42,379 nt of DNA from Streptomycetaceae bacterium. GTDB lineage: Bacteria; Actinomycetota; Actinomycetes; Streptomycetales; Streptomycetaceae. Shown here piece after piece: positions 1-42,379 of this stretch. The stretch spans positions 1-42,379 of the forward strand of contig JAFAUH010000010.1 of NCBI GenBank assembly GCA_019243445.1, given 5' to 3'. A model generated the notes under the pieces. That model searched no databases. It saw nothing but the letters and a program-made list of their open reading frames with translations, and was not told the origin of the DNA. The position numbers and the translations under genes were made by a program. Numbering within the stretch: the stretch's first letter is position 1; each line of letters opens with the position of its first letter.

Positions 1-1822
<1,822 letters not shown>

Positions 1823-1856
1823 CTGCGGAGGCCTCCTGGTCGAATGCGACCTGTGA

Positions 1857-1881
1857 GGGGCACCTCAGCGTGGGTGCCCGG
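1857..1881 (-). promoter_or_regulatory. GC-rich hairpin between riboswitch and gcvP start (expression platform candidate)
   Basis: GGGCACC and GGTGCCC form a 7-bp stem with a loop of about eight bases, between the second aptamer and the gcvP ribosome-binding site. No U-tract follows on the minus strand, so it could be a GC-type attenuator, or a helix alternating with the aptamer to expose the AGGAGG. The pairing is visible; the role is inferred. Confidence 0.5.
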
Positions 1882-1892
1882 ACGGCCTCCCC

Positions 1893-2128
1893 CTCTGTCA
1901 TCAAACCTGAGAGTTTCACCGCTTCGCCGAGGCGAGGCGGCTTTCACCGTCGGTGAGGAGGGGTTCCTCCGGACGCGTCGTTGCGCCCTGAAGGCCCGCC
2001 CTTCTTTTCAGAGTGACCTCGTCCGTGCGGTACGGATGCCTGAGAGATTCCGGGGAGGGTTTGCTCCTTCGGCGCCCGGCGACGGCGACTGAACAGTGCC
2101 AGTCACTTACGTCGGGACTCTCCCGCAC
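1893..2128 (-). ncRNA. tandem glycine riboswitch (two aptamers) in the gcvP leader
   Basis: Read on the minus strand, aptamer 1 (about 2128-2034) contains GGGAGAGTCCC, GCGCCGAAGGAGCAA and GGAATCTCTCAGGCA, the diagnostic glycine-aptamer core. Aptamer 2 (about 2000-1893) contains CACCGACGGTGAAAGCCGCC and GGTGAAACTCTCAGG. The two lie in series, as in cooperative glycine riboswitches, and lead directly into gcvP. Glycine binding normally switches glycine cleavage on. The two core motifs are seen directly; the cooperative behaviour is known for the class and only inferred here. Confidence 0.95.
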
Positions 2129-2148
2129 GGGGTCAACGGCCACTTGCC

Positions 2149-2154
2149 ACCCTA
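2149..2154 (-). promoter_or_regulatory. -10 box (TAGGGT) of the glycine riboswitch/gcvP transcript
   Basis: TAGGGT on the minus strand lies about 20 bases before the first aptamer, placing the transcription start near 2142. This -10 form is common in streptomycete vegetative promoters. No good -35 is seen at the usual distance. Confidence 0.45.
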
Positions 2155-2308
2155 CCAGCGCGGGCGTCACACACCTCTTCCGCGTTCGCCCCACCGCGCC
2201 AGCGGCTCATGTCACTGCCGCCCACTCATCCAGAGCCTCCATGGGGCCCCAGGCCCGTCAGGGCCCTATTGCGCTCGGTCTCCGATTCGACACCGTCCAT
2301 AATGTGGC

Positions 2309-2337
2309 TTTTTGTAATGAGTGGATTTTTGTAATGA
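2309..2337 (+). repeat. 12-bp direct repeat (TTTTTGTAATGA x2, period 17) upstream of the PRC-barrel gene
   Basis: TTTTTGTAATGA occurs at 2309-2320 and again, identical, at 2326-2337. This is an AT-rich island in a GC-rich setting, 33 bases before the GTG start. It may contain the promoter or two operator half-sites for the downstream gene. Confidence 0.55.
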
Positions 2338-2369
2338 TATGGGACCGGTTGCTACCACTTGGAGGGACC

Positions 2370-2795
2370 GTGCAGACCGATGTCGATCCACGCAGCCTGA
2401 TTGGCCGCAAAGCCTTCGATTGCAACGGTGTGAAGATCGGCACCGTGGACGAGGTCTATCTCGATGACGCGACCGGTGAGCCGGAGTGGGCGGCGGTGCG
2501 CACCGGGCTGTTCGGCCGCGACGCATTCGTCCCACTGGGGCCGAGCGAACTGAAGAACGAGACACTGCAGGTGCCGTTCAACAAGTCCCTGGTCAAGGGC
2601 GCGCCTGACTTCGGAGTGGGACGCCATCTCTCCCCCGAACAAGAGCTCCAGCTCTACCACCACTACGGCCTGGAAGTGCCTCCCGCTCCGGAGGCCGGAA
2701 GATCGGCTTGCGGAGAGCCGCCCGCCGCGCCAGCGGCTGATGTTGCGGGCGGACAGCTCACAGGGAACGGCGAAGATCACCCGGACAGGGCCTAA
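2370..2795 (+). CDS. PRC-barrel domain protein
   Basis: Protein of 141 residues. Its first 75 or so residues form a PRC-barrel-like fold: QTDVDPRSLIGRKAF, then GTVDEVYLDD, then EWAAVRTGLFGRDAFVPL. The following HLSPEQELQLYHHYGL is typical of actinobacterial PRC-barrel proteins. The C-terminal 40 residues are Ala/Pro-rich and low complexity. PRC barrels are small beta-barrels found in RNA processing, electron transfer and stress proteins; the precise role here is unknown. The GTG at 2370 is preferred over longer in-frame options because GGAGGG lies just upstream and the conserved sequence starts there. A palindromic repeat element begins directly after the TAA stop. Confidence 0.85.
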   Translation: MQTDVDPRSLIGRKAFDCNGVKIGTVDEVYLDDATGEPEWAAVRTGLFGRDAFVPLGPSELKNETLQVPFNKSLVKGAPDFGVGRHLSPEQELQLYHHYGLEVPPAPEAGRSACGEPPAAPAADVAGGQLTGNGEDHPDRA

Positions 2796-2998
2796 CAACC
2801 TGGGAGCGATAGGGAGTGGATCAGCGAGCGGCGTCATGCGGCTTCGCATCCAAGGCGAAGGGAGGCGACGCGGGGCGTCGTTGACCGACGACAACACAGG
2901 AGACGGAGTCGCAGGGCGACGCGCGCCGGGCGCCCATTCGGTGAGGAGCTCTCAGTCGCAGGGCGTCGGGAGCCCGCTCCCTATTGCCCCCCAGGTCG
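2796..2998. repeat. palindromic MITE-like element, copy 1 (203 bp)
   Basis: Flanked by imperfect inverted repeats: left end CAACCTGGGAGCGATAGGGA, right end (reverse-complemented) CGACCTGGGGGGCAATAGGG. The interior has nested short palindromes such as CGACGC/GCGTCG. It is about 90% identical over its length to parts of the element at 8254-8579, in the same orientation. It has no open frame of its own and abuts the stop codon of the PRC-barrel gene. It lies between convergent genes, so it may also act as a terminator. The family is not recognised. Confidence 0.8.
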
Positions 2999-3044
2999 GC
3001 ACAGCATGTAAAAGCGTGCAAAAGGACCCCTCACAGAACGGGCG

Positions 3045-4451
3045 CTAACCACTGCCAGGAACACGCTCACCACTGCCAGGAACAAGCGGCATCGGATCCG
3101 ACGCGTCGAGCTCCGGATCGTCGACGGGGAGGGTGCAGATCCGGCCCGGCTCCCCGCCTGGCACCTCGAAGCGGATCGTAACCCTGCCGACGCCACTGCC
3201 CTGCACCCAGCCGGGGCCGTGCTCGGTGTGCCGGACGTCCTGCCCCGGAAGCCATCGGCGCGAGGACGACGGCTGTGAGGGCTGGAGGGCGGTCGACGGC
3301 ATCGGCGCCTCGGCGTCGGCATCTGTCGGCCGCTGCTCCGGCAGGCCGTCGGCCAGACCGTGCGTGAACAGATCCTCCTGGGTGTAATCGCTGAGCCCGG
3401 CGACGCCAACGCCCAGCAGTCTCACCCCGCCTGTGGTGTCCACCGCGTCGAGCAGGCGCGCCGCCGTCTCCTTGACCACCACCGGGTCATCGGTCGGCGC
3501 CCGCAGGGTCTCCGAGCGGGTGAGCGTGGTGAAGTCGTACCGCCGTACCTTGAGCACCACCGTCCGCCCGGAGCGGCCCGCCCCGCGCAACCGCTGGACG
3601 CACCGGGCGGCGAGCCGGTCCACCTCAGCGCGTACCCTCGCCCGGTCGGTGAGATCAACGTCGAAGGTGCCCTCCACCGACACCGATTTCACATCGCGCC
3701 CAGCCATGACCGGCCGGTCGTCATGCCCGGTCGCCATCGTGTAAAGGCCGGTGCCGTGCGCCTTGCCGAGAAGCCGGACAAGCTCTGCCTCCCCCGCCTC
3801 CACGATCTCGGCGACCGTCGTTATCGCGGCCTTGCGCAGCTGCTCTGCCGTCGCCGGTCCGACACCCCATAGTGTGCGCACCGGCATCGGGCCGAGCAGC
3901 TCTCGTTCCGTGCCTGGTGCGGTCACCAGCAGGCCGTCGGGTTTGGCTGCCTCGGAGCCGATCTTGGCCAGCAGCTTGGAACTGGCGATACCCACCGAAG
4001 CAGTAAGCCCGGTCGCTGCGGCGATGCCGGCGCGCAGCGCTTCGCCGACCGCCCGTACTGCCTCGGGCATTTCCTCCGGCGGCCGGCGGCGCAGTCGCTC
4101 GCCGCACGGGCCCGCATCCAGGTCGACGAACGCCTCGTCCAGGCTGAGTGGCTCGACGAGCGGTGAGAGCTCGTGGAGCAGGCCCATGACACGCTCGCTC
4201 ACTGTGCGATACATATCGAAGCGCGGCACGAGATAGGCCGCATTGGGGCACAACCGCCGAGCGTGCGCCATCGCCATCGCCGAGTGAACACCGTGCACCC
4301 GCGCTTCGTACGACGCGGTGGCGACCACCCCACGCGGTCCCAGTCCTCCGACGATTACCGGTTTCCCTCGCAGGCTCGGCTTCGATGCCTGCTCCACCGC
4401 GGCGAAGAAGGCATCCATGTCGAGATGCAGGATCGTCGGAACGCTTCTCAC
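3045..4451 (-). CDS. dinB: DNA polymerase IV (Y-family translesion polymerase)
   Basis: Protein of 468 residues. The N-terminus has the Y-family catalytic block with Asp11 in LHLDMDAFFAAVEQ, and the second block SLDEAFVDLD with Asp105 and Glu106. These three acidic residues bind the metal ions. The little-finger domain covers about 240-350, and QEDLF near 360 fits the beta-clamp-binding motif. About 100 extra C-terminal residues end in a duplicated VPGSG. The GTG at 4451 is chosen because homologues start just before PTILHLDMDAFF; an in-frame TTG at 4481 is possible. There is no clear Shine-Dalgarno. A palindrome 35 bases upstream may be an operator, but it is not the actinobacterial LexA consensus. 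Expected function: error-prone bypass of damaged template. Confidence 0.93.
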   Translation of the reverse strand: MRSVPTILHLDMDAFFAAVEQASKPSLRGKPVIVGGLGPRGVVATASYEARVHGVHSAMAMAHARRLCPNAAYLVPRFDMYRTVSERVMGLLHELSPLVEPLSLDEAFVDLDAGPCGERLRRRPPEEMPEAVRAVGEALRAGIAAATGLTASVGIASSKLLAKIGSEAAKPDGLLVTAPGTERELLGPMPVRTLWGVGPATAEQLRKAAITTVAEIVEAGEAELVRLLGKAHGTGLYTMATGHDDRPVMAGRDVKSVSVEGTFDVDLTDRARVRAEVDRLAARCVQRLRGAGRSGRTVVLKVRRYDFTTLTRSETLRAPTDDPVVVKETAARLLDAVDTTGGVRLLGVGVAGLSDYTQEDLFTHGLADGLPEQRPTDADAEAPMPSTALQPSQPSSSRRWLPGQDVRHTEHGPGWVQGSGVGRVTIRFEVPGGEPGRICTLPVDDPELDASDPMPLVPGSGERVPGSG

Positions 4452-4485
4452 ACGAGGGATATTGCCGCACCGCACCGACAATTGC

Positions 4486-4499
4486 CGTACAGGTGTACG
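4486..4499. promoter_or_regulatory. palindrome CGTACA-GG-TGTACG upstream of dinB
   Basis: Perfect 6-bp arms around a 2-bp centre, 35 bases before the dinB GTG. The size and position suit a repressor operator. It does not match the GAAC-N4-GTTC SOS box of actinobacteria. Confidence 0.45.
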
Positions 4500-4501
4500 C
4501 C

Positions 4502-4537
4502 AAGTACGGCATGTCGGCCAAATACGGCATGTCGGCC
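4502..4537. repeat. two tandem 18-bp units upstream of dinB
   Basis: AAGTACGGCATGTCGGCC (4502-4519) is followed directly by AAATACGGCATGTCGGCC (4520-4537), 17 of 18 bases identical, adjacent to the palindrome at 4486. It lies between the dinB start and the stop of the upstream MerR gene. It could be a pair of direct binding sites or a recent slippage duplication. Confidence 0.6.
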
Positions 4538-4553
4538 CGGGTTGGCTCTTCGG

Positions 4554-5162
4554 TCAGCCGGCGCGGCTGCGGCGCCGGGCGAGCTCATCGGCAGGGTTGT
4601 GACCGATCACGGTCTCCCCCGTGTCCACCCGCTCGCCGTGCAGCTGGGCCAGCACACTCTCCACATCGCGCCACACCACACCAACGGCAATGCCGAAGAC
4701 GCCTTGACCGCCTTCGAGCAGGCTCACCACCTCGTCAGGCGAGGTGCACTCATACACGGTCGCGCCGTCGCACATCAGCGTCAGGCGGGCCACATCGGCT
4801 GCGTCCCGGGTGCTCAGGTGCTGCACCGCGGTGCGGATATTCTGCAGCGCCACGCCGGTGTCGAGCAATCTTTTGACGATCTTGAGGACCACGACGTCAC
4901 GGAAGCTGTAGAGCCGCTGGGTGCCGGAACCGTAGGCGGGCCGTACGCTCGGTTCGACGAGACCGGTGCGCGCCCAGTAGTCCAGTTGACGATAGGTGAT
5001 ACCCGCAGCGGCGCAAGCTGTGGGGCCTCGGTAACCAATGAGCTCGGACGTCCGGTCACCGCCTGGACGGATCTCGTCCGACGGTCGGCGACAGGGACGG
5101 GACACGGTTCCGTGGACTGGGAACGCACCGCCTGCGGCCGTTCCCTCGCCGGTGCTTCTCAC
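4554..5162 (-). CDS. MerR-family transcriptional regulator (second MerR of the GarA/FtsR locus)
   Basis: Protein of 202 residues. A disordered N-terminus of about 40 residues is followed by the MerR DNA-binding domain GYRGPTACAAAGITYRQLDY, then the wing residues RPAYGSGTQRLYSFRDVVVL. The C-terminal half (DGATVYECTSPDEVVSLLEGG onwards) is characteristic of the actinobacterial family represented by mycobacterial Rv1830. The GTG at 5162 is chosen because GGAGG lies about five bases upstream and the conserved N-terminus starts there. Its neighbours, the bifunctional nuclease, FtsR-like MerR and FHA gene, all lie upstream on the same strand, a conserved order. The ligand and targets are unknown. 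Confidence 0.88.
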   Translation of the reverse strand: MRSTGEGTAAGGAFPVHGTVSRPCRRPSDEIRPGGDRTSELIGYRGPTACAAAGITYRQLDYWARTGLVEPSVRPAYGSGTQRLYSFRDVVVLKIVKRLLDTGVALQNIRTAVQHLSTRDAADVARLTLMCDGATVYECTSPDEVVSLLEGGQGVFGIAVGVVWRDVESVLAQLHGERVDTGETVIGHNPADELARRRSRAG

Positions 5163-5382
5163 GCCGACCTCCGTCCCTTCACGTCCCGGGGCGCACGTGG
5201 GACTTACCCACTTGACGGTAGGCAGTCGCTGGGAGTGCGTCAACGATCGCCACGCTCGGCACGCCGAGTGATCTCAGCCCCAAGGGTGGTTTCGCGTGAC
5301 CTCTCCACGGGAATAGCTGTTGAATTTACGCTTTTAGATTGCGCAATGCGTCGCATGTCTCGCACGGCGCGCCGCTTCCCGC

Positions 5383-5856
5383 TCACTGGTTACTGGTGCC
5401 GAAGTCCTCTGGCGAGATCTGGTCGAGAAATTCCCGGAACTTCTCCACCTCGTCCTCCTGCTCGTCGGGGATGGTGATGCCCGCATCGTCGAGCACGCCG
5501 TCGCTGCCGAAGATCGGCGTTCCTGTCCGCAGTGCGAGCGCTATGGCGTCCGACGGACGGGCGCTGACCTCGACCCCACTGGCGAAGAGCAGCTCCGCGT
5601 AGAAGACCCCTTCCCGCAGGTCGGTGATGCGCACCTCGGTCAACTGCTGACCGACCGCGTCAAGGACATCCTTGAACAGGTCGTGGGTCAGCGGGCGTGC
5701 GGGCGTCATGCCTTGCTGTGCGAAGGCGATCGCGGTCGCCTCCCCTGGTCCGATCCAGATCGGAAGGTACCGGTCGCCTCCTACTTCACGCAGAAGAACG
5801 ATCGGTTGGTTGGAGGGCATTTCCACCCGGACACCCACGACATCGAGCTCGTTCAC
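5383..5856 (-). CDS. bifunctional nuclease family protein (DUF151/BFN)
   Basis: Protein of 157 residues covering the whole BFN domain: MNELDVVGVRVEMPSNQPIV, then YLPIWIGPGEATAIAFA, then RPLTHDLFKDVLDA, and SARPSDAIALALRTGTPIF. The C-terminal 35 residues are acidic (DEQEDEVEKFREFLDQISPEDF). Plant members have nuclease activity; the role of the bacterial members is unclear. The start is GTG. A TAGGGT motif six bases upstream suggests a leaderless transcript, which would explain the missing Shine-Dalgarno. The gene lies between the two MerR genes, as in mycobacteria (Rv1828, Rv1829, Rv1830). Confidence 0.93.
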   Translation of the reverse strand: MNELDVVGVRVEMPSNQPIVLLREVGGDRYLPIWIGPGEATAIAFAQQGMTPARPLTHDLFKDVLDAVGQQLTEVRITDLREGVFYAELLFASGVEVSARPSDAIALALRTGTPIFGSDGVLDDAGITIPDEQEDEVEKFREFLDQISPEDFGTSNQ

Positions 5857-6066
5857 ACAGCAACCCTAGGCCGTGACCGGACGCTTTGGGTAGTCGGGAA
5901 TCCCACCGCGGAAGCCCGATACGACCCCTGCCCGGCCCCTGGGAGCCGGACGGCGGTCACAGCTGCCGGAGAGGTCGCAGACAGGGCCCACGGTGTCAGG
6001 TGCCGCCTGAAGTCGGCGGGTCCGTCTGGCCGCACCGCACGCGCGCCGTTTCGCCTCTGCCCTTTT

Positions 6067-6092
6067 TGGAGTCTTCATCTGGAGTCTTCATC
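6067..6092. repeat. perfect 13-bp tandem repeat (TGGAGTCTTCATC x2)
   Basis: Two identical adjacent 13-bp units, followed by a T-run and a third degenerate TTGGCGTCTTCG. They sit in the 314-bp gap between the FtsR-like gene's 3' end and the nuclease gene. Apart from this and the nuclease promoter region, I see no gene in 5857-6170. Confidence 0.6.
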
Positions 6093-6170
6093 TTTTTTGG
6101 CGTCTTCGGATGCAGAGCCTTGTGCAGCACCGCTGCATCCACTGGCGGAGCGGGCTGATGCAGCACAGCC

Positions 6171-7016
6171 TCACTCCGCATGCCCGGACTCGGCCCTTGC
6201 CTCGCTCCTTGATCTGCGCTCTCCATCCGCGCGGCCACTAAGTCGCAGCGCGGACTGCACCAACGCGGCGTGCAGCTGCACGGAGAGCGTGGCCAGCTCC
6301 CGCGCCATCGACTCCGCATGGGATCTCGTCTGCGGATTGCGATGCCTGCGCAGCGGAGCGACAACCTGCTCCACCAGGCCGACGTCCCGGTCGGCTGCCG
6401 CCCTGACGGCGCGAAGGTGGCGCGGTTCGAGACCATAGGTGCCCAGCTCACGGATGAGCCGGGCGATGTTCACCGCCTCTGCGTCGAACCCGCCGTCCGG
6501 GCCCTGCTCGAGCAGGCCGTACGACTCCCACTCGGCCAGCTCGGCCTCCTCGATGCCCGCAGCCGCCAGCAGTTCCTCGCGGCCGAGGCGCAGCCCACCG
6601 CTCTCGGGCTGGGCCGCCGCTGCGTCCAGCAGATCGCCGGGTCCGGAGGGCGCGGGCAGCGGAAGCGACTTCCCCGCATCGAGCGCGTCCAGATGCTCCC
6701 TGATCACCTTCAGCGGCAGATAGTGATCACGCTGCATGCGCAGCACGTGGCCGAGCCGCGCGACGTCACGGAAGCTGAATTTCCGGTATCCCGACGGGGT
6801 GCGCTGCGGGTCGACGAGTCCCTCAGCCTCGAGAAAGCGGATCTTGGAGATGGTGACCTCGGGGAACTCGTCCCGCAGCAGTCCGAGCACTGCCCCGATG
6901 CTCATCAGCCGCTCGTCCGCCTCGGTGGTGCCGTACTCAGCACCACCGGACAACGTTCGAAGCGTGGACCTCCCCTTGCCTCGCGGCACGGGCAACCCTT
7001 CCTTCGCCTGCAGCAT
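6171..7016 (-). CDS. ftsR: MerR-family regulator, FtsR-like (Cg1631/Rv1828 family)
   Basis: Protein of 281 residues. The first 35 or so residues are flexible. The winged-helix DNA-binding domain then reads MSIGAVLGLLRDEFPEVTIS, KIRFLEAEGLVDPQRTPSGY and RKFSFRDVARLGHVLRMQRD. A second, C-terminal domain (LGREELLAAAGIEEAELAEW and following) is shared with Rv1828 and corynebacterial FtsR, which activates ftsZ. The ATG at 7016 has GAGGGG about six bases upstream. The gene starts only 29 bases after the FHA gene's stop, so the two are probably co-transcribed. The division role is known only for corynebacteria and is inferred here. The C-terminal tail is Arg/Glu-rich. Confidence 0.9.
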   Translation of the reverse strand: MLQAKEGLPVPRGKGRSTLRTLSGGAEYGTTEADERLMSIGAVLGLLRDEFPEVTISKIRFLEAEGLVDPQRTPSGYRKFSFRDVARLGHVLRMQRDHYLPLKVIREHLDALDAGKSLPLPAPSGPGDLLDAAAAQPESGGLRLGREELLAAAGIEEAELAEWESYGLLEQGPDGGFDAEAVNIARLIRELGTYGLEPRHLRAVRAAADRDVGLVEQVVAPLRRHRNPQTRSHAESMARELATLSVQLHAALVQSALRLSGRADGERRSRSEARAESGHAE

Positions 7017-7045
7017 GGTGACCCCTCTCGTGGGCCTGCTGCGCC

Positions 7046-7909
7046 TCAGATGCCCCGGTGGCTCGTGTAGAAGACCAGCCGGTACTTGCCGATCTGTACC
7101 TCGTCCCCGTTCGACAGGACCACGGAGTCGATTGGCTCCCGGTTCACATATGTGCCGTTCAGGCTGCCGACATCAGCGACGGTGAATCCTCCGTCAGCGC
7201 TCCTGCGAAACTCGACATGCCGCCGTGAGACGGTCACGTCGTCCAAGAAGATGTCGCTTTGCGGGTGACGGCCGGCTGTGGTGACCTCGGCGTCGAGCAG
7301 GAAGCGGCTGCCCGAGTTCGGCCCGCGCCGCACGATCAGCAGGGCAGAGCCGGGTGGCAGCGCGTCGACAGCGGCCTGGGCCTCCGAGCTGAGCGACGGG
7401 ATCGGCGTCTGGCCGGTCATCTCCGACTCGTATGCCTCGATGCCGGAGATCGAGATGGTGGAGGTGGTCTCGGACGCCCCCTCGTAAGGCGCACCGGCGC
7501 GCAACGGCGCTCCGCAATTCGAGCAGAAACGGCCGGCCTCGGCGTTGCTGTGTCCGCACCTGCTGCAGAGCGTTCCGAAGCCCATCGGCTGCCCCTCCTG
7601 CCGCGGGTGGCCCGCGAAAACGTTCGCCTCGTACGAGTCGGAGGAAAACCCTCCACCTGCACTTGAGGTCGATGGTCCCTGGAAACCTATGGGGTCGGAT
7701 GCGCCAGGGTCAACAGATACCGGCCCATGACCGCCGGAAATATCTCCAATCGGCCCAGCAGCCGTGTCCCGGAAGAGCGGGCGTTCCGCATGCTCCGCGT
7801 ACGGCGGCTCGTCGGGCTGTGTCGAGCGCGGGGCACGGTGACGCGCCGTAGCGGGCTCACTGACTCCCTGCCGTGCACGTTTGCCGAACAACTTCCCAAA
7901 CCAATTCAC
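7046..7909 (-). CDS. garA: GarA/OdhI-like FHA protein with N-terminal zinc ribbon
   Basis: Protein of 287 residues. Residues 1-110 are low complexity. A zinc ribbon follows with Cys115, Cys118, Cys129 and Cys132 (CSRCG...CSNCG). An ETTS motif at 147-150 matches the phospho-threonine site of mycobacterial GarA and corynebacterial OdhI. The FHA domain spans about 190-285, with Gly213-Arg214, Ser228-Arg229-Arg230-His231 and Asn251-Gly252 for phosphothreonine binding. Known orthologues, when unphosphorylated, inhibit 2-oxoglutarate dehydrogenase and modulate glutamate enzymes; phosphorylation by a Ser/Thr kinase relieves this. The GTG at 7909 is preferred because AAGGGGA lies seven bases upstream. 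The long N-terminal extension is absent from GarA/OdhI as I know them. Confidence 0.88.
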   Translation of the reverse strand: MNWFGKLFGKRARQGVSEPATARHRAPRSTQPDEPPYAEHAERPLFRDTAAGPIGDISGGHGPVSVDPGASDPIGFQGPSTSSAGGGFSSDSYEANVFAGHPRQEGQPMGFGTLCSRCGHSNAEAGRFCSNCGAPLRAGAPYEGASETTSTISISGIEAYESEMTGQTPIPSLSSEAQAAVDALPPGSALLIVRRGPNSGSRFLLDAEVTTAGRHPQSDIFLDDVTVSRRHVEFRRSADGGFTVADVGSLNGTYVNREPIDSVVLSNGDEVQIGKYRLVFYTSHRGI

Positions 7910-8253
7910 GGGCGATTCCCCTTGACAGCAACAGACCCGCCCGTGGGGCAGGACGAACCCTCGCAACACCGACCGGCGGCTCCGGTCAACCGGACAACGA
8001 TCGTGGCCGCTAGACAGTTTCCACCACGCGACGTCCTCTCGGTGCGGCGACCCCCCGTATGGCCATGGCCTCCCCACCGACGGATTTGGGGCAGCGGTAG
8101 AGCGTTCCCTGCTCTCCGACCTCAATGGCCCGCCTTGGCATGGCAACCGAGCGTAGTCAGGCTGTTTTGAGGATCGCAAGGCACCCGCGACGATCTTCTT
8201 CCACAGCTCCCACTGCGCGCACCACACATCGTCGCACGTGGGACGCGGCGATA
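7910..8253. other. 344-bp region upstream of the FHA gene, no gene seen
   Basis: This stretch should hold the FHA-operon promoter on the minus strand. I could not choose a convincing -10/-35 pair. The minus-strand reading frame remains open, but the predicted peptide is Arg/Trp/Cys-rich and unlike a real protein. Confidence 0.4.
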
Positions 8254-8579
8254 ACGACCTGGGGAGCAATAGGGAGTGGATCAGCGAGCGGCGTCATGCG
8301 GCTTCGCATCCAAGGCGGAGGAGGGAGGCGACGCGGAGCGTCGTTGACAGACGACAACGCAGGAGGCTTCAGAGCTCCTCACAGAATGGGCGGCCGATCA
8401 GCGCGCGGTGGCCTGGGGCTTCGCATCCAAGGCGGAGGAGGGAGGCGACGCGGTGCATCGTCGACCGACGACAACACAGGAGACGGAGTCGCAGGGCGAC
8501 GCGCGCCGGGCGCCCATTCGGTGAGGAGCTCTCAGTCGCAGGGCGTCGGGAGCCCGCTCCCTATTGCCCCCCAGGTCGT
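8254..8579. repeat. palindromic MITE-like element, copy 2 (326 bp, internally duplicated)
   Basis: The ends are inverted repeats: ACGACCTGGGGAGCAATAGG on the left and, reverse-complemented, ACGACCTGGGGGGCAATAGG on the right. Inside, an 85-bp unit starting at 8281 recurs at 8398 (period 117). Copy 1 has this unit only once. The extra segment 8367-8397 is nearly the reverse complement of 8508-8540 (AGAGCTCCTCACAGAATGGG versus CCCATTCGGTGAGGAGCTCT), adding an internal palindrome. A TAA on each side of the TIR could be a 3-bp target duplication. It has no coding potential. Confidence 0.8.
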
Positions 8580-8595
8580 AAGCCCTGTCCGGGCG

Positions 8596-8621
8596 GAACG
8601 GCCCCGACGAAGGGGCCGTTC
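8596..8621 (-). terminator. hairpin terminator after the guanylyltransferase/phosphomannomutase gene
   Basis: GAACGGCCCC pairs with GGGGCCGTTC around a GACGAA loop, 43 bases after the gene's stop. It has no U-tract, as is common in streptomycetes. Confidence 0.65.
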
Positions 8622-8663
8622 GCGCGTCAGGCGGGCGCTGTCAGCCGGTTCCGAGACGGTCGC

Positions 8664-11159
8664 TCAGTGGCCTGCGCCGTCCACCACGGCGGACCACTCG
8701 TCGAGCAGTGCTTGGGCCGAGGCGTCGTCGGGCCCCTCAGCCCACAGGCGGGTGACCGCCTCTGCCGGATCGGGAAGCACCATGACCCAACGACCGTCGG
8801 CCTCCACCACCCGGACGCCGTCCGTAGTGTCGACCGACCGGTCGCCCGCCGCCTCCACGACGCTCCTCATCACCAGACCCTTCACGGCCCACGGAGTGGC
8901 GAGGTCGCGCTTGAGCACATGAGCCCGCGGGATACGGGCGTCGATCTGGCTCAGTGTGAGCTGGGTCCGCGCTACGAGACCGATCAGCCGCACGAAGGCG
9001 GCCGAACCGTCGAAGACACTGCTGAACTCGGGAACGATCAGGCCGGCGCGGCCGTCGCCACCGAAAATGGTGCCGTCCATCCGTGCGACGCGGGTGAGGT
9101 CGTCGGGCGATGTCGTAGTCCACTCGACCTCGGTGCCGTGATACGCCGCCACCTGCTCGGCGATGCGGGTCGTGGTCACGGGGAGCGCCACCCGCCCACT
9201 GCGCCGCTCCGCTGCCACGAGATCGAGCATCACCAGCAGCGCCCGGTCGTCCTCGACGATTCTGCCTCGCTCGTCGACGAGTGAGATCCGCTCACCCACC
9301 GGGTCGAAGCGGACACCGAACGCGGCTCCGGCCGACGCGACGATCTCGCCGAGACGCACAAGACCCGAGCGCCGCTCATCGACCGTCTCGGTCGGATGCG
9401 CCTCGTCGAGGCCGGGATTGATGGTAAGCGTGTCGACGCCAAGACGTCCGAGCAGGCTGGGCAGGACGAGCCCGGCGCTGCCGTGCGCCGCGTCCACCAC
9501 GATCTTCAGACCGGACTCCCGGACCCCCGAAGTGTCCACGGCGCGCAGCAGAGCGCCCGCGTACGAGTCGAAGACACTGGACGGGAAGTGCAGATCACCG
9601 ATCTCACCAGGGAACGCCCTGCGGTATTCCTGCCGCGCGTAGACGCGGTCGAGCTTACGCTGAGCCGCCTGGGAGAGGTCGGCACCACGCTCGTCGAAGA
9701 ACATGATGTCGACCGAGTCGGGAACACCCGGCGTGGTGCGGATCATCAGCCCGCCGGCACTGCCGCGCGCGGTCTGCTGGCGGGCGACGGGCATCGGAAC
9801 GTTTTCCAGATCGCGCACATCGATGGCGCTCGCCTGCAGAGCGGAGATGACGGCACGTTTCAGCGCACGGGCACCACGGGAGTGGTCTCGGGCCGTGGTG
9901 ACCGTGGAGCCCTTCTTCAGGGTCGTCGCATAGGCGCCGGCGAGGCGGACGGCGAGTTCGGGCGTGATCTCCACGTTGATGATCCCTGAGACGCCGCGCG
10001 CACCGAACAGATGCGCTTGTCCCCTGGACTCCCAGATGACGGAAGTGTTGACGAAGGCACCGGCCTCGATCGTCTTGAACGGATAAACACGCACGTTGCC
10101 CGCGATGATCGACTCCTCGCCGATCAGGCACTCGTCCCCGATCACCGCGCCGTCATCGATCCGGGCGGCCCGCATCACATCTGTGTTCTTGCCGATCACG
10201 CAGCCTCGCAGATTGGTCTGCGGACCCACGTAGACATTGTCGTGGATCACCGCCTTGTGCAAGAAGGCGCCGGACTTCACGACGACGTTGGAGCCGATCA
10301 CGGAATGCTCGCGGATCTCCGCTCCCGGCTCCACCTTGGCGTAGTCACCGATGTAGAGCGGACCGCGCAGCACAGCGTCGGGGTGGACTTCTGCGCCCTC
10401 GGCAATCCAGACCCCGGGCGCCATCTCAAAGCCGTCGATTTCGACGTCAACGCGCCCTTCGAGCACGTCGGCCTGCGCCTTGACGTAGCTCTCGTGGGTG
10501 CCGACGTCCTCCCAGTACCCTTCGGCGATGAAGCCGTAGATCGGCTTGCCGGCCTTCATCAGTTCCGGGAAGACGTCTCCAGACCAGTCGACGGGCACAT
10601 CTGGATCGACGTACTCGAAGACTTCGGGCTCCATGACGTAGATGCCCGTATTGACGGTGTCGGAGAAGACCTGACCCCAGGTCGGTTTCTCCAGGAAGCG
10701 TTCGACCTTGCCTTCCTCGTCGACGATGGTGATCCCGAACTCCAGCGGATTGGGAACGCGGGTGAGGCAGACGGTGACCAGCGCGCCCTTCTCGCGGTGG
10801 AAGTTGATCAGCTCGGTGAGATCGAAGTCAGTCAGCGCGTCACCGGAAATGACCAAAAATGCATCACTCCTGAGCGCTTCCTCCGCGTTCTTGACACTCC
10901 CTGCGGTACCGAGTGGCTTCTCCTCATGGGCGTAAGTGAGGTCCATGCCGAGTTCCTCGCCGTCGCCGAAGTAGTTCTTCACCAGCGAGGCGAGGAATTG
11001 CACGGTTACCACGGTCTCGGTGAGACCGTGCCGCTTGAGCAGCCGGAGCACATGCTCCATGATCGGCCGGTTGGCCACCGGCAGGAGTGGTTTCGGCATG
11101 CTCGAGGTCATCGGGCGCAGGCGCGTGCCCTCGCCACCGGCCATCACGACGGCCTTCAT
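8664..11159 (-). CDS. mannose-1-phosphate guanylyltransferase / phosphomannomutase fusion protein
   Basis: Protein of 831 residues. Residues 1-235 form a sugar-phosphate nucleotidyltransferase with [20 protein letters not shown] and the [10 protein letters not shown] metal-binding stretch. Residues 250-370 form a left-handed beta-helix hexapeptide region ([20 protein letters not shown] and similar). Residues 380-831 resemble phosphomannomutase/phosphoglucomutase, with a degenerate catalytic loop [17 protein letters not shown] instead of TGRDGRxSxP. The fusion probably supplies GDP-mannose or a related sugar nucleotide for glycans and glycolipids. The altered mutase loop raises the question of whether the second domain is catalytic. 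The ATG at 11159 follows a GAGGACAC-like Shine-Dalgarno. The cardiolipin-synthase-like gene lies 115 bases upstream on the same strand. Confidence 0.9.
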
Positions 11160-11274
11160 GTCGGAAGTGTCCTCCTTGAAGAGACGACATTTTCGCCGAC
11201 ATCGCCCCTCCAGATGACCCGCAGATCGCGCGTGGGGGCACCCGGCCTGCCCTCACCTCTGCCGGATACGGGGT

Positions 11275-11883
11275 TCAGTCGGCCGTGGCGTCCGCCCTGA
11301 CGAGTCGGCGGACCTGGACCACGTAGAGAATCCCTGCCCACCAGTAGAGCGTTGTACCCCATCCTGCGAACGCCCATCCGAAAATAGCAGCGCCCTCGTG
11401 TACCCACCCGCTGCCCTCGCTGAGGAGCAGCAGCGGGAACGCGTACATGAGGTTGAACGTTGCCGCTTTGCCCAGGAAGTTCACCTGCGGAGGCCCGTAT
11501 CCGTGCCGACGGAGGACGAGCACGGCGACCACGAGCATGAGCTCACGCGCAACAAGCACTCCGGTGAGCCACCAGGGAAGGATCTCGCGCCAGGTCAGCC
11601 CGAGGAGGGTGGACAGCACGTAGAGGCGGTCGGCGGCAGGATCGAGGATGCGGCCGAGGCGGCTGATCTGATTCCAGCGGCGGGCAAGCTTGCCGTCAAG
11701 ATAGTCACTGATACCGCTGAGGGCCAAGATGGCAAGGGCCCAGTAATCTGCGTCCGGTCCGCCGAACTTGGGCCAGAGGATCAACCACAGGAACACGGGC
11801 ACGCTGAGGAGACGAGCCATGCTGAGGATGTTGGGGACAGTGAGGACCCGGTCGGTCTGCACCCGCGTCTCCTGGACCTCCAC
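11275..11883 (-). CDS. CDP-alcohol phosphatidyltransferase, eukaryotic-type cardiolipin synthase family
   Basis: Integral membrane enzyme of 202 residues with a complete CDP-alcohol phosphotransferase signature: Asp60, Asp63-Gly64, Ala67-Arg68, Gly77, Asp81, Asp85 (SDYLDGKLAR...GRILDPAAD). Hydrophobic segments lie at about 17-37, 46-58, 105-125, 140-155 and 165-190. The Streptomyces coelicolor protein at the equivalent position beside ptsI (SCO1389, from memory) was shown to be an eukaryotic-type cardiolipin synthase using CDP-diacylglycerol and phosphatidylglycerol. That substrate assignment is by synteny; phosphatidylglycerophosphate or inositol-phosphate synthase remain alternatives. Confidence 0.88.
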   Translation of the reverse strand: MEVQETRVQTDRVLTVPNILSMARLLSVPVFLWLILWPKFGGPDADYWALAILALSGISDYLDGKLARRWNQISRLGRILDPAADRLYVLSTLLGLTWREILPWWLTGVLVARELMLVVAVLVLRRHGYGPPQVNFLGKAATFNLMYAFPLLLLSEGSGWVHEGAAIFGWAFAGWGTTLYWWAGILYVVQVRRLVRADATAD

Positions 11884-11989
11884 CCGGAGTGCCTCCTGTT
11901 GCTGTCACGCGCCGACGATGCTTCCCGACCTTACCGGGGACGCGGAGGCGGCCCGTATAGGGGTTCTACTGGGGGTAGTGGTGGAACAC

Positions 11990-12032
11990 GAAGGAGACAT
12001 TCCCGGGCATTAATCCCGAGAAGGCCTCCTTC
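11990..12032. promoter_or_regulatory. long two-part hairpin between cardiolipin-synthase-like gene and ptsI
   Basis: The outer arms GAAGGAG/CTCCTTC enclose inner arms TTCTCGGG/CCCGGGAA (minus-strand reading, one G-U pair) around the loop ATTAATG. It lies in the 396-bp gap 11884-12279 between divergent genes. The AT-rich loop and long stem suggest a structured 5' leader or operator. No terminator U-run is present. Confidence 0.5.
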
Positions 12033-12187
12033 GCAATAATTGTCCAGCGGTGTCCCACTCTCCCACAGGATCCCCTCCGCAGTACCATCGGCGCCGAAAA
12101 GATTGGCTTCCGGGTTTGGAATGCAACCGAGCATTCCCCGACCCTATAACCGCCGAAACACCATAAAACCAACACGGGTGGTTCGCG

Positions 12188-12211
12188 ATTTCAGAACCAA
12201 ATTTCAGAACC
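12188..12211. repeat. direct repeat ATTTCAGAACC x2 upstream of ptsI
   Basis: Two identical 11-bp copies at 12188-12198 and 12201-12211 (period 13), about 70-90 bases before the ptsI start. They may be tandem binding sites in the ptsI promoter region. They do not resemble the DasR operator. Confidence 0.45.
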
Positions 12212-12279
12212 GCACAGTGCCCGCACGTCCAGCGACTAGGGTCTGGAACTGATCCTCAAGCGGACCGGGGAGGGCTGAG

Positions 12280-13950
12280 ATGGAGACAACACTGCGGGGC
12301 ATCGGCGTGAGCCACGGTGTGGCGATCGGCGAGGTACGGCACATGGGTACGGCGGTACTCGAACCACCAGCGAAGCAGATCCCGGCCGATGAGGCGCCGC
12401 GTGAGCAGGCGCGCGCTCGGCAGGCCGTGGAGGCGGTGGCCGCTGATCTGATCGCCCGGGGCAATCTGGCGGGCGGTGAAGCTCAAGCTGTCCTCGAAGC
12501 GCAGGCCCTGATGGCTCAAGACCCCGAGCTGATAGCCGATGTCGAGCGCCGGATCGCGGTGGGCAGTACGGCGGAGCGGGGATTCTACGACGCCTTCGCC
12601 GCATACCGGGCGCTGCTGGCGGGCGCCGGGGAGTATCTGGCGGGGCGTGTCGCCGACCTGGACGACGTACGGAATCGGATCGTGGCGCGCCTGCTCGGTG
12701 TGCCCATGCCCGGGGTGCCGGACAGCGACGAGCCGTTCGTGCTCATCGCCCGGGACCTGGCTCCGGCCGACACCGCGCTGCTGGACCCGGCGCTGGTATT
12801 GGCCTTCGTTACGGAGAAGGGCGGTCCGACCAGCCACAGCGCGATTCTCGCGCGCGCGATGGGTGTCCCCGCGGTGGTGGCTCTACCGGGTGCGAGCGAG
12901 CTGGCCGAGGGCATAGTGGTTGCGGTGGACGGCAGTACGGGTGAGGTGTTCGTGGAGCCCGGCCCGGAACGGCAGAGCGCTCTGAAGGAGATCGCCACCG
13001 AGCGGAAGGCGGCGATTGCCGCTTCAAGCGGCTCCGGTGCCACCTCCGACGGGCACAAGGTCCCGCTGCTCGCCAATGTGGGCGGTCCCGCCGACGTGTC
13101 GGCTGCGGTGGCAGCGGGGGCCGAGGGCGTGGGGCTGTTCCGTACCGAGTTCTTGTTCCTGGACGACAGCAAGAGCGCACCGTCGGAGGAGAAGCAGGTC
13201 GAGGCTTATCGCAAAGTGCTCGCAGCGTTCCCCGAAGGCCGGGTTGTGGTGCGGGTGCTGGACGCGGGGGCGGACAAGCCGCTGGAGTTCCTGACTTCGG
13301 CGGACGAGCCGAACCCGGCGCTCGGTGTGCGTGGGCTGCGTACGCTGTTGGATCACCCCGAGGTGCTGCGTACGCAGCTACAGGCGTTGGCCAAGGCTGC
13401 CACCGGGCTCCCGGTGTACCTCGAAGTGATGGCGCCGATGGTCGCGGACCGGATCGACGCCAGGGCGTTCGCCGATGCCTGCTGTGAGGCGGGCCTGCAG
13501 GCGAAGGCCGGTGCCATGGTCGAGATCCCGTCGGCAGCGCTGCGGGCGCGTTCGATCCTGCAGGAGGTCGAGTTCCTGTCGCTGGGCACCAATGACCTTG
13601 CGCAGTACACGTTCGCCGCGGACCGGCAGGTGGGCGCGGTGTCGCGGCTGCAAGACCCTTGGCATCCCGCGCTGCTCGACCTGGTCGCGGTCTCGGCGGA
13701 GGCGGCCAGGGCCGAGGGCAAGAGTTGTGGTGTATGCGGTGAGGCTGCCTCCGATCCGCTGCTTGCTTGTGTGCTGACCGGACTGGGGGTGACCAGCCTG
13801 TCGATGAGCGCTGCATCGATTCCCTATGTCCGGGCCACGCTGGCGAAGTACACCCTGGCGCAGTGCGAGCGTGCGGCGTCCGCGGCACGCGCCGTGGACA
13901 CCCCGGACGAAGCACGGTGTGCCGCGCAGGCCGTGCTGTCCGGCGAGTGA
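12280..13950 (+). CDS. ptsI: phosphoenolpyruvate-protein phosphotransferase (PTS enzyme I)
   Basis: Protein of 556 residues, full length for enzyme I. It transfers phosphate from PEP to HPr, the first step of PTS sugar uptake. The phosphorylated His186 lies in GGPTSHSAILAR, the PEP-binding region includes GVGLFRTEFLFLD, and the catalytic Cys486 is in SCGVCGEAASDP. The ATG at 12280 has GGGGAGGG about six bases upstream. In S. coelicolor, crr (IIA-glucose) precedes ptsI; here the 396-bp upstream gap contains no crr-like frame. HPr must also be encoded elsewhere. The regulator is not evident; a direct repeat lies in the upstream region. Confidence 0.97.
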   Translation: METTLRGIGVSHGVAIGEVRHMGTAVLEPPAKQIPADEAPREQARARQAVEAVAADLIARGNLAGGEAQAVLEAQALMAQDPELIADVERRIAVGSTAERGFYDAFAAYRALLAGAGEYLAGRVADLDDVRNRIVARLLGVPMPGVPDSDEPFVLIARDLAPADTALLDPALVLAFVTEKGGPTSHSAILARAMGVPAVVALPGASELAEGIVVAVDGSTGEVFVEPGPERQSALKEIATERKAAIAASSGSGATSDGHKVPLLANVGGPADVSAAVAAGAEGVGLFRTEFLFLDDSKSAPSEEKQVEAYRKVLAAFPEGRVVVRVLDAGADKPLEFLTSADEPNPALGVRGLRTLLDHPEVLRTQLQALAKAATGLPVYLEVMAPMVADRIDARAFADACCEAGLQAKAGAMVEIPSAALRARSILQEVEFLSLGTNDLAQYTFAADRQVGAVSRLQDPWHPALLDLVAVSAEAARAEGKSCGVCGEAASDPLLACVLTGLGVTSLSMSAASIPYVRATLAKYTLAQCERAASAARAVDTPDEARCAAQAVLSGE

Positions 13951-13959
13951 TCGCGTAGC

Positions 13960-14149
13960 TGACCTCCTCCTGGCCGTGAACGACCGGGATCCCCCTCGCG
14001 GGAAACGCACTTTTCTCACGGCTCGCGCTGGTGCCGGTTTCTCCGAGCGCTGTTCCCCGCTTGGGAGAGCCTGAAGGGGGGCTCCACAGGCTTTCGGCTT
14101 GCGCCCGTTCCCGCCGACCTGGCGGTATCTGGCGAAGCGCCTGTATCAC
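13960..14149 (-). mobile_element. probable IS200/IS605 right-end relic (TnpB C-terminal tail)
   Basis: On the minus strand, an open frame from near 14149 ends in RGIPVVHGQEEVS, like the streptomycete TnpB tail RVGIPxLQGGEEV. It overlaps a hairpin CCCGGTCG-TTCA-CGGCCAGG followed by GAGGAGGTCA, which resembles the right end of IS605-group elements. Only the last 60 or so codons remain. It begins ten bases after the ptsI stop. The identification rests on recall of TnpB tails and is uncertain. Confidence 0.4.
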
Positions 14150-14165
14150 TCAGGTGTGTTGGGCC

Positions 14166-15065
14166 CTACCGTGTGTGAGGGGCACAGGGCAAAAGCTCGG
14201 TGCCCGGAGAGTAGATGACGCCTGGTTCCGGCGGTACGGGTTCGCCGGTCGCGGCGTCTGTGCAGTAGGCGTTGAAGACCTCGGCTTCGGTGAGCGGCTG
14301 GAGCCAGCCGTCGTGGAGGCTCCAGCCGCGGACTCGCTCCGGTTCGCAGGGGCGTGAGGTTCTCATCACCATGCCTCCAGGGCTGTCGATGGCCAGTCCG
14401 GCGGCCAGCACGGTGCAAAAGACCAGCGCTTCCGATTCGGCGAGCCGGACGTTTCCGTGCTCGTCGCACTCGGCGTGCAGCACGCCGATAAGCTGCTCGC
14501 CCTCGGCCGGGATGCTGCAGACGAGGTGGTGGACGCCCGCGCCGACGGAATCGAAGACCCGCATGAGCGCATACGATGCACGTTCGAACATTCCGTGAGA
14601 TTTTCCGCCGCTTCCGCCGTCACAGCGTTCGCAGCCATTGTCGCGCGCGAGCAGTCGCGTGGCCTGTTCCCAGGTGGCTCGTCGCCCGACTTCGGTCATG
14701 AGCTCAGCAATGAGACGGTCGATGGGCTGGCCTTGATAGGCGACAGCGGCGCCGAACGCCGCGACCTCGGCCGTGTAGCGCGTGCGCGTCACGGCCGTGT
14801 CCGGCTCCTGCCCGGTGTCCTCGCAGTAGCGGGTGTACTCGGCCGGATCGAAGAGCGTCACCGTGACGTGGACGCCCTGGGCGGCGAGCGACCGCAGGAA
14901 CTGTTGCATCTGTTCGAGGTACTGCGCGTGATCGGCGAAGGTGAAGCTGGTGTAGCTCCGCATCGCCATGAAGTCCTCTCCGTCCACCAACAGGGCTACG
15001 GTGCCGGGTACTTCACGGCGTAGAGCACGGCGTGAGACGGTGCGGTGGTTGCTGGTGCGTGACAT
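14166..15065 (-). CDS. conserved streptomycete protein of unknown function
   Basis: Protein of 299 residues, not recognised as any named family. The N-terminal third reads TVALLVDGEDFMAMRSYTSF, with YLEQMQQFLRSLAAQGVHVT and LFDPAEYTRYC, suggesting an alpha/beta fold with an acidic strand end (DGED). The middle holds the cysteine pair NGCERCDGG. The C-terminal part mentions GVIYSPGTELL. There is no signal peptide or membrane segment. The ATG at 15065 is preferred because GGGGGAG lies just upstream; a longer frame to 15122 has no such signal. It lies between ptsI (convergent) and acetoacetyl-CoA synthetase (same strand). Confidence 0.8.
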   Translation of the reverse strand: MSRTSNHRTVSRRALRREVPGTVALLVDGEDFMAMRSYTSFTFADHAQYLEQMQQFLRSLAAQGVHVTVTLFDPAEYTRYCEDTGQEPDTAVTRTRYTAEVAAFGAAVAYQGQPIDRLIAELMTEVGRRATWEQATRLLARDNGCERCDGGSGGKSHGMFERASYALMRVFDSVGAGVHHLVCSIPAEGEQLIGVLHAECDEHGNVRLAESEALVFCTVLAAGLAIDSPGGMVMRTSRPCEPERVRGWSLHDGWLQPLTEAEVFNAYCTDAATGEPVPPEPGVIYSPGTELLPCAPHTR

Positions 15066-15166
15066 GGCTCCCCCTTGACACAGCGAGTTGAGTCCTACGG
15101 TCAGTAACGACCTTCGGACCATTACTCACTCACCGTAACCGCCGCCACTGACAGCGGCTTCGTCGA

Positions 15167-17191
15167 TCAGCTCTGAGGCCGCCGGTCTGCCGCCAACTTC
15201 TCGTAGTAGCGCAGCAGTCCGAGGTCGTCGACCGAGCCCGGATTGACCGCCTTGTCCAGCGGAGTGCCCTGGAGCAGACGCTTGACCGGCACCTCGATGC
15301 GCTTGCCGGTGAGTGTGTGGGGAACGCCAGGCACGGCAATGATCTCGTCGGGGACGTGGCGGGGCGAGAGTTCAGAGCGGATGGCCCTCTTGATGCGGTC
15401 ACGCAACCTGTCATCGAGCGTGGCGTCCTCGGCGAGTTGGACGAACAGCGGCATCCAATACCCGCCGTCCGGCTGCTCAATACCGATGACGAGGGATTCA
15501 CGGATCTCCGGGAGGCGCTCGACCACCTCGTAGATGTCGGCCGAACCCATCCGCACCCCCTGCCGGTTGAGGGTGGAGTCGGAGCGCCCGTGGATGATGA
15601 CGGTGCCATGTGAGGTGATGGTGATCCAGTCGCCGTGCCGCCATACGCCCGGGAACATCTCGAAGTAACTCTCGCGGTAGCGGGTGCCGTCCGGGTCGTT
15701 CCAAAAGCCGATGGGCATGGACGGCATGGGCTGGGCGACGACCAATTCGCCGACCTCGTCGAGGACAGGTTTGCCGTTCGCATCCCAGGCCTGGAGATCG
15801 GTGCCGAGGCAGGCCGCCTGGAGTTCGCCGGTGTAGACGGGGAGCGTGGGCACACCGCCTGCGAAGCAACTGCACACATCGGTGCCGCCGCTGACCGAGG
15901 CGAGCCAGGTGTCTTCCTTGACGGCATCGTGGATCCAACGGAATCCGTCCGGTGGCAGCGGGGAGCCGGTGGTGGCAATGCACTGCACCGCCGACAGGTC
16001 GTAGTCGCGCGCCGGTTCGACCCCGGCCTTGCGGCAGGCCATGACGTACGCGGCGGAGGTGCCGAAGACGGTCGTCCGCGTGCGCTCGGCCACCCGCCAC
16101 TGGGCACCGGTGTCCGGATAGCCGGGGCTGCCGTCGTAGAGCACCACGGTGGAGCCCACGAGCAGGCCGGAGACGAGGAAGTTCCACATCATCCAACCGG
16201 TGGAGGTGTACCAGAAGAAACGGTCTGACGGCCCGAGGTCCATGTGCAGGCCGGCCTGCTTGAGGTGCTCGAGCAGGATGCCGCCCTGGGACTGGACGAT
16301 GGCTTTCGGCAGGCCCGTGGTGCCGGAGGAGTACAACACCCACAGCGGGTGGTCGAACGGCACCTGCTCATAGACCGGCTCCGGGTCGCCGCCTACCAGG
16401 GCGTCCCACTCCAGCACCCCCCCAGGTGCCGCGGTGCCGAGCAGCGGGATGTGTACGACCGCGCGCACGGTGGGCAGTTCGCGGCGCAGTTCGGCGACGA
16501 TCCCGCGGCGGTCATGCTCCTTGCCGCCGTAGCGGTAGCCGTCGACGGCGAACAGGACGACAGGTTCGACTTGTTGGAAGCGGTCAAGGACGCTGCGCAC
16601 GCCGAAATCGGGGGCGCATGAGGCCCACACCGCGCCGACGGCGGCGGTTGCGAGCAGCGCGATGACAGCCTGCGGAATGTTCGGCAGGTAGCCGCTGACC
16701 CGGTCACCGGGGGCCACGCCCAGGCGACGCAGTTGCTCGGCGAGCGAGGCCACCTGGCGGCGCAGCTCGGACCGGTCGATCTCCCGTATCTCGTGGCGTT
16801 CGTCGAGGTGGATCAAAGCCGCCCCACCCGTGCGGGAGGCGTCCTCGGCAGGGCGCAGCGCGTGCTCGGCGTAGTTGAGCGTGGCACCGGGGAACCATAC
16901 GGCGCCGGGCATCGAGGCGTCGGCGAGCACGGTGTCGTACGGGGTGGAGAAGCGCACGTCGAACCACTCGGCGACGGCCTGCCAAAAGCGCTCAGGCTCG
17001 CGCACCGACCAGGTGTGCAGGGCTTGATAGGAAGTGAGCGGATCGGAAGGGTGCGCTGCGGGGGCGCCGAAGCGGCTGGCCGCCCAGCTTTGGAAACAGG
17101 TGACCTGGGCGCGCGCGATACGGTCGGGGCCGGGCTGCCACAAAGGCTCCTGGGCCTCCTGACCTGAGGCGGACTGCGCTGCGCTGCTCAT
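15167..17191 (-). CDS. aacS: acetoacetyl-CoA synthetase (acetoacetate-CoA ligase)
   Basis: Protein of 674 residues of the ANL adenylate-forming superfamily. It activates acetoacetate with ATP and CoA. The P-loop-like motif is LYSSGTTGLPKAIVQSQGG, the next motif is WMMWNFLVSGLL, and the C-terminal hinge/lysine region includes GRSDSTLNRQGVRMGSADIY and LTGKRIEVPVKRLL. The length and the N-terminal WSVREPERFWQAVAEWFDV distinguish it from ordinary acetyl-CoA synthetase. The ATG at 17191 is used. A perfect 11-bp palindrome overlaps its likely promoter. Its neighbour position next to ptsI is the same in S. coelicolor, from memory. Confidence 0.93.
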   Translation of the reverse strand: MSSAAQSASGQEAQEPLWQPGPDRIARAQVTCFQSWAASRFGAPAAHPSDPLTSYQALHTWSVREPERFWQAVAEWFDVRFSTPYDTVLADASMPGAVWFPGATLNYAEHALRPAEDASRTGGAALIHLDERHEIREIDRSELRRQVASLAEQLRRLGVAPGDRVSGYLPNIPQAVIALLATAAVGAVWASCAPDFGVRSVLDRFQQVEPVVLFAVDGYRYGGKEHDRRGIVAELRRELPTVRAVVHIPLLGTAAPGGVLEWDALVGGDPEPVYEQVPFDHPLWVLYSSGTTGLPKAIVQSQGGILLEHLKQAGLHMDLGPSDRFFWYTSTGWMMWNFLVSGLLVGSTVVLYDGSPGYPDTGAQWRVAERTRTTVFGTSAAYVMACRKAGVEPARDYDLSAVQCIATTGSPLPPDGFRWIHDAVKEDTWLASVSGGTDVCSCFAGGVPTLPVYTGELQAACLGTDLQAWDANGKPVLDEVGELVVAQPMPSMPIGFWNDPDGTRYRESYFEMFPGVWRHGDWITITSHGTVIIHGRSDSTLNRQGVRMGSADIYEVVERLPEIRESLVIGIEQPDGGYWMPLFVQLAEDATLDDRLRDRIKRAIRSELSPRHVPDEIIAVPGVPHTLTGKRIEVPVKRLLQGTPLDKAVNPGSVDDLGLLRYYEKLAADRRPQS

Positions 17192-17220
17192 ATGACGGCT
17201 CCCGTGCCCCTTCGCCCCCG

Positions 17221-17253
17221 ATTATGCCTGAGTGCGTTGTACCGCACTCAGGC
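17221..17253 (-). promoter_or_regulatory. aacS promoter with overlapping 28-bp palindromic operator
   Basis: GCCTGAGTGCG (17226-17236) and CGCACTCAGGC (17243-17253) form a perfect 11-bp inverted repeat with TTGTAC between them. On the minus strand the palindrome is followed directly by CATAAT, a good -10 box (17226-17221), 30 bases before the aacS ATG. A regulator bound here would cover the -10/-35 spacer. The same site lies in the divergent region facing the GH31 gene. Confidence 0.65.
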
Positions 17254-17313
17254 GGAATGTACACGGGCACGACTGGGCAGGACGATGCACGTGATCATTC
17301 GCGGCGCCGCGGG

Positions 17314-17329
17314 GCCTCCCGCCGGAGGC
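17314..17329 (+). promoter_or_regulatory. short hairpin upstream of the GH31 gene
   Basis: GCCTCC-CGCC-GGAGGC, a 6-bp stem with a 4-base loop, about 75 bases before the preferred ATG. It could lie in the 5' leader of the glucosidase transcript. Confidence 0.3.
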
Positions 17330-17404
17330 TCACCCATGGGGAGAGGGGTGGACACCGGTTGAACAGGCATCGTGGCCGGCGGGCCCAGTGGGAGGGTGAA
17401 CGGC

Positions 17405-19768
17405 ATGCAGACGCAGGGTCTGGGACGGTTCTTGCGCGTGGTCGGCACGAGTGGGGGACGGCGGGAGCTGCGGGCCGCGTGGCACAAGTGGCGCGCTGAT
17501 GCACGCGATCTGCCACGGCGCGGGGCCGAGCGGGCGCGGGTGCCCGGGGCGGCACAAAGCGCTGAGCCGCTGCCGGGCGGGGGTGTCGTGCGGTTCGCGC
17601 GCTCCGCCTTGCGGATTCGGGTCGCGGTGGGTGGCGCGGTGTTCTGCGGGTGGGACGGCGCCGAGCCGGAGCCTTCGTATGCGCTGGTGGGCGGCTGTCC
17701 AGACGCGGATGTGCGAGCGACGCTGGAGCCGGACCCCGCCGGAGCCGGGTGGCGAGTGGTCTCGGAGCGGATCACGGTGGTGGTCACCCATCACGGCACC
17801 GTGGAGTTCCGCACGCCCGGTGGTCTGCTGTTGCGGCGTGAGCTGCCGCCGCGTTGGTGGGATTGCCCGGGAGATGAGTCACGCTGGGTGCAGCGCTCAC
17901 AAACGCCTGCCGACGCCCGGGTGTTCGGGCTGGGCGGACGTGCCGCGGGGCCTCGTCTTGCGGAGGGTTCGTACCGGCTGTGGAACACCGACCCTCTGGG
18001 CTCCTTCGAGCCGGGGGACGATCCGCTCTACATCACCATGCCGGTGCAGTTGGTGGTGGCGGATGCCGGTTGTCACATGGTGTTCCATGACAACACCTGG
18101 GATGGATGGGTGTACCTGCGCGAAGGCGAGGAGGGGGCGGGTTCGGGACATGACCGGCTGGGCGCCTGCGAGGTGCGCCTCGAGGGCGGTCCGTTGCGCT
18201 ACTGGGTGATGGCCGGGACGCCACGGCGGATGCTGCGGACGTGGACGGCGTTGACCGGGCGTCCGGCGCTGCCGCCGCGGTGGGCGCTCGGTTACCACCA
18301 CGCGCGGTGGGGTTTTGGAGACCTGCGCGAGGTGCGGCGGGTCGCGGAGGGATACCGGGAACGCGGTCTGCCGCTGTCGGCGCTTCATCTCGACATCGAC
18401 CACTTCGAGGAGCACCGGGTTTTCACCGTCGATGAGGAGCGCTTCCCCGATCTGCCGGGTCTGTCGGAGGAGTTGTCGCACTCAGGGACGCGTCTGGTGT
18501 CGATCATCGACCCCGCGGTCGCGGCGCAGCCGGGCCTGGCAGCCTACGACAGCGGGACAGCGGTCGACGCCTTCGTACGGGACGTACGCGGGCGCGTGGT
18601 GCATGGGGTGGTCTGGCCGGGTGATGCGGTCTTCCCTGACTTCACGGAACTGCGGGTGCGCAAGTGGTGGGCGGGGTTGTACGCGGAGCGGCTGGGGCAG
18701 GGATTCGCGGGCTTCTGGCATGACATGAACGAGCCGACCTCGTTCGCCGCGTTCGGCGACAGGTCACTGCCACGCTCCGCACGCCACGCGCTGGAGGGGC
18801 GCGGCGGTGACCACCGGGAGGCGCACAACGTCTACGGCTTGGCGATGGCGCGGGCCGGATATGAGGGGTTGCGCAAACTGCGGCCCGGGACACGGCCGTT
18901 TCTGTTCTCCCGTTCCGGGTGGGCCGGCATGCAGCGGTACGGCGGCACCTGGTCGGGCGATGTGGCGACGAGTTGGGCGGGACTGCGCGCGTCGCTGGCG
19001 CTGGCGTTGGGGCTGGGGCTGTGCGGTGTGCCGTATTCGGGTCCTGACGTGGGTGGGTTCAGTGCGGTGCCGAGTGCTGAGCTGTACGTGCGGTGGTTCC
19101 AGTTCGCCGCATATCTGCCGTTCTTTCGTACCCACTCGGCGATGGGTGCCGGGCGGCGTGAGCCCTGGGAGTTCGGTGCGGAGGCGCTCGAATGCGCACG
19201 CGTGGCGCTCGCGGAGCGGGTACGGCTGATGCCGTATTTCTATACCCTGGCTCATCTGGCGCATCGCACGGGTGCGCCGTACGTGCGACCGCTGTGGTGG
19301 CGCCATCCGGAGGATCGGGCGTTGCGTAATGCGGGTGATGCGTTTTTGCTGGGTGATGCGCTGCTCGTCGCGCCCGTGCTGGATCAGGGCTCGGAGGTGA
19401 GGAGCGTGCGGCTTCCGGGCGGGCGCTGGTATGACACGGCGACGGGCACGGCCTACGAGGGCCCTGGGCAGGTGCTGCTCGAGGCGCCGTTGTACCGGAT
19501 TCCGGTGCTGGCGCGGGCGGGCGCGGTGGTGCCGGTGGCTGGCGAGGACGGGCGGACGGAGCTCGAGGTGTGGCGGCCGGCCGCAGGGCGGGAGGGCGGC
19601 GGAGTGCTGATCACCGACGAGGGAGACGGCTGGGACGAGCCGCGGACCGAGCGCTTCACCACGCTGTGGAAGGGCGACGAGGTGGTGGTGAAACGGGAAG
19701 CCGCTCCGGGTGAGTCGCCGGGCGAACTGGGTCACCGAGTGCGGCTACGTGGGGAGACGTCTGCTTGA
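17405..19768 (+). CDS. glycoside hydrolase family 31 (alpha-glucosidase/alpha-xylosidase type)
   Basis: Protein of 787 residues. The catalytic nucleophile is Asp440 in GFWHDMNEPTSF and the acid/base is Asp519 in TWSGDVATSW, both classic GH31 signatures. The N-terminal beta-sandwich covers about 50-270, with VMAGTPRRMLRTWTALTGRP at its end. The barrel opens with PPRWALGYHHARWGF and the substrate-site strand LHLDIDHF. The C-terminal beta domain starts near 650 (DALLVAPVLDQGSEVRSVRL). There is no signal peptide, so it acts in the cytoplasm on imported oligosaccharides. The ATG at 17405 is chosen for GGAGGG eight bases upstream; in-frame GTGs at 17372 and 17396 are alternatives. Confidence 0.93.
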   Translation: MQTQGLGRFLRVVGTSGGRRELRAAWHKWRADARDLPRRGAERARVPGAAQSAEPLPGGGVVRFARSALRIRVAVGGAVFCGWDGAEPEPSYALVGGCPDADVRATLEPDPAGAGWRVVSERITVVVTHHGTVEFRTPGGLLLRRELPPRWWDCPGDESRWVQRSQTPADARVFGLGGRAAGPRLAEGSYRLWNTDPLGSFEPGDDPLYITMPVQLVVADAGCHMVFHDNTWDGWVYLREGEEGAGSGHDRLGACEVRLEGGPLRYWVMAGTPRRMLRTWTALTGRPALPPRWALGYHHARWGFGDLREVRRVAEGYRERGLPLSALHLDIDHFEEHRVFTVDEERFPDLPGLSEELSHSGTRLVSIIDPAVAAQPGLAAYDSGTAVDAFVRDVRGRVVHGVVWPGDAVFPDFTELRVRKWWAGLYAERLGQGFAGFWHDMNEPTSFAAFGDRSLPRSARHALEGRGGDHREAHNVYGLAMARAGYEGLRKLRPGTRPFLFSRSGWAGMQRYGGTWSGDVATSWAGLRASLALALGLGLCGVPYSGPDVGGFSAVPSAELYVRWFQFAAYLPFFRTHSAMGAGRREPWEFGAEALECARVALAERVRLMPYFYTLAHLAHRTGAPYVRPLWWRHPEDRALRNAGDAFLLGDALLVAPVLDQGSEVRSVRLPGGRWYDTATGTAYEGPGQVLLEAPLYRIPVLARAGAVVPVAGEDGRTELEVWRPAAGREGGGVLITDEGDGWDEPRTERFTTLWKGDEVVVKREAAPGESPGELGHRVRLRGETSA

Positions 19769-19884
19769 CAACTGATCAACTGTCGGCGGATCAACTGCCA
19801 TTTGATCGGGATACTTGCCCGGCTCGGAGCACGAAGAGGCGGCGCGTGGTGCGGGAATGGGCGCCGGTAATTGCAGGACGCCGC

Positions 19885-20628
19885 TCAGTACGCCGAATTC
19901 ACGTGGTCTATCGAACCGTACTGGTGGTACGCGTAGTTGCAGGCGGCAACAATGTTGGCCACCGGATCGGTGATGCTCCAGGAGGTGCCAGAGACGTGGT
20001 ACGCGATGAACGTCGGCTGGATGACCTGCAACAGGCCCTCTGAAGGGTGCCCTGCGGCGGCGTTGGAGTCCGTCAGGTTGACGGCGTGGGGGTTGCCCGA
20101 CGACTCACGCATGATGTTGCGGTAAATGCCGTCGTAGGTACCGGGGATGCCATGCTGATTCATGATGGCGAGCGCGTGGCGGATCCAGCCGTCGAGGTCG
20201 TTGGAGTAGGCGGTGGTATCGGTGGTGGCGGTGGCGGTGGCCTGGGCGCGAGTCTCGGCGGCGGCCTTCGCCTGGGCGGCCTGTGCGGCCTTGGCATGAG
20301 CCTCGGCGGCGGCCTTCTCCCGGGCGGCCTGTGCGGCCTTGGCACGAGCCTCGGCTTCCGCCTCGGCCTGAGCGAACGCATCGGCCTGCTTCTGCTCGGT
20401 GACGACCTGGGTGGAGAAGGTCCGGACCAGGGTGTGGTGATAGTCCTCGGTCTGCATCAGTCCCATATCGGTGGTACTGCGGGACGGGAACGAGGTGTGG
20501 CCGGAGGCGGCGCCGGAGAGACTGCCGGCGGCAGCGAAGACGGCCACGGAGGCCAAGGTGCCACGAGAGTGCGCGGCGGAACGACGCGGGCGGCGGTGCT
20601 TGCCGCGGGGAGAGTTGTTCGACGCCAT
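19885..20628 (-). CDS. secreted lytic transglycosylase (SLT domain) with coiled-coil stalk
   Basis: Protein of 247 residues. A basic N-terminus (RGKHRRPRRSAAHSRG) and a hydrophobic stretch at about 24-42 form a signal peptide. Residues 75-135 are an Ala/Glu/Lys-rich repeat (EARAKAAQAAREKAAAE) forming a helical stalk. The SLT-type catalytic domain spans 140-247, with the probable catalytic Glu175 in NIMRESSGNP and the following SEGLLQVIQPTFIAYH. It cleaves peptidoglycan outside the membrane. The gene lies behind a c-di-AMP riboswitch, as for other actinobacterial wall-remodelling enzymes (rpfA, SLT proteins). The Shine-Dalgarno AAGGA/AAGGAG stands upstream of the ATG. The gene is convergent with GH31. 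Confidence 0.92.
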   Translation of the reverse strand: MASNNSPRGKHRRPRRSAAHSRGTLASVAVFAAAGSLSGAASGHTSFPSRSTTDMGLMQTEDYHHTLVRTFSTQVVTEQKQADAFAQAEAEAEARAKAAQAAREKAAAEAHAKAAQAAQAKAAAETRAQATATATTDTTAYSNDLDGWIRHALAIMNQHGIPGTYDGIYRNIMRESSGNPHAVNLTDSNAAAGHPSEGLLQVIQPTFIAYHVSGTSWSITDPVANIVAACNYAYHQYGSIDHVNSAY

Positions 20629-20644
20629 GGTCGGCGCGCTCCTT

Positions 20645-20815
20645 TCCTTCCTTCTCGCCTACCGGGTTAGCTGACGGGTTCGGAGCAGGAAGGTCTCCTA
20701 CGGGCCTGTATGAGGCCCGATTCACCCCAGGGACGACTGGGTCCCCGGCTCCCCTGGCTTGCGCCTGACGGGGACTCGGCGATTGCTGCCCGTGTCGCGG
20801 TTGCGGCGTGTTCGT
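20645..20815 (-). ncRNA. c-di-AMP riboswitch (ydaO class) controlling the transglycosylase
   Basis: On the minus strand the leader contains GGGGACCCAGTCGTCCC, GGGGTGAATCGGG, GTAGGAGACCTTCC, CCGAACCCGTCAGCTAACC and CGGTAGGCGAGAAGGAAGG. These are the conserved blocks of the ydaO-type riboswitch in the right order. It ends about 15 bases before the ATG of the SLT gene. In Streptomyces such riboswitches turn off wall hydrolases when c-di-AMP is high. Confidence 0.93.
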
Positions 20816-20831
20816 GCGAGCAGCACCCATG

Positions 20832-20861
20832 AACCTATGCGTGGATCGTTGAAGTCAGCAA
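20832..20861 (-). promoter_or_regulatory. promoter of the c-di-AMP riboswitch transcript
   Basis: On the minus strand TTGCTG (20861-20856) and TAGGTT (20837-20832) are 18 bases apart. They predict a start near 20825, just before the first conserved riboswitch block. Confidence 0.5.
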
Positions 20862-20907
20862 CGATATGTAACGCATGCCACACACAGGTTTTCCATGAAG
20901 GAGATAA

Positions 20908-20967
20908 ATGAGGAAACTTAGGATATTTCGCAGAATCCGGGGCCGAACCGGGCACGGCTGTTTCTGA
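20908..20967 (+). CDS. possible 19-aa cationic microprotein or leader peptide
   Basis: AAGGAG is followed by ATAA and an ATG. The frame reads MRKLRIFRRIRGRTGHGCF and then TGA. The peptide is strongly basic (eight Arg/Lys in 19). A perfect stem-loop lies 17 bases after the stop. It sits in the 546-bp gap 20629-21175, which otherwise holds the c-di-AMP leader and its promoter on the other strand. Base composition around it is unusually AT-rich. No promoter was identified with confidence. It could be chance, since the frame is short. Confidence 0.35.
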   Translation: MRKLRIFRRIRGRTGHGCF

Positions 20968-20983
20968 GCACCCCAGTGGAAAA

Positions 20984-21001
20984 TTCCCGCCCGGCCGGGA
21001 A
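20984..21001 (+). terminator. stem-loop after the putative microprotein
   Basis: TTCCCG-CCCGGC-CGGGAA, a 6-bp perfect stem with a 6-base loop. It has no clear U-tract on the plus strand; read on the minus strand it is followed by TTTTCC. Confidence 0.4.
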
Positions 21002-21175
21002 CTCAGGCGGCAGCCCTGCGTTACCTCCATCGAGCGGATGTGCGGCATACCCCGCCGTAAAGCGGGCAATCAGTTGTACATCGGGCGTACCTCAGGCGCA
21101 TCGCCAGGCATCCCCGTAAGGAGCTCTGAGCGACGCAGGTGAGCGGGCGGAGAAGCGAAGGGAGAACCCCGCACC

Positions 21176-21589
21176 ATGGAGACCGAGTCGGGCAGAGGGC
21201 ATCCGCTGTGGATTGAGGAACCAGTCGGCCGGCCGCGGCTTCCCGACCCCGTCCGCGCCTCGGCGGTCCGAGCAGGCCTGATGTTGTCACTGACCATGAT
21301 TGAGGCGGTAATCGCCATTCTCGGCACGCTCGCGCGCACCTGGCTCGCAGCACCGGCGTTGCTGTGCACGGTCGTGAGCACGGTGGTCGCCACCTGGGCC
21401 GTGCTCGACGTATGGATCACTCAGCAGATGTGGCGTCAGCGCAATGGCGTGGTCTCAAGTCCCAGCAGTGCGGCACGTGCGTTGCGGCGCGAGCGGCGCT
21501 GTGCACCCAAGGCCGGGCGCACCGCGCCAGGCCGGGCGCGGCGGCCATCCGATGTGTTGTCCGACTCGGATGTTTTCTCCAGTAACTGA
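21176..21589 (+). CDS. small membrane protein, two predicted helices
   Basis: Protein of 137 residues. Hydrophobic segments at about 29-51 (AVRAGLMLSLTMIEAVIAIL) and 56-78 (WLAAPALLCTVVSTVVATWA) suggest a hairpin in the membrane. The C-terminal 45 residues are Arg/Ala-rich and cytoplasmic by the positive-inside rule. The N-terminus contains HPLWIEEPVGRPRLPDPVRA, which looks conserved. GAAGGGAGA lies about 14 bases upstream of the ATG. It is convergent with the SMC-like gene, seven bases away. Function unknown; no signal for partnership with that complex beyond adjacency. Confidence 0.65.
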   Translation: METESGRGHPLWIEEPVGRPRLPDPVRASAVRAGLMLSLTMIEAVIAILGTLARTWLAAPALLCTVVSTVVATWAVLDVWITQQMWRQRNGVVSSPSSAARALRRERRCAPKAGRTAPGRARRPSDVLSDSDVFSSN

Positions 21590-21596
21590 TGTGCCA

Positions 21597-24500
21597 TCAG
21601 GTCGTTTGTTCCGTCGGCCGACGGAACATCCTGGTGGCAGTGATTTCACCGTGCGCCGGGTCACTGTCCGGTGCCTGTTGCGGCAATCCCGGCCGCAAGT
21701 GCTCCTCAACACTGATGTACTTCAGCCCCGCTCGTAGGTCCGCATCATTGCGCAGCCGTACCACCAAGGGGAACTCCGCGAGCGCGGTGGTGTCGAACAG
21801 ACCTGTGGTGTAGATCAGTTGGACGCCGAGTGCGTCGGCGACGGCACGCTGCAACTCCAGCAAATATGTGGCATTGGCGCGGCCGATCGGGTTGTCGAGG
21901 AAGAGCGTGCCGGCGTGCTTGTGGCGGTCCCGGCCACTGTCGTTGCTGCGCAGCGCCGCCATGGTGCAGTACAGCGCGATCGCTGCGGTGAGCAACTGAC
22001 CGCCGGAGAAGACGTCTCCCATCTGCCCGACCGGCACCCGCTCAGCACGCAGTACAGCGTCCGGCTTGAGGATCTCGACACAGACGCCGCGCGGCTCGAG
22101 CGCCGCCTGCACTCCACGCAGCAGCAGCGTCATGCCGTCGCGGCGCAGATCGGAATTCTTGCGGACGGCTGCACGCGTCGCCTCATCGATGACCTCGCCG
22201 AGGCGCCCACTGAGCACCGCGTGGTCCGGGTCCTCGAAACGGATACGCAAGAACTCCTGGCCCGACCACTCCCCCAGGCCCTCCGGCAGCCGGGACAGGC
22301 GCTGGGCCGAGCGCAGCGTGGCCAGCGCCGCTTCGACCAGGCCGCGCAGCCGGTCGACGATGGAATCCCGATTGCGCTCCAACTGCTCCAACTCGTCGGA
22401 GAGTACGCGCAGCCGCGGTGCGAACGCAGCGGCCCATGCGGCGGCGTGCTCGGGAAGCGAGGCAGCAGGAAGCTCCCGGATCTGCTGCCGGGCAGGGGTA
22501 CGGACCTGTTCGTAGCGGGTGGCGTTGGCATGCCGTACCAACTGGTCGGAAGCCTCGCGCAACTGTGATTCTGCCGCCGACAGACCGGCCGCGCAGCCAC
22601 GCAGCGAACGCCGTGCCTCCGCCGCCGACTGGCGCGCCTCCTCCACATTGCCGGCGTACGGCTCAGGTTGGTCCTCCGCAGTGGCTTCGTGCGCCGCCTC
22701 GCGAAGCAGGTCGCGCAGCAGCGCTGCGAGCTCGTCGAAGCCGCCCGCTGCGTCCTCGGCGGCCCGGTGTGCGCGCTGCAGCTCGATGAGACGGTCGCGG
22801 GCCGCGGCCAATGCCTCGGTGTACTCGCACAGTTCGGCGGTCACAGTGCGCAGTAGCGTCTGCGCCTGCTCGACGTCATCGGGCACCAGTTCCTTTGGCA
22901 GTTCAGTGTGCGACTCACCATCGGCGGGAGCAAGGCGCTCGGCTTCGCCACGCAGTCTGCCGAGCTGTTCGCTGGCTGCGGCGGCTCGCGACTCGATGCG
23001 CTGGACGAGCGCTTCGGCACGGGCAGCTGCCGCCTGGCGGGATGGGCTGTCAGCTCCGTCGGGGCCTTCGAGCAACTGGGCGGCGCGGGTGCGGACCTTG
23101 TTGGTCAGTCGGTCCAGCTCAGCGAGGGTCGTGCTCTCCTCGCTCTCCGCCCGCGCCTGCTCGGCCCGTAGGTCGGCGCCGACACCCACCTTCTCGTACA
23201 CCTGGGAGGCGGCGCGATAGGCCTCGCGCAGTGCGGGCAGCGAAGCGCGCGGGCGCGAGCCGGTGTCGTCGAGCGCACTGGCCTCCGCCTCTGTATCGGC
23301 ATCGGCATCGGCACCGGCGATCTCGGCACGCTCGGCACGCAGTGCGCGGACGGTACGGCGGGCGTCATCGGCCGCGCGCTGGGCCGCACGGCGGTCCTCG
23401 TCAGCGGAGCGGGCCCTGGCGATCCAGGACTCGGCCCGTTCCTCGGCCTCGGCTGCCTCCTCGGCGAGCTCGCGCATCCGCCGCTGCCAGGCGGCGCGTT
23501 CACGCAGCCGGAAAGCGAGCCCTGCGAGGGCGTCGGCGCGGCGGCGTGCGCGCTGGGCTGCCTCCTGCCGCTGGTCGCGCAGGCGTGCCATCTCCTCCGC
23601 TGTCTCGTCCGCCTCCGCGTGCCGGGCACGGGCCTCGGCCAATTCCTGTTGCGCGGTGGCGGCCGACGTCCGCGCCGATTCCACAGCGGCGGTGAGTTCG
23701 GCCAGACGCCCGGCAGGGCAGGACGTGCGCCACGATCCGAGGCGGGCCGCGAGCTGTCGGTCGTGGCCGAGGCGTGCGGCCAGCACCCTGATCTCCTCCT
23801 CCCGGGCGGTGGCACGGGCCCGCAGCGCCTGGCGTTCACCGTCGGCAGCCTGCTCGTCATGCATTGCCGGGTTGGGCGGTACGAGAAAGACGTCCTCAGT
23901 GGCGGTCATCTCCGTAGGGGGCGCCAACAGCGCGGCAGCGGTACCGACAGCGACGGTCGAACGCGGCAGCAGTGCCGCCTCGGCAAGGACTGCGCGGGCG
24001 CGTTGATAGGTGTCGGGATCAGTGACCACGACGCCGTCGACAAGCTCCGGGTGGGCGGCAAGCACGGCCGCATGTTCGGCAGGATCGAGGACTTGCGCGA
24101 GATACCGCCAACCGGGCAGTGCGGGCACGCCGTGCTCCCCCAGGTATTCGACGGTCGCCAGCACATCGGGACTGGGCGGCAGCAGACCTCCGTTGCCGAG
24201 CGCGGCGAGGATCCGCGCGTCCTCGGCAGCACAGGTCCGCAGCTCGAACAGTTGGCGTTCGGCGCGCGCGACGCCGGCGGCGAGCAGCTCGATCAAGGTC
24301 TCGGCATTGCCGTCCAACTCGGCGACGGTGAGCGGCCCGGAAGGCGGCAGGCCGATGAGTTCGGCGAGGCGGTCCTCGGCTGCGAGAGCGGCGGCGGCAC
24401 GGTGCTCGGCCGCGTGACCGGCCTGTGCCGCCTGCAGGGCGTCAGCCGCGCGGGCCGCCGCGAGAGCGGCGGCGGATTCGGTGACTGCGGCCTGCCGGGA

Positions 24501-26186
24501 GCGTTCCGCGGCCTTGGCTGCAGCCTCCCGCGCACTCTCCCACTGTGTGACCGCTGCCTTCTCCTCGTCGCTCGCTTCAAGCGCTGCCCGCGCCGGGTCG
24601 GCGTCCGAGGCCACGTCGTCGAGCCATCCGGCGCGTACCGCCTCCGCGGTCTCCTGTCCGACCTCGGTAAGCCGCTGCTGGAGGTGGCCGGCCTCACTGC
24701 GGGCGCGCTGCGCCGCGGTGGCAGCCGAGGTCGCCTCGCGGTGCGCACTGTCGGACTCACTCTGCAGGGCGACCGACCGCTCCTCCTCGGCGTCCGCCTG
24801 CCGCTCGGCGCTGTCGGCTGCCGCGTGCAGGGCCCGTACGAGATCGGCCGCGGCCCTGGCCCGGGCGGCGAGGGCGGGTGCGGCGTCGCGTTCCGCCTCA
24901 CGGATAGCAGCGGCGACCCTGGCCGACCGGTCGGCGGCGGCGCGGTGCCGCAATACCGTCTCGGCGGCCTGCCATGCCGCATGCAGCGTCCGTGCCTCGG
25001 CGAGCTCCCGGCGCAGTCGAGCCGCGTCCTTCTCGGCCGCTGCCAGGCTCAACGAAGCGCTTCGGTAGGTGAGTTCAGCGCTGATGCGGGCGGTGCGCCC
25101 GCGTGCCGCATCGACGTCGGCGACCGCTCGTGCGGCATCGGCGACGCGCCGGTCGAGCTGTGCGGCGCGTTCTCTTTCGGCCACGGCGCGGGCGGTCAGC
25201 CGCCTGGCCAGCTCACGGGTGCAGCGCTCGCTATGCATGTGTACGGCCCGCGCGCTGTCGCGCTGCACGGTGTGCTCGGCGATCCGCTCCAGGTGCTCCA
25301 GCGAGCCCGCGGTGAAGTCGCGCTCGGCGGTCAGCTCAGCACGCCGTCCCAGTTTGTTGGCGAAGCTGTGGACGAGGTCGGCAAGGCCATCGGTGTCGCG
25401 AGTGTCGGTGACCGCGCGCAGCAGCAGATCGGTGAAGTCGGAGTCCTTCTTCACCGAGAACAGACCGGCTGCCTCACCCTCGTCAGCGTTCATCTCCCGC
25501 TGGTAGCGGAAGAGTTCAGGGTCCAGGCCGAGATCGCCGAGGTGCTCGTTCCAGCGGTCGTGGATCTCCTCCCACACCACATCCAAGTGGAGGTAGACCT
25601 TGCCGGCTTCGGTGAGGGCGTCGCGGAAGCCTTTCATCGTGCGGCGTCGGCCACGCACCCCTGAGCTCCCTTCAGCAGTGGGGCGTACGGAGGCGGACTC
25701 GGCGACGGGCAGCGAGTCGAGGGACAGACCAGGGCCGGGCCGAAAGGAGTACCACGCTTCGGCGAACTTCCGCGGATCGGAGGAGACCTGGCGGCCCCGC
25801 CATTCGCTCACCTTGCCGACGACGAGGAGTTCACCGGTGAGGGTGTGCTGCCATTCCAACGCGACGTGCCCGCAGTCATCGGCGAGCAGGAACTTGCGCA
25901 GCACACCCGAGCTCGCACCGCCCAGGGTGTTGCGGTGGCCCGGCAGCATCACGGAGAAGATCAGCTTGAGCAGGACGGACTTGCCGCCACCGTTCTCGAG
26001 GAAGAGCACGCCGGCGGGAGCGGGTCGGCGCGGCGGGCCCGCGAGCTCGTCCTCGAAGAACTCGCCCTGCGCAGGCGCGGGCTGCGGGACGGGGGCGCCG
26101 ACGCCCCGAAGGTCCAGCACGGTGTCGGCGTAGCGCGCACCGGCCGGTCCGATGGAGTAGAGGCGGATCCGGGACAGCTCGTACAT
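21597..26186 (-). CDS. SMC/MukB-like coiled-coil ATPase of a three-gene complex
   Basis: Protein of 1529 residues with SMC architecture. The N-terminal head has an ATP-binding loop LENGGGKS (residues 63-70, Lys69). Residues 280-600 and 780-1330 are Ala/Arg/Glu-rich coiled coils. A globular hinge-like domain lies between, at about 600-770 (LLPPSPDVLATVEYLGEHG, HPELVDGVVVTDPDTYQRA). The C-terminal head has the signature SGGQ (1394-1397) and Walker B TLFLDNPIGRAN, where Asp1431 is followed by Asn1432 instead of the usual catalytic Glu. It is the third gene of an operon, starting 26 bases after the winged-helix gene. The role is inferred to be DNA loop extrusion or chromosome/plasmid structuring. 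It does not match the TIGR02680 Wadjet form as I remember it. Confidence 0.85.
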   Translation of the reverse strand: MYELSRIRLYSIGPAGARYADTVLDLRGVGAPVPQPAPAQGEFFEDELAGPPRRPAPAGVLFLENGGGKSVLLKLIFSVMLPGHRNTLGGASSGVLRKFLLADDCGHVALEWQHTLTGELLVVGKVSEWRGRQVSSDPRKFAEAWYSFRPGPGLSLDSLPVAESASVRPTAEGSSGVRGRRRTMKGFRDALTEAGKVYLHLDVVWEEIHDRWNEHLGDLGLDPELFRYQREMNADEGEAAGLFSVKKDSDFTDLLLRAVTDTRDTDGLADLVHSFANKLGRRAELTAERDFTAGSLEHLERIAEHTVQRDSARAVHMHSERCTRELARRLTARAVAERERAAQLDRRVADAARAVADVDAARGRTARISAELTYRSASLSLAAAEKDAARLRRELAEARTLHAAWQAAETVLRHRAAADRSARVAAAIREAERDAAPALAARARAAADLVRALHAAADSAERQADAEEERSVALQSESDSAHREATSAATAAQRARSEAGHLQQRLTEVGQETAEAVRAGWLDDVASDADPARAALEASDEEKAAVTQWESAREAAAKAAERSRQAAVTESAAALAAARAADALQAAQAGHAAEHRAAAALAAEDRLAELIGLPPSGPLTVAELDGNAETLIELLAAGVARAERQLFELRTCAAEDARILAALGNGGLLPPSPDVLATVEYLGEHGVPALPGWRYLAQVLDPAEHAAVLAAHPELVDGVVVTDPDTYQRARAVLAEAALLPRSTVAVGTAAALLAPPTEMTATEDVFLVPPNPAMHDEQAADGERQALRARATAREEEIRVLAARLGHDRQLAARLGSWRTSCPAGRLAELTAAVESARTSAATAQQELAEARARHAEADETAEEMARLRDQRQEAAQRARRRADALAGLAFRLRERAAWQRRMRELAEEAAEAEERAESWIARARSADEDRRAAQRAADDARRTVRALRAERAEIAGADADADTEAEASALDDTGSRPRASLPALREAYRAASQVYEKVGVGADLRAEQARAESEESTTLAELDRLTNKVRTRAAQLLEGPDGADSPSRQAAAARAEALVQRIESRAAAASEQLGRLRGEAERLAPADGESHTELPKELVPDDVEQAQTLLRTVTAELCEYTEALAAARDRLIELQRAHRAAEDAAGGFDELAALLRDLLREAAHEATAEDQPEPYAGNVEEARQSAAEARRSLRGCAAGLSAAESQLREASDQLVRHANATRYEQVRTPARQQIRELPAASLPEHAAAWAAAFAPRLRVLSDELEQLERNRDSIVDRLRGLVEAALATLRSAQRLSRLPEGLGEWSGQEFLRIRFEDPDHAVLSGRLGEVIDEATRAAVRKNSDLRRDGMTLLLRGVQAALEPRGVCVEILKPDAVLRAERVPVGQMGDVFSGGQLLTAAIALYCTMAALRSNDSGRDRHKHAGTLFLDNPIGRANATYLLELQRAVADALGVQLIYTTGLFDTTALAEFPLVVRLRNDADLRAGLKYISVEEHLRPGLPQQAPDSDPAHGEITATRMFRRPTEQTT

Positions 26187-26212
26187 GGCGGACTCTCGTG
26201 GTGTCGGTCGTG

Positions 26213-27136
26213 TCAGGAATGGAAGGGAAGGCCGGCCTCGGCGACCAGCTCAAGGTCCTCGGAGCCGTCCGCCGCCACCAACGAGGGTGTGCCGTCGGCG
26301 ACCGGGACGATGCCGAGGCCGAGCAGTTCGGCCATCGCCGCGCTGCCGGCCATGTCGCGTACCTGAAGCTGGTAGCGGGCGGTGGTGCGGTACGTACCGC
26401 CGGACTCGTCGCCGGTGCGCTGCAGGAATCCCGAGTCGACGAGGAACGCGACAGCTTTCCCCACGATGCCGGTGGTCGAACCGGCGAGGCGGCGGGCGTC
26501 CTTGGTGGCGCCCGTCGCACTGCGCCGGGCATAGACCCGCCAACCCGCTTCCAAGCCGGGCGCTTCACTGGCCGGGTCGGTGTTCTCGCCCTGTTCCTCG
26601 GCCCGCTCCTCCAGGCGCCGGCACGCCTGGCGTACGAAAGCGTCGACACCGTTGACAGTAATGCGGCCGATGTAGCCGTCATCGGCAAGGTCCGCGGGGC
26701 GCGGGAACGCCATGGCGGCGATGGCGAGATGGGCCAGGCCGTGCAGAAAGCGGTCAGTGGAATCGGAGGCGGCACGACGCGAGTACTCGCCCATGCGGAC
26801 AGCGAACACCGAATCCTCGGCGGCGGCGAGCGCCATGCCGGCGCGGGCGGAAACCTCCAGTATCACCAGGCCGAGCCCGGCTGCGACAGCGTCGGCAAGT
26901 CGCGCGAAAGCGGGGTCGTCGCGGTGACGGCGGATCAGCTCGGCGTATTCGGCATCCCGGGCGGGCAACAGCTTGGGCTGCAGCCCGTACGCGACCAGAC
27001 GCGAGGCGTCAGCGACATCGGCCGACGTCATACCGGGCGTCATACCGGCCGTCATACCGCCCGAGGCGGCGCGGCCCGGCTGCGCATCGGCACCCAGCTG
27101 ATCGGAAGTCGCACAGCCTTCACGTTCGTCATTCAT
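26213..27136 (-). CDS. MukE/JetB-like winged-helix accessory protein
   Basis: Protein of 307 residues. A low-complexity N-terminus contains a short repeat, GMTAGMTPGMT. Residues 60-150 are helical. The C-terminal part has a winged-helix pattern (GKAVAFLVDSGFLQR followed by TYRTTARYQLQVRDMA). Size, position between the kleisin-like and SMC-like genes, and winged helix suit a KITE protein of the MukE/JetB type; direct sequence similarity is not recognised. The ATG overlaps the upstream stop in ATGA, so the two genes are translationally coupled. GGAGG lies about ten bases upstream. Confidence 0.7.
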   Translation of the reverse strand: MNDEREGCATSDQLGADAQPGRAASGGMTAGMTPGMTSADVADASRLVAYGLQPKLLPARDAEYAELIRRHRDDPAFARLADAVAAGLGLVILEVSARAGMALAAAEDSVFAVRMGEYSRRAASDSTDRFLHGLAHLAIAAMAFPRPADLADDGYIGRITVNGVDAFVRQACRRLEERAEEQGENTDPASEAPGLEAGWRVYARRSATGATKDARRLAGSTTGIVGKAVAFLVDSGFLQRTGDESGGTYRTTARYQLQVRDMAGSAAMAELLGLGIVPVADGTPSLVAADGSEDLELVAEAGLPFHS

Positions 27137-28668
27137 CTGCGGTTTTCCTCCACAGTCCGTTCGGCGGCCATCTCCGCTGCGTCGAGCAGCGCGGAGCCGA
27201 CGATCAAATCGGCGCCGCCGAACTCCGGGTCGTCGAGTTCGGTGCCGTCATCGACGGCGAACAGCAGGCGCTGTTCGCCTTGCCGGTACGCCGTGCCGAT
27301 CGGCGGGCTCGCCGCGTGGACCGCCAGCAGAGCGACCAGGTAGGGCAGTTCAGGGTCGTGGCGCCGGGCCTCGGCGAGGAGATCGGAGAGTCTGCGGGGC
27401 GCATCGTGCGGGAGATCGAGCAGTTCGAGCGCGACTTCGAGCTGCTGTTCGCTGAACCTGCTGTCCTCAGGTGTCGCCACCAGGTCTGGCTCGGGCATCT
27501 GAGCGCCGAGGTGTTCGCGTTCCACCGGCGGCATCAGCAGCGCCTCGACAAGATCGCCGATCCGTACCGCGAGCGGGGCGCGCAGCCCGACACCGTGAGC
27601 GAAGAAAGCACCGGTGACCTTGGCCGCCTGCTCGACGGGGAGCGGCAGCACGGGGGCGAGCAACTGCCCGTACAGGTCGAGGCCACAGCGCGCGGGCGGC
27701 GCGGCGAACGCCTGCCGGTCCTGCTCGGCGCGGAAGAGCGGCCCGGCTTCCAGCAGCCGGGACTGCAACTGGGTGTGGCGGCGGATGCAGTCCTTGACGA
27801 TGTCGACGAGTTCGGCGGCGCGCCGCTTGTGCTCGGGCTCCTCGCTTTCATCGCGCGCTTTGCGGATGTTGGTGAGGATCGCGTTCTCGTGTCGGTAGCG
27901 GTCGGCGACGTGGTCGAGTGCTTCGTTGATCATGTCGGGCACGGCACGCAGCCAGTCGACCGCGCGGACGTCGCGGCGGGTCGCCTCCAGCGCGCGGCGC
28001 AGCGATTCGGCGTACTGCACGGTGCGATAACGGGCCTGCTCGGCCGCGAGTTGGGCGTCGGCGAGCCGACCGCGGTTGATGAGCACTTCGAGCTTGACCT
28101 CGGTGGCGATCTGGGCGCTGGTGACATCGGTGTCGAGGGCTCCGACGAGCACGTTGACCGCCTCATCGGTGGCGCGCAGATACACCGTGCCGCCGGGCCC
28201 GGGCACCTCCTCGATGAGTTTGAAGTCGTAGTCGCGGCGGACGTAGACGCCGTCGGGTCCGAACGTCCCGTATACGGCACGGAATCCGCGGTCGACACTG
28301 CCGACGTTGATCAGATTCTCCAGCACCCAGCGGGCCACCCGCTCGTGCTCCGCAGCGCTGCGCTGCGGCGCCTGGGCAGCGACACGCAGCAGCAAACGGG
28401 CGATTATCTGATCGTGGTCGGCGCCGGTGTCGAAGTCCATGTTCAGTGTGACCAGGTCGATGGCGGCGAGCGCCACTTCGGCCATCGCGTATGTGGAGTA
28501 TTCACCGGCCAGATTGGCTTTGCGTACGTCCAAATCGTGCAGCGGCGCGGTGCAGGCCAGCGCCTTGAGCCGACGGGCCAGGCCCTCGTCGGCGGCGGGC
28601 CCGGGCGCTACAGGGCGCGCCAAGCCGGCGGTGTGGTGCGGAAGGACTTGCGCGGTGGACGTACTCAC
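27133..28668 (-). CDS. MukF/JetA-like (kleisin-type) subunit
   Basis: Protein of 511 residues from the GTG at 28668. The N-terminal part (STYAMAEVALAAIDLVTLNM, then ARWVLENLINVG and VYVRRDYDFKLIEEV) looks like winged-helix DNA- or SMC-binding. A long helical region follows, about 160-300 (QLAAEQARYRTVQYAESLRR and onward). The C-terminal half holds another domain. Its place as first gene and its helical layout suit the kleisin/MukF role that bridges SMC heads. A longer frame reaches 28902, but the codons before 28668 look non-coding. TAATGT seven bases before the GTG suggests a leaderless transcript. No nuclease gene is found before it. Confidence 0.7.
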   Translation of the reverse strand: MSTSTAQVLPHHTAGLARPVAPGPAADEGLARRLKALACTAPLHDLDVRKANLAGEYSTYAMAEVALAAIDLVTLNMDFDTGADHDQIIARLLLRVAAQAPQRSAAEHERVARWVLENLINVGSVDRGFRAVYGTFGPDGVYVRRDYDFKLIEEVPGPGGTVYLRATDEAVNVLVGALDTDVTSAQIATEVKLEVLINRGRLADAQLAAEQARYRTVQYAESLRRALEATRRDVRAVDWLRAVPDMINEALDHVADRYRHENAILTNIRKARDESEEPEHKRRAAELVDIVKDCIRRHTQLQSRLLEAGPLFRAEQDRQAFAAPPARCGLDLYGQLLAPVLPLPVEQAAKVTGAFFAHGVGLRAPLAVRIGDLVEALLMPPVEREHLGAQMPEPDLVATPEDSRFSEQQLEVALELLDLPHDAPRRLSDLLAEARRHDPELPYLVALLAVHAASPPIGTAYRQGEQRLLFAVDDGTELDDPEFGGADLIVGSALLDAAEMAAERTVEENRR

Positions 28669-28724
28669 AACGGACACATTAGTTGGCACCACCGACACGT
28701 TGGCCCCGCCAAAGTGAGGACCAG

Positions 28725-28880
28725 CGGTTGGCTCGCGAGAATGGCACCTGAAGCCATAGACACATTCAAGGTGAACTCGTCGGCCTCGGATACGGGATCG
28801 CACCCTCGACCACCGGGGAGATCCCGCACGCTGCCGGCATCGACATGGGCTCGCTACGCTTCCCGGTCCAGGATCGGGAC
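28725..28880 (+). pseudogene. decayed integrase-core (rve) transposase fragment
   Basis: On the plus strand one frame reads HIQGELVGLGYGIAPSTTGE and then IPHAAGIDMGS. This matches the region before the DDE core of streptomycete integrase-type transposases (RRIQGELVGLGYRIAPSTVW, AGIDPAPRR). Stops and frame breaks occur on both sides. It lies in the 412-bp gap between the kleisin-like gene and the secreted protein gene; the rest of that gap (28881-29080) shows no gene. Confidence 0.65.
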
Positions 28881-29080
28881 ATGCCAATGGGACCTCCGGC
28901 AACTGGAAGATCTTGGTCGATCTCCTGTTCTCAAAGGTCCCATTCTCGTGCGCAAGCCCCCGAAAAGGCCAAAAGCCACTTCACCATAGGGAAATTGCAC
29001 ATCAGGGCTGAACGCCGGCACCTGCCGCGCCAGAGCCCTTCTGGGAACTGCCCATGGCGATCCGGCTGTTATTCAAGTCC

Positions 29081-29473
29081 TCAAATGCCGACAGTAATCG
29101 TGTCACCGTCCCGGTATCCGGTCGCATCGAAGAGGAAGTGGTACTTGTGAGGCGGAATGCCGTATGTGTGCTGGTGTATGGTCGAGCCGACCTGCTCGCC
29201 AACGGTCACCTGGCTGCCGATCTGCCACCACCAGTCAGTTCCCTGGAATCCAACGACTTTACAAGCTCCGCCGCCGATGCCCTGCCATGGCACGGACGAG
29301 AAGTTACCATCCTGGTTCCAGCCCTGGACGGTGAATATCCCACTCGCCTTGGCGCACACCTGCACCCTGACCGCACCCGCCGAGCTGGCGCCGGCCGTTC
29401 CGGCTACCATCAGACCACCAACAGCCGCCGCAGCCAATCCTACCACGACAACTTTGGACTTCTTGAGACGCAT
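29081..29473 (-). CDS. small secreted protein of unknown function
   Basis: Protein of 130 residues. A signal peptide is clear: MRLKKSKVVVVGLAAAAVGG followed by LMVAGTAGASSAGA, with cleavage probably after Ala. The mature part is Gly/Trp/Val-rich, with VQVCAKASGIFTVQGWNQDG, WWWQIGSQVTVGEQ and HQHTYGIPPHKYHFLFDATG. Two cysteines may form a disulphide. It looks like a compact beta-rich domain but I do not recognise the family. The ATG at 29473 is preferred; an upstream in-frame ATG at 29494 is possible. It lies between IS remnants and may be acquired. Confidence 0.75.
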   Translation of the reverse strand: MRLKKSKVVVVGLAAAAVGGLMVAGTAGASSAGAVRVQVCAKASGIFTVQGWNQDGNFSSVPWQGIGGGACKVVGFQGTDWWWQIGSQVTVGEQVGSTIHQHTYGIPPHKYHFLFDATGYRDGDTITVGI

Positions 29474-29599
29474 CGATCTCGCTCGCTTTCTCATCGATGA
29501 GACGTCAACCCGAGATGGACTGACGGGAAGAGAATAGCGCCCGCCGAAGTATCCCTCACAGAAGTTACTTTCATGTTCCCGCATATGAAGTTTTCGTTT

Positions 29600-29867
29600 G
29601 GTGTGGTGGGCTGCTGACCCTGGATCCACCGGCTGGTGACTGGGATGGGTGGGGCTGAACGCACAAAAGTGCCTGTAAACTGACTCTATGAGTGCCGGGC
29701 CGCCGAGCAGCCGGCCCCCCCCTTCCCTGCGCAGCCCGGTAGTTTCTATCGTCCGGGTATGCACGTGCTCGAAAAGGAGGCCCGCAATGTCTTCCTACAT
29801 CGGTATTGATGCGCATCGCAAGCAGTTGCAGATCGCGGTCGTTGATCATAACGGTGCGGTGGAGTGA
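29600..29867 (+). mobile_element. left end of an IS110-family element with transposase N-terminus only
   Basis: After GGAGG, the ATG at 29787 begins MSSYIGIDAHRKQLQIAVVD, the N-terminus of IS110/IS1111 transposases with the first catalytic Asp (IGIDAH). The frame stops at 29865-29867 after 26 residues. The upstream 180 or so bases are non-coding and include GGGCCG/CGGCCC hairpin arms (29698-29719), as expected for the IS110 left flank, which in intact elements encodes the bridge RNA. The left boundary is a guess. No right end is visible; the next gene starts its 3' end at 29965. Confidence 0.7.
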
Positions 29868-29964
29868 ATCGAAACGCCCCTAATTTCGTCGGGCGGTCCC
29901 ACCGTCATTGATCTCAATCGCCTCGGGCTCGCCGTTCGGGACGGCCCGAGCAGGACAAAGCCGG

Positions 29965-32900
29965 TCAGGGCCGGCTCCCGTATCCTCCACCGCCCGGTGT
30001 CCTCACCACGAGTGCGTCCCCCGCGCCGACGTCGGCCGCATCGCAGTCGGCCAGCTGCTCGACCGTGCCGTCCGCCCGCTCGATGAGGTTGGCGCCGAGC
30101 GCTCCTGGCCCGCCACCTGCCATGCCGTACGGCGCCACTCGCCGGTGGCCCGACAGCAGCGCCACCGTCATCGGTTCGAGGAAGCGGATGCGCCGCTCGA
30201 CGCCGCATCCGCCGCGCCACCGGCCAATGCCGCCGCTGCCGTGGCGGATCCGGAACTCCTCCACGCGTACCGGGTAGCGCCATTCGAGGATCTCGGGGTC
30301 GGTCAGGCGCGAGTTGGTCATATGGGTCTGCACCGCATCGGCGCCGTCGAAGCCCTCGCCCGCTCCCGAGCCGGAGGCGACGGTCTCGTAATACTGGACG
30401 CGGTCATTACCGAAGGTGACGTTGTTCATGGTGCCCGAGCCCTCGGCCTGGGCACGCAGCACCGCATACAGCGCGCCGGTGACGGCCTGGGAGGTCTCCA
30501 CGTTCCCGGCAACCGTGGCGGCCGGATAGCTCGGCGCGAGCATGGAGCCGGTGGGCACGCGGACTTCAAGTGGTTTGAGGCAGCCGCTGTTGAGCGGGAT
30601 GTCGTCGGCGACGAGGGTGCGGAAGACATAAAGCACAGCCGCCATCACCACCGAGCGGGGGGCGTTGGTGTTGCCAGGCTGCTGCGGCGAGGTGCCGGTG
30701 AAGTCGAGGACGGCGCTGCGCGAGGCGTGGTCCACGTGCAGCGCGACCTGGATCACGGCGCCGTTGTCGGTCTCGTAGCGGTATTCACCGTCGTCGAGGC
30801 CGGCGATGATCCGGCGCACTGATTCCTCGGCGTTGTCCTGGACGTGCCGCATGTAGGCGTGTACGACGTCGAGGCCGAACTGGTCGACCATACGGCGCAA
30901 TTCGTGGATGCCTTTCTCGTTGGCGGCGATCTGGGCGCGCAAGTCGGCGAGGTTGGTCTCCGGGTCGCGCGAGGGGTACGGGGCGCTGGTGAGCAGTTCG
31001 CGCGTCTCGGTCTCGCGCAGATGGCCGTCGCGTACCAGCAGCCAGTTGTCGAAGAGCACGCCTTCCTCGTCGATGGTGCGGCTGAAGGCGGGCATGGAGC
31101 CCGGGGTGAGGCCGCCGATCTCGGCGTGGTGCCCGCGCGAGGCGACGAGGAAGAGCAACTCGCGCCCGGCGCCCGCGGCGCCAGCCGCTGATGTCTCCGT
31201 GAAGACGGGGGTGACGACGGTGACGTCCGGCAGGTGGGTGCCGCCGTGGTAAGGGTCGTTGATGGCATAGACGTCCCCTGGCCGCATTGTCCCTTCGTTC
31301 CGCCGCAGCACCTCTTTGATGGACTCGCCCATGGAGCCGAGGTGGACGGGGATGTGCGGGGCGTTGGCGATCAGGTTGCCCCCGGGGTCGAACAGGGCGC
31401 AGGAAAAATCGAGCCGCTCCTTGATGTTGACCGAGTGCGCGGTGTTCTCCAGGCGGACGCCCATCTGCTCGGCGATCGCCATGAACAGGTTGTTGAACAC
31501 CTCCAGCATCACCGGGTCGACACTGGTGCCGACCGCCGTCCGGCTCGGGCGCGGCCGGGATCGGGTGAGGATGAGGTCGCCGTGTTCGTCGCCCACGGCG
31601 CGCCAGCCGGGGTCGACGACGGTGGTCGCGTCGGCTTCGGCGATGATCGCCGGGCCTTCGACGAGGTCACCGGGCCGGATGTCGTCACGCTTGTACAACT
31701 CGGTGTGCTGCCACCGTCCTTCGGTGAACATCCGTACCGTCGCCGCGGGGCGCAGGGCCTCCTCGCGCGGCGCGTGCACGGTGGGAGGCTGTGCGGGCGG
31801 CCCGGAGGAGCCGGTGGCTTCGACACAGACCGCTTCGACGACGAGCGGTTTGTCCATCACGAAGCCATATCGCCCGCGGTGGTCACGCTCGAAGGCGGCT
31901 TGCATCCGCTCGGCGGTGTCCACTTCGACGGACAGGGAGGAGTCGGTGCCCTCGTAGCGCAGCAGGACGCGGGCGGTGGTGCGGACGGTCTGCGGTGGCA
32001 CGCCGTCGTTGTGCAACTGCGCCCGGGCGAGCTGCTCCAGTTCGCCGCGCACCTGATCGACCGTTCCCATCGCCTCCGCGGCGAGCCGGGACTCCACGGA
32101 GCGTTCGTGCAGCGCCACCGCGTCCGCCATGCCGATGCCGTATGCCGACAGCACTCCGGCGAGCGGGGGTATCACGACGGTGTCGATGCCAAGGGCGTCA
32201 GCGACCGCGCAGGCATGCTGGCCGCCCGCGCCGCCGAAGCTGGTGAGCGCATAGCGGGTGACGTCGCGCCCGCGCTGGACGGAGATCTTCTTCACCGCGT
32301 TGGCGATGCCCAGCACCGCGATGTCGAGGAAACCCGCGGCGACCTCCTCCGGGCTGCGGCGGTCGCCGGTGGTCGCGGCCGACCACTGCGCCAGTTCCTC
32401 GAAGTGGCGGCGTACGACTGCGTCGTCGAGCGGCTGGTCGCCGTTCTTGCCGAACACCGGCGGGAAGTGAGCCGGTTGGATGCGGCCGAGCATGACGTTG
32501 GCGTCGGTGACGGTGAGCGGGCCGCCGCGCCGGTAGCAGGCAGGGCCGGGGTCGGCGCCGGCCGAGTCGGGCCCGACGCGGTAGCGCATCCCGTCGAAGT
32601 GCAGTATCGAGCCACCCCCTGCCGCGACGGTGTGGATGTCCGTCATGGGCGCGCGCATCCGCACCCCGGCGACCTGGGTGCTCAGCACGCGTTCGATCTC
32701 GCCTGCGTAGTGCGAGACGTCGGTCGATGTGCCGCCCATGTCGAAGCCGATCGCACGGTCGTATCCCGCCCTGCTGGCGGCGCGCGCCATGCCGACCACG
32801 CCGCCCGCGGGGCCGGAGAGCACCGCGTCCTTGCCTCGGAAGTGGCCGGCTTCGCGCAGACCGCCGCTGGATTGCATGAACATCAGCCGGACATCGCGCA

Positions 32901-33588
32901 GTTCGTCGGCGACCTGGTCGACATAGCGGCGCAGGATCGGGGAGAGATAGGCGTCGACGACGGTGGTGTCGCCGCGGGGCACGAATTTGATCAGTGGGCT
33001 CACCTCGTGCGAACAGCTCACCTGGGTGAAGCCGAGGGAGCGGGCCGCCTCGGCGACGGCGCTTTCGTGCGCGGGATGGCGGTAGCCGTGCAAGAAGACG
33101 ACGGCCGCGCTGCGGATGCCGTCGCGGTGGGCGTCGCGCAGGGCAGCTGTGGCCGCGTCCAGGTCGAGGGGACGCACCGCTTCACCGTGCGCCCCGACGC
33201 GTTCCGGCACCTCGATGACGCGCTCGTACAGCGCTTCGGGCAGCACGATGTGCCGGTCGAAGAGGCGGGGCCGGTTCTGGTAGGCGATGCGCAGCGCGTC
33301 GCGGAAGCCCTCGGTGACGACGAGGACGGTGGGTTCGCCGGTGCGCTCCAGCAGGGCGTTGGTGGCGACCGTCGTGCCCATCTTCACGACGTCGATCAGG
33401 TGGGACGGGATCGGCTCGTCCGGCTCCAGGCCGAGCACGAGCCGGATCCCGGCGACAGCCGCGTCCCGGTAACTCTCCGGTCGCTGGGAGAGCAGCTTGC
33501 GGCTGACCACCCGCGCGTCCGGGGCCAGCGCCACGATGTCGGTGAAGGTGCCGCCACGGTCGATCCAGAACTGCCAGCGCCCGGTCAT
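29965..33588 (-). CDS. hydantoinase A/B fusion, 5-oxoprolinase (ATP-hydrolysing) type
   Basis: Protein of 1207 residues, the length of single-chain 5-oxoprolinases, which open 5-oxoproline to glutamate using ATP. The N-terminal HyuA half has [13 protein letters not shown] and [17 protein letters not shown] (actin-like ATPase motifs), then [20 protein letters not shown]. The HyuB half starts near 745 ([20 protein letters not shown]) and contains [19 protein letters not shown] and [13 protein letters not shown]. The ATG at 33588 is chosen because homology starts there ([14 protein letters not shown]). The Shine-Dalgarno is weak. It lies 173 bases after the HEAT gene stop on the same strand. Narrow substrate assignment within the hydantoinase family is by length and motif only. 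Confidence 0.92.
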
Positions 33589-33761
33589 GTGCTCATTGTC
33601 GCCTACTTGCGACCCTTGGTCACTGGACCGTGATGGCTGCGGGGCGGACCTGCAAATGGGCCTGTCATACGTAAATGAACCTGCCATACGGATAAACGGA
33701 TAATACGAGGCGGACGGGCACCGTAAACGTGAAAGCTGCGGGAAGGAGAAGCAGACCAGAG

Positions 33762-35345
33762 TTATCGCGTGGGTTTTGCGCCGAGTCTGCCGCGGATTGC
33801 CGTTTGGACCTCGGCCTCCTCCGCGGGATCGGCGGCCAGTCGGCGCAGCTGTGCCAGTACGCGGACATCCCCGGTCGCCGCGTGGCGGGCGGCGAGCTCG
33901 CGCGTGGCCTCTTCGCAGTCCCAAAGACACTCGATCGCAAACCCTTGCGCGAACGACGGATCGGTCACGGCGAGCGCTCGCGCCGCGCATCCGCGCACAT
34001 GGGATGAGGAGGTCTCTCGGTAGATATGCCGTACAACGGGTGTCGCGCAGCCGATGCCGAGCCGCCCGACGCCTTCGACGAGGACAGCGAGCCCTTCCGC
34101 ATCAGCGCCCGCCATCAATCCCCTAGCGGGGGGACCACCGGCTTTAGCCGGTGGGGGAATCGCTTCCTTGGCCTGTGGTACTTTCCTTTCGTCCCGCAAG
34201 GGATCGGTTCGGGCTGGACCGCAACTCTCGGGTTGGAAGCCCCCCTCCTTCAGGTGGGGGAGCGGAGTCACGCATACCAGGCGCCGCAGCGCGGCGAGCA
34301 CGCGCCCCGCGTCCTTGGTCGTGCCCCGGATGGCGAGCACGCCGGCGGCAGCGCCGCCGAGCGCGTCCTCGCGCGTAGCCCACGCGCGGGCGCGCTCCAG
34401 GGCCGCGGTGCCGCGTATGCGCGCGAAGGATTCCAGTGCGGCACGGGAGACGACAGCTGAGCCGTCGGCCGCGCCCGCTTCGATCAGGTCGAGCACTACT
34501 GCACTGTCCTGGGGAGCGTGACGATCTGCGAGAAAGCGCAGCGCGGCTGCGCGCGCCGCCTCCGGCTCTCCATGGGCTGCCGCGAGCAGTTCGTGGCGGT
34601 GCTCGGGCCCTGCGACCGCTGCCAGGCAGCGTGCGGCCGGGGCGTCGCGGTGTTGTGCGGGATAGCAGTCGAGGCCCTGCTGGGCCCAGTTGAGGATGTC
34701 GTGCACGCTCCAGCCGGGCGCTGGGCCTGCCGGGCGCAGCTGACGCTGCCAGCGGTCGAAGGCGTGTTGTTCCTCGGCGGCGCGCACCCGCTCGCCGTGT
34801 ACCGGGTCTTGCGCCCACAGTCGCCAGGGCCGCCTTTCGTATGTCTCGCGCAACGCTCGCGTCAGCGCGGCGTCACCCTCGGGTGTGCAAGGGAAGCGGG
34901 CGAGAACTGCCGGGGCGAGCGCACGCAGCTCTTCATCGTCGTCACGCAGTGCAAGCTCGTCCAGGGCCCAGGCCCAATTGGCGCCGTTGGCCGTGTAGTC
35001 ACGCAGCAGCCGCAAGGCGTCGCGACGGCCGTATCCGGCGAGGTGGCCGAGGACGGACAGGGCGAGGCCGGTGCGCTGCTCGTCGCTGTCGAGAAGGTCG
35101 TCGGCGTGGAAGAGATGCTGTTCGATCCCGTCGAGTCCGCCTTCGAGCTCGGAGTACAAACGTGCGTAATACAACGAGCGTGCTTCCACCTGCCAGTCGC
35201 GGCGGGGGTCGCTCAGGACGCACTGCTCCAGCACGGCGAGGGCCTCGGCGTGCTGCTCCGCGAGGGCATGCAGGACCCCGTCTCCGCGTCCTCGCTGGAG
35301 GAGGCCGAGAAGGGTGCCGCTTGGTGCTATGACAGGGTGGAACAT
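33762..35345 (-). CDS. HEAT-repeat protein with an in-frame insertion
   Basis: Protein of 527 residues, helical throughout, with repeating paired-helix patterns such as [20 protein letters not shown] and [20 protein letters not shown], typical of HEAT repeats. Such proteins form curved scaffolds for protein binding; the partner is unknown. About 48 residues (from [19 protein letters not shown] to [14 protein letters not shown]) do not fit the repeat pattern and are Pro/Gly/Cys-rich. They are encoded by an IS200/IS605-like remnant whose length keeps the frame open. The ATG at 35345 has GCGAGG upstream. The gene runs toward the oxoprolinase gene. Whether the protein still folds is unknown. Confidence 0.75.
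34117..34277 (+). mobile_element. IS200/IS605-type remnant (PATE-like) inside the HEAT-repeat gene
   Basis: Two strong hairpins with 4-base loops mark the ends: CCACCGGC-TTTA-GCCGGTGG (34135-34154) and CCCCCTCC-TTCA-GGTGGGGG (34241-34260). Between them, a plus-strand frame reads [14 protein letters not shown], like the TnpB tail that precedes the right end. GGAGTCA follows the second hairpin. The whole insert is small enough to have been mobilised in trans. The host gene frame stays open through it. Exact ends are uncertain. Confidence 0.6.
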
Positions 35346-35490
35346 GAGGGCAATCCTCGCTTGAGGGATGCGGTGCCGACAAACGAAAATCCGCAGGTCG
35401 GTACAGACCCGGCCACAAACGGCATGCAGTCGGCATTGGGCTCTCCGTTCGCCTCGCCGCGGAATTCCTCTTGACTCTTGACCACCACGA

Positions 35491-35522
35491 CCGTCACACC
35501 GTCACACCGTCACACCGTCACG
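35491..35522. repeat. 8-bp microsatellite (CCGTCACA x3 + CCGTCACG) in a divergent promoter region
   Basis: Four tandem units in the 405-bp gap 35346-35750 between the HEAT gene and the PP2C gene. Slippage could vary promoter spacing. The gap also has GGGTAT at 35651, a weak match to a stress-sigma -10, without a good -35. No gene is seen in the gap. Confidence 0.7.
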
Positions 35523-35750
35523 CCAGTACATCCTTGCGGGCGATCACCGGACACGGGTTGACACTGCACTGTCCTGACCAGCGACGAACCGTTCCCGCAC
35601 CATATCTGACCCACTCGGCCACTGGAATATGCCATTAGCACCACCGGATCGGGTATTGCAGAAACCCTTACGGACCATCGCTCACTGTGCAACAGTCGTG
35701 ACTGGCCCAACTGCCGCTCGCGCCATGCCGAAGCACGTTCGGAGAGAGTC

Positions 35751-37247
35751 ATGTCGTCCCACCTGCATGTGCACCATGTCGCTGACCCATCGCCGGCTCC
35801 CGGCGTCGTCGACGCTCTGATCTCCCAGACGCGCGAACTTCGCGGGCAGCTCGACGCCGTACGCCTCGACTCCTCCGTCGAGGCGGAGGACCCGCATCGC
35901 CGGTGGCAGCGCGCCCTGTGCGATCTCGCCGTGCACCACCTCGACAATCTCGGCGAGCACTTGGGCCAGCTGAAGGAGGAGCTCGTCCCCGAGGAGAGCG
36001 CCGCCTGCCCCACATCCATGAGCGACACGTCCATGGACAACACGTCCATGAGCGACGAGCCCGGCGAGGAGATGCCGCCTGGACCCGTGGGGGTATCGGC
36101 GCTCGGGCGGGCGGGCAGTGCGGAGTGGAACCTCCTGACTGACGAGGTCACCTGGTCCGACGAGCTGTACCAAATTTTCGGCCGCACCCACACGGACGGA
36201 CCACTGAGCCTGGACGAGCTCCCGTCATGGCTGTTCGCCGATGATCAGCAGGCGCTCACCGCCATGGTCACCGCCTGCCTGGTCGACGGTCGGCCCATCG
36301 ATGGCGAGTTCCGCATCGTGCGCCCGGATGGTTCAGTACGCACAGTGCACATGGTGGGCGAGCCGGTGCTCGACGCCAACGGCGGAACCGCCTCAATGTG
36401 GGCTGTGCTGCGGGATGTCAGCGAACTACGCCGCAGCCAGCGCTCATTGCGCGAGACCCGTGACTCGCTGCAACGCCGACGGCATCTCGCGCAGGCCGAA
36501 CACCGCTTGGCGACCCAGCTGCAGGAGGCCGTGCTCCCGCCCTGGCACGACCTCCTGCGGTTCCCGCTGGGCGGCGAGTCCGCCGCGCTGGATCTCGCCG
36601 CCCACCACTTCTCCTCCTCCGCAGGGAGGTTGATCAGTGGCGACTGGTACGACGCGATGCAGCTCCCTGACGACACCACCTTGTTGACGGTCGGCGATCT
36701 GACCGGACACGGGGTGGCGGCCGCCTCCGGGATGGCGATGCTGCTCGGCGCGCTGCGGGGCATGGCGGTCGCAGGTATGACACCAGGACCGCTGATGAGC
36801 GCCCTCAACCAGATGCTCGAGCACTCGATGCAGCCCGCCCTCGGCAGCGCGCTGTGCTGCCGCTACGACACGAAGACACGCACGCTGACGTGGTCGCAGG
36901 CAGGCCACCCCGCCCCGCTGCTGTTCCGCGACGGGACGGGGCGCCCGCTCGCCCAACCGGAGGGCATGCTGCTCGGCGCGACATCGAGTGCGGTGTATGG
37001 ACAGGCCACGGAGCAACTGCTGCCCGGCGACCTCCTCGTGCTGCACACCGACGGCATCGCACCGAGGCCCGCCTCGTTCGCTGACGCTGTCGGCACATCG
37101 GAGGGGGCCTCGCCGCGACTGCTCGATCTCGGAGCACGGTTCGCCGCATGCCGTAGCGCGCAGGACTGTGTGCGCGTCATCGCCGAGGAACTCGACACAC
37201 CCGAGCGTGAGTACAGCACATGTTTGCTGGTCGCCCAGGTCTCATAA
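35751..37247 (+). CDS. PAS-domain PP2C-type phosphatase (SpoIIE/RsbU family)
   Basis: Protein of 498 residues. An N-terminal helical part is followed by a PAS domain at about 115-220 (AEWNLLTDEVTWSDELYQIF, RIVRPDGSVRTVHMVGEPV), a short coiled coil, and a PP2C/SpoIIE phosphatase at 260-495. Metal-binding Asp residues are in SGDWYDAMQLPDDTTLLTVG and DLTGHGVAAAS, and in LVLHTDGIAPRPAS. Such proteins dephosphorylate anti-anti-sigma factors and release stress sigma factors. Short repeated Met-Ser-Asp-Thr units occur near 90 (TSMSDTSMDNTSMSDE). GGAGAGAG precedes the ATG. The gene converges on the NsdA-like regulator. Confidence 0.92.
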   Translation: MSSHLHVHHVADPSPAPGVVDALISQTRELRGQLDAVRLDSSVEAEDPHRRWQRALCDLAVHHLDNLGEHLGQLKEELVPEESAACPTSMSDTSMDNTSMSDEPGEEMPPGPVGVSALGRAGSAEWNLLTDEVTWSDELYQIFGRTHTDGPLSLDELPSWLFADDQQALTAMVTACLVDGRPIDGEFRIVRPDGSVRTVHMVGEPVLDANGGTASMWAVLRDVSELRRSQRSLRETRDSLQRRRHLAQAEHRLATQLQEAVLPPWHDLLRFPLGGESAALDLAAHHFSSSAGRLISGDWYDAMQLPDDTTLLTVGDLTGHGVAAASGMAMLLGALRGMAVAGMTPGPLMSALNQMLEHSMQPALGSALCCRYDTKTRTLTWSQAGHPAPLLFRDGTGRPLAQPEGMLLGATSSAVYGQATEQLLPGDLLVLHTDGIAPRPASFADAVGTSEGASPRLLDLGARFAACRSAQDCVRVIAEELDTPEREYSTCLLVAQVS

Positions 37248-37284
37248 CGGTGGTCTCATAACGGTCACCCGGGTCTCATGACGG
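37238..37284. repeat. three copies of GGTCTCAT(A/G)ACGG around the PP2C stop codon
   Basis: Units at 37238-37250, 37252-37264 and 37272-37284. The first contains the PP2C stop TAA. They lie at the convergent 3' ends of two genes; extra copies would not alter either protein if the first unit stays. Confidence 0.6.
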
Positions 37285-37291
37285 CGCGGCC

Positions 37292-38788
37292 TTACAGCGC
37301 CGCGCCCCCGCCCTTCGGACCCTGCGGGCCCTTCTTCAGGGGCAGCGCGATACGGATCTCGTCCCGCAGGTCCTGGATGCGGCTGTACTGCGTGTACCGG
37401 CTCGTCAGCCGGTACATCTCACGCAACCGGTCCCAGGTGCGATGGGATGAGTTCTGGCCGATGCTCAACAATGCAAGCCGGGCATAGTGGTCTCCCTGCT
37501 CGGGATCGTCGGCGATGAAGCACGCCGATGCCATGGAGATGTGATCGAAGATCATCGACCGGTCGTGTCCTGCGCGCCGCAGCTCCAGCGCCCGCCCAGC
37601 ATGCTGCTGCGCCACGCCCGCTGCCGAGGGGTCGTGCTCGGCCAGGGTGCGGTAGGCAAGCGCCTGCATGCCGTGGAAGTCCGCCTCGTCGAAGTTCTGC
37701 ATCCAACTGGGGCACGGCACACCCCCCGTGTCGGAAACGAACAGTTCCTCGGCCTGGCCGAGCGTGCGCCGCATCGCCTGGCCGCTCCCCATGGACGCCT
37801 GTGCCCATGCCTCAATGGTCTGCAGCATCGCACGCGTCCGCGGCAGCGTCTCGTCACCGGAGCCCGACTGGGCCAGCTTCATCAGATCGAGCGCATCGTC
37901 AGGACGGCCGAGATGGACCATCTGACGTGCGGCACGCGAGAGCGCCTCGCCGGCGCGCGGACGGTCACCGCCCTCCCGGGCCGCATGCGCGGCAATCACG
38001 AAGTACTTCTGGGCCGTGGGTTCGAGACCCACATCGTGGGACATCCACCCGGCAAGCACCGCCAAGTTGGCGGCCACTCCCCACAACCGCCGCTGCAGAT
38101 GCGGCGGATGGCGGTAGGAAAGCATCCCTCCCACCTCGTTGAGTTGACCGACGACGGCCTTGCGCTGGAGTCCGCCACCGCGTGAGGCGTCCCAGGCCCG
38201 GAAGACTTCGACTGAGTGTTCCAGCGCTTCGATCTCCTCGGAGCCCACGGGTACGGCCTCGTAGCGGTCGTACCCGGCGACAGCCGATGAGGGGTGCAGG
38301 GGATTGTCCAGTTGGGGGGAGTCGGCCGCGAAAGCCGGGTCGGTGTGCAGCCAGTCGTACATGGCGCTGGTGAGTGCGGGGCCAGTGGCGAGCGCGGCAC
38401 CCGCGCCCACAAGACCACGTCGGTTGAGCATGAGGTCCATTCCCGTGAATTCGGTGAGGACCGCGGCGGTTCGTTCCGGTGCCCAGGGCAGACCGTCAGG
38501 ATTACTCACGGCTTTTCTTCCCGTACGCCGTTGCCGGTCGAACCCGAGATCCTCGATGGTCACGACACGGCCGAGGCGCTCAGTGAACAAGGCCGCCAGC
38601 ACCTTGGGCACGGGATCGCGCGGTGTCTCGCCGGTCTCGATCCAACGGCGTACCCGCGAGGTGTCGGTCGACAACTGCAGGTGGCCCATGACCGCCGCCT
38701 GCCTGTTGACCATCCTTGCGAGTTCCCCCTTGGACCATCCGGTAAGGCCGAACAGGTCCGCGAGACGGGTGTTGGCTTCCTTGGTCAT
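37292..38788 (-). CDS. NsdA-like regulator (helix-turn-helix plus TPR)
   Basis: Protein of 498 residues. The N-terminus contains TRLADLFGLTGWSKGELARM and STDTSRVRRWIETGETPRDP, a helix-turn-helix typical of streptomycete NsdA/NsdB-type proteins, which affect sporulation and antibiotic production. The rest (about 200-470) is helical with TPR-like units (AKYFVIAAHAAREGGDRPRA and following). The ATG at 38788 has GGGGG six bases upstream; the longer frame to 39103 is not supported. Family resemblance to NsdA is from recall and targets are unknown. It ends close to the PP2C gene and is divergent from the phosphotransferase gene. Confidence 0.82.
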   Translation of the reverse strand: MTKEANTRLADLFGLTGWSKGELARMVNRQAAVMGHLQLSTDTSRVRRWIETGETPRDPVPKVLAALFTERLGRVVTIEDLGFDRQRRTGRKAVSNPDGLPWAPERTAAVLTEFTGMDLMLNRRGLVGAGAALATGPALTSAMYDWLHTDPAFAADSPQLDNPLHPSSAVAGYDRYEAVPVGSEEIEALEHSVEVFRAWDASRGGGLQRKAVVGQLNEVGGMLSYRHPPHLQRRLWGVAANLAVLAGWMSHDVGLEPTAQKYFVIAAHAAREGGDRPRAGEALSRAARQMVHLGRPDDALDLMKLAQSGSGDETLPRTRAMLQTIEAWAQASMGSGQAMRRTLGQAEELFVSDTGGVPCPSWMQNFDEADFHGMQALAYRTLAEHDPSAAGVAQQHAGRALELRRAGHDRSMIFDHISMASACFIADDPEQGDHYARLALLSIGQNSSHRTWDRLREMYRLTSRYTQYSRIQDLRDEIRIALPLKKGPQGPKGGGAAL

Positions 38789-38848
38789 CAAGCCCCCAGG
38801 TTCCTCGGCACAGTTGACATTAATGGCACTCCAGGATGGCTGCGAGCA

Positions 38849-38876
38849 TTCGCCAGGGTTCGCCAGGGTTCGCCAG
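38849..38876. repeat. tandem 10-bp repeat (TTCGCCAGGG, about three copies)
   Basis: Two full units plus a partial third, in the 338-bp divergent gap 38789-39126, about 60 bases upstream of the NsdA-like start. The gap also holds the strong hairpin at 39002; nothing else gene-like is seen. Confidence 0.55.
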
Positions 38877-39001
38877 ATGGTCTGCCACCCGCGGACAGGG
38901 TGTGATGTAGGAACGCACCACCCCGCCCCGACCGGCTCTCCCTCCACTAGGAATCTCACCTCGGGAATCTCATTGGGGACCCGGACCGGGATCCGGGCCC
39001 G

Positions 39002-39033
39002 GCAGTCGCATCCCCCAGGGTGCGACTGCCGAG
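39002..39033 (+). promoter_or_regulatory. perfect 11-bp hairpin upstream of the phosphotransferase gene
   Basis: CGGCAGTCGCA and TGCGACTGCCG enclose a 10-base loop, extended by GGGCC/GAGCCC. It lies 93 bases before the ATG at 39127, perhaps in a transcribed leader as an attenuator. No U-run follows. Confidence 0.55.
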
Positions 39034-39126
39034 CCCGGGCGCGACGGTGGGCGTGCCGCCCCTGAACGAGCCCTGCACGAGCCAGTAGCGCTTCCCCAGG
39101 CACACGAAGGGATCTGTTACCACCTC

Positions 39127-40263
39127 ATGTACTCAGCATCATCCTCCGTGTCCGCCCCGACCCGGCCGGCCGCCTTCCGCGGCACCGGCCTCGCCCCACA
39201 CCCCCGCCCGGTATCCGCCGAGCCGTACCTGGACCCTTCCCACGCGGTCGGGGCCGGCCGCGCCGTCGGGCGGCCACGCATCGCCCAAACGAGCACCTCC
39301 CATCCGCTCAGCGGGAGACTCGACTTGACCGGCCACCAGGGCGCTCAGCTGCGCACGGCGATCGCCTCCGTACAGCGGATCTGCCCTGAGTTCACTCCGG
39401 CCCAGGTGCTGCGCCGCGGCAGCCGGTCGGTGCTGCTGGTCGGTACGGCGGGTCGCAGCCCGGCAGTGGCAAAGTGCCTGATCGACCACTCGTCCGCATG
39501 GACCGAGCGGTTCAGTCACGAGATAGCGGTATACCGGGCGTTCGTCCGGCACCGGCCTCCGGTCCGCGTCCCACGACTCATCGCGGCCGATCCGGAGAGC
39601 GGCACCCTCGTGGTGGAACGCATGCCCGGACGGGTGGCGGCAGTGCACCGGCACCCCTCCGAGGCACCGCCGCGCAACGACGTACGGGCGGCGCTCGGGG
39701 CGTTCTGTCGAGTCAATCTGTGGCGTCCGCCGGCCGGGCTCTTCGATGCCCCGGTCGACTATCCGGCACGGATCTCCCGCTATTACGAACTGGGGCTGCT
39801 CACCGACCGGGATCTGGGCGATCTGCAAAAGCTGCTGCGTGGTCTCGCCCACGCCCCGGGGCAATTCTGCCACGGCGACGCGCTGCTGCAGAACGTGCTG
39901 CTCTCCCCCGCCGGTCCGGTGCTGGTCGACTGGGAACACGCGGGCTGGTATCTGCCCGGCTACGATCTGGCAGTGCTGTGGTCCGCCCTCGGCAACGATC
40001 CGGTGTCGCGGCGGCAGATAAGCCAGATGGCCCAAACGGCGGGAACGGCCTCACGCGACGCTTTTCTGGTGAATCTCATGCTCGTCCTGACGCGTGAGAT
40101 CCGTACCTTGGAGTCGGCTCTGCAACGCTCCCTGCACAGCAGTGATCCAGCCGTGGCCGGGACTGCCGAAGTGAGCGAGGAGCAGCGCCTGTTGCTGCGC
40201 CGCCTGCACGACGACTGCGGACTGGCGCGCCGAGCCGTACGAGCTGCGGTGGGTACCCGCTGA
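39127..40263 (+). CDS. APH-family phosphotransferase (aminoglycoside/choline kinase fold)
   Basis: Protein of 378 residues. The first 65 residues are low complexity. The kinase-like domain has the ATP-site lysine in [11 protein letters not shown], the catalytic loop [13 protein letters not shown] with Asp251, and the metal-binding [17 protein letters not shown] with Asp268. These are the Brenner and DFG-like motifs of aminoglycoside and choline phosphotransferases. The substrate is unknown; no antibiotic cluster is near, so resistance is not implied. The Shine-Dalgarno is weak (GAAGGG about 14 bases upstream). A large terminator follows the gene. Confidence 0.88.
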
Positions 40264-40278
40264 ACCGCCCTCGGCCCT

Positions 40279-40320
40279 GCCGCCGCCCGTGCCGGGAGGC
40301 TCCCCGGTACGGGCGGCGGC
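40279..40320. terminator. bidirectional GC-rich terminator hairpin
   Basis: CCGCCGCCCGTGCCGGG pairs with CCCGGTACGGGCGGCGG around an AGGCTC loop, with one mismatch. It lies between the convergent phosphotransferase (+) and hypothetical (-) genes, so it can serve both. Confidence 0.75.
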
Positions 40321-40364
40321 GCTCAAGACCGTGGACCAAGCAGGCTGACCCTGTCCCCAAGTCG

Positions 40365-40859
40365 TTACTGGAACAGCGTTGCCGGAAGCGGCTTGAGCAG
40401 CTGGTACAGGTCGTCGGTGATCGGTCTGTCCCACGTCGCGATGGTGACCTGCACGCCGTCCTCACGGTCGAACTGGACGCAGGCGATGCGCTCCTCGCTG
40501 ACCTTGATCCGCCGCACAATGAGGAGGCTGTCACCATGCATCACGGGGATGTCCTCGCGCTCCACCTCGTGCACGGGCTCTTCATTGCCGAGCGCGACGA
40601 GCAGCTGGGCAACCTCGAACGGCACCTGCCCTTCGGCCGGCTCACGGGCGGGCGACCCCTGGGGAAGGTTGCCGATGAGCATCGCCGGTCCGCGACCGCC
40701 GAAAAGGTCGTACCGCAGAAAGATTCCCTGGCAGCTGCCGTCGGATCCGGAAAGCAGGCCGGCGCCGAGATTGCCCGGCCAGTCGCCCGGATCCAGGGCG
40801 AGGATCTCGAAGTCCGGGCCTGAGGGTGTAGCGGCATTGCGGCGGCGGAGGAAGGACAT
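40365..40859 (-). CDS. conserved hypothetical protein (streptomycete)
   Basis: Protein of 164 residues starting MSFLRRRNAATPSGPDFEIL. It contains GTGLLSG-type Gly-rich stretches and a strand-rich middle (GIFLRYDLFGGRGPAMLIGN, EREDIPVMHGDSLLIVRRIK). It ends in LYQLLKPLPATLFQ. No signal peptide or membrane segment. The family is not recognised. The ATG at 40859 has only a weak Shine-Dalgarno. It lies 57 bases after the broken small membrane-protein gene on the same strand. Confidence 0.75.
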   Translation of the reverse strand: MSFLRRRNAATPSGPDFEILALDPGDWPGNLGAGLLSGSDGSCQGIFLRYDLFGGRGPAMLIGNLPQGSPAREPAEGQVPFEVAQLLVALGNEEPVHEVEREDIPVMHGDSLLIVRRIKVSEERIACVQFDREDGVQVTIATWDRPITDDLYQLLKPLPATLFQ

Positions 40860-40915
40860 GCGGCCATCGTACGTGGCCCTGTCGGCAAGAGCTGCTGCCA
40901 GAGCTGCTCGTCGGC

Positions 40916-41203
40916 TCAGGTGAGGTTGAACTCGCCGTGCTGCGCACCGAGTACGCACCATCCCGGCCGTCTCGTTGAACTTCCGGGGCCGCCCCCGCTG
41001 AAGACGACCGACATGACCAGCAGCGTGAGTCCAAAGCTCCAGGAGGGCGCGATGACAAGGCCAATGCCGAACGCCAGGCACCCGACGCCGATCGCAACGA
41101 GCACCTACTGGCCGCGGTTGGTGGCGGGCTCAAGCCACACCTCGAGTGTTTCCGCCGGCTCGCCGGGGGCGCCCCAGGTGTCGCCGGTGCCGCTGTCCGG
41201 CAT
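40916..41203 (-). pseudogene. small membrane-protein gene interrupted by an amber codon
   Basis: The ATG at 41203 opens MPDSGTGDTWGAPGEPAETL and continues EVWLEPATNRGQ, then TAG (41107-41105), then in the same frame VLVAIGVGCLAFGIGLVIAP and SWSFGLTLLVMSVVFSGG. Before and after the stop the frame looks like one small membrane protein with two helices, as found in streptomycetes. A single G-to-A change from a Trp codon (TGG) would explain it. Restart at the GTG directly after the stop (41104) could still yield the 62-residue membrane part. Readthrough is another possibility. Confidence 0.65.
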
Positions 41204-41267
41204 AGTCCGGATCGTATTCACAGCGCCCTGTGACGGCATCGTTACCGGGGCCGTACGGGGCGCGTTG

Positions 41268-42068
41268 TCAGCGGACGGGCGCGATTACGGAAATCGCCTG
41301 CCCCTCGGCATAGGTAAGCGCAGCGTCGGGCAGAGTGGCGCTGCGCCCGCTGTGGATCACCGTAAGCGCACCGGACGGCTCAGCGTCGGGCGCAGGGGCT
41401 GCTCCGATGCGCCGCAGCGCCTGGGTGGCAACAGCCTCGGCGGAGCCGTACAGGGTGACCGCGGGCGCGCCCGCGTGCTGCAGCTCGGCGCGGATCCGGT
41501 CGGTGACGAGCTCGTAGTGCGTACAGCCCAGTACCACCGATCGGACATCGCGCGGGGTGCGGGCGCTGGCGGACGCGATGGCTTTGTCGATCGCGGTTTC
41601 GTCTGCTTCCTGCAGGGCATCGGCGAGGCCGGGGCAGGCCACTTCGGTGACCTGAATACCATCGGCGAACTCCGCGATGAGACGCCGTTGGTAGGCGCTG
41701 CCGGTGGTTGCCACGGTCGCCCACATCGCCACCGGGCCGCCTCCGGCAGCGGCCGGCTTGACCGCCGGGACAGTCCCGATCACCGGGATCTTGGGTTCCA
41801 GGGCAGCGCGCAGCGCGGGCAGCGCGTGCACGGAGGCGGTGTTGCAGGCGACGATCAGCGCATCGGGTGCGTGGGCAGCGGCGGCTTCGGCGCATGCCAG
41901 TGCGTGAGCAGTGACGTCGTCCGGGGTGCGCGGGCCCCACGGCATGCCGTCCGGGTCGGAGGAAAGGACGAGCTCGGCATCCGGACGAAGCGCCCGTAGT
42001 GCGGCGGCGGCAGCGAGCAGACCGATCCCGGAGTCTATGAGCGCGATTTTCGGTGCGGCTCGCTTCAC
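41268..42068 (-). CDS. aspartate/glutamate racemase family protein (MurI-like)
   Basis: Protein of 266 residues. IALIDSGIGLLAAAAALRAL matches the N-terminal Asp/Ser motif of glutamate racemases; the two catalytic cysteines are Cys75 in VACNTAS and Cys182 in VLGCTHYEL. These act as general bases on glutamate. The DSGIGLL differs from the usual DSGVGGL. Streptomyces usually carries another murI elsewhere, so this may be a paralogue. The GTG at 42068 has GAGAGG about ten bases upstream. TATAGT at 42139-42134 is a likely -10. A transposase gene begins 190 bases upstream. Confidence 0.88.
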   Translation of the reverse strand: MKRAAPKIALIDSGIGLLAAAAALRALRPDAELVLSSDPDGMPWGPRTPDDVTAHALACAEAAAAHAPDALIVACNTASVHALPALRAALEPKIPVIGTVPAVKPAAAGGGPVAMWATVATTGSAYQRRLIAEFADGIQVTEVACPGLADALQEADETAIDKAIASASARTPRDVRSVVLGCTHYELVTDRIRAELQHAGAPAVTLYGSAEAVATQALRRIGAAPAPDAEPSGALTVIHSGRSATLPDAALTYAEGQAISVIAPVR

Positions 42069-42133
42069 TGCGACATGCCTCTCGGTCTGGTCGGCGTCGC
42101 ACGTCGCACGCCTCGCCTCCGGTAGCCGTCGTC

Positions 42134-42139
42134 ACTATA
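42134..42139 (-). promoter_or_regulatory. -10 box (TATAGT) of the racemase gene
   Basis: TATAGT on the minus strand lies about 65 bases before the GTG. A -35 at the usual distance is only weakly matched (GAGGTT). Confidence 0.45.
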
Positions 42140-42258
42140 CCGGGAAGGTTATTCAGAACCTCGTGGTGATCTTGTCGGCGTGATCGCAGGAGGTGGGATC
42201 GGCCCCCTCGGCGTAGCGTGCGAGGTGTCGAAACCGGCACGAACGTGCGGGGGGACCG

Positions 42259-42379
42259 ATGCACTTCCACCGTACAACCGGATTGAGTCCACATCAGCTT
42301 GACGTTCTGGTGTCCCGTGTGGTCCGGAAGATCCCCCACTGGGACAAGCCGACCGGCCGACCGCACGCGCTGCCGCTGT
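42259..42379 (+). CDS. IS5-like DDE transposase, N-terminal part, cut by window edge
   Basis: The ATG at 42259 starts MHFHRTTGLSPHQLDVLVSR and continues VVRKIPHWDKPTGRPHALPL. This is the helix-turn-helix opening of streptomycete IS5-family transposases (TGLSxxQLDEL...RGRPxALPL). GGGGGG stands a few bases before the ATG. The frame runs off the right edge. The insertion-sequence left end is probably within 42140-42240 but was not identified. Confidence 0.75.
   Translation, partial: MHFHRTTGLSPHQLDVLVSRVVRKIPHWDKPTGRPHALPL

What the first reader, a model, noticed from the sequence alone, without database searches (positions are those of the whole stretch)
21597..28668. Three-gene SMC/kleisin/winged-helix complex with no nuclease partner
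Three coupled minus-strand genes encode a kleisin-like 511-aa protein, a 307-aa winged-helix protein and a 1529-aa SMC-like ATPase. This is the gene order of MukFEB, MksFEB and Wadjet JetABC. Wadjet and MksBEFG add a JetD/MksG Toprim nuclease; none is found next to this operon. The gene upstream is an IS-relic patch and the one downstream is a small membrane protein. Streptomyces already has an ordinary SMC-ScpAB, so this is a second, little-described SMC-like machine, possibly for chromosome or plasmid handling, with the membrane protein as a possible partner.
Basis: partly seen in the sequence, partly recalled or inferred. Interest (0 to 1): 0.8.

Follow-up and report, generated by a model that had tools for sequence, protein, structure and literature searches.

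The report
Nuclease-free Wadjet-type SMC complex in Streptomycetaceae
Three neighbouring genes encode the DNA-looping motor of a known anti-plasmid defence machine (Wadjet type III), but the DNA-cutting subunit is missing, and the same three-gene version sits in the chromosome of nearly every Streptomyces-family genome tested, which suggests a defence machine turned into a second chromosome-organising machine.

Summary
The three coupled genes are real. PADLOC profiles identify them as Wadjet type III: JetC3 (1430 bits) and JetA3 (626 bits). The middle protein is homologous to JetB of complete type III operons. No JetD nuclease lies next to them or anywhere in the window's genome.

This is not a local loss. 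Of 61 Streptomycetaceae genomes (17 genera), 60 carry this JetABC. JetD3 occurs in only 5 of the 61, each time right after the jetC of a second, divergent, lower-GC jetABCD operon. The second family of the class found with this JetABC also lacks JetD. In JetA and JetC trees all nuclease-free copies form one clade whose nearest relatives carry JetD, so one ancient loss is the simplest history. ATPase motifs are invariant, dN/dS is 0.09-0.19, and 74 of 75 Streptomyces loci are intact.

Best reading: a domesticated Wadjet III core working as a MukBEF/MksBEF-like loop extruder on the chromosome. Anatomy and history are shown here; function is inferred. Loss of JetD leading to a condensin has been proposed for MksBEF in P. 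aeruginosa (PMC10586767). I found no report of it for type III or as a fixed Streptomyces gene set. The membrane protein is convergent and not universal, so an obligate partnership is not supported.

The parts
27133..28668 (-). jetA3-like gene, 511 aa (GTG start at 28668; frame open to 28902): kleisin-like subunit
   Evidence: PADLOC JetA3 PDLC00567 E=1.3e-188, 626 bits. Low-confidence model (pLDDT 48) whose 8 best PDB matches are MukF chains, best E 3.6e-3.
26213..27136 (-). jetB3-like gene, 307 aa: winged-helix/KITE-type subunit with a poorly conserved N-terminal extension
   Evidence: No library match. 52%, 38%, 38% and 30% identical to JetB of four-gene jetABCD operons, always between jetA and jetC. 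Its start overlaps the jetA stop by 4 bases.
21597..26186 (-). jetC3-like gene, 1529 aa: SMC-like ATPase with Walker A ENGGGKS (from about residue 64), signature FSGGQ (about 1393) and Walker B FLDNP (about 1429)
   Evidence: PADLOC JetC3 PDLC00588 E=0, 1430 bits over residues 1-1527; motifs invariant across the nuclease-free clade.
21176..21589 (+). convergent small membrane protein, 137 aa (conserved neighbour, probably not part of the complex)
   Evidence: Profile of the Streptomyces neighbour family hits it at 213 bits. Convergent and nearest profiled gene in 48 of 78 Streptomyces loci; absent in the second family.

Best explanation
A nuclease-free Wadjet type III core (JetABC) that lost JetD once in an ancestor and was then kept as a vertically inherited chromosomal gene set. 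Shown here: identity with JetABC type III, absence of JetD in the operon and (in most genomes) anywhere, near-universal presence in Streptomycetaceae and presence in part of a second family, one clade nested among JetD-bearing lineages, intact ATPase motifs and purifying selection. Inferred: two JetC SMC motors joined by the JetA kleisin and JetB winged-helix dimers extrude DNA loops using ATP. Without JetD, stalling on a DNA circle cannot end in cleavage, so the complex acts on the chromosome as a MukBEF/MksBEF-like accessory condensin beside SMC-ScpAB, for instance in arm folding or nucleoid compaction during hyphal growth or sporulation.
For: Identity. No JetD in own genome. JetA in 61/61 family genomes, the orthologous copy in 60. 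JetD3 in 5/61, always adjacent to a second jetABCD; the extra cases in other genomes also follow a second jetC or its remnant. No JetD in any of the named Streptomyces loci; 74 of 75 loci with all three genes are intact. Conserved neighbours (MFS, YcsF, GntR upstream; Cvn-type genes downstream) show a fixed locus. In four genomes with both, core copies have GC3 of 0.94-0.98 against 0.77-0.83 for the jetABCD copies. Nuclease-free copies form one clade: JetA SH-aLRT 93, JetC 100. Motifs invariant, dN/dS 0.09-0.19. All four plasmid-borne relatives inspected carry a JetD. Precedent: nuclease-free P. [quoted passage not shown] glutamicum MksBEFG does not (PMC7083940).
Against: No functional data. 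A missing nuclease is negative evidence; an unrelated effector encoded elsewhere would not have been seen. The complex is absent or broken in a few genomes (G010 lacks it; G012 jetB/jetC broken into several frames; frameshift-like splits in G041, G285, G233), so it is probably not essential. It lies mostly 5-20% from a chromosome end, outside the most conserved core. JetA and JetB models are of low confidence.
Confidence: 0.55

Rival explanations
1. Still a defence system: JetABC senses circular or foreign DNA but works with another effector encoded elsewhere (a housekeeping nuclease or recombination enzyme), or restricts plasmids without cutting by compacting or silencing them, as proposed for Smc5/6.
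For: The parent family is anti-plasmid (PMC10586767). Streptomyces defence scans report Wadjet enriched near chromosome extremities (PMC10482375), compatible with the 5-20% position here.
Against: No conserved fourth gene in the operon. Near-universal presence in a fixed locus with high GC3 is unusual for a defence operon. All plasmid-borne relatives inspected keep JetD.
Confidence: 0.25
2. JetD acts in trans: the core JetABC borrows the JetD of a second operon.
For: A few genomes do hold a JetD3 beside the core copy (G040, G041, G051, G060, G295, G294).
Against: 56 of 61 family genomes have no JetD3 match above 25 bits, including the window's. Each JetD3 found sits directly after its own jetC or a remnant of it.
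Confidence: 0.05
3. A decaying relic of a Wadjet system that lost its nuclease recently in this strain.
For: IS110-like fragment upstream; broken copies in a few genomes.
Against: The loss is shared by two families and by one clade; 74 of 75 loci intact; dN/dS 0.09-0.19; ATPase motifs invariant.
Confidence: 0.03
4. A plasmid, conjugation or hyphal-growth specific partitioning factor rather than a general condensin.
For: Streptomycetaceae have linear chromosomes and conjugative elements (general knowledge); C. glutamicum MksB sits at the cell pole with DivIVA (PMC7083940).
Against: No partition gene is conserved beside it; no direct evidence.
Confidence: 0.12

Closest known systems
Wadjet type III (JetABCD)
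   Same: JetA, JetB and JetC homologous, same order, coupled genes; JetC3 and JetA3 profile matches.
   Different: No JetD Toprim nuclease in the operon or, in most genomes, anywhere; chromosomal and syntenic instead of mobile; JetB has a longer, variable N-terminus.
[quoted passage not shown]
   Same: Same route (nuclease lost) and likely same kind of role (accessory condensin).
   Different: MksBEF is related to type I. The type III subunits show no detectable JetA or JetB profile similarity to a type I set, and only a weak JetC head match (E 2.7e-4).
MukBEF of E. coli
   Same: Gene order kleisin-winged helix-SMC; low-confidence JetA model matches MukF chains first.
   Different: No sequence match to Muk families in Pfam or NCBIfam; Streptomyces also has SMC (PMC13121528).
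MksBEFG of Corynebacterium glutamicum (Wadjet type I)
   Same: SMC-like plasmid-defence complex in an actinobacterium.
   Different: Has the MksG nuclease, no role in chromosome folding by Hi-C (PMC7083940), and belongs to type I.

Membership tests
Wadjet type III | JetC3 SMC-like ATPase | tested here: met
   PDLC00588 1430 bits over residues 1-1527; motifs intact.
Wadjet type III | JetA3 kleisin subunit | tested here: met
   PDLC00567 626 bits.
Wadjet type III | JetB3 winged-helix subunit between jetA and jetC | tested here: met
   No library model hit, but 30-52% identical and collinear with JetB of JetD-bearing operons; fold itself not shown.
Wadjet type III | JetD Toprim nuclease in the operon | tested here: not met
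   Absent in window, genome and orthologous loci.
Wadjet type III | cleavage of circular plasmid DNA | not testable with these tools
   Needs biochemistry.
MukBEF/MksBEF condensin | kleisin-winged helix-SMC operon without nuclease | tested here: met
MukBEF/MksBEF condensin | sequence membership in the Muk/Mks families | tested here: not met
   No Pfam match and no relevant NCBIfam match; type III and type I A and B profiles do not align significantly.
MukBEF/MksBEF condensin | chromosome organisation in vivo | not testable with these tools
   Needs Hi-C or mutants.
SMC-ScpAB | canonical SMC and ScpA/ScpB families | tested here: not met
   No Pfam match; NCBIfam gives only sub-threshold coiled-coil hits.

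The most novel reading that the evidence does not exclude
All or nearly all Streptomycetaceae carry a second, overlooked condensin that evolved from a plasmid-cutting immune machine by a single loss of its nuclease and now folds the (linear) chromosome: a type III counterpart, evolved separately, of the proposed route from JetABCD to MksBEF/MukBEF.
Probability: 0.45. Interest if true: 0.82.

Novelty: new variant of a known kind. Interest (0 to 1): 0.68.

Why it matters
Whether SMC defence complexes turn into chromosome organisers, or the reverse, is open; loss of JetD has so far been argued mainly from type I relatives. Here one clade lost the nuclease once, kept the motor under strong constraint across a large, genetically tractable family, and coexists in some genomes with complete JetABCD operons of the same type, a ready-made comparison. 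It also means that scanners matching JetA3/JetC3 profiles in Streptomyces will meet a gene set that may not be defence. The mild smc mutant phenotype in S. venezuelae (PMC8410768) would have a candidate explanation.

Tried and rejected
JetD3 model PDLC00590 was the wrong subfamily and gave an uninformative negative; PDLC00594, which hits real JetD3 proteins at 174-409 bits, replaced it. Structure predictions of JetB (pLDDT 42) and JetA (pLDDT 48) were poor because the allowed alignments were shallow. The JetB fold search gave only insignificant winged-helix hits. PDB sequence searches of JetA, JetB and JetC found nothing relevant. The convergent membrane protein and the Cvn genes were considered as partners and rejected because neither was found in the second family. 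Asn in place of the usual catalytic Glu after Walker B Asp was considered as a sign of a dead ATPase and rejected: it is shared by all JetD-bearing type III JetC proteins examined.

Full report
OBSERVATION. The three ORFs are at the stated coordinates on the minus strand. jetA ends at 27133 and jetB starts at 27136, a 4-base overlap; jetB and jetC are 26 bases apart. GC3 of the three genes (0.81-0.84) is like that of neighbouring window genes (0.81-0.86).

IDENTITY. Pfam has no match and NCBIfam has no relevant match for any of the three. PADLOC gives JetC3 over the whole 1529-aa protein (1430 bits) and JetA3 over the 511-aa protein (626 bits). The 307-aa protein matches no library. It is 52%, 38%, 38% and 30% identical to the protein in the same place in four JetD-bearing operons (L094, L096, L097, L098), so it is JetB of this type. 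A low-confidence JetA model puts MukF chains in the first eight places among 350,542 PDB chains, but none reaches E 0.001: suggestive of a kleisin, not proof. The JetB model is too poor to use.

NO NUCLEASE. Neither JetD_C (PF09983) nor the type III JetD profile PDLC00594 finds anything in the window's genome (96% complete, 414 contigs); PDLC00594 and PF09983 also find nothing in the second genome of the genus (100% complete). A JetD profile built here finds nothing in the window. An earlier negative with PDLC00590 is discounted: it is a different subfamily.

DISTRIBUTION. In 61 genomes of the family (17 genera) JetA is found in all 61; 60 hold the orthologous copy (68-93% identity apart from the window itself), and G010 holds only a 26% identical one. 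The genome collection gave 80 Streptomyces loci at 74-78% JetC identity. Of these, 75 show all three genes in the stretch held and 74 of the 75 are intact; none has JetD. These 80 are the best-scoring of at least 565, so the intact fraction may be flattered. In 247 genomes of the class, JetA of this kind occurs in this family and in one other, f18 (unnamed by the tool), and nowhere else at E 1e-10. The f18 loci again read jetA-jetB-jetC without JetD. For two of the eleven (L132, L135) the downstream end could not be read.

THE CONTROL INSIDE THE SAME GENOMES. JetD3 is present in five of 61 family genomes above 170 bits (G010, G040, G041, G051, G060), each time directly after the jetC of a separate four-gene operon. 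Two further weak hits (G030, G054) score best against JetD1 models. Among 23 further genomes, G294 and G295 hold JetD3 with a second jetC, G223 with a broken jetC-jetD pair, and G233 with a jetC remnant. In the four genomes holding both kinds that were measured, the four-gene copies have GC3 of 0.77-0.83 against 0.94-0.98 for the core copies. Five plasmids carry a relative of JetA. Four of them were opened and all four have a JetD gene at the end of the operon. The phage collection has none.

HISTORY. In the JetA tree all 30 nuclease-free rows lie on one side of a branch (SH-aLRT 93), and in the JetC tree all 25 do (SH-aLRT 100). Their nearest relatives in the JetC tree are JetD-bearing operons of G041 and a Rhodococcus plasmid, and JetD-bearing rows surround the clade when the tree is rooted on a Polaromonas plasmid. 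One loss of JetD is therefore the simplest history. Long branches make the deeper part unsure, and for L132 and L135 (JetA tree only) the label rests on reading only part of the operon.

CONSTRAINT. Walker A (ENGGGKS), signature (FSGGQ) and Walker B (FLDNP) are invariant in the nuclease-free clade. Asn after the Walker B Asp, where Glu is usual, is shared with JetD-bearing type III proteins and so is not a sign of loss. dN/dS between the window and relatives is 0.10-0.13 for jetA, 0.09-0.18 for jetB and 0.12-0.19 for jetC, which is purifying selection. Broken copies exist (G012; frameshift-like splits in G041, G285, G233), some possibly sequencing errors, so the complex is probably not essential.

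NEIGHBOURHOOD. In Streptomyces a GntR regulator (67 of 74 loci), YcsF (62) and an MFS transporter (57) lie upstream, and a convergent small membrane protein or other genes downstream. In the window the upstream slot holds a fused 5-oxoprolinase. The membrane protein (21176-21589, +) is tail-to-tail with jetC, is the nearest profiled gene in 48 of 78 loci, and was not found in f18: a neighbour rather than a shown partner. On long contigs the locus lies 5-20% from an end in 17 of 18 cases (ends taken from the contig as deposited, some lengths rounded).

A POSSIBLE TRACE OF THE LOSS. In type I Wadjet, JetD contacts include the N-terminus of JetB (PMC10586767). In the nuclease-free clade JetB has 22-55 poorly conserved residues before the first conserved block, while JetB of L094, L096 and L097 starts almost at that block. 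This fits loss of a docking site but is only a correlation, and start codons are predicted.

MECHANISM. Type I JetABC is regarded as a loop extruder that hands stalled circular DNA to JetD (PMC10586767). The same motor without JetD should extrude loops and release. For type I relatives this is the view of P. [quoted passage not shown] glutamicum MksBEFG has no large-scale effect on Hi-C maps (PMC7083940). I infer an accessory condensin here, confidence 0.55. Retained defence with another effector or by compaction alone is the main rival (0.25).

PRIOR KNOWLEDGE. A DefenseFinder survey reports Wadjet as abundant in Actinobacteria and enriched towards Streptomyces chromosome ends, without discussing subunits in the passages read (PMC10482375). 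Streptomyces condensin papers searched for Muk/Mks terms treat SMC as the condensin (PMC13121528, PMC8410768). Searches of the open-access library found no description of a nuclease-free type III JetABC; subscription papers are mostly not held.

Noticed in passing
window 29965-33990 (-); L024, L103, L109: Next to jetABC the window, its sister genome and a few Streptomycetaceae carry a fused HyuA-HyuB 5-oxoprolinase, while most Streptomyces have YcsF/PxpA-type 5-oxoprolinase genes in that place: an apparent swap of non-homologous enzymes in one slot.
   Followed up: partly
L158 1-3159 (IMG/VR contig IMGVR_UViG_2936099427_000006): A large serine integrase gene starts just after a jetA whose last residues are replaced, with no jetB or jetC in the next 9 kb: a prophage or element seems to have integrated inside the 3' end of core jetA, splitting the operon.
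   Followed up: partly
L096 4657-9114, L144 11020-15345 and all type III JetC examined: Type III JetC proteins have Asp-Asn-Pro at Walker B where most SMC ATPases have Asp-Glu; what replaces the catalytic Glu is unclear.
   Followed up: partly
window about 29787-29867 (+): Fragment reading MSSYIGIDAHRKQLQIAVVDHNGAVE, like the N-terminus of IS110-family transposases, upstream of jetA (family recognised by eye, no Pfam match).
   Followed up: no
L101, L107-L109, L139-L141 downstream of jetC: CvnA/CvnB-type conservon genes follow the nuclease-free jetABC in many Streptomycetaceae; names by eye from the sequences.
   Followed up: no
G012 (L110), G041 (L099), G285 (L130), G233 (L157): Core jetB/jetC broken into several frames: decay in some lineages or sequencing errors.
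   Followed up: no

Follow-up and report, generated by a model that had tools for sequence, protein, structure and literature searches.

The window, a stretch of 42,379 nucleotides from a Streptomycetaceae bacterium (assembly GCA_019243445.1, contig JAFAUH010000010.1), holds a gene whose coding sequence is interrupted by a short segment that leaves its reading frame open. A first-pass annotation of the sequence had described this segment as a 160-bp IS200/IS605-type remnant at 34117-34277, adding about 48 residues to a HEAT-repeat protein. The locus therefore raises the question of what the inserted segment is, and of how the gene that received it can still be read.

Comparison with orthologues confirms that the insert is real and that it interrupts the gene, while its edges and its size have to be corrected. 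All 29 orthologous loci from the same family (L022-L050) are uninterrupted, which was the check that the annotation had named, and the gap in the alignment is exactly 52 residues. When the flanks are rejoined without the element, the gene strand reads GGTATGC followed directly by ATGGCGGGC; the element therefore occupies 34116-34271, a length of 156 bp, with CCAT immediately on its 5' side in the plus strand. Within the host gene it accounts for 52 codons, residues 359-410, in frame. The HEAT_2 model of Pfam covers residues 413-487 of the host protein with 19.9 bits, below the curated cut-off of 27.7, and "HEAT-like" is for this reason a fair label, where the annotation had spoken of HEAT repeats outright. 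In an AlphaFold model built from 17 sequences, whose mean pLDDT of 68.9 limits its use to local statements, residues 360-411 form a loop with a pLDDT below 50 between helices 343-357 and 419-429. The neighbouring minus-strand open reading frame (1341 aa, window 29965-33990) presumably encodes a fused hydantoinase/oxoprolinase with A and B parts. The features of the locus are as follows.

33762-35345, minus strand: host gene for the 527-aa HEAT-like protein, from the list of open reading frames, Pfam and the orthologue comparison
34116-34271, plus strand: inserted element of 156 bp, IS200/IS605-derived by comparison, non-autonomous, of the PATE type
34112-34115, plus strand: target CCAT, left cleavage site and putative TAM, kept in the left flank; on the minus strand ATGG, the codon of Met411
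34120-34124, minus strand: left-end motif resembling a Shine-Dalgarno sequence, four bases from the ATG; it reads AGGGG in this copy and AGGAG in the consensus of the family
34120-34133, plus strand: left-end hairpin 1 (CCCC TAGCGG GGGG)
34135-34154, plus strand: left-end hairpin 2, tetraloop TTTA (helix 1; three pairs changed on both sides)
34191-34204, plus strand: stem-loop A of the omega-RNA-like 3' half (helix 2)
34205-34221, plus strand: stem-loop B, loop GGGCU as in tnpB 3' ends (helix 3)
34222-34235, plus strand: stem-loop C (helix 4; two pairs changed on both sides)
34241-34260, plus strand: right-end hairpin, tetraloop TTCA (helix 5)
34264-34271, plus strand: right terminus GGAGTCAC, with TCAC as right cleavage site; the minus strand of the element begins with GTG
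34272-34287, plus strand: position that a guide segment would take if the 3' half serves as an omega-RNA, deduced from the known TnpB arrangement

The two tetraloop hairpins that had been said to bound the insert are thus found at 34135-34154 and 34241-34260. The GTG that opens the minus strand of the element (34269-34271 in the window) recurs in 45 of the 50 complete copies, and it stands exactly where the native ATG once followed the native start signals.

An origin in the IS200/IS605 family, which the annotation had proposed, is borne out by the uninterrupted orthologues, by the lack of a target duplication and by ends that match tnpB-bearing elements. Transposase genes (tnpA) occur at three loci of the same genome (L009, L010 and L012), and L009, which carries both tnpA and tnpB, has CCAT as its left flank and GGAGTCAC as its right end; its TnpB, of 399 aa, is apparently intact. 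The suggested search of the genome for a tnpB with a matching right end has accordingly found one. Three tnpB-only elements from other genomes (L079, L080 and L081) possess a left end of like design together with the right end GGAGTCAC, and L061/L083 and L071/L082 are decayed versions of such elements. In IS608, as the passages covered describe it, insertion takes place 3' of a tetranucleotide that is retained in the left flank (PMC5934647), and this geometry also holds for the present family: the flanking sequence is TTAC in IS608 and CCAT here, both have subterminal hairpins, and the distinct right cleavage site is TCAA in the one and TCAC in the other. Unlike the members of IS200/IS605 described there, however, the present element is without tnpA or tnpB, and its target coincides with ATGG starts.

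The element has subterminal palindromes at both ends, keeps a short target on the left without duplicating it (as the bioB and pafA empty sites and the CCAT boundaries show), and holds no transposase gene within its 156 bp, its ends matching those of the autonomous element L009 and of L079-L081. These properties are shared with palindrome-associated transposable elements (PATEs) such as those of Haloquadratum walsbyi, which have near-terminal palindromes, need no terminal inverted repeats, make no target duplication and are too short for a transposase, some of them being derived from IS605-type elements by loss of the core (PMC3119063). Landing on start codons and a ribosome-binding motif at the element's end are, in contrast, not described in the passages covered of that paper. 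By comparison of sequences, the insert in the window is a transposase-free IS200/IS605 derivative of the PATE type, belonging to Streptomycetaceae; the type of element is known, whereas its habit is unusual.

The insert has nine matches in its own genome by BLAST and nine by a covariance model built from 21 copies, and one BLAST match is 99% identical over the full length. A DNA search found the element in 33 of 394 genomes of the family, and the covariance model, at a threshold of E 1e-4, in 60 of the 392 genomes from the genus to which G389 belongs. An exact-pattern search of 84,980 named species genomes returned 21 stretches, all from Streptomyces or Wenjunlia, and a distant-mode search of the plasmid collection gave no match. 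The analysis of insertion sites used 122 model hits, among which weak hits above about E 1e-9 are incompletely represented; removal of 22 duplicates by left flank gave 100 unique copies. In 62 of these the element is immediately preceded by CCAT and in 73 by CAT, and the remaining 27 lack CAT at the boundary given by the model. L063, L165 and L173, three copies whose left end is unclear, have the same right flank, agactggtgcgctg, which marks another old conserved site, away from any detected start codon.

The commonest site of the family is the start codon of a gene, an observation that lay beyond what the first-pass annotation could see. The left end seen most often reads GCTAGGAGACTG directly before ATGG on the minus strand, and the consensus is AGGAG-ACTG-ATGG. 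Either AGGAG or GGAGG is present at the left end in 60 of the 73 copies with a CAT boundary, and the spacing from GGAG to ATG is 4 nt in 57 of the 73, at the short end of the native range here (3-10 nt); the element's motif pairs more weakly with the anti-Shine-Dalgarno sequence than do two strong native sites. A classifier based on codon usage, trained on long open reading frames of the fetched loci, assigned 47 of the 72 testable unique copies to starts, 1 to an internal in-frame position and 24 to neither ("other"), the 27 copies without CAT and one with too short a flank standing outside the classification. For 1408 further CCAT sites of these flanks, in contrast, the classifier returned 78 starts, 366 internal positions in frame and 964 others. 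When copies are merged by gene, 37 independent loci result, and the start excess still gives a Fisher p of about 1e-20. The 60 copies from the blind model search alone comprise 26 starts, 14 other, 19 without CAT and 1 with a short flank. The excess of landings at start codons is thus well supported. In the literature listings covered, for the most part of openly accessible papers, no report of start-codon landing by IS200/IS605 elements was found.

The genes entered at their starts include those for FtsY, biotin synthase, MTA phosphorylase, PtsI, ROK glucokinase, EF-G2, PxpA, adenosine deaminase and Pup ligase. Read from the ATG at the element, the NCBIfam models begin at residues 1-5 for MTAP, PtsI, ROK glucokinase, PxpA, adenosine deaminase and PafA; the FtsY model spans residues 139-409 only, that for BioB begins at residue 17, and for EF-G2 the stretch is partial and scores under the cut-off. 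L111, one of the ten proteins matched against these models, had no match. The classifier overlooks true starts with weak codon bias: PtsI at L094 is called "other" in spite of a full-length NCBIfam match, and such cases were left unmoved in the counts. It also labels the window copy "other", though the orthologues show that copy to be internal and in frame, and its single internal in-frame call (L104) is possibly wrong, the protein starting, as we read its sequence, like a TetR regulator. A gene that we take to encode a sugar ABC transporter ATPase has a copy at its start codon in several species of Streptomyces (L065, L066, L069, L090, L092, L097, L098, L107, L122 and L129), and this insertion is for that reason considered old and kept.

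Empty sites reveal what such a landing does to the gene. In two carriers, the flank of bioB ends in caggatcggctctc or caggatcgactctc, followed by an element of 152 or 157 bp and then by ATGGACCTG; in the 22 of 29 relatives in which the start was located (it was not found in the remaining 7), the same kind of flank runs directly into ATGGACCTG. Similarly, all 23 relatives examined for pafA have gcgtaatgttc directly before ATGG, and the carrier has 152 bp inserted at this point. The ftsY site is empty in G001, the one other genome of the window's genus, and in other genera, the start not being found in 3 of the 30 compared. The ftsY copy of the window's own genome (L008 1171-1229, contig C230) is a decayed left half that has lost the second hairpin and the right end, with AGGAG-CTTG-ATGG intact.

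The native signals that were parted from their start codons can be recognized beyond the right end. An SD-like or -10-like motif lies at the proper distance past it in 28 of the 36 start copies whose right end is intact, as opposed to 143 of the 964 "other" CCAT sites that served as control; 22 of the 36 have an SD-like motif, 9 a -10-like motif (3 both) and 8 neither, with motif definitions that are our own and set from general knowledge. The notion that all sites are leaderless genes was rejected, given the native SD-like motif in 22 of the 36. Several targets (L183, L154, L100, L106, L132 and L139; bioB, pafA and others) do have a leaderless appearance, their ATG being preceded within a few bases by a -10-like motif, and insertion would make them leadered.

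The left-end motif is retained unevenly between site classes. Of the 47 start copies 45 still have GGAG, whereas among the 24 "other" copies 14 do (Fisher p 0.00017); since a retained CAT boundary is part of the definition of the start class, intact left ends are favoured there. The right end is missing from eleven start copies, every one of which retains GGAG. Loss of the right end itself (11/47 start against 2/24 other copies) does not differ significantly (p 0.19).

Taken as a whole, these results are best explained, in our judgment with high probability, by a start-landing PATE with a built-in SD-like motif, of which the window copy is an in-frame exception. A Y1 transposase acting in trans would insert the element directly 3' of CCAT without duplicating the target, a geometry seen at the sites themselves. 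In about half of the recognizable copies, and in the majority of those whose left boundary is clear, this CCAT is the start ATGG of a gene read on the opposite strand, and as a consequence the element parts the native start signals from the start codon, as at the empty sites. The AGGAG of the left end then stands four bases before the same ATG and probably keeps the gene translated; initiation from the element's own motif is what we infer from this arrangement. Selection would thereafter hold the motif while the rest of the element decays. Against this reading stand the 27 unique copies that lack CAT at the boundary and the 24 further ones that were not assigned to starts, the short spacing and weaker pairing of the motif, and the window copy itself, with its internal position and its AGGGG. 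Opinion is evenly balanced on a stronger form of the argument, according to which the element may be translationally neutral by virtue of a target that is the complement of ATGG, a left end that supplies AGGAG and a UGAUG stop-start overlap, and a right end that supplies GTG, with core genes (ftsY, bioB, pafA) depending on a transposon-borne ribosome-binding site. If this were true, the native signals would face GTG as a substitute start codon.

A rival account, to which we give somewhat under an even chance, is survivorship alone: the element would enter any CCAT, genic insertions would be purged, those that fall between a gene's native signals and its ATG would persist, and GGAG would be just a part of the hairpin bound by the transposase. 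In the copy-rich genome of S. carminius (G694), the classifier puts 4 of the 9 unique copies at starts, or 5 if PtsI is counted, and CCAT may for this reason be the sole true target, with survival doing the rest. The window's own genome likewise has, besides the internal copy, one that lies 36 bp upstream of a likely start (L002/L141). However, intergenic sites away from starts ought to survive as well, and a purely structural role for GGAG predicts something other than its unequal retention at starts and elsewhere, including its presence in every start copy that lacks the right end.

The plus strand of the element raises a further possibility, compatible with the start-landing PATE. The annotation had seen in it an end like a TnpB tail and, as a possibility, an omega-RNA-like scaffold antisense to the host gene. 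At the level of RNA this homology holds: the 3' half comprises three stem-loops and a terminal hairpin that finishes at the right end, and a comparable succession is formed by two tnpB 3' ends, which share the GGGCU-loop stem-loop, a second stem-loop and the terminal hairpin. Of the TnpB reading frame, on the other hand, only a few residues survive, and an Rfam scan of 33700-34700 gave no match up to E = 1, neither to an RNA of this kind nor to a self-splicing group I intron such as an IStron would contain. In an alignment of 21 distinct copies, 95.4% of the cells of the five named helices are paired and 7 of 30 pairs show changes on both sides, a number reached by 2 of 500 shuffles, while their covariation score was reached by none; the test favours these helices, since they were drawn partly from the consensus of this very alignment. 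The structural evidence is comparative, because single sequences fold no better than shuffles, whether 34108-34285 as single-stranded DNA (z -0.94) or the 3' half of the window copy alone as RNA (z -0.01).

The evidence supports descent of the 3' half from an omega-RNA, and makes its use as a guide RNA plausible. A resident TnpB might employ the scaffold in trans to cut empty CCAT sites and so keep the element in place, the least certain step of the proposed mechanism and one that we hold tentatively, at somewhat under an even chance. The shared stem-loops, the covariation above shuffles and the apparently intact TnpB of L009, with the same flanking CCAT and the same end, speak for it; against it are the missing Rfam match, the unremarkable fold of the 3' half, and the persistence of the right end in 24 of 27 unique copies that lack a CAT boundary, so that keeping the right end does not depend on the element being intact.

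There remains the window copy itself, which sits not at the start of a gene but on an internal in-frame ATGG, at Met411. The annotation was right that neither stop nor frameshift occurs across the insert: the host frame has no stop, whereas the other two antisense frames have two each, and 156 bp make 52 codons. Because the internal ATGG is in frame and these codons are free of stops, the host reading frame continues, the 527-aa protein is still readable, and the element would form a disordered 52-residue loop within it. A fused product of 527 aa is the simplest outcome predicted for this gene; a weak restart at Met411, giving 117 aa, is also possible.

An open frame alone is not striking, since 26% of shuffled inserts are open in a given frame and 18 of the 50 complete copies (the window's included) are a multiple of three and open in the phase of the ATG; a special preservation of the frame was rejected for the same reasons. 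An inert IS605 remnant, open by chance (about 0.26) and perhaps carrying an antisense omega-RNA scaffold, was the view first taken of this locus. It is apt for the window copy, and the scaffold homology is real, but as an account of the element it is unlikely: the copy that is 99% identical, the favoured length (11 of the 50 complete copies are exactly 156 bp) and the repeated landing at starts argue for a mobile element and not for one remnant. The term "remnant" holds in part only; the insert belongs to a defined, mobile-looking family.

Small palindromic repeats do occur in frame inside protein genes in Rickettsia, whereas intragenic in-frame copies are an exception in the present family. 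A coding element of that manner, selected for translation inside proteins, is very improbable in spite of the window copy and the 18 open ones, as 27 of the 50 are not a multiple of three, 5 that are have a stop, 22 in all have a stop in the phase of the ATG, and besides the window copy the sole internal call is the doubtful L104.

Mobile elements need modes of landing that spare the host. IStrons, in the passages covered of their description, are likewise linked to insertion sequences and reach harmless insertion by splicing out of the RNA (PMC4227781), and Tn7-like elements, in the part of the account covered, choose safe sites (PMC10293859). The present insert, unlike an IStron, would remain in the RNA, its own motif starting translation. 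If confirmed, this family would spare its host by landing on start codons with a translation signal of its own; core genes of these bacteria would then rely on transposon-derived initiation sites, and the leaderless-looking bioB and pafA would have become leadered genes.
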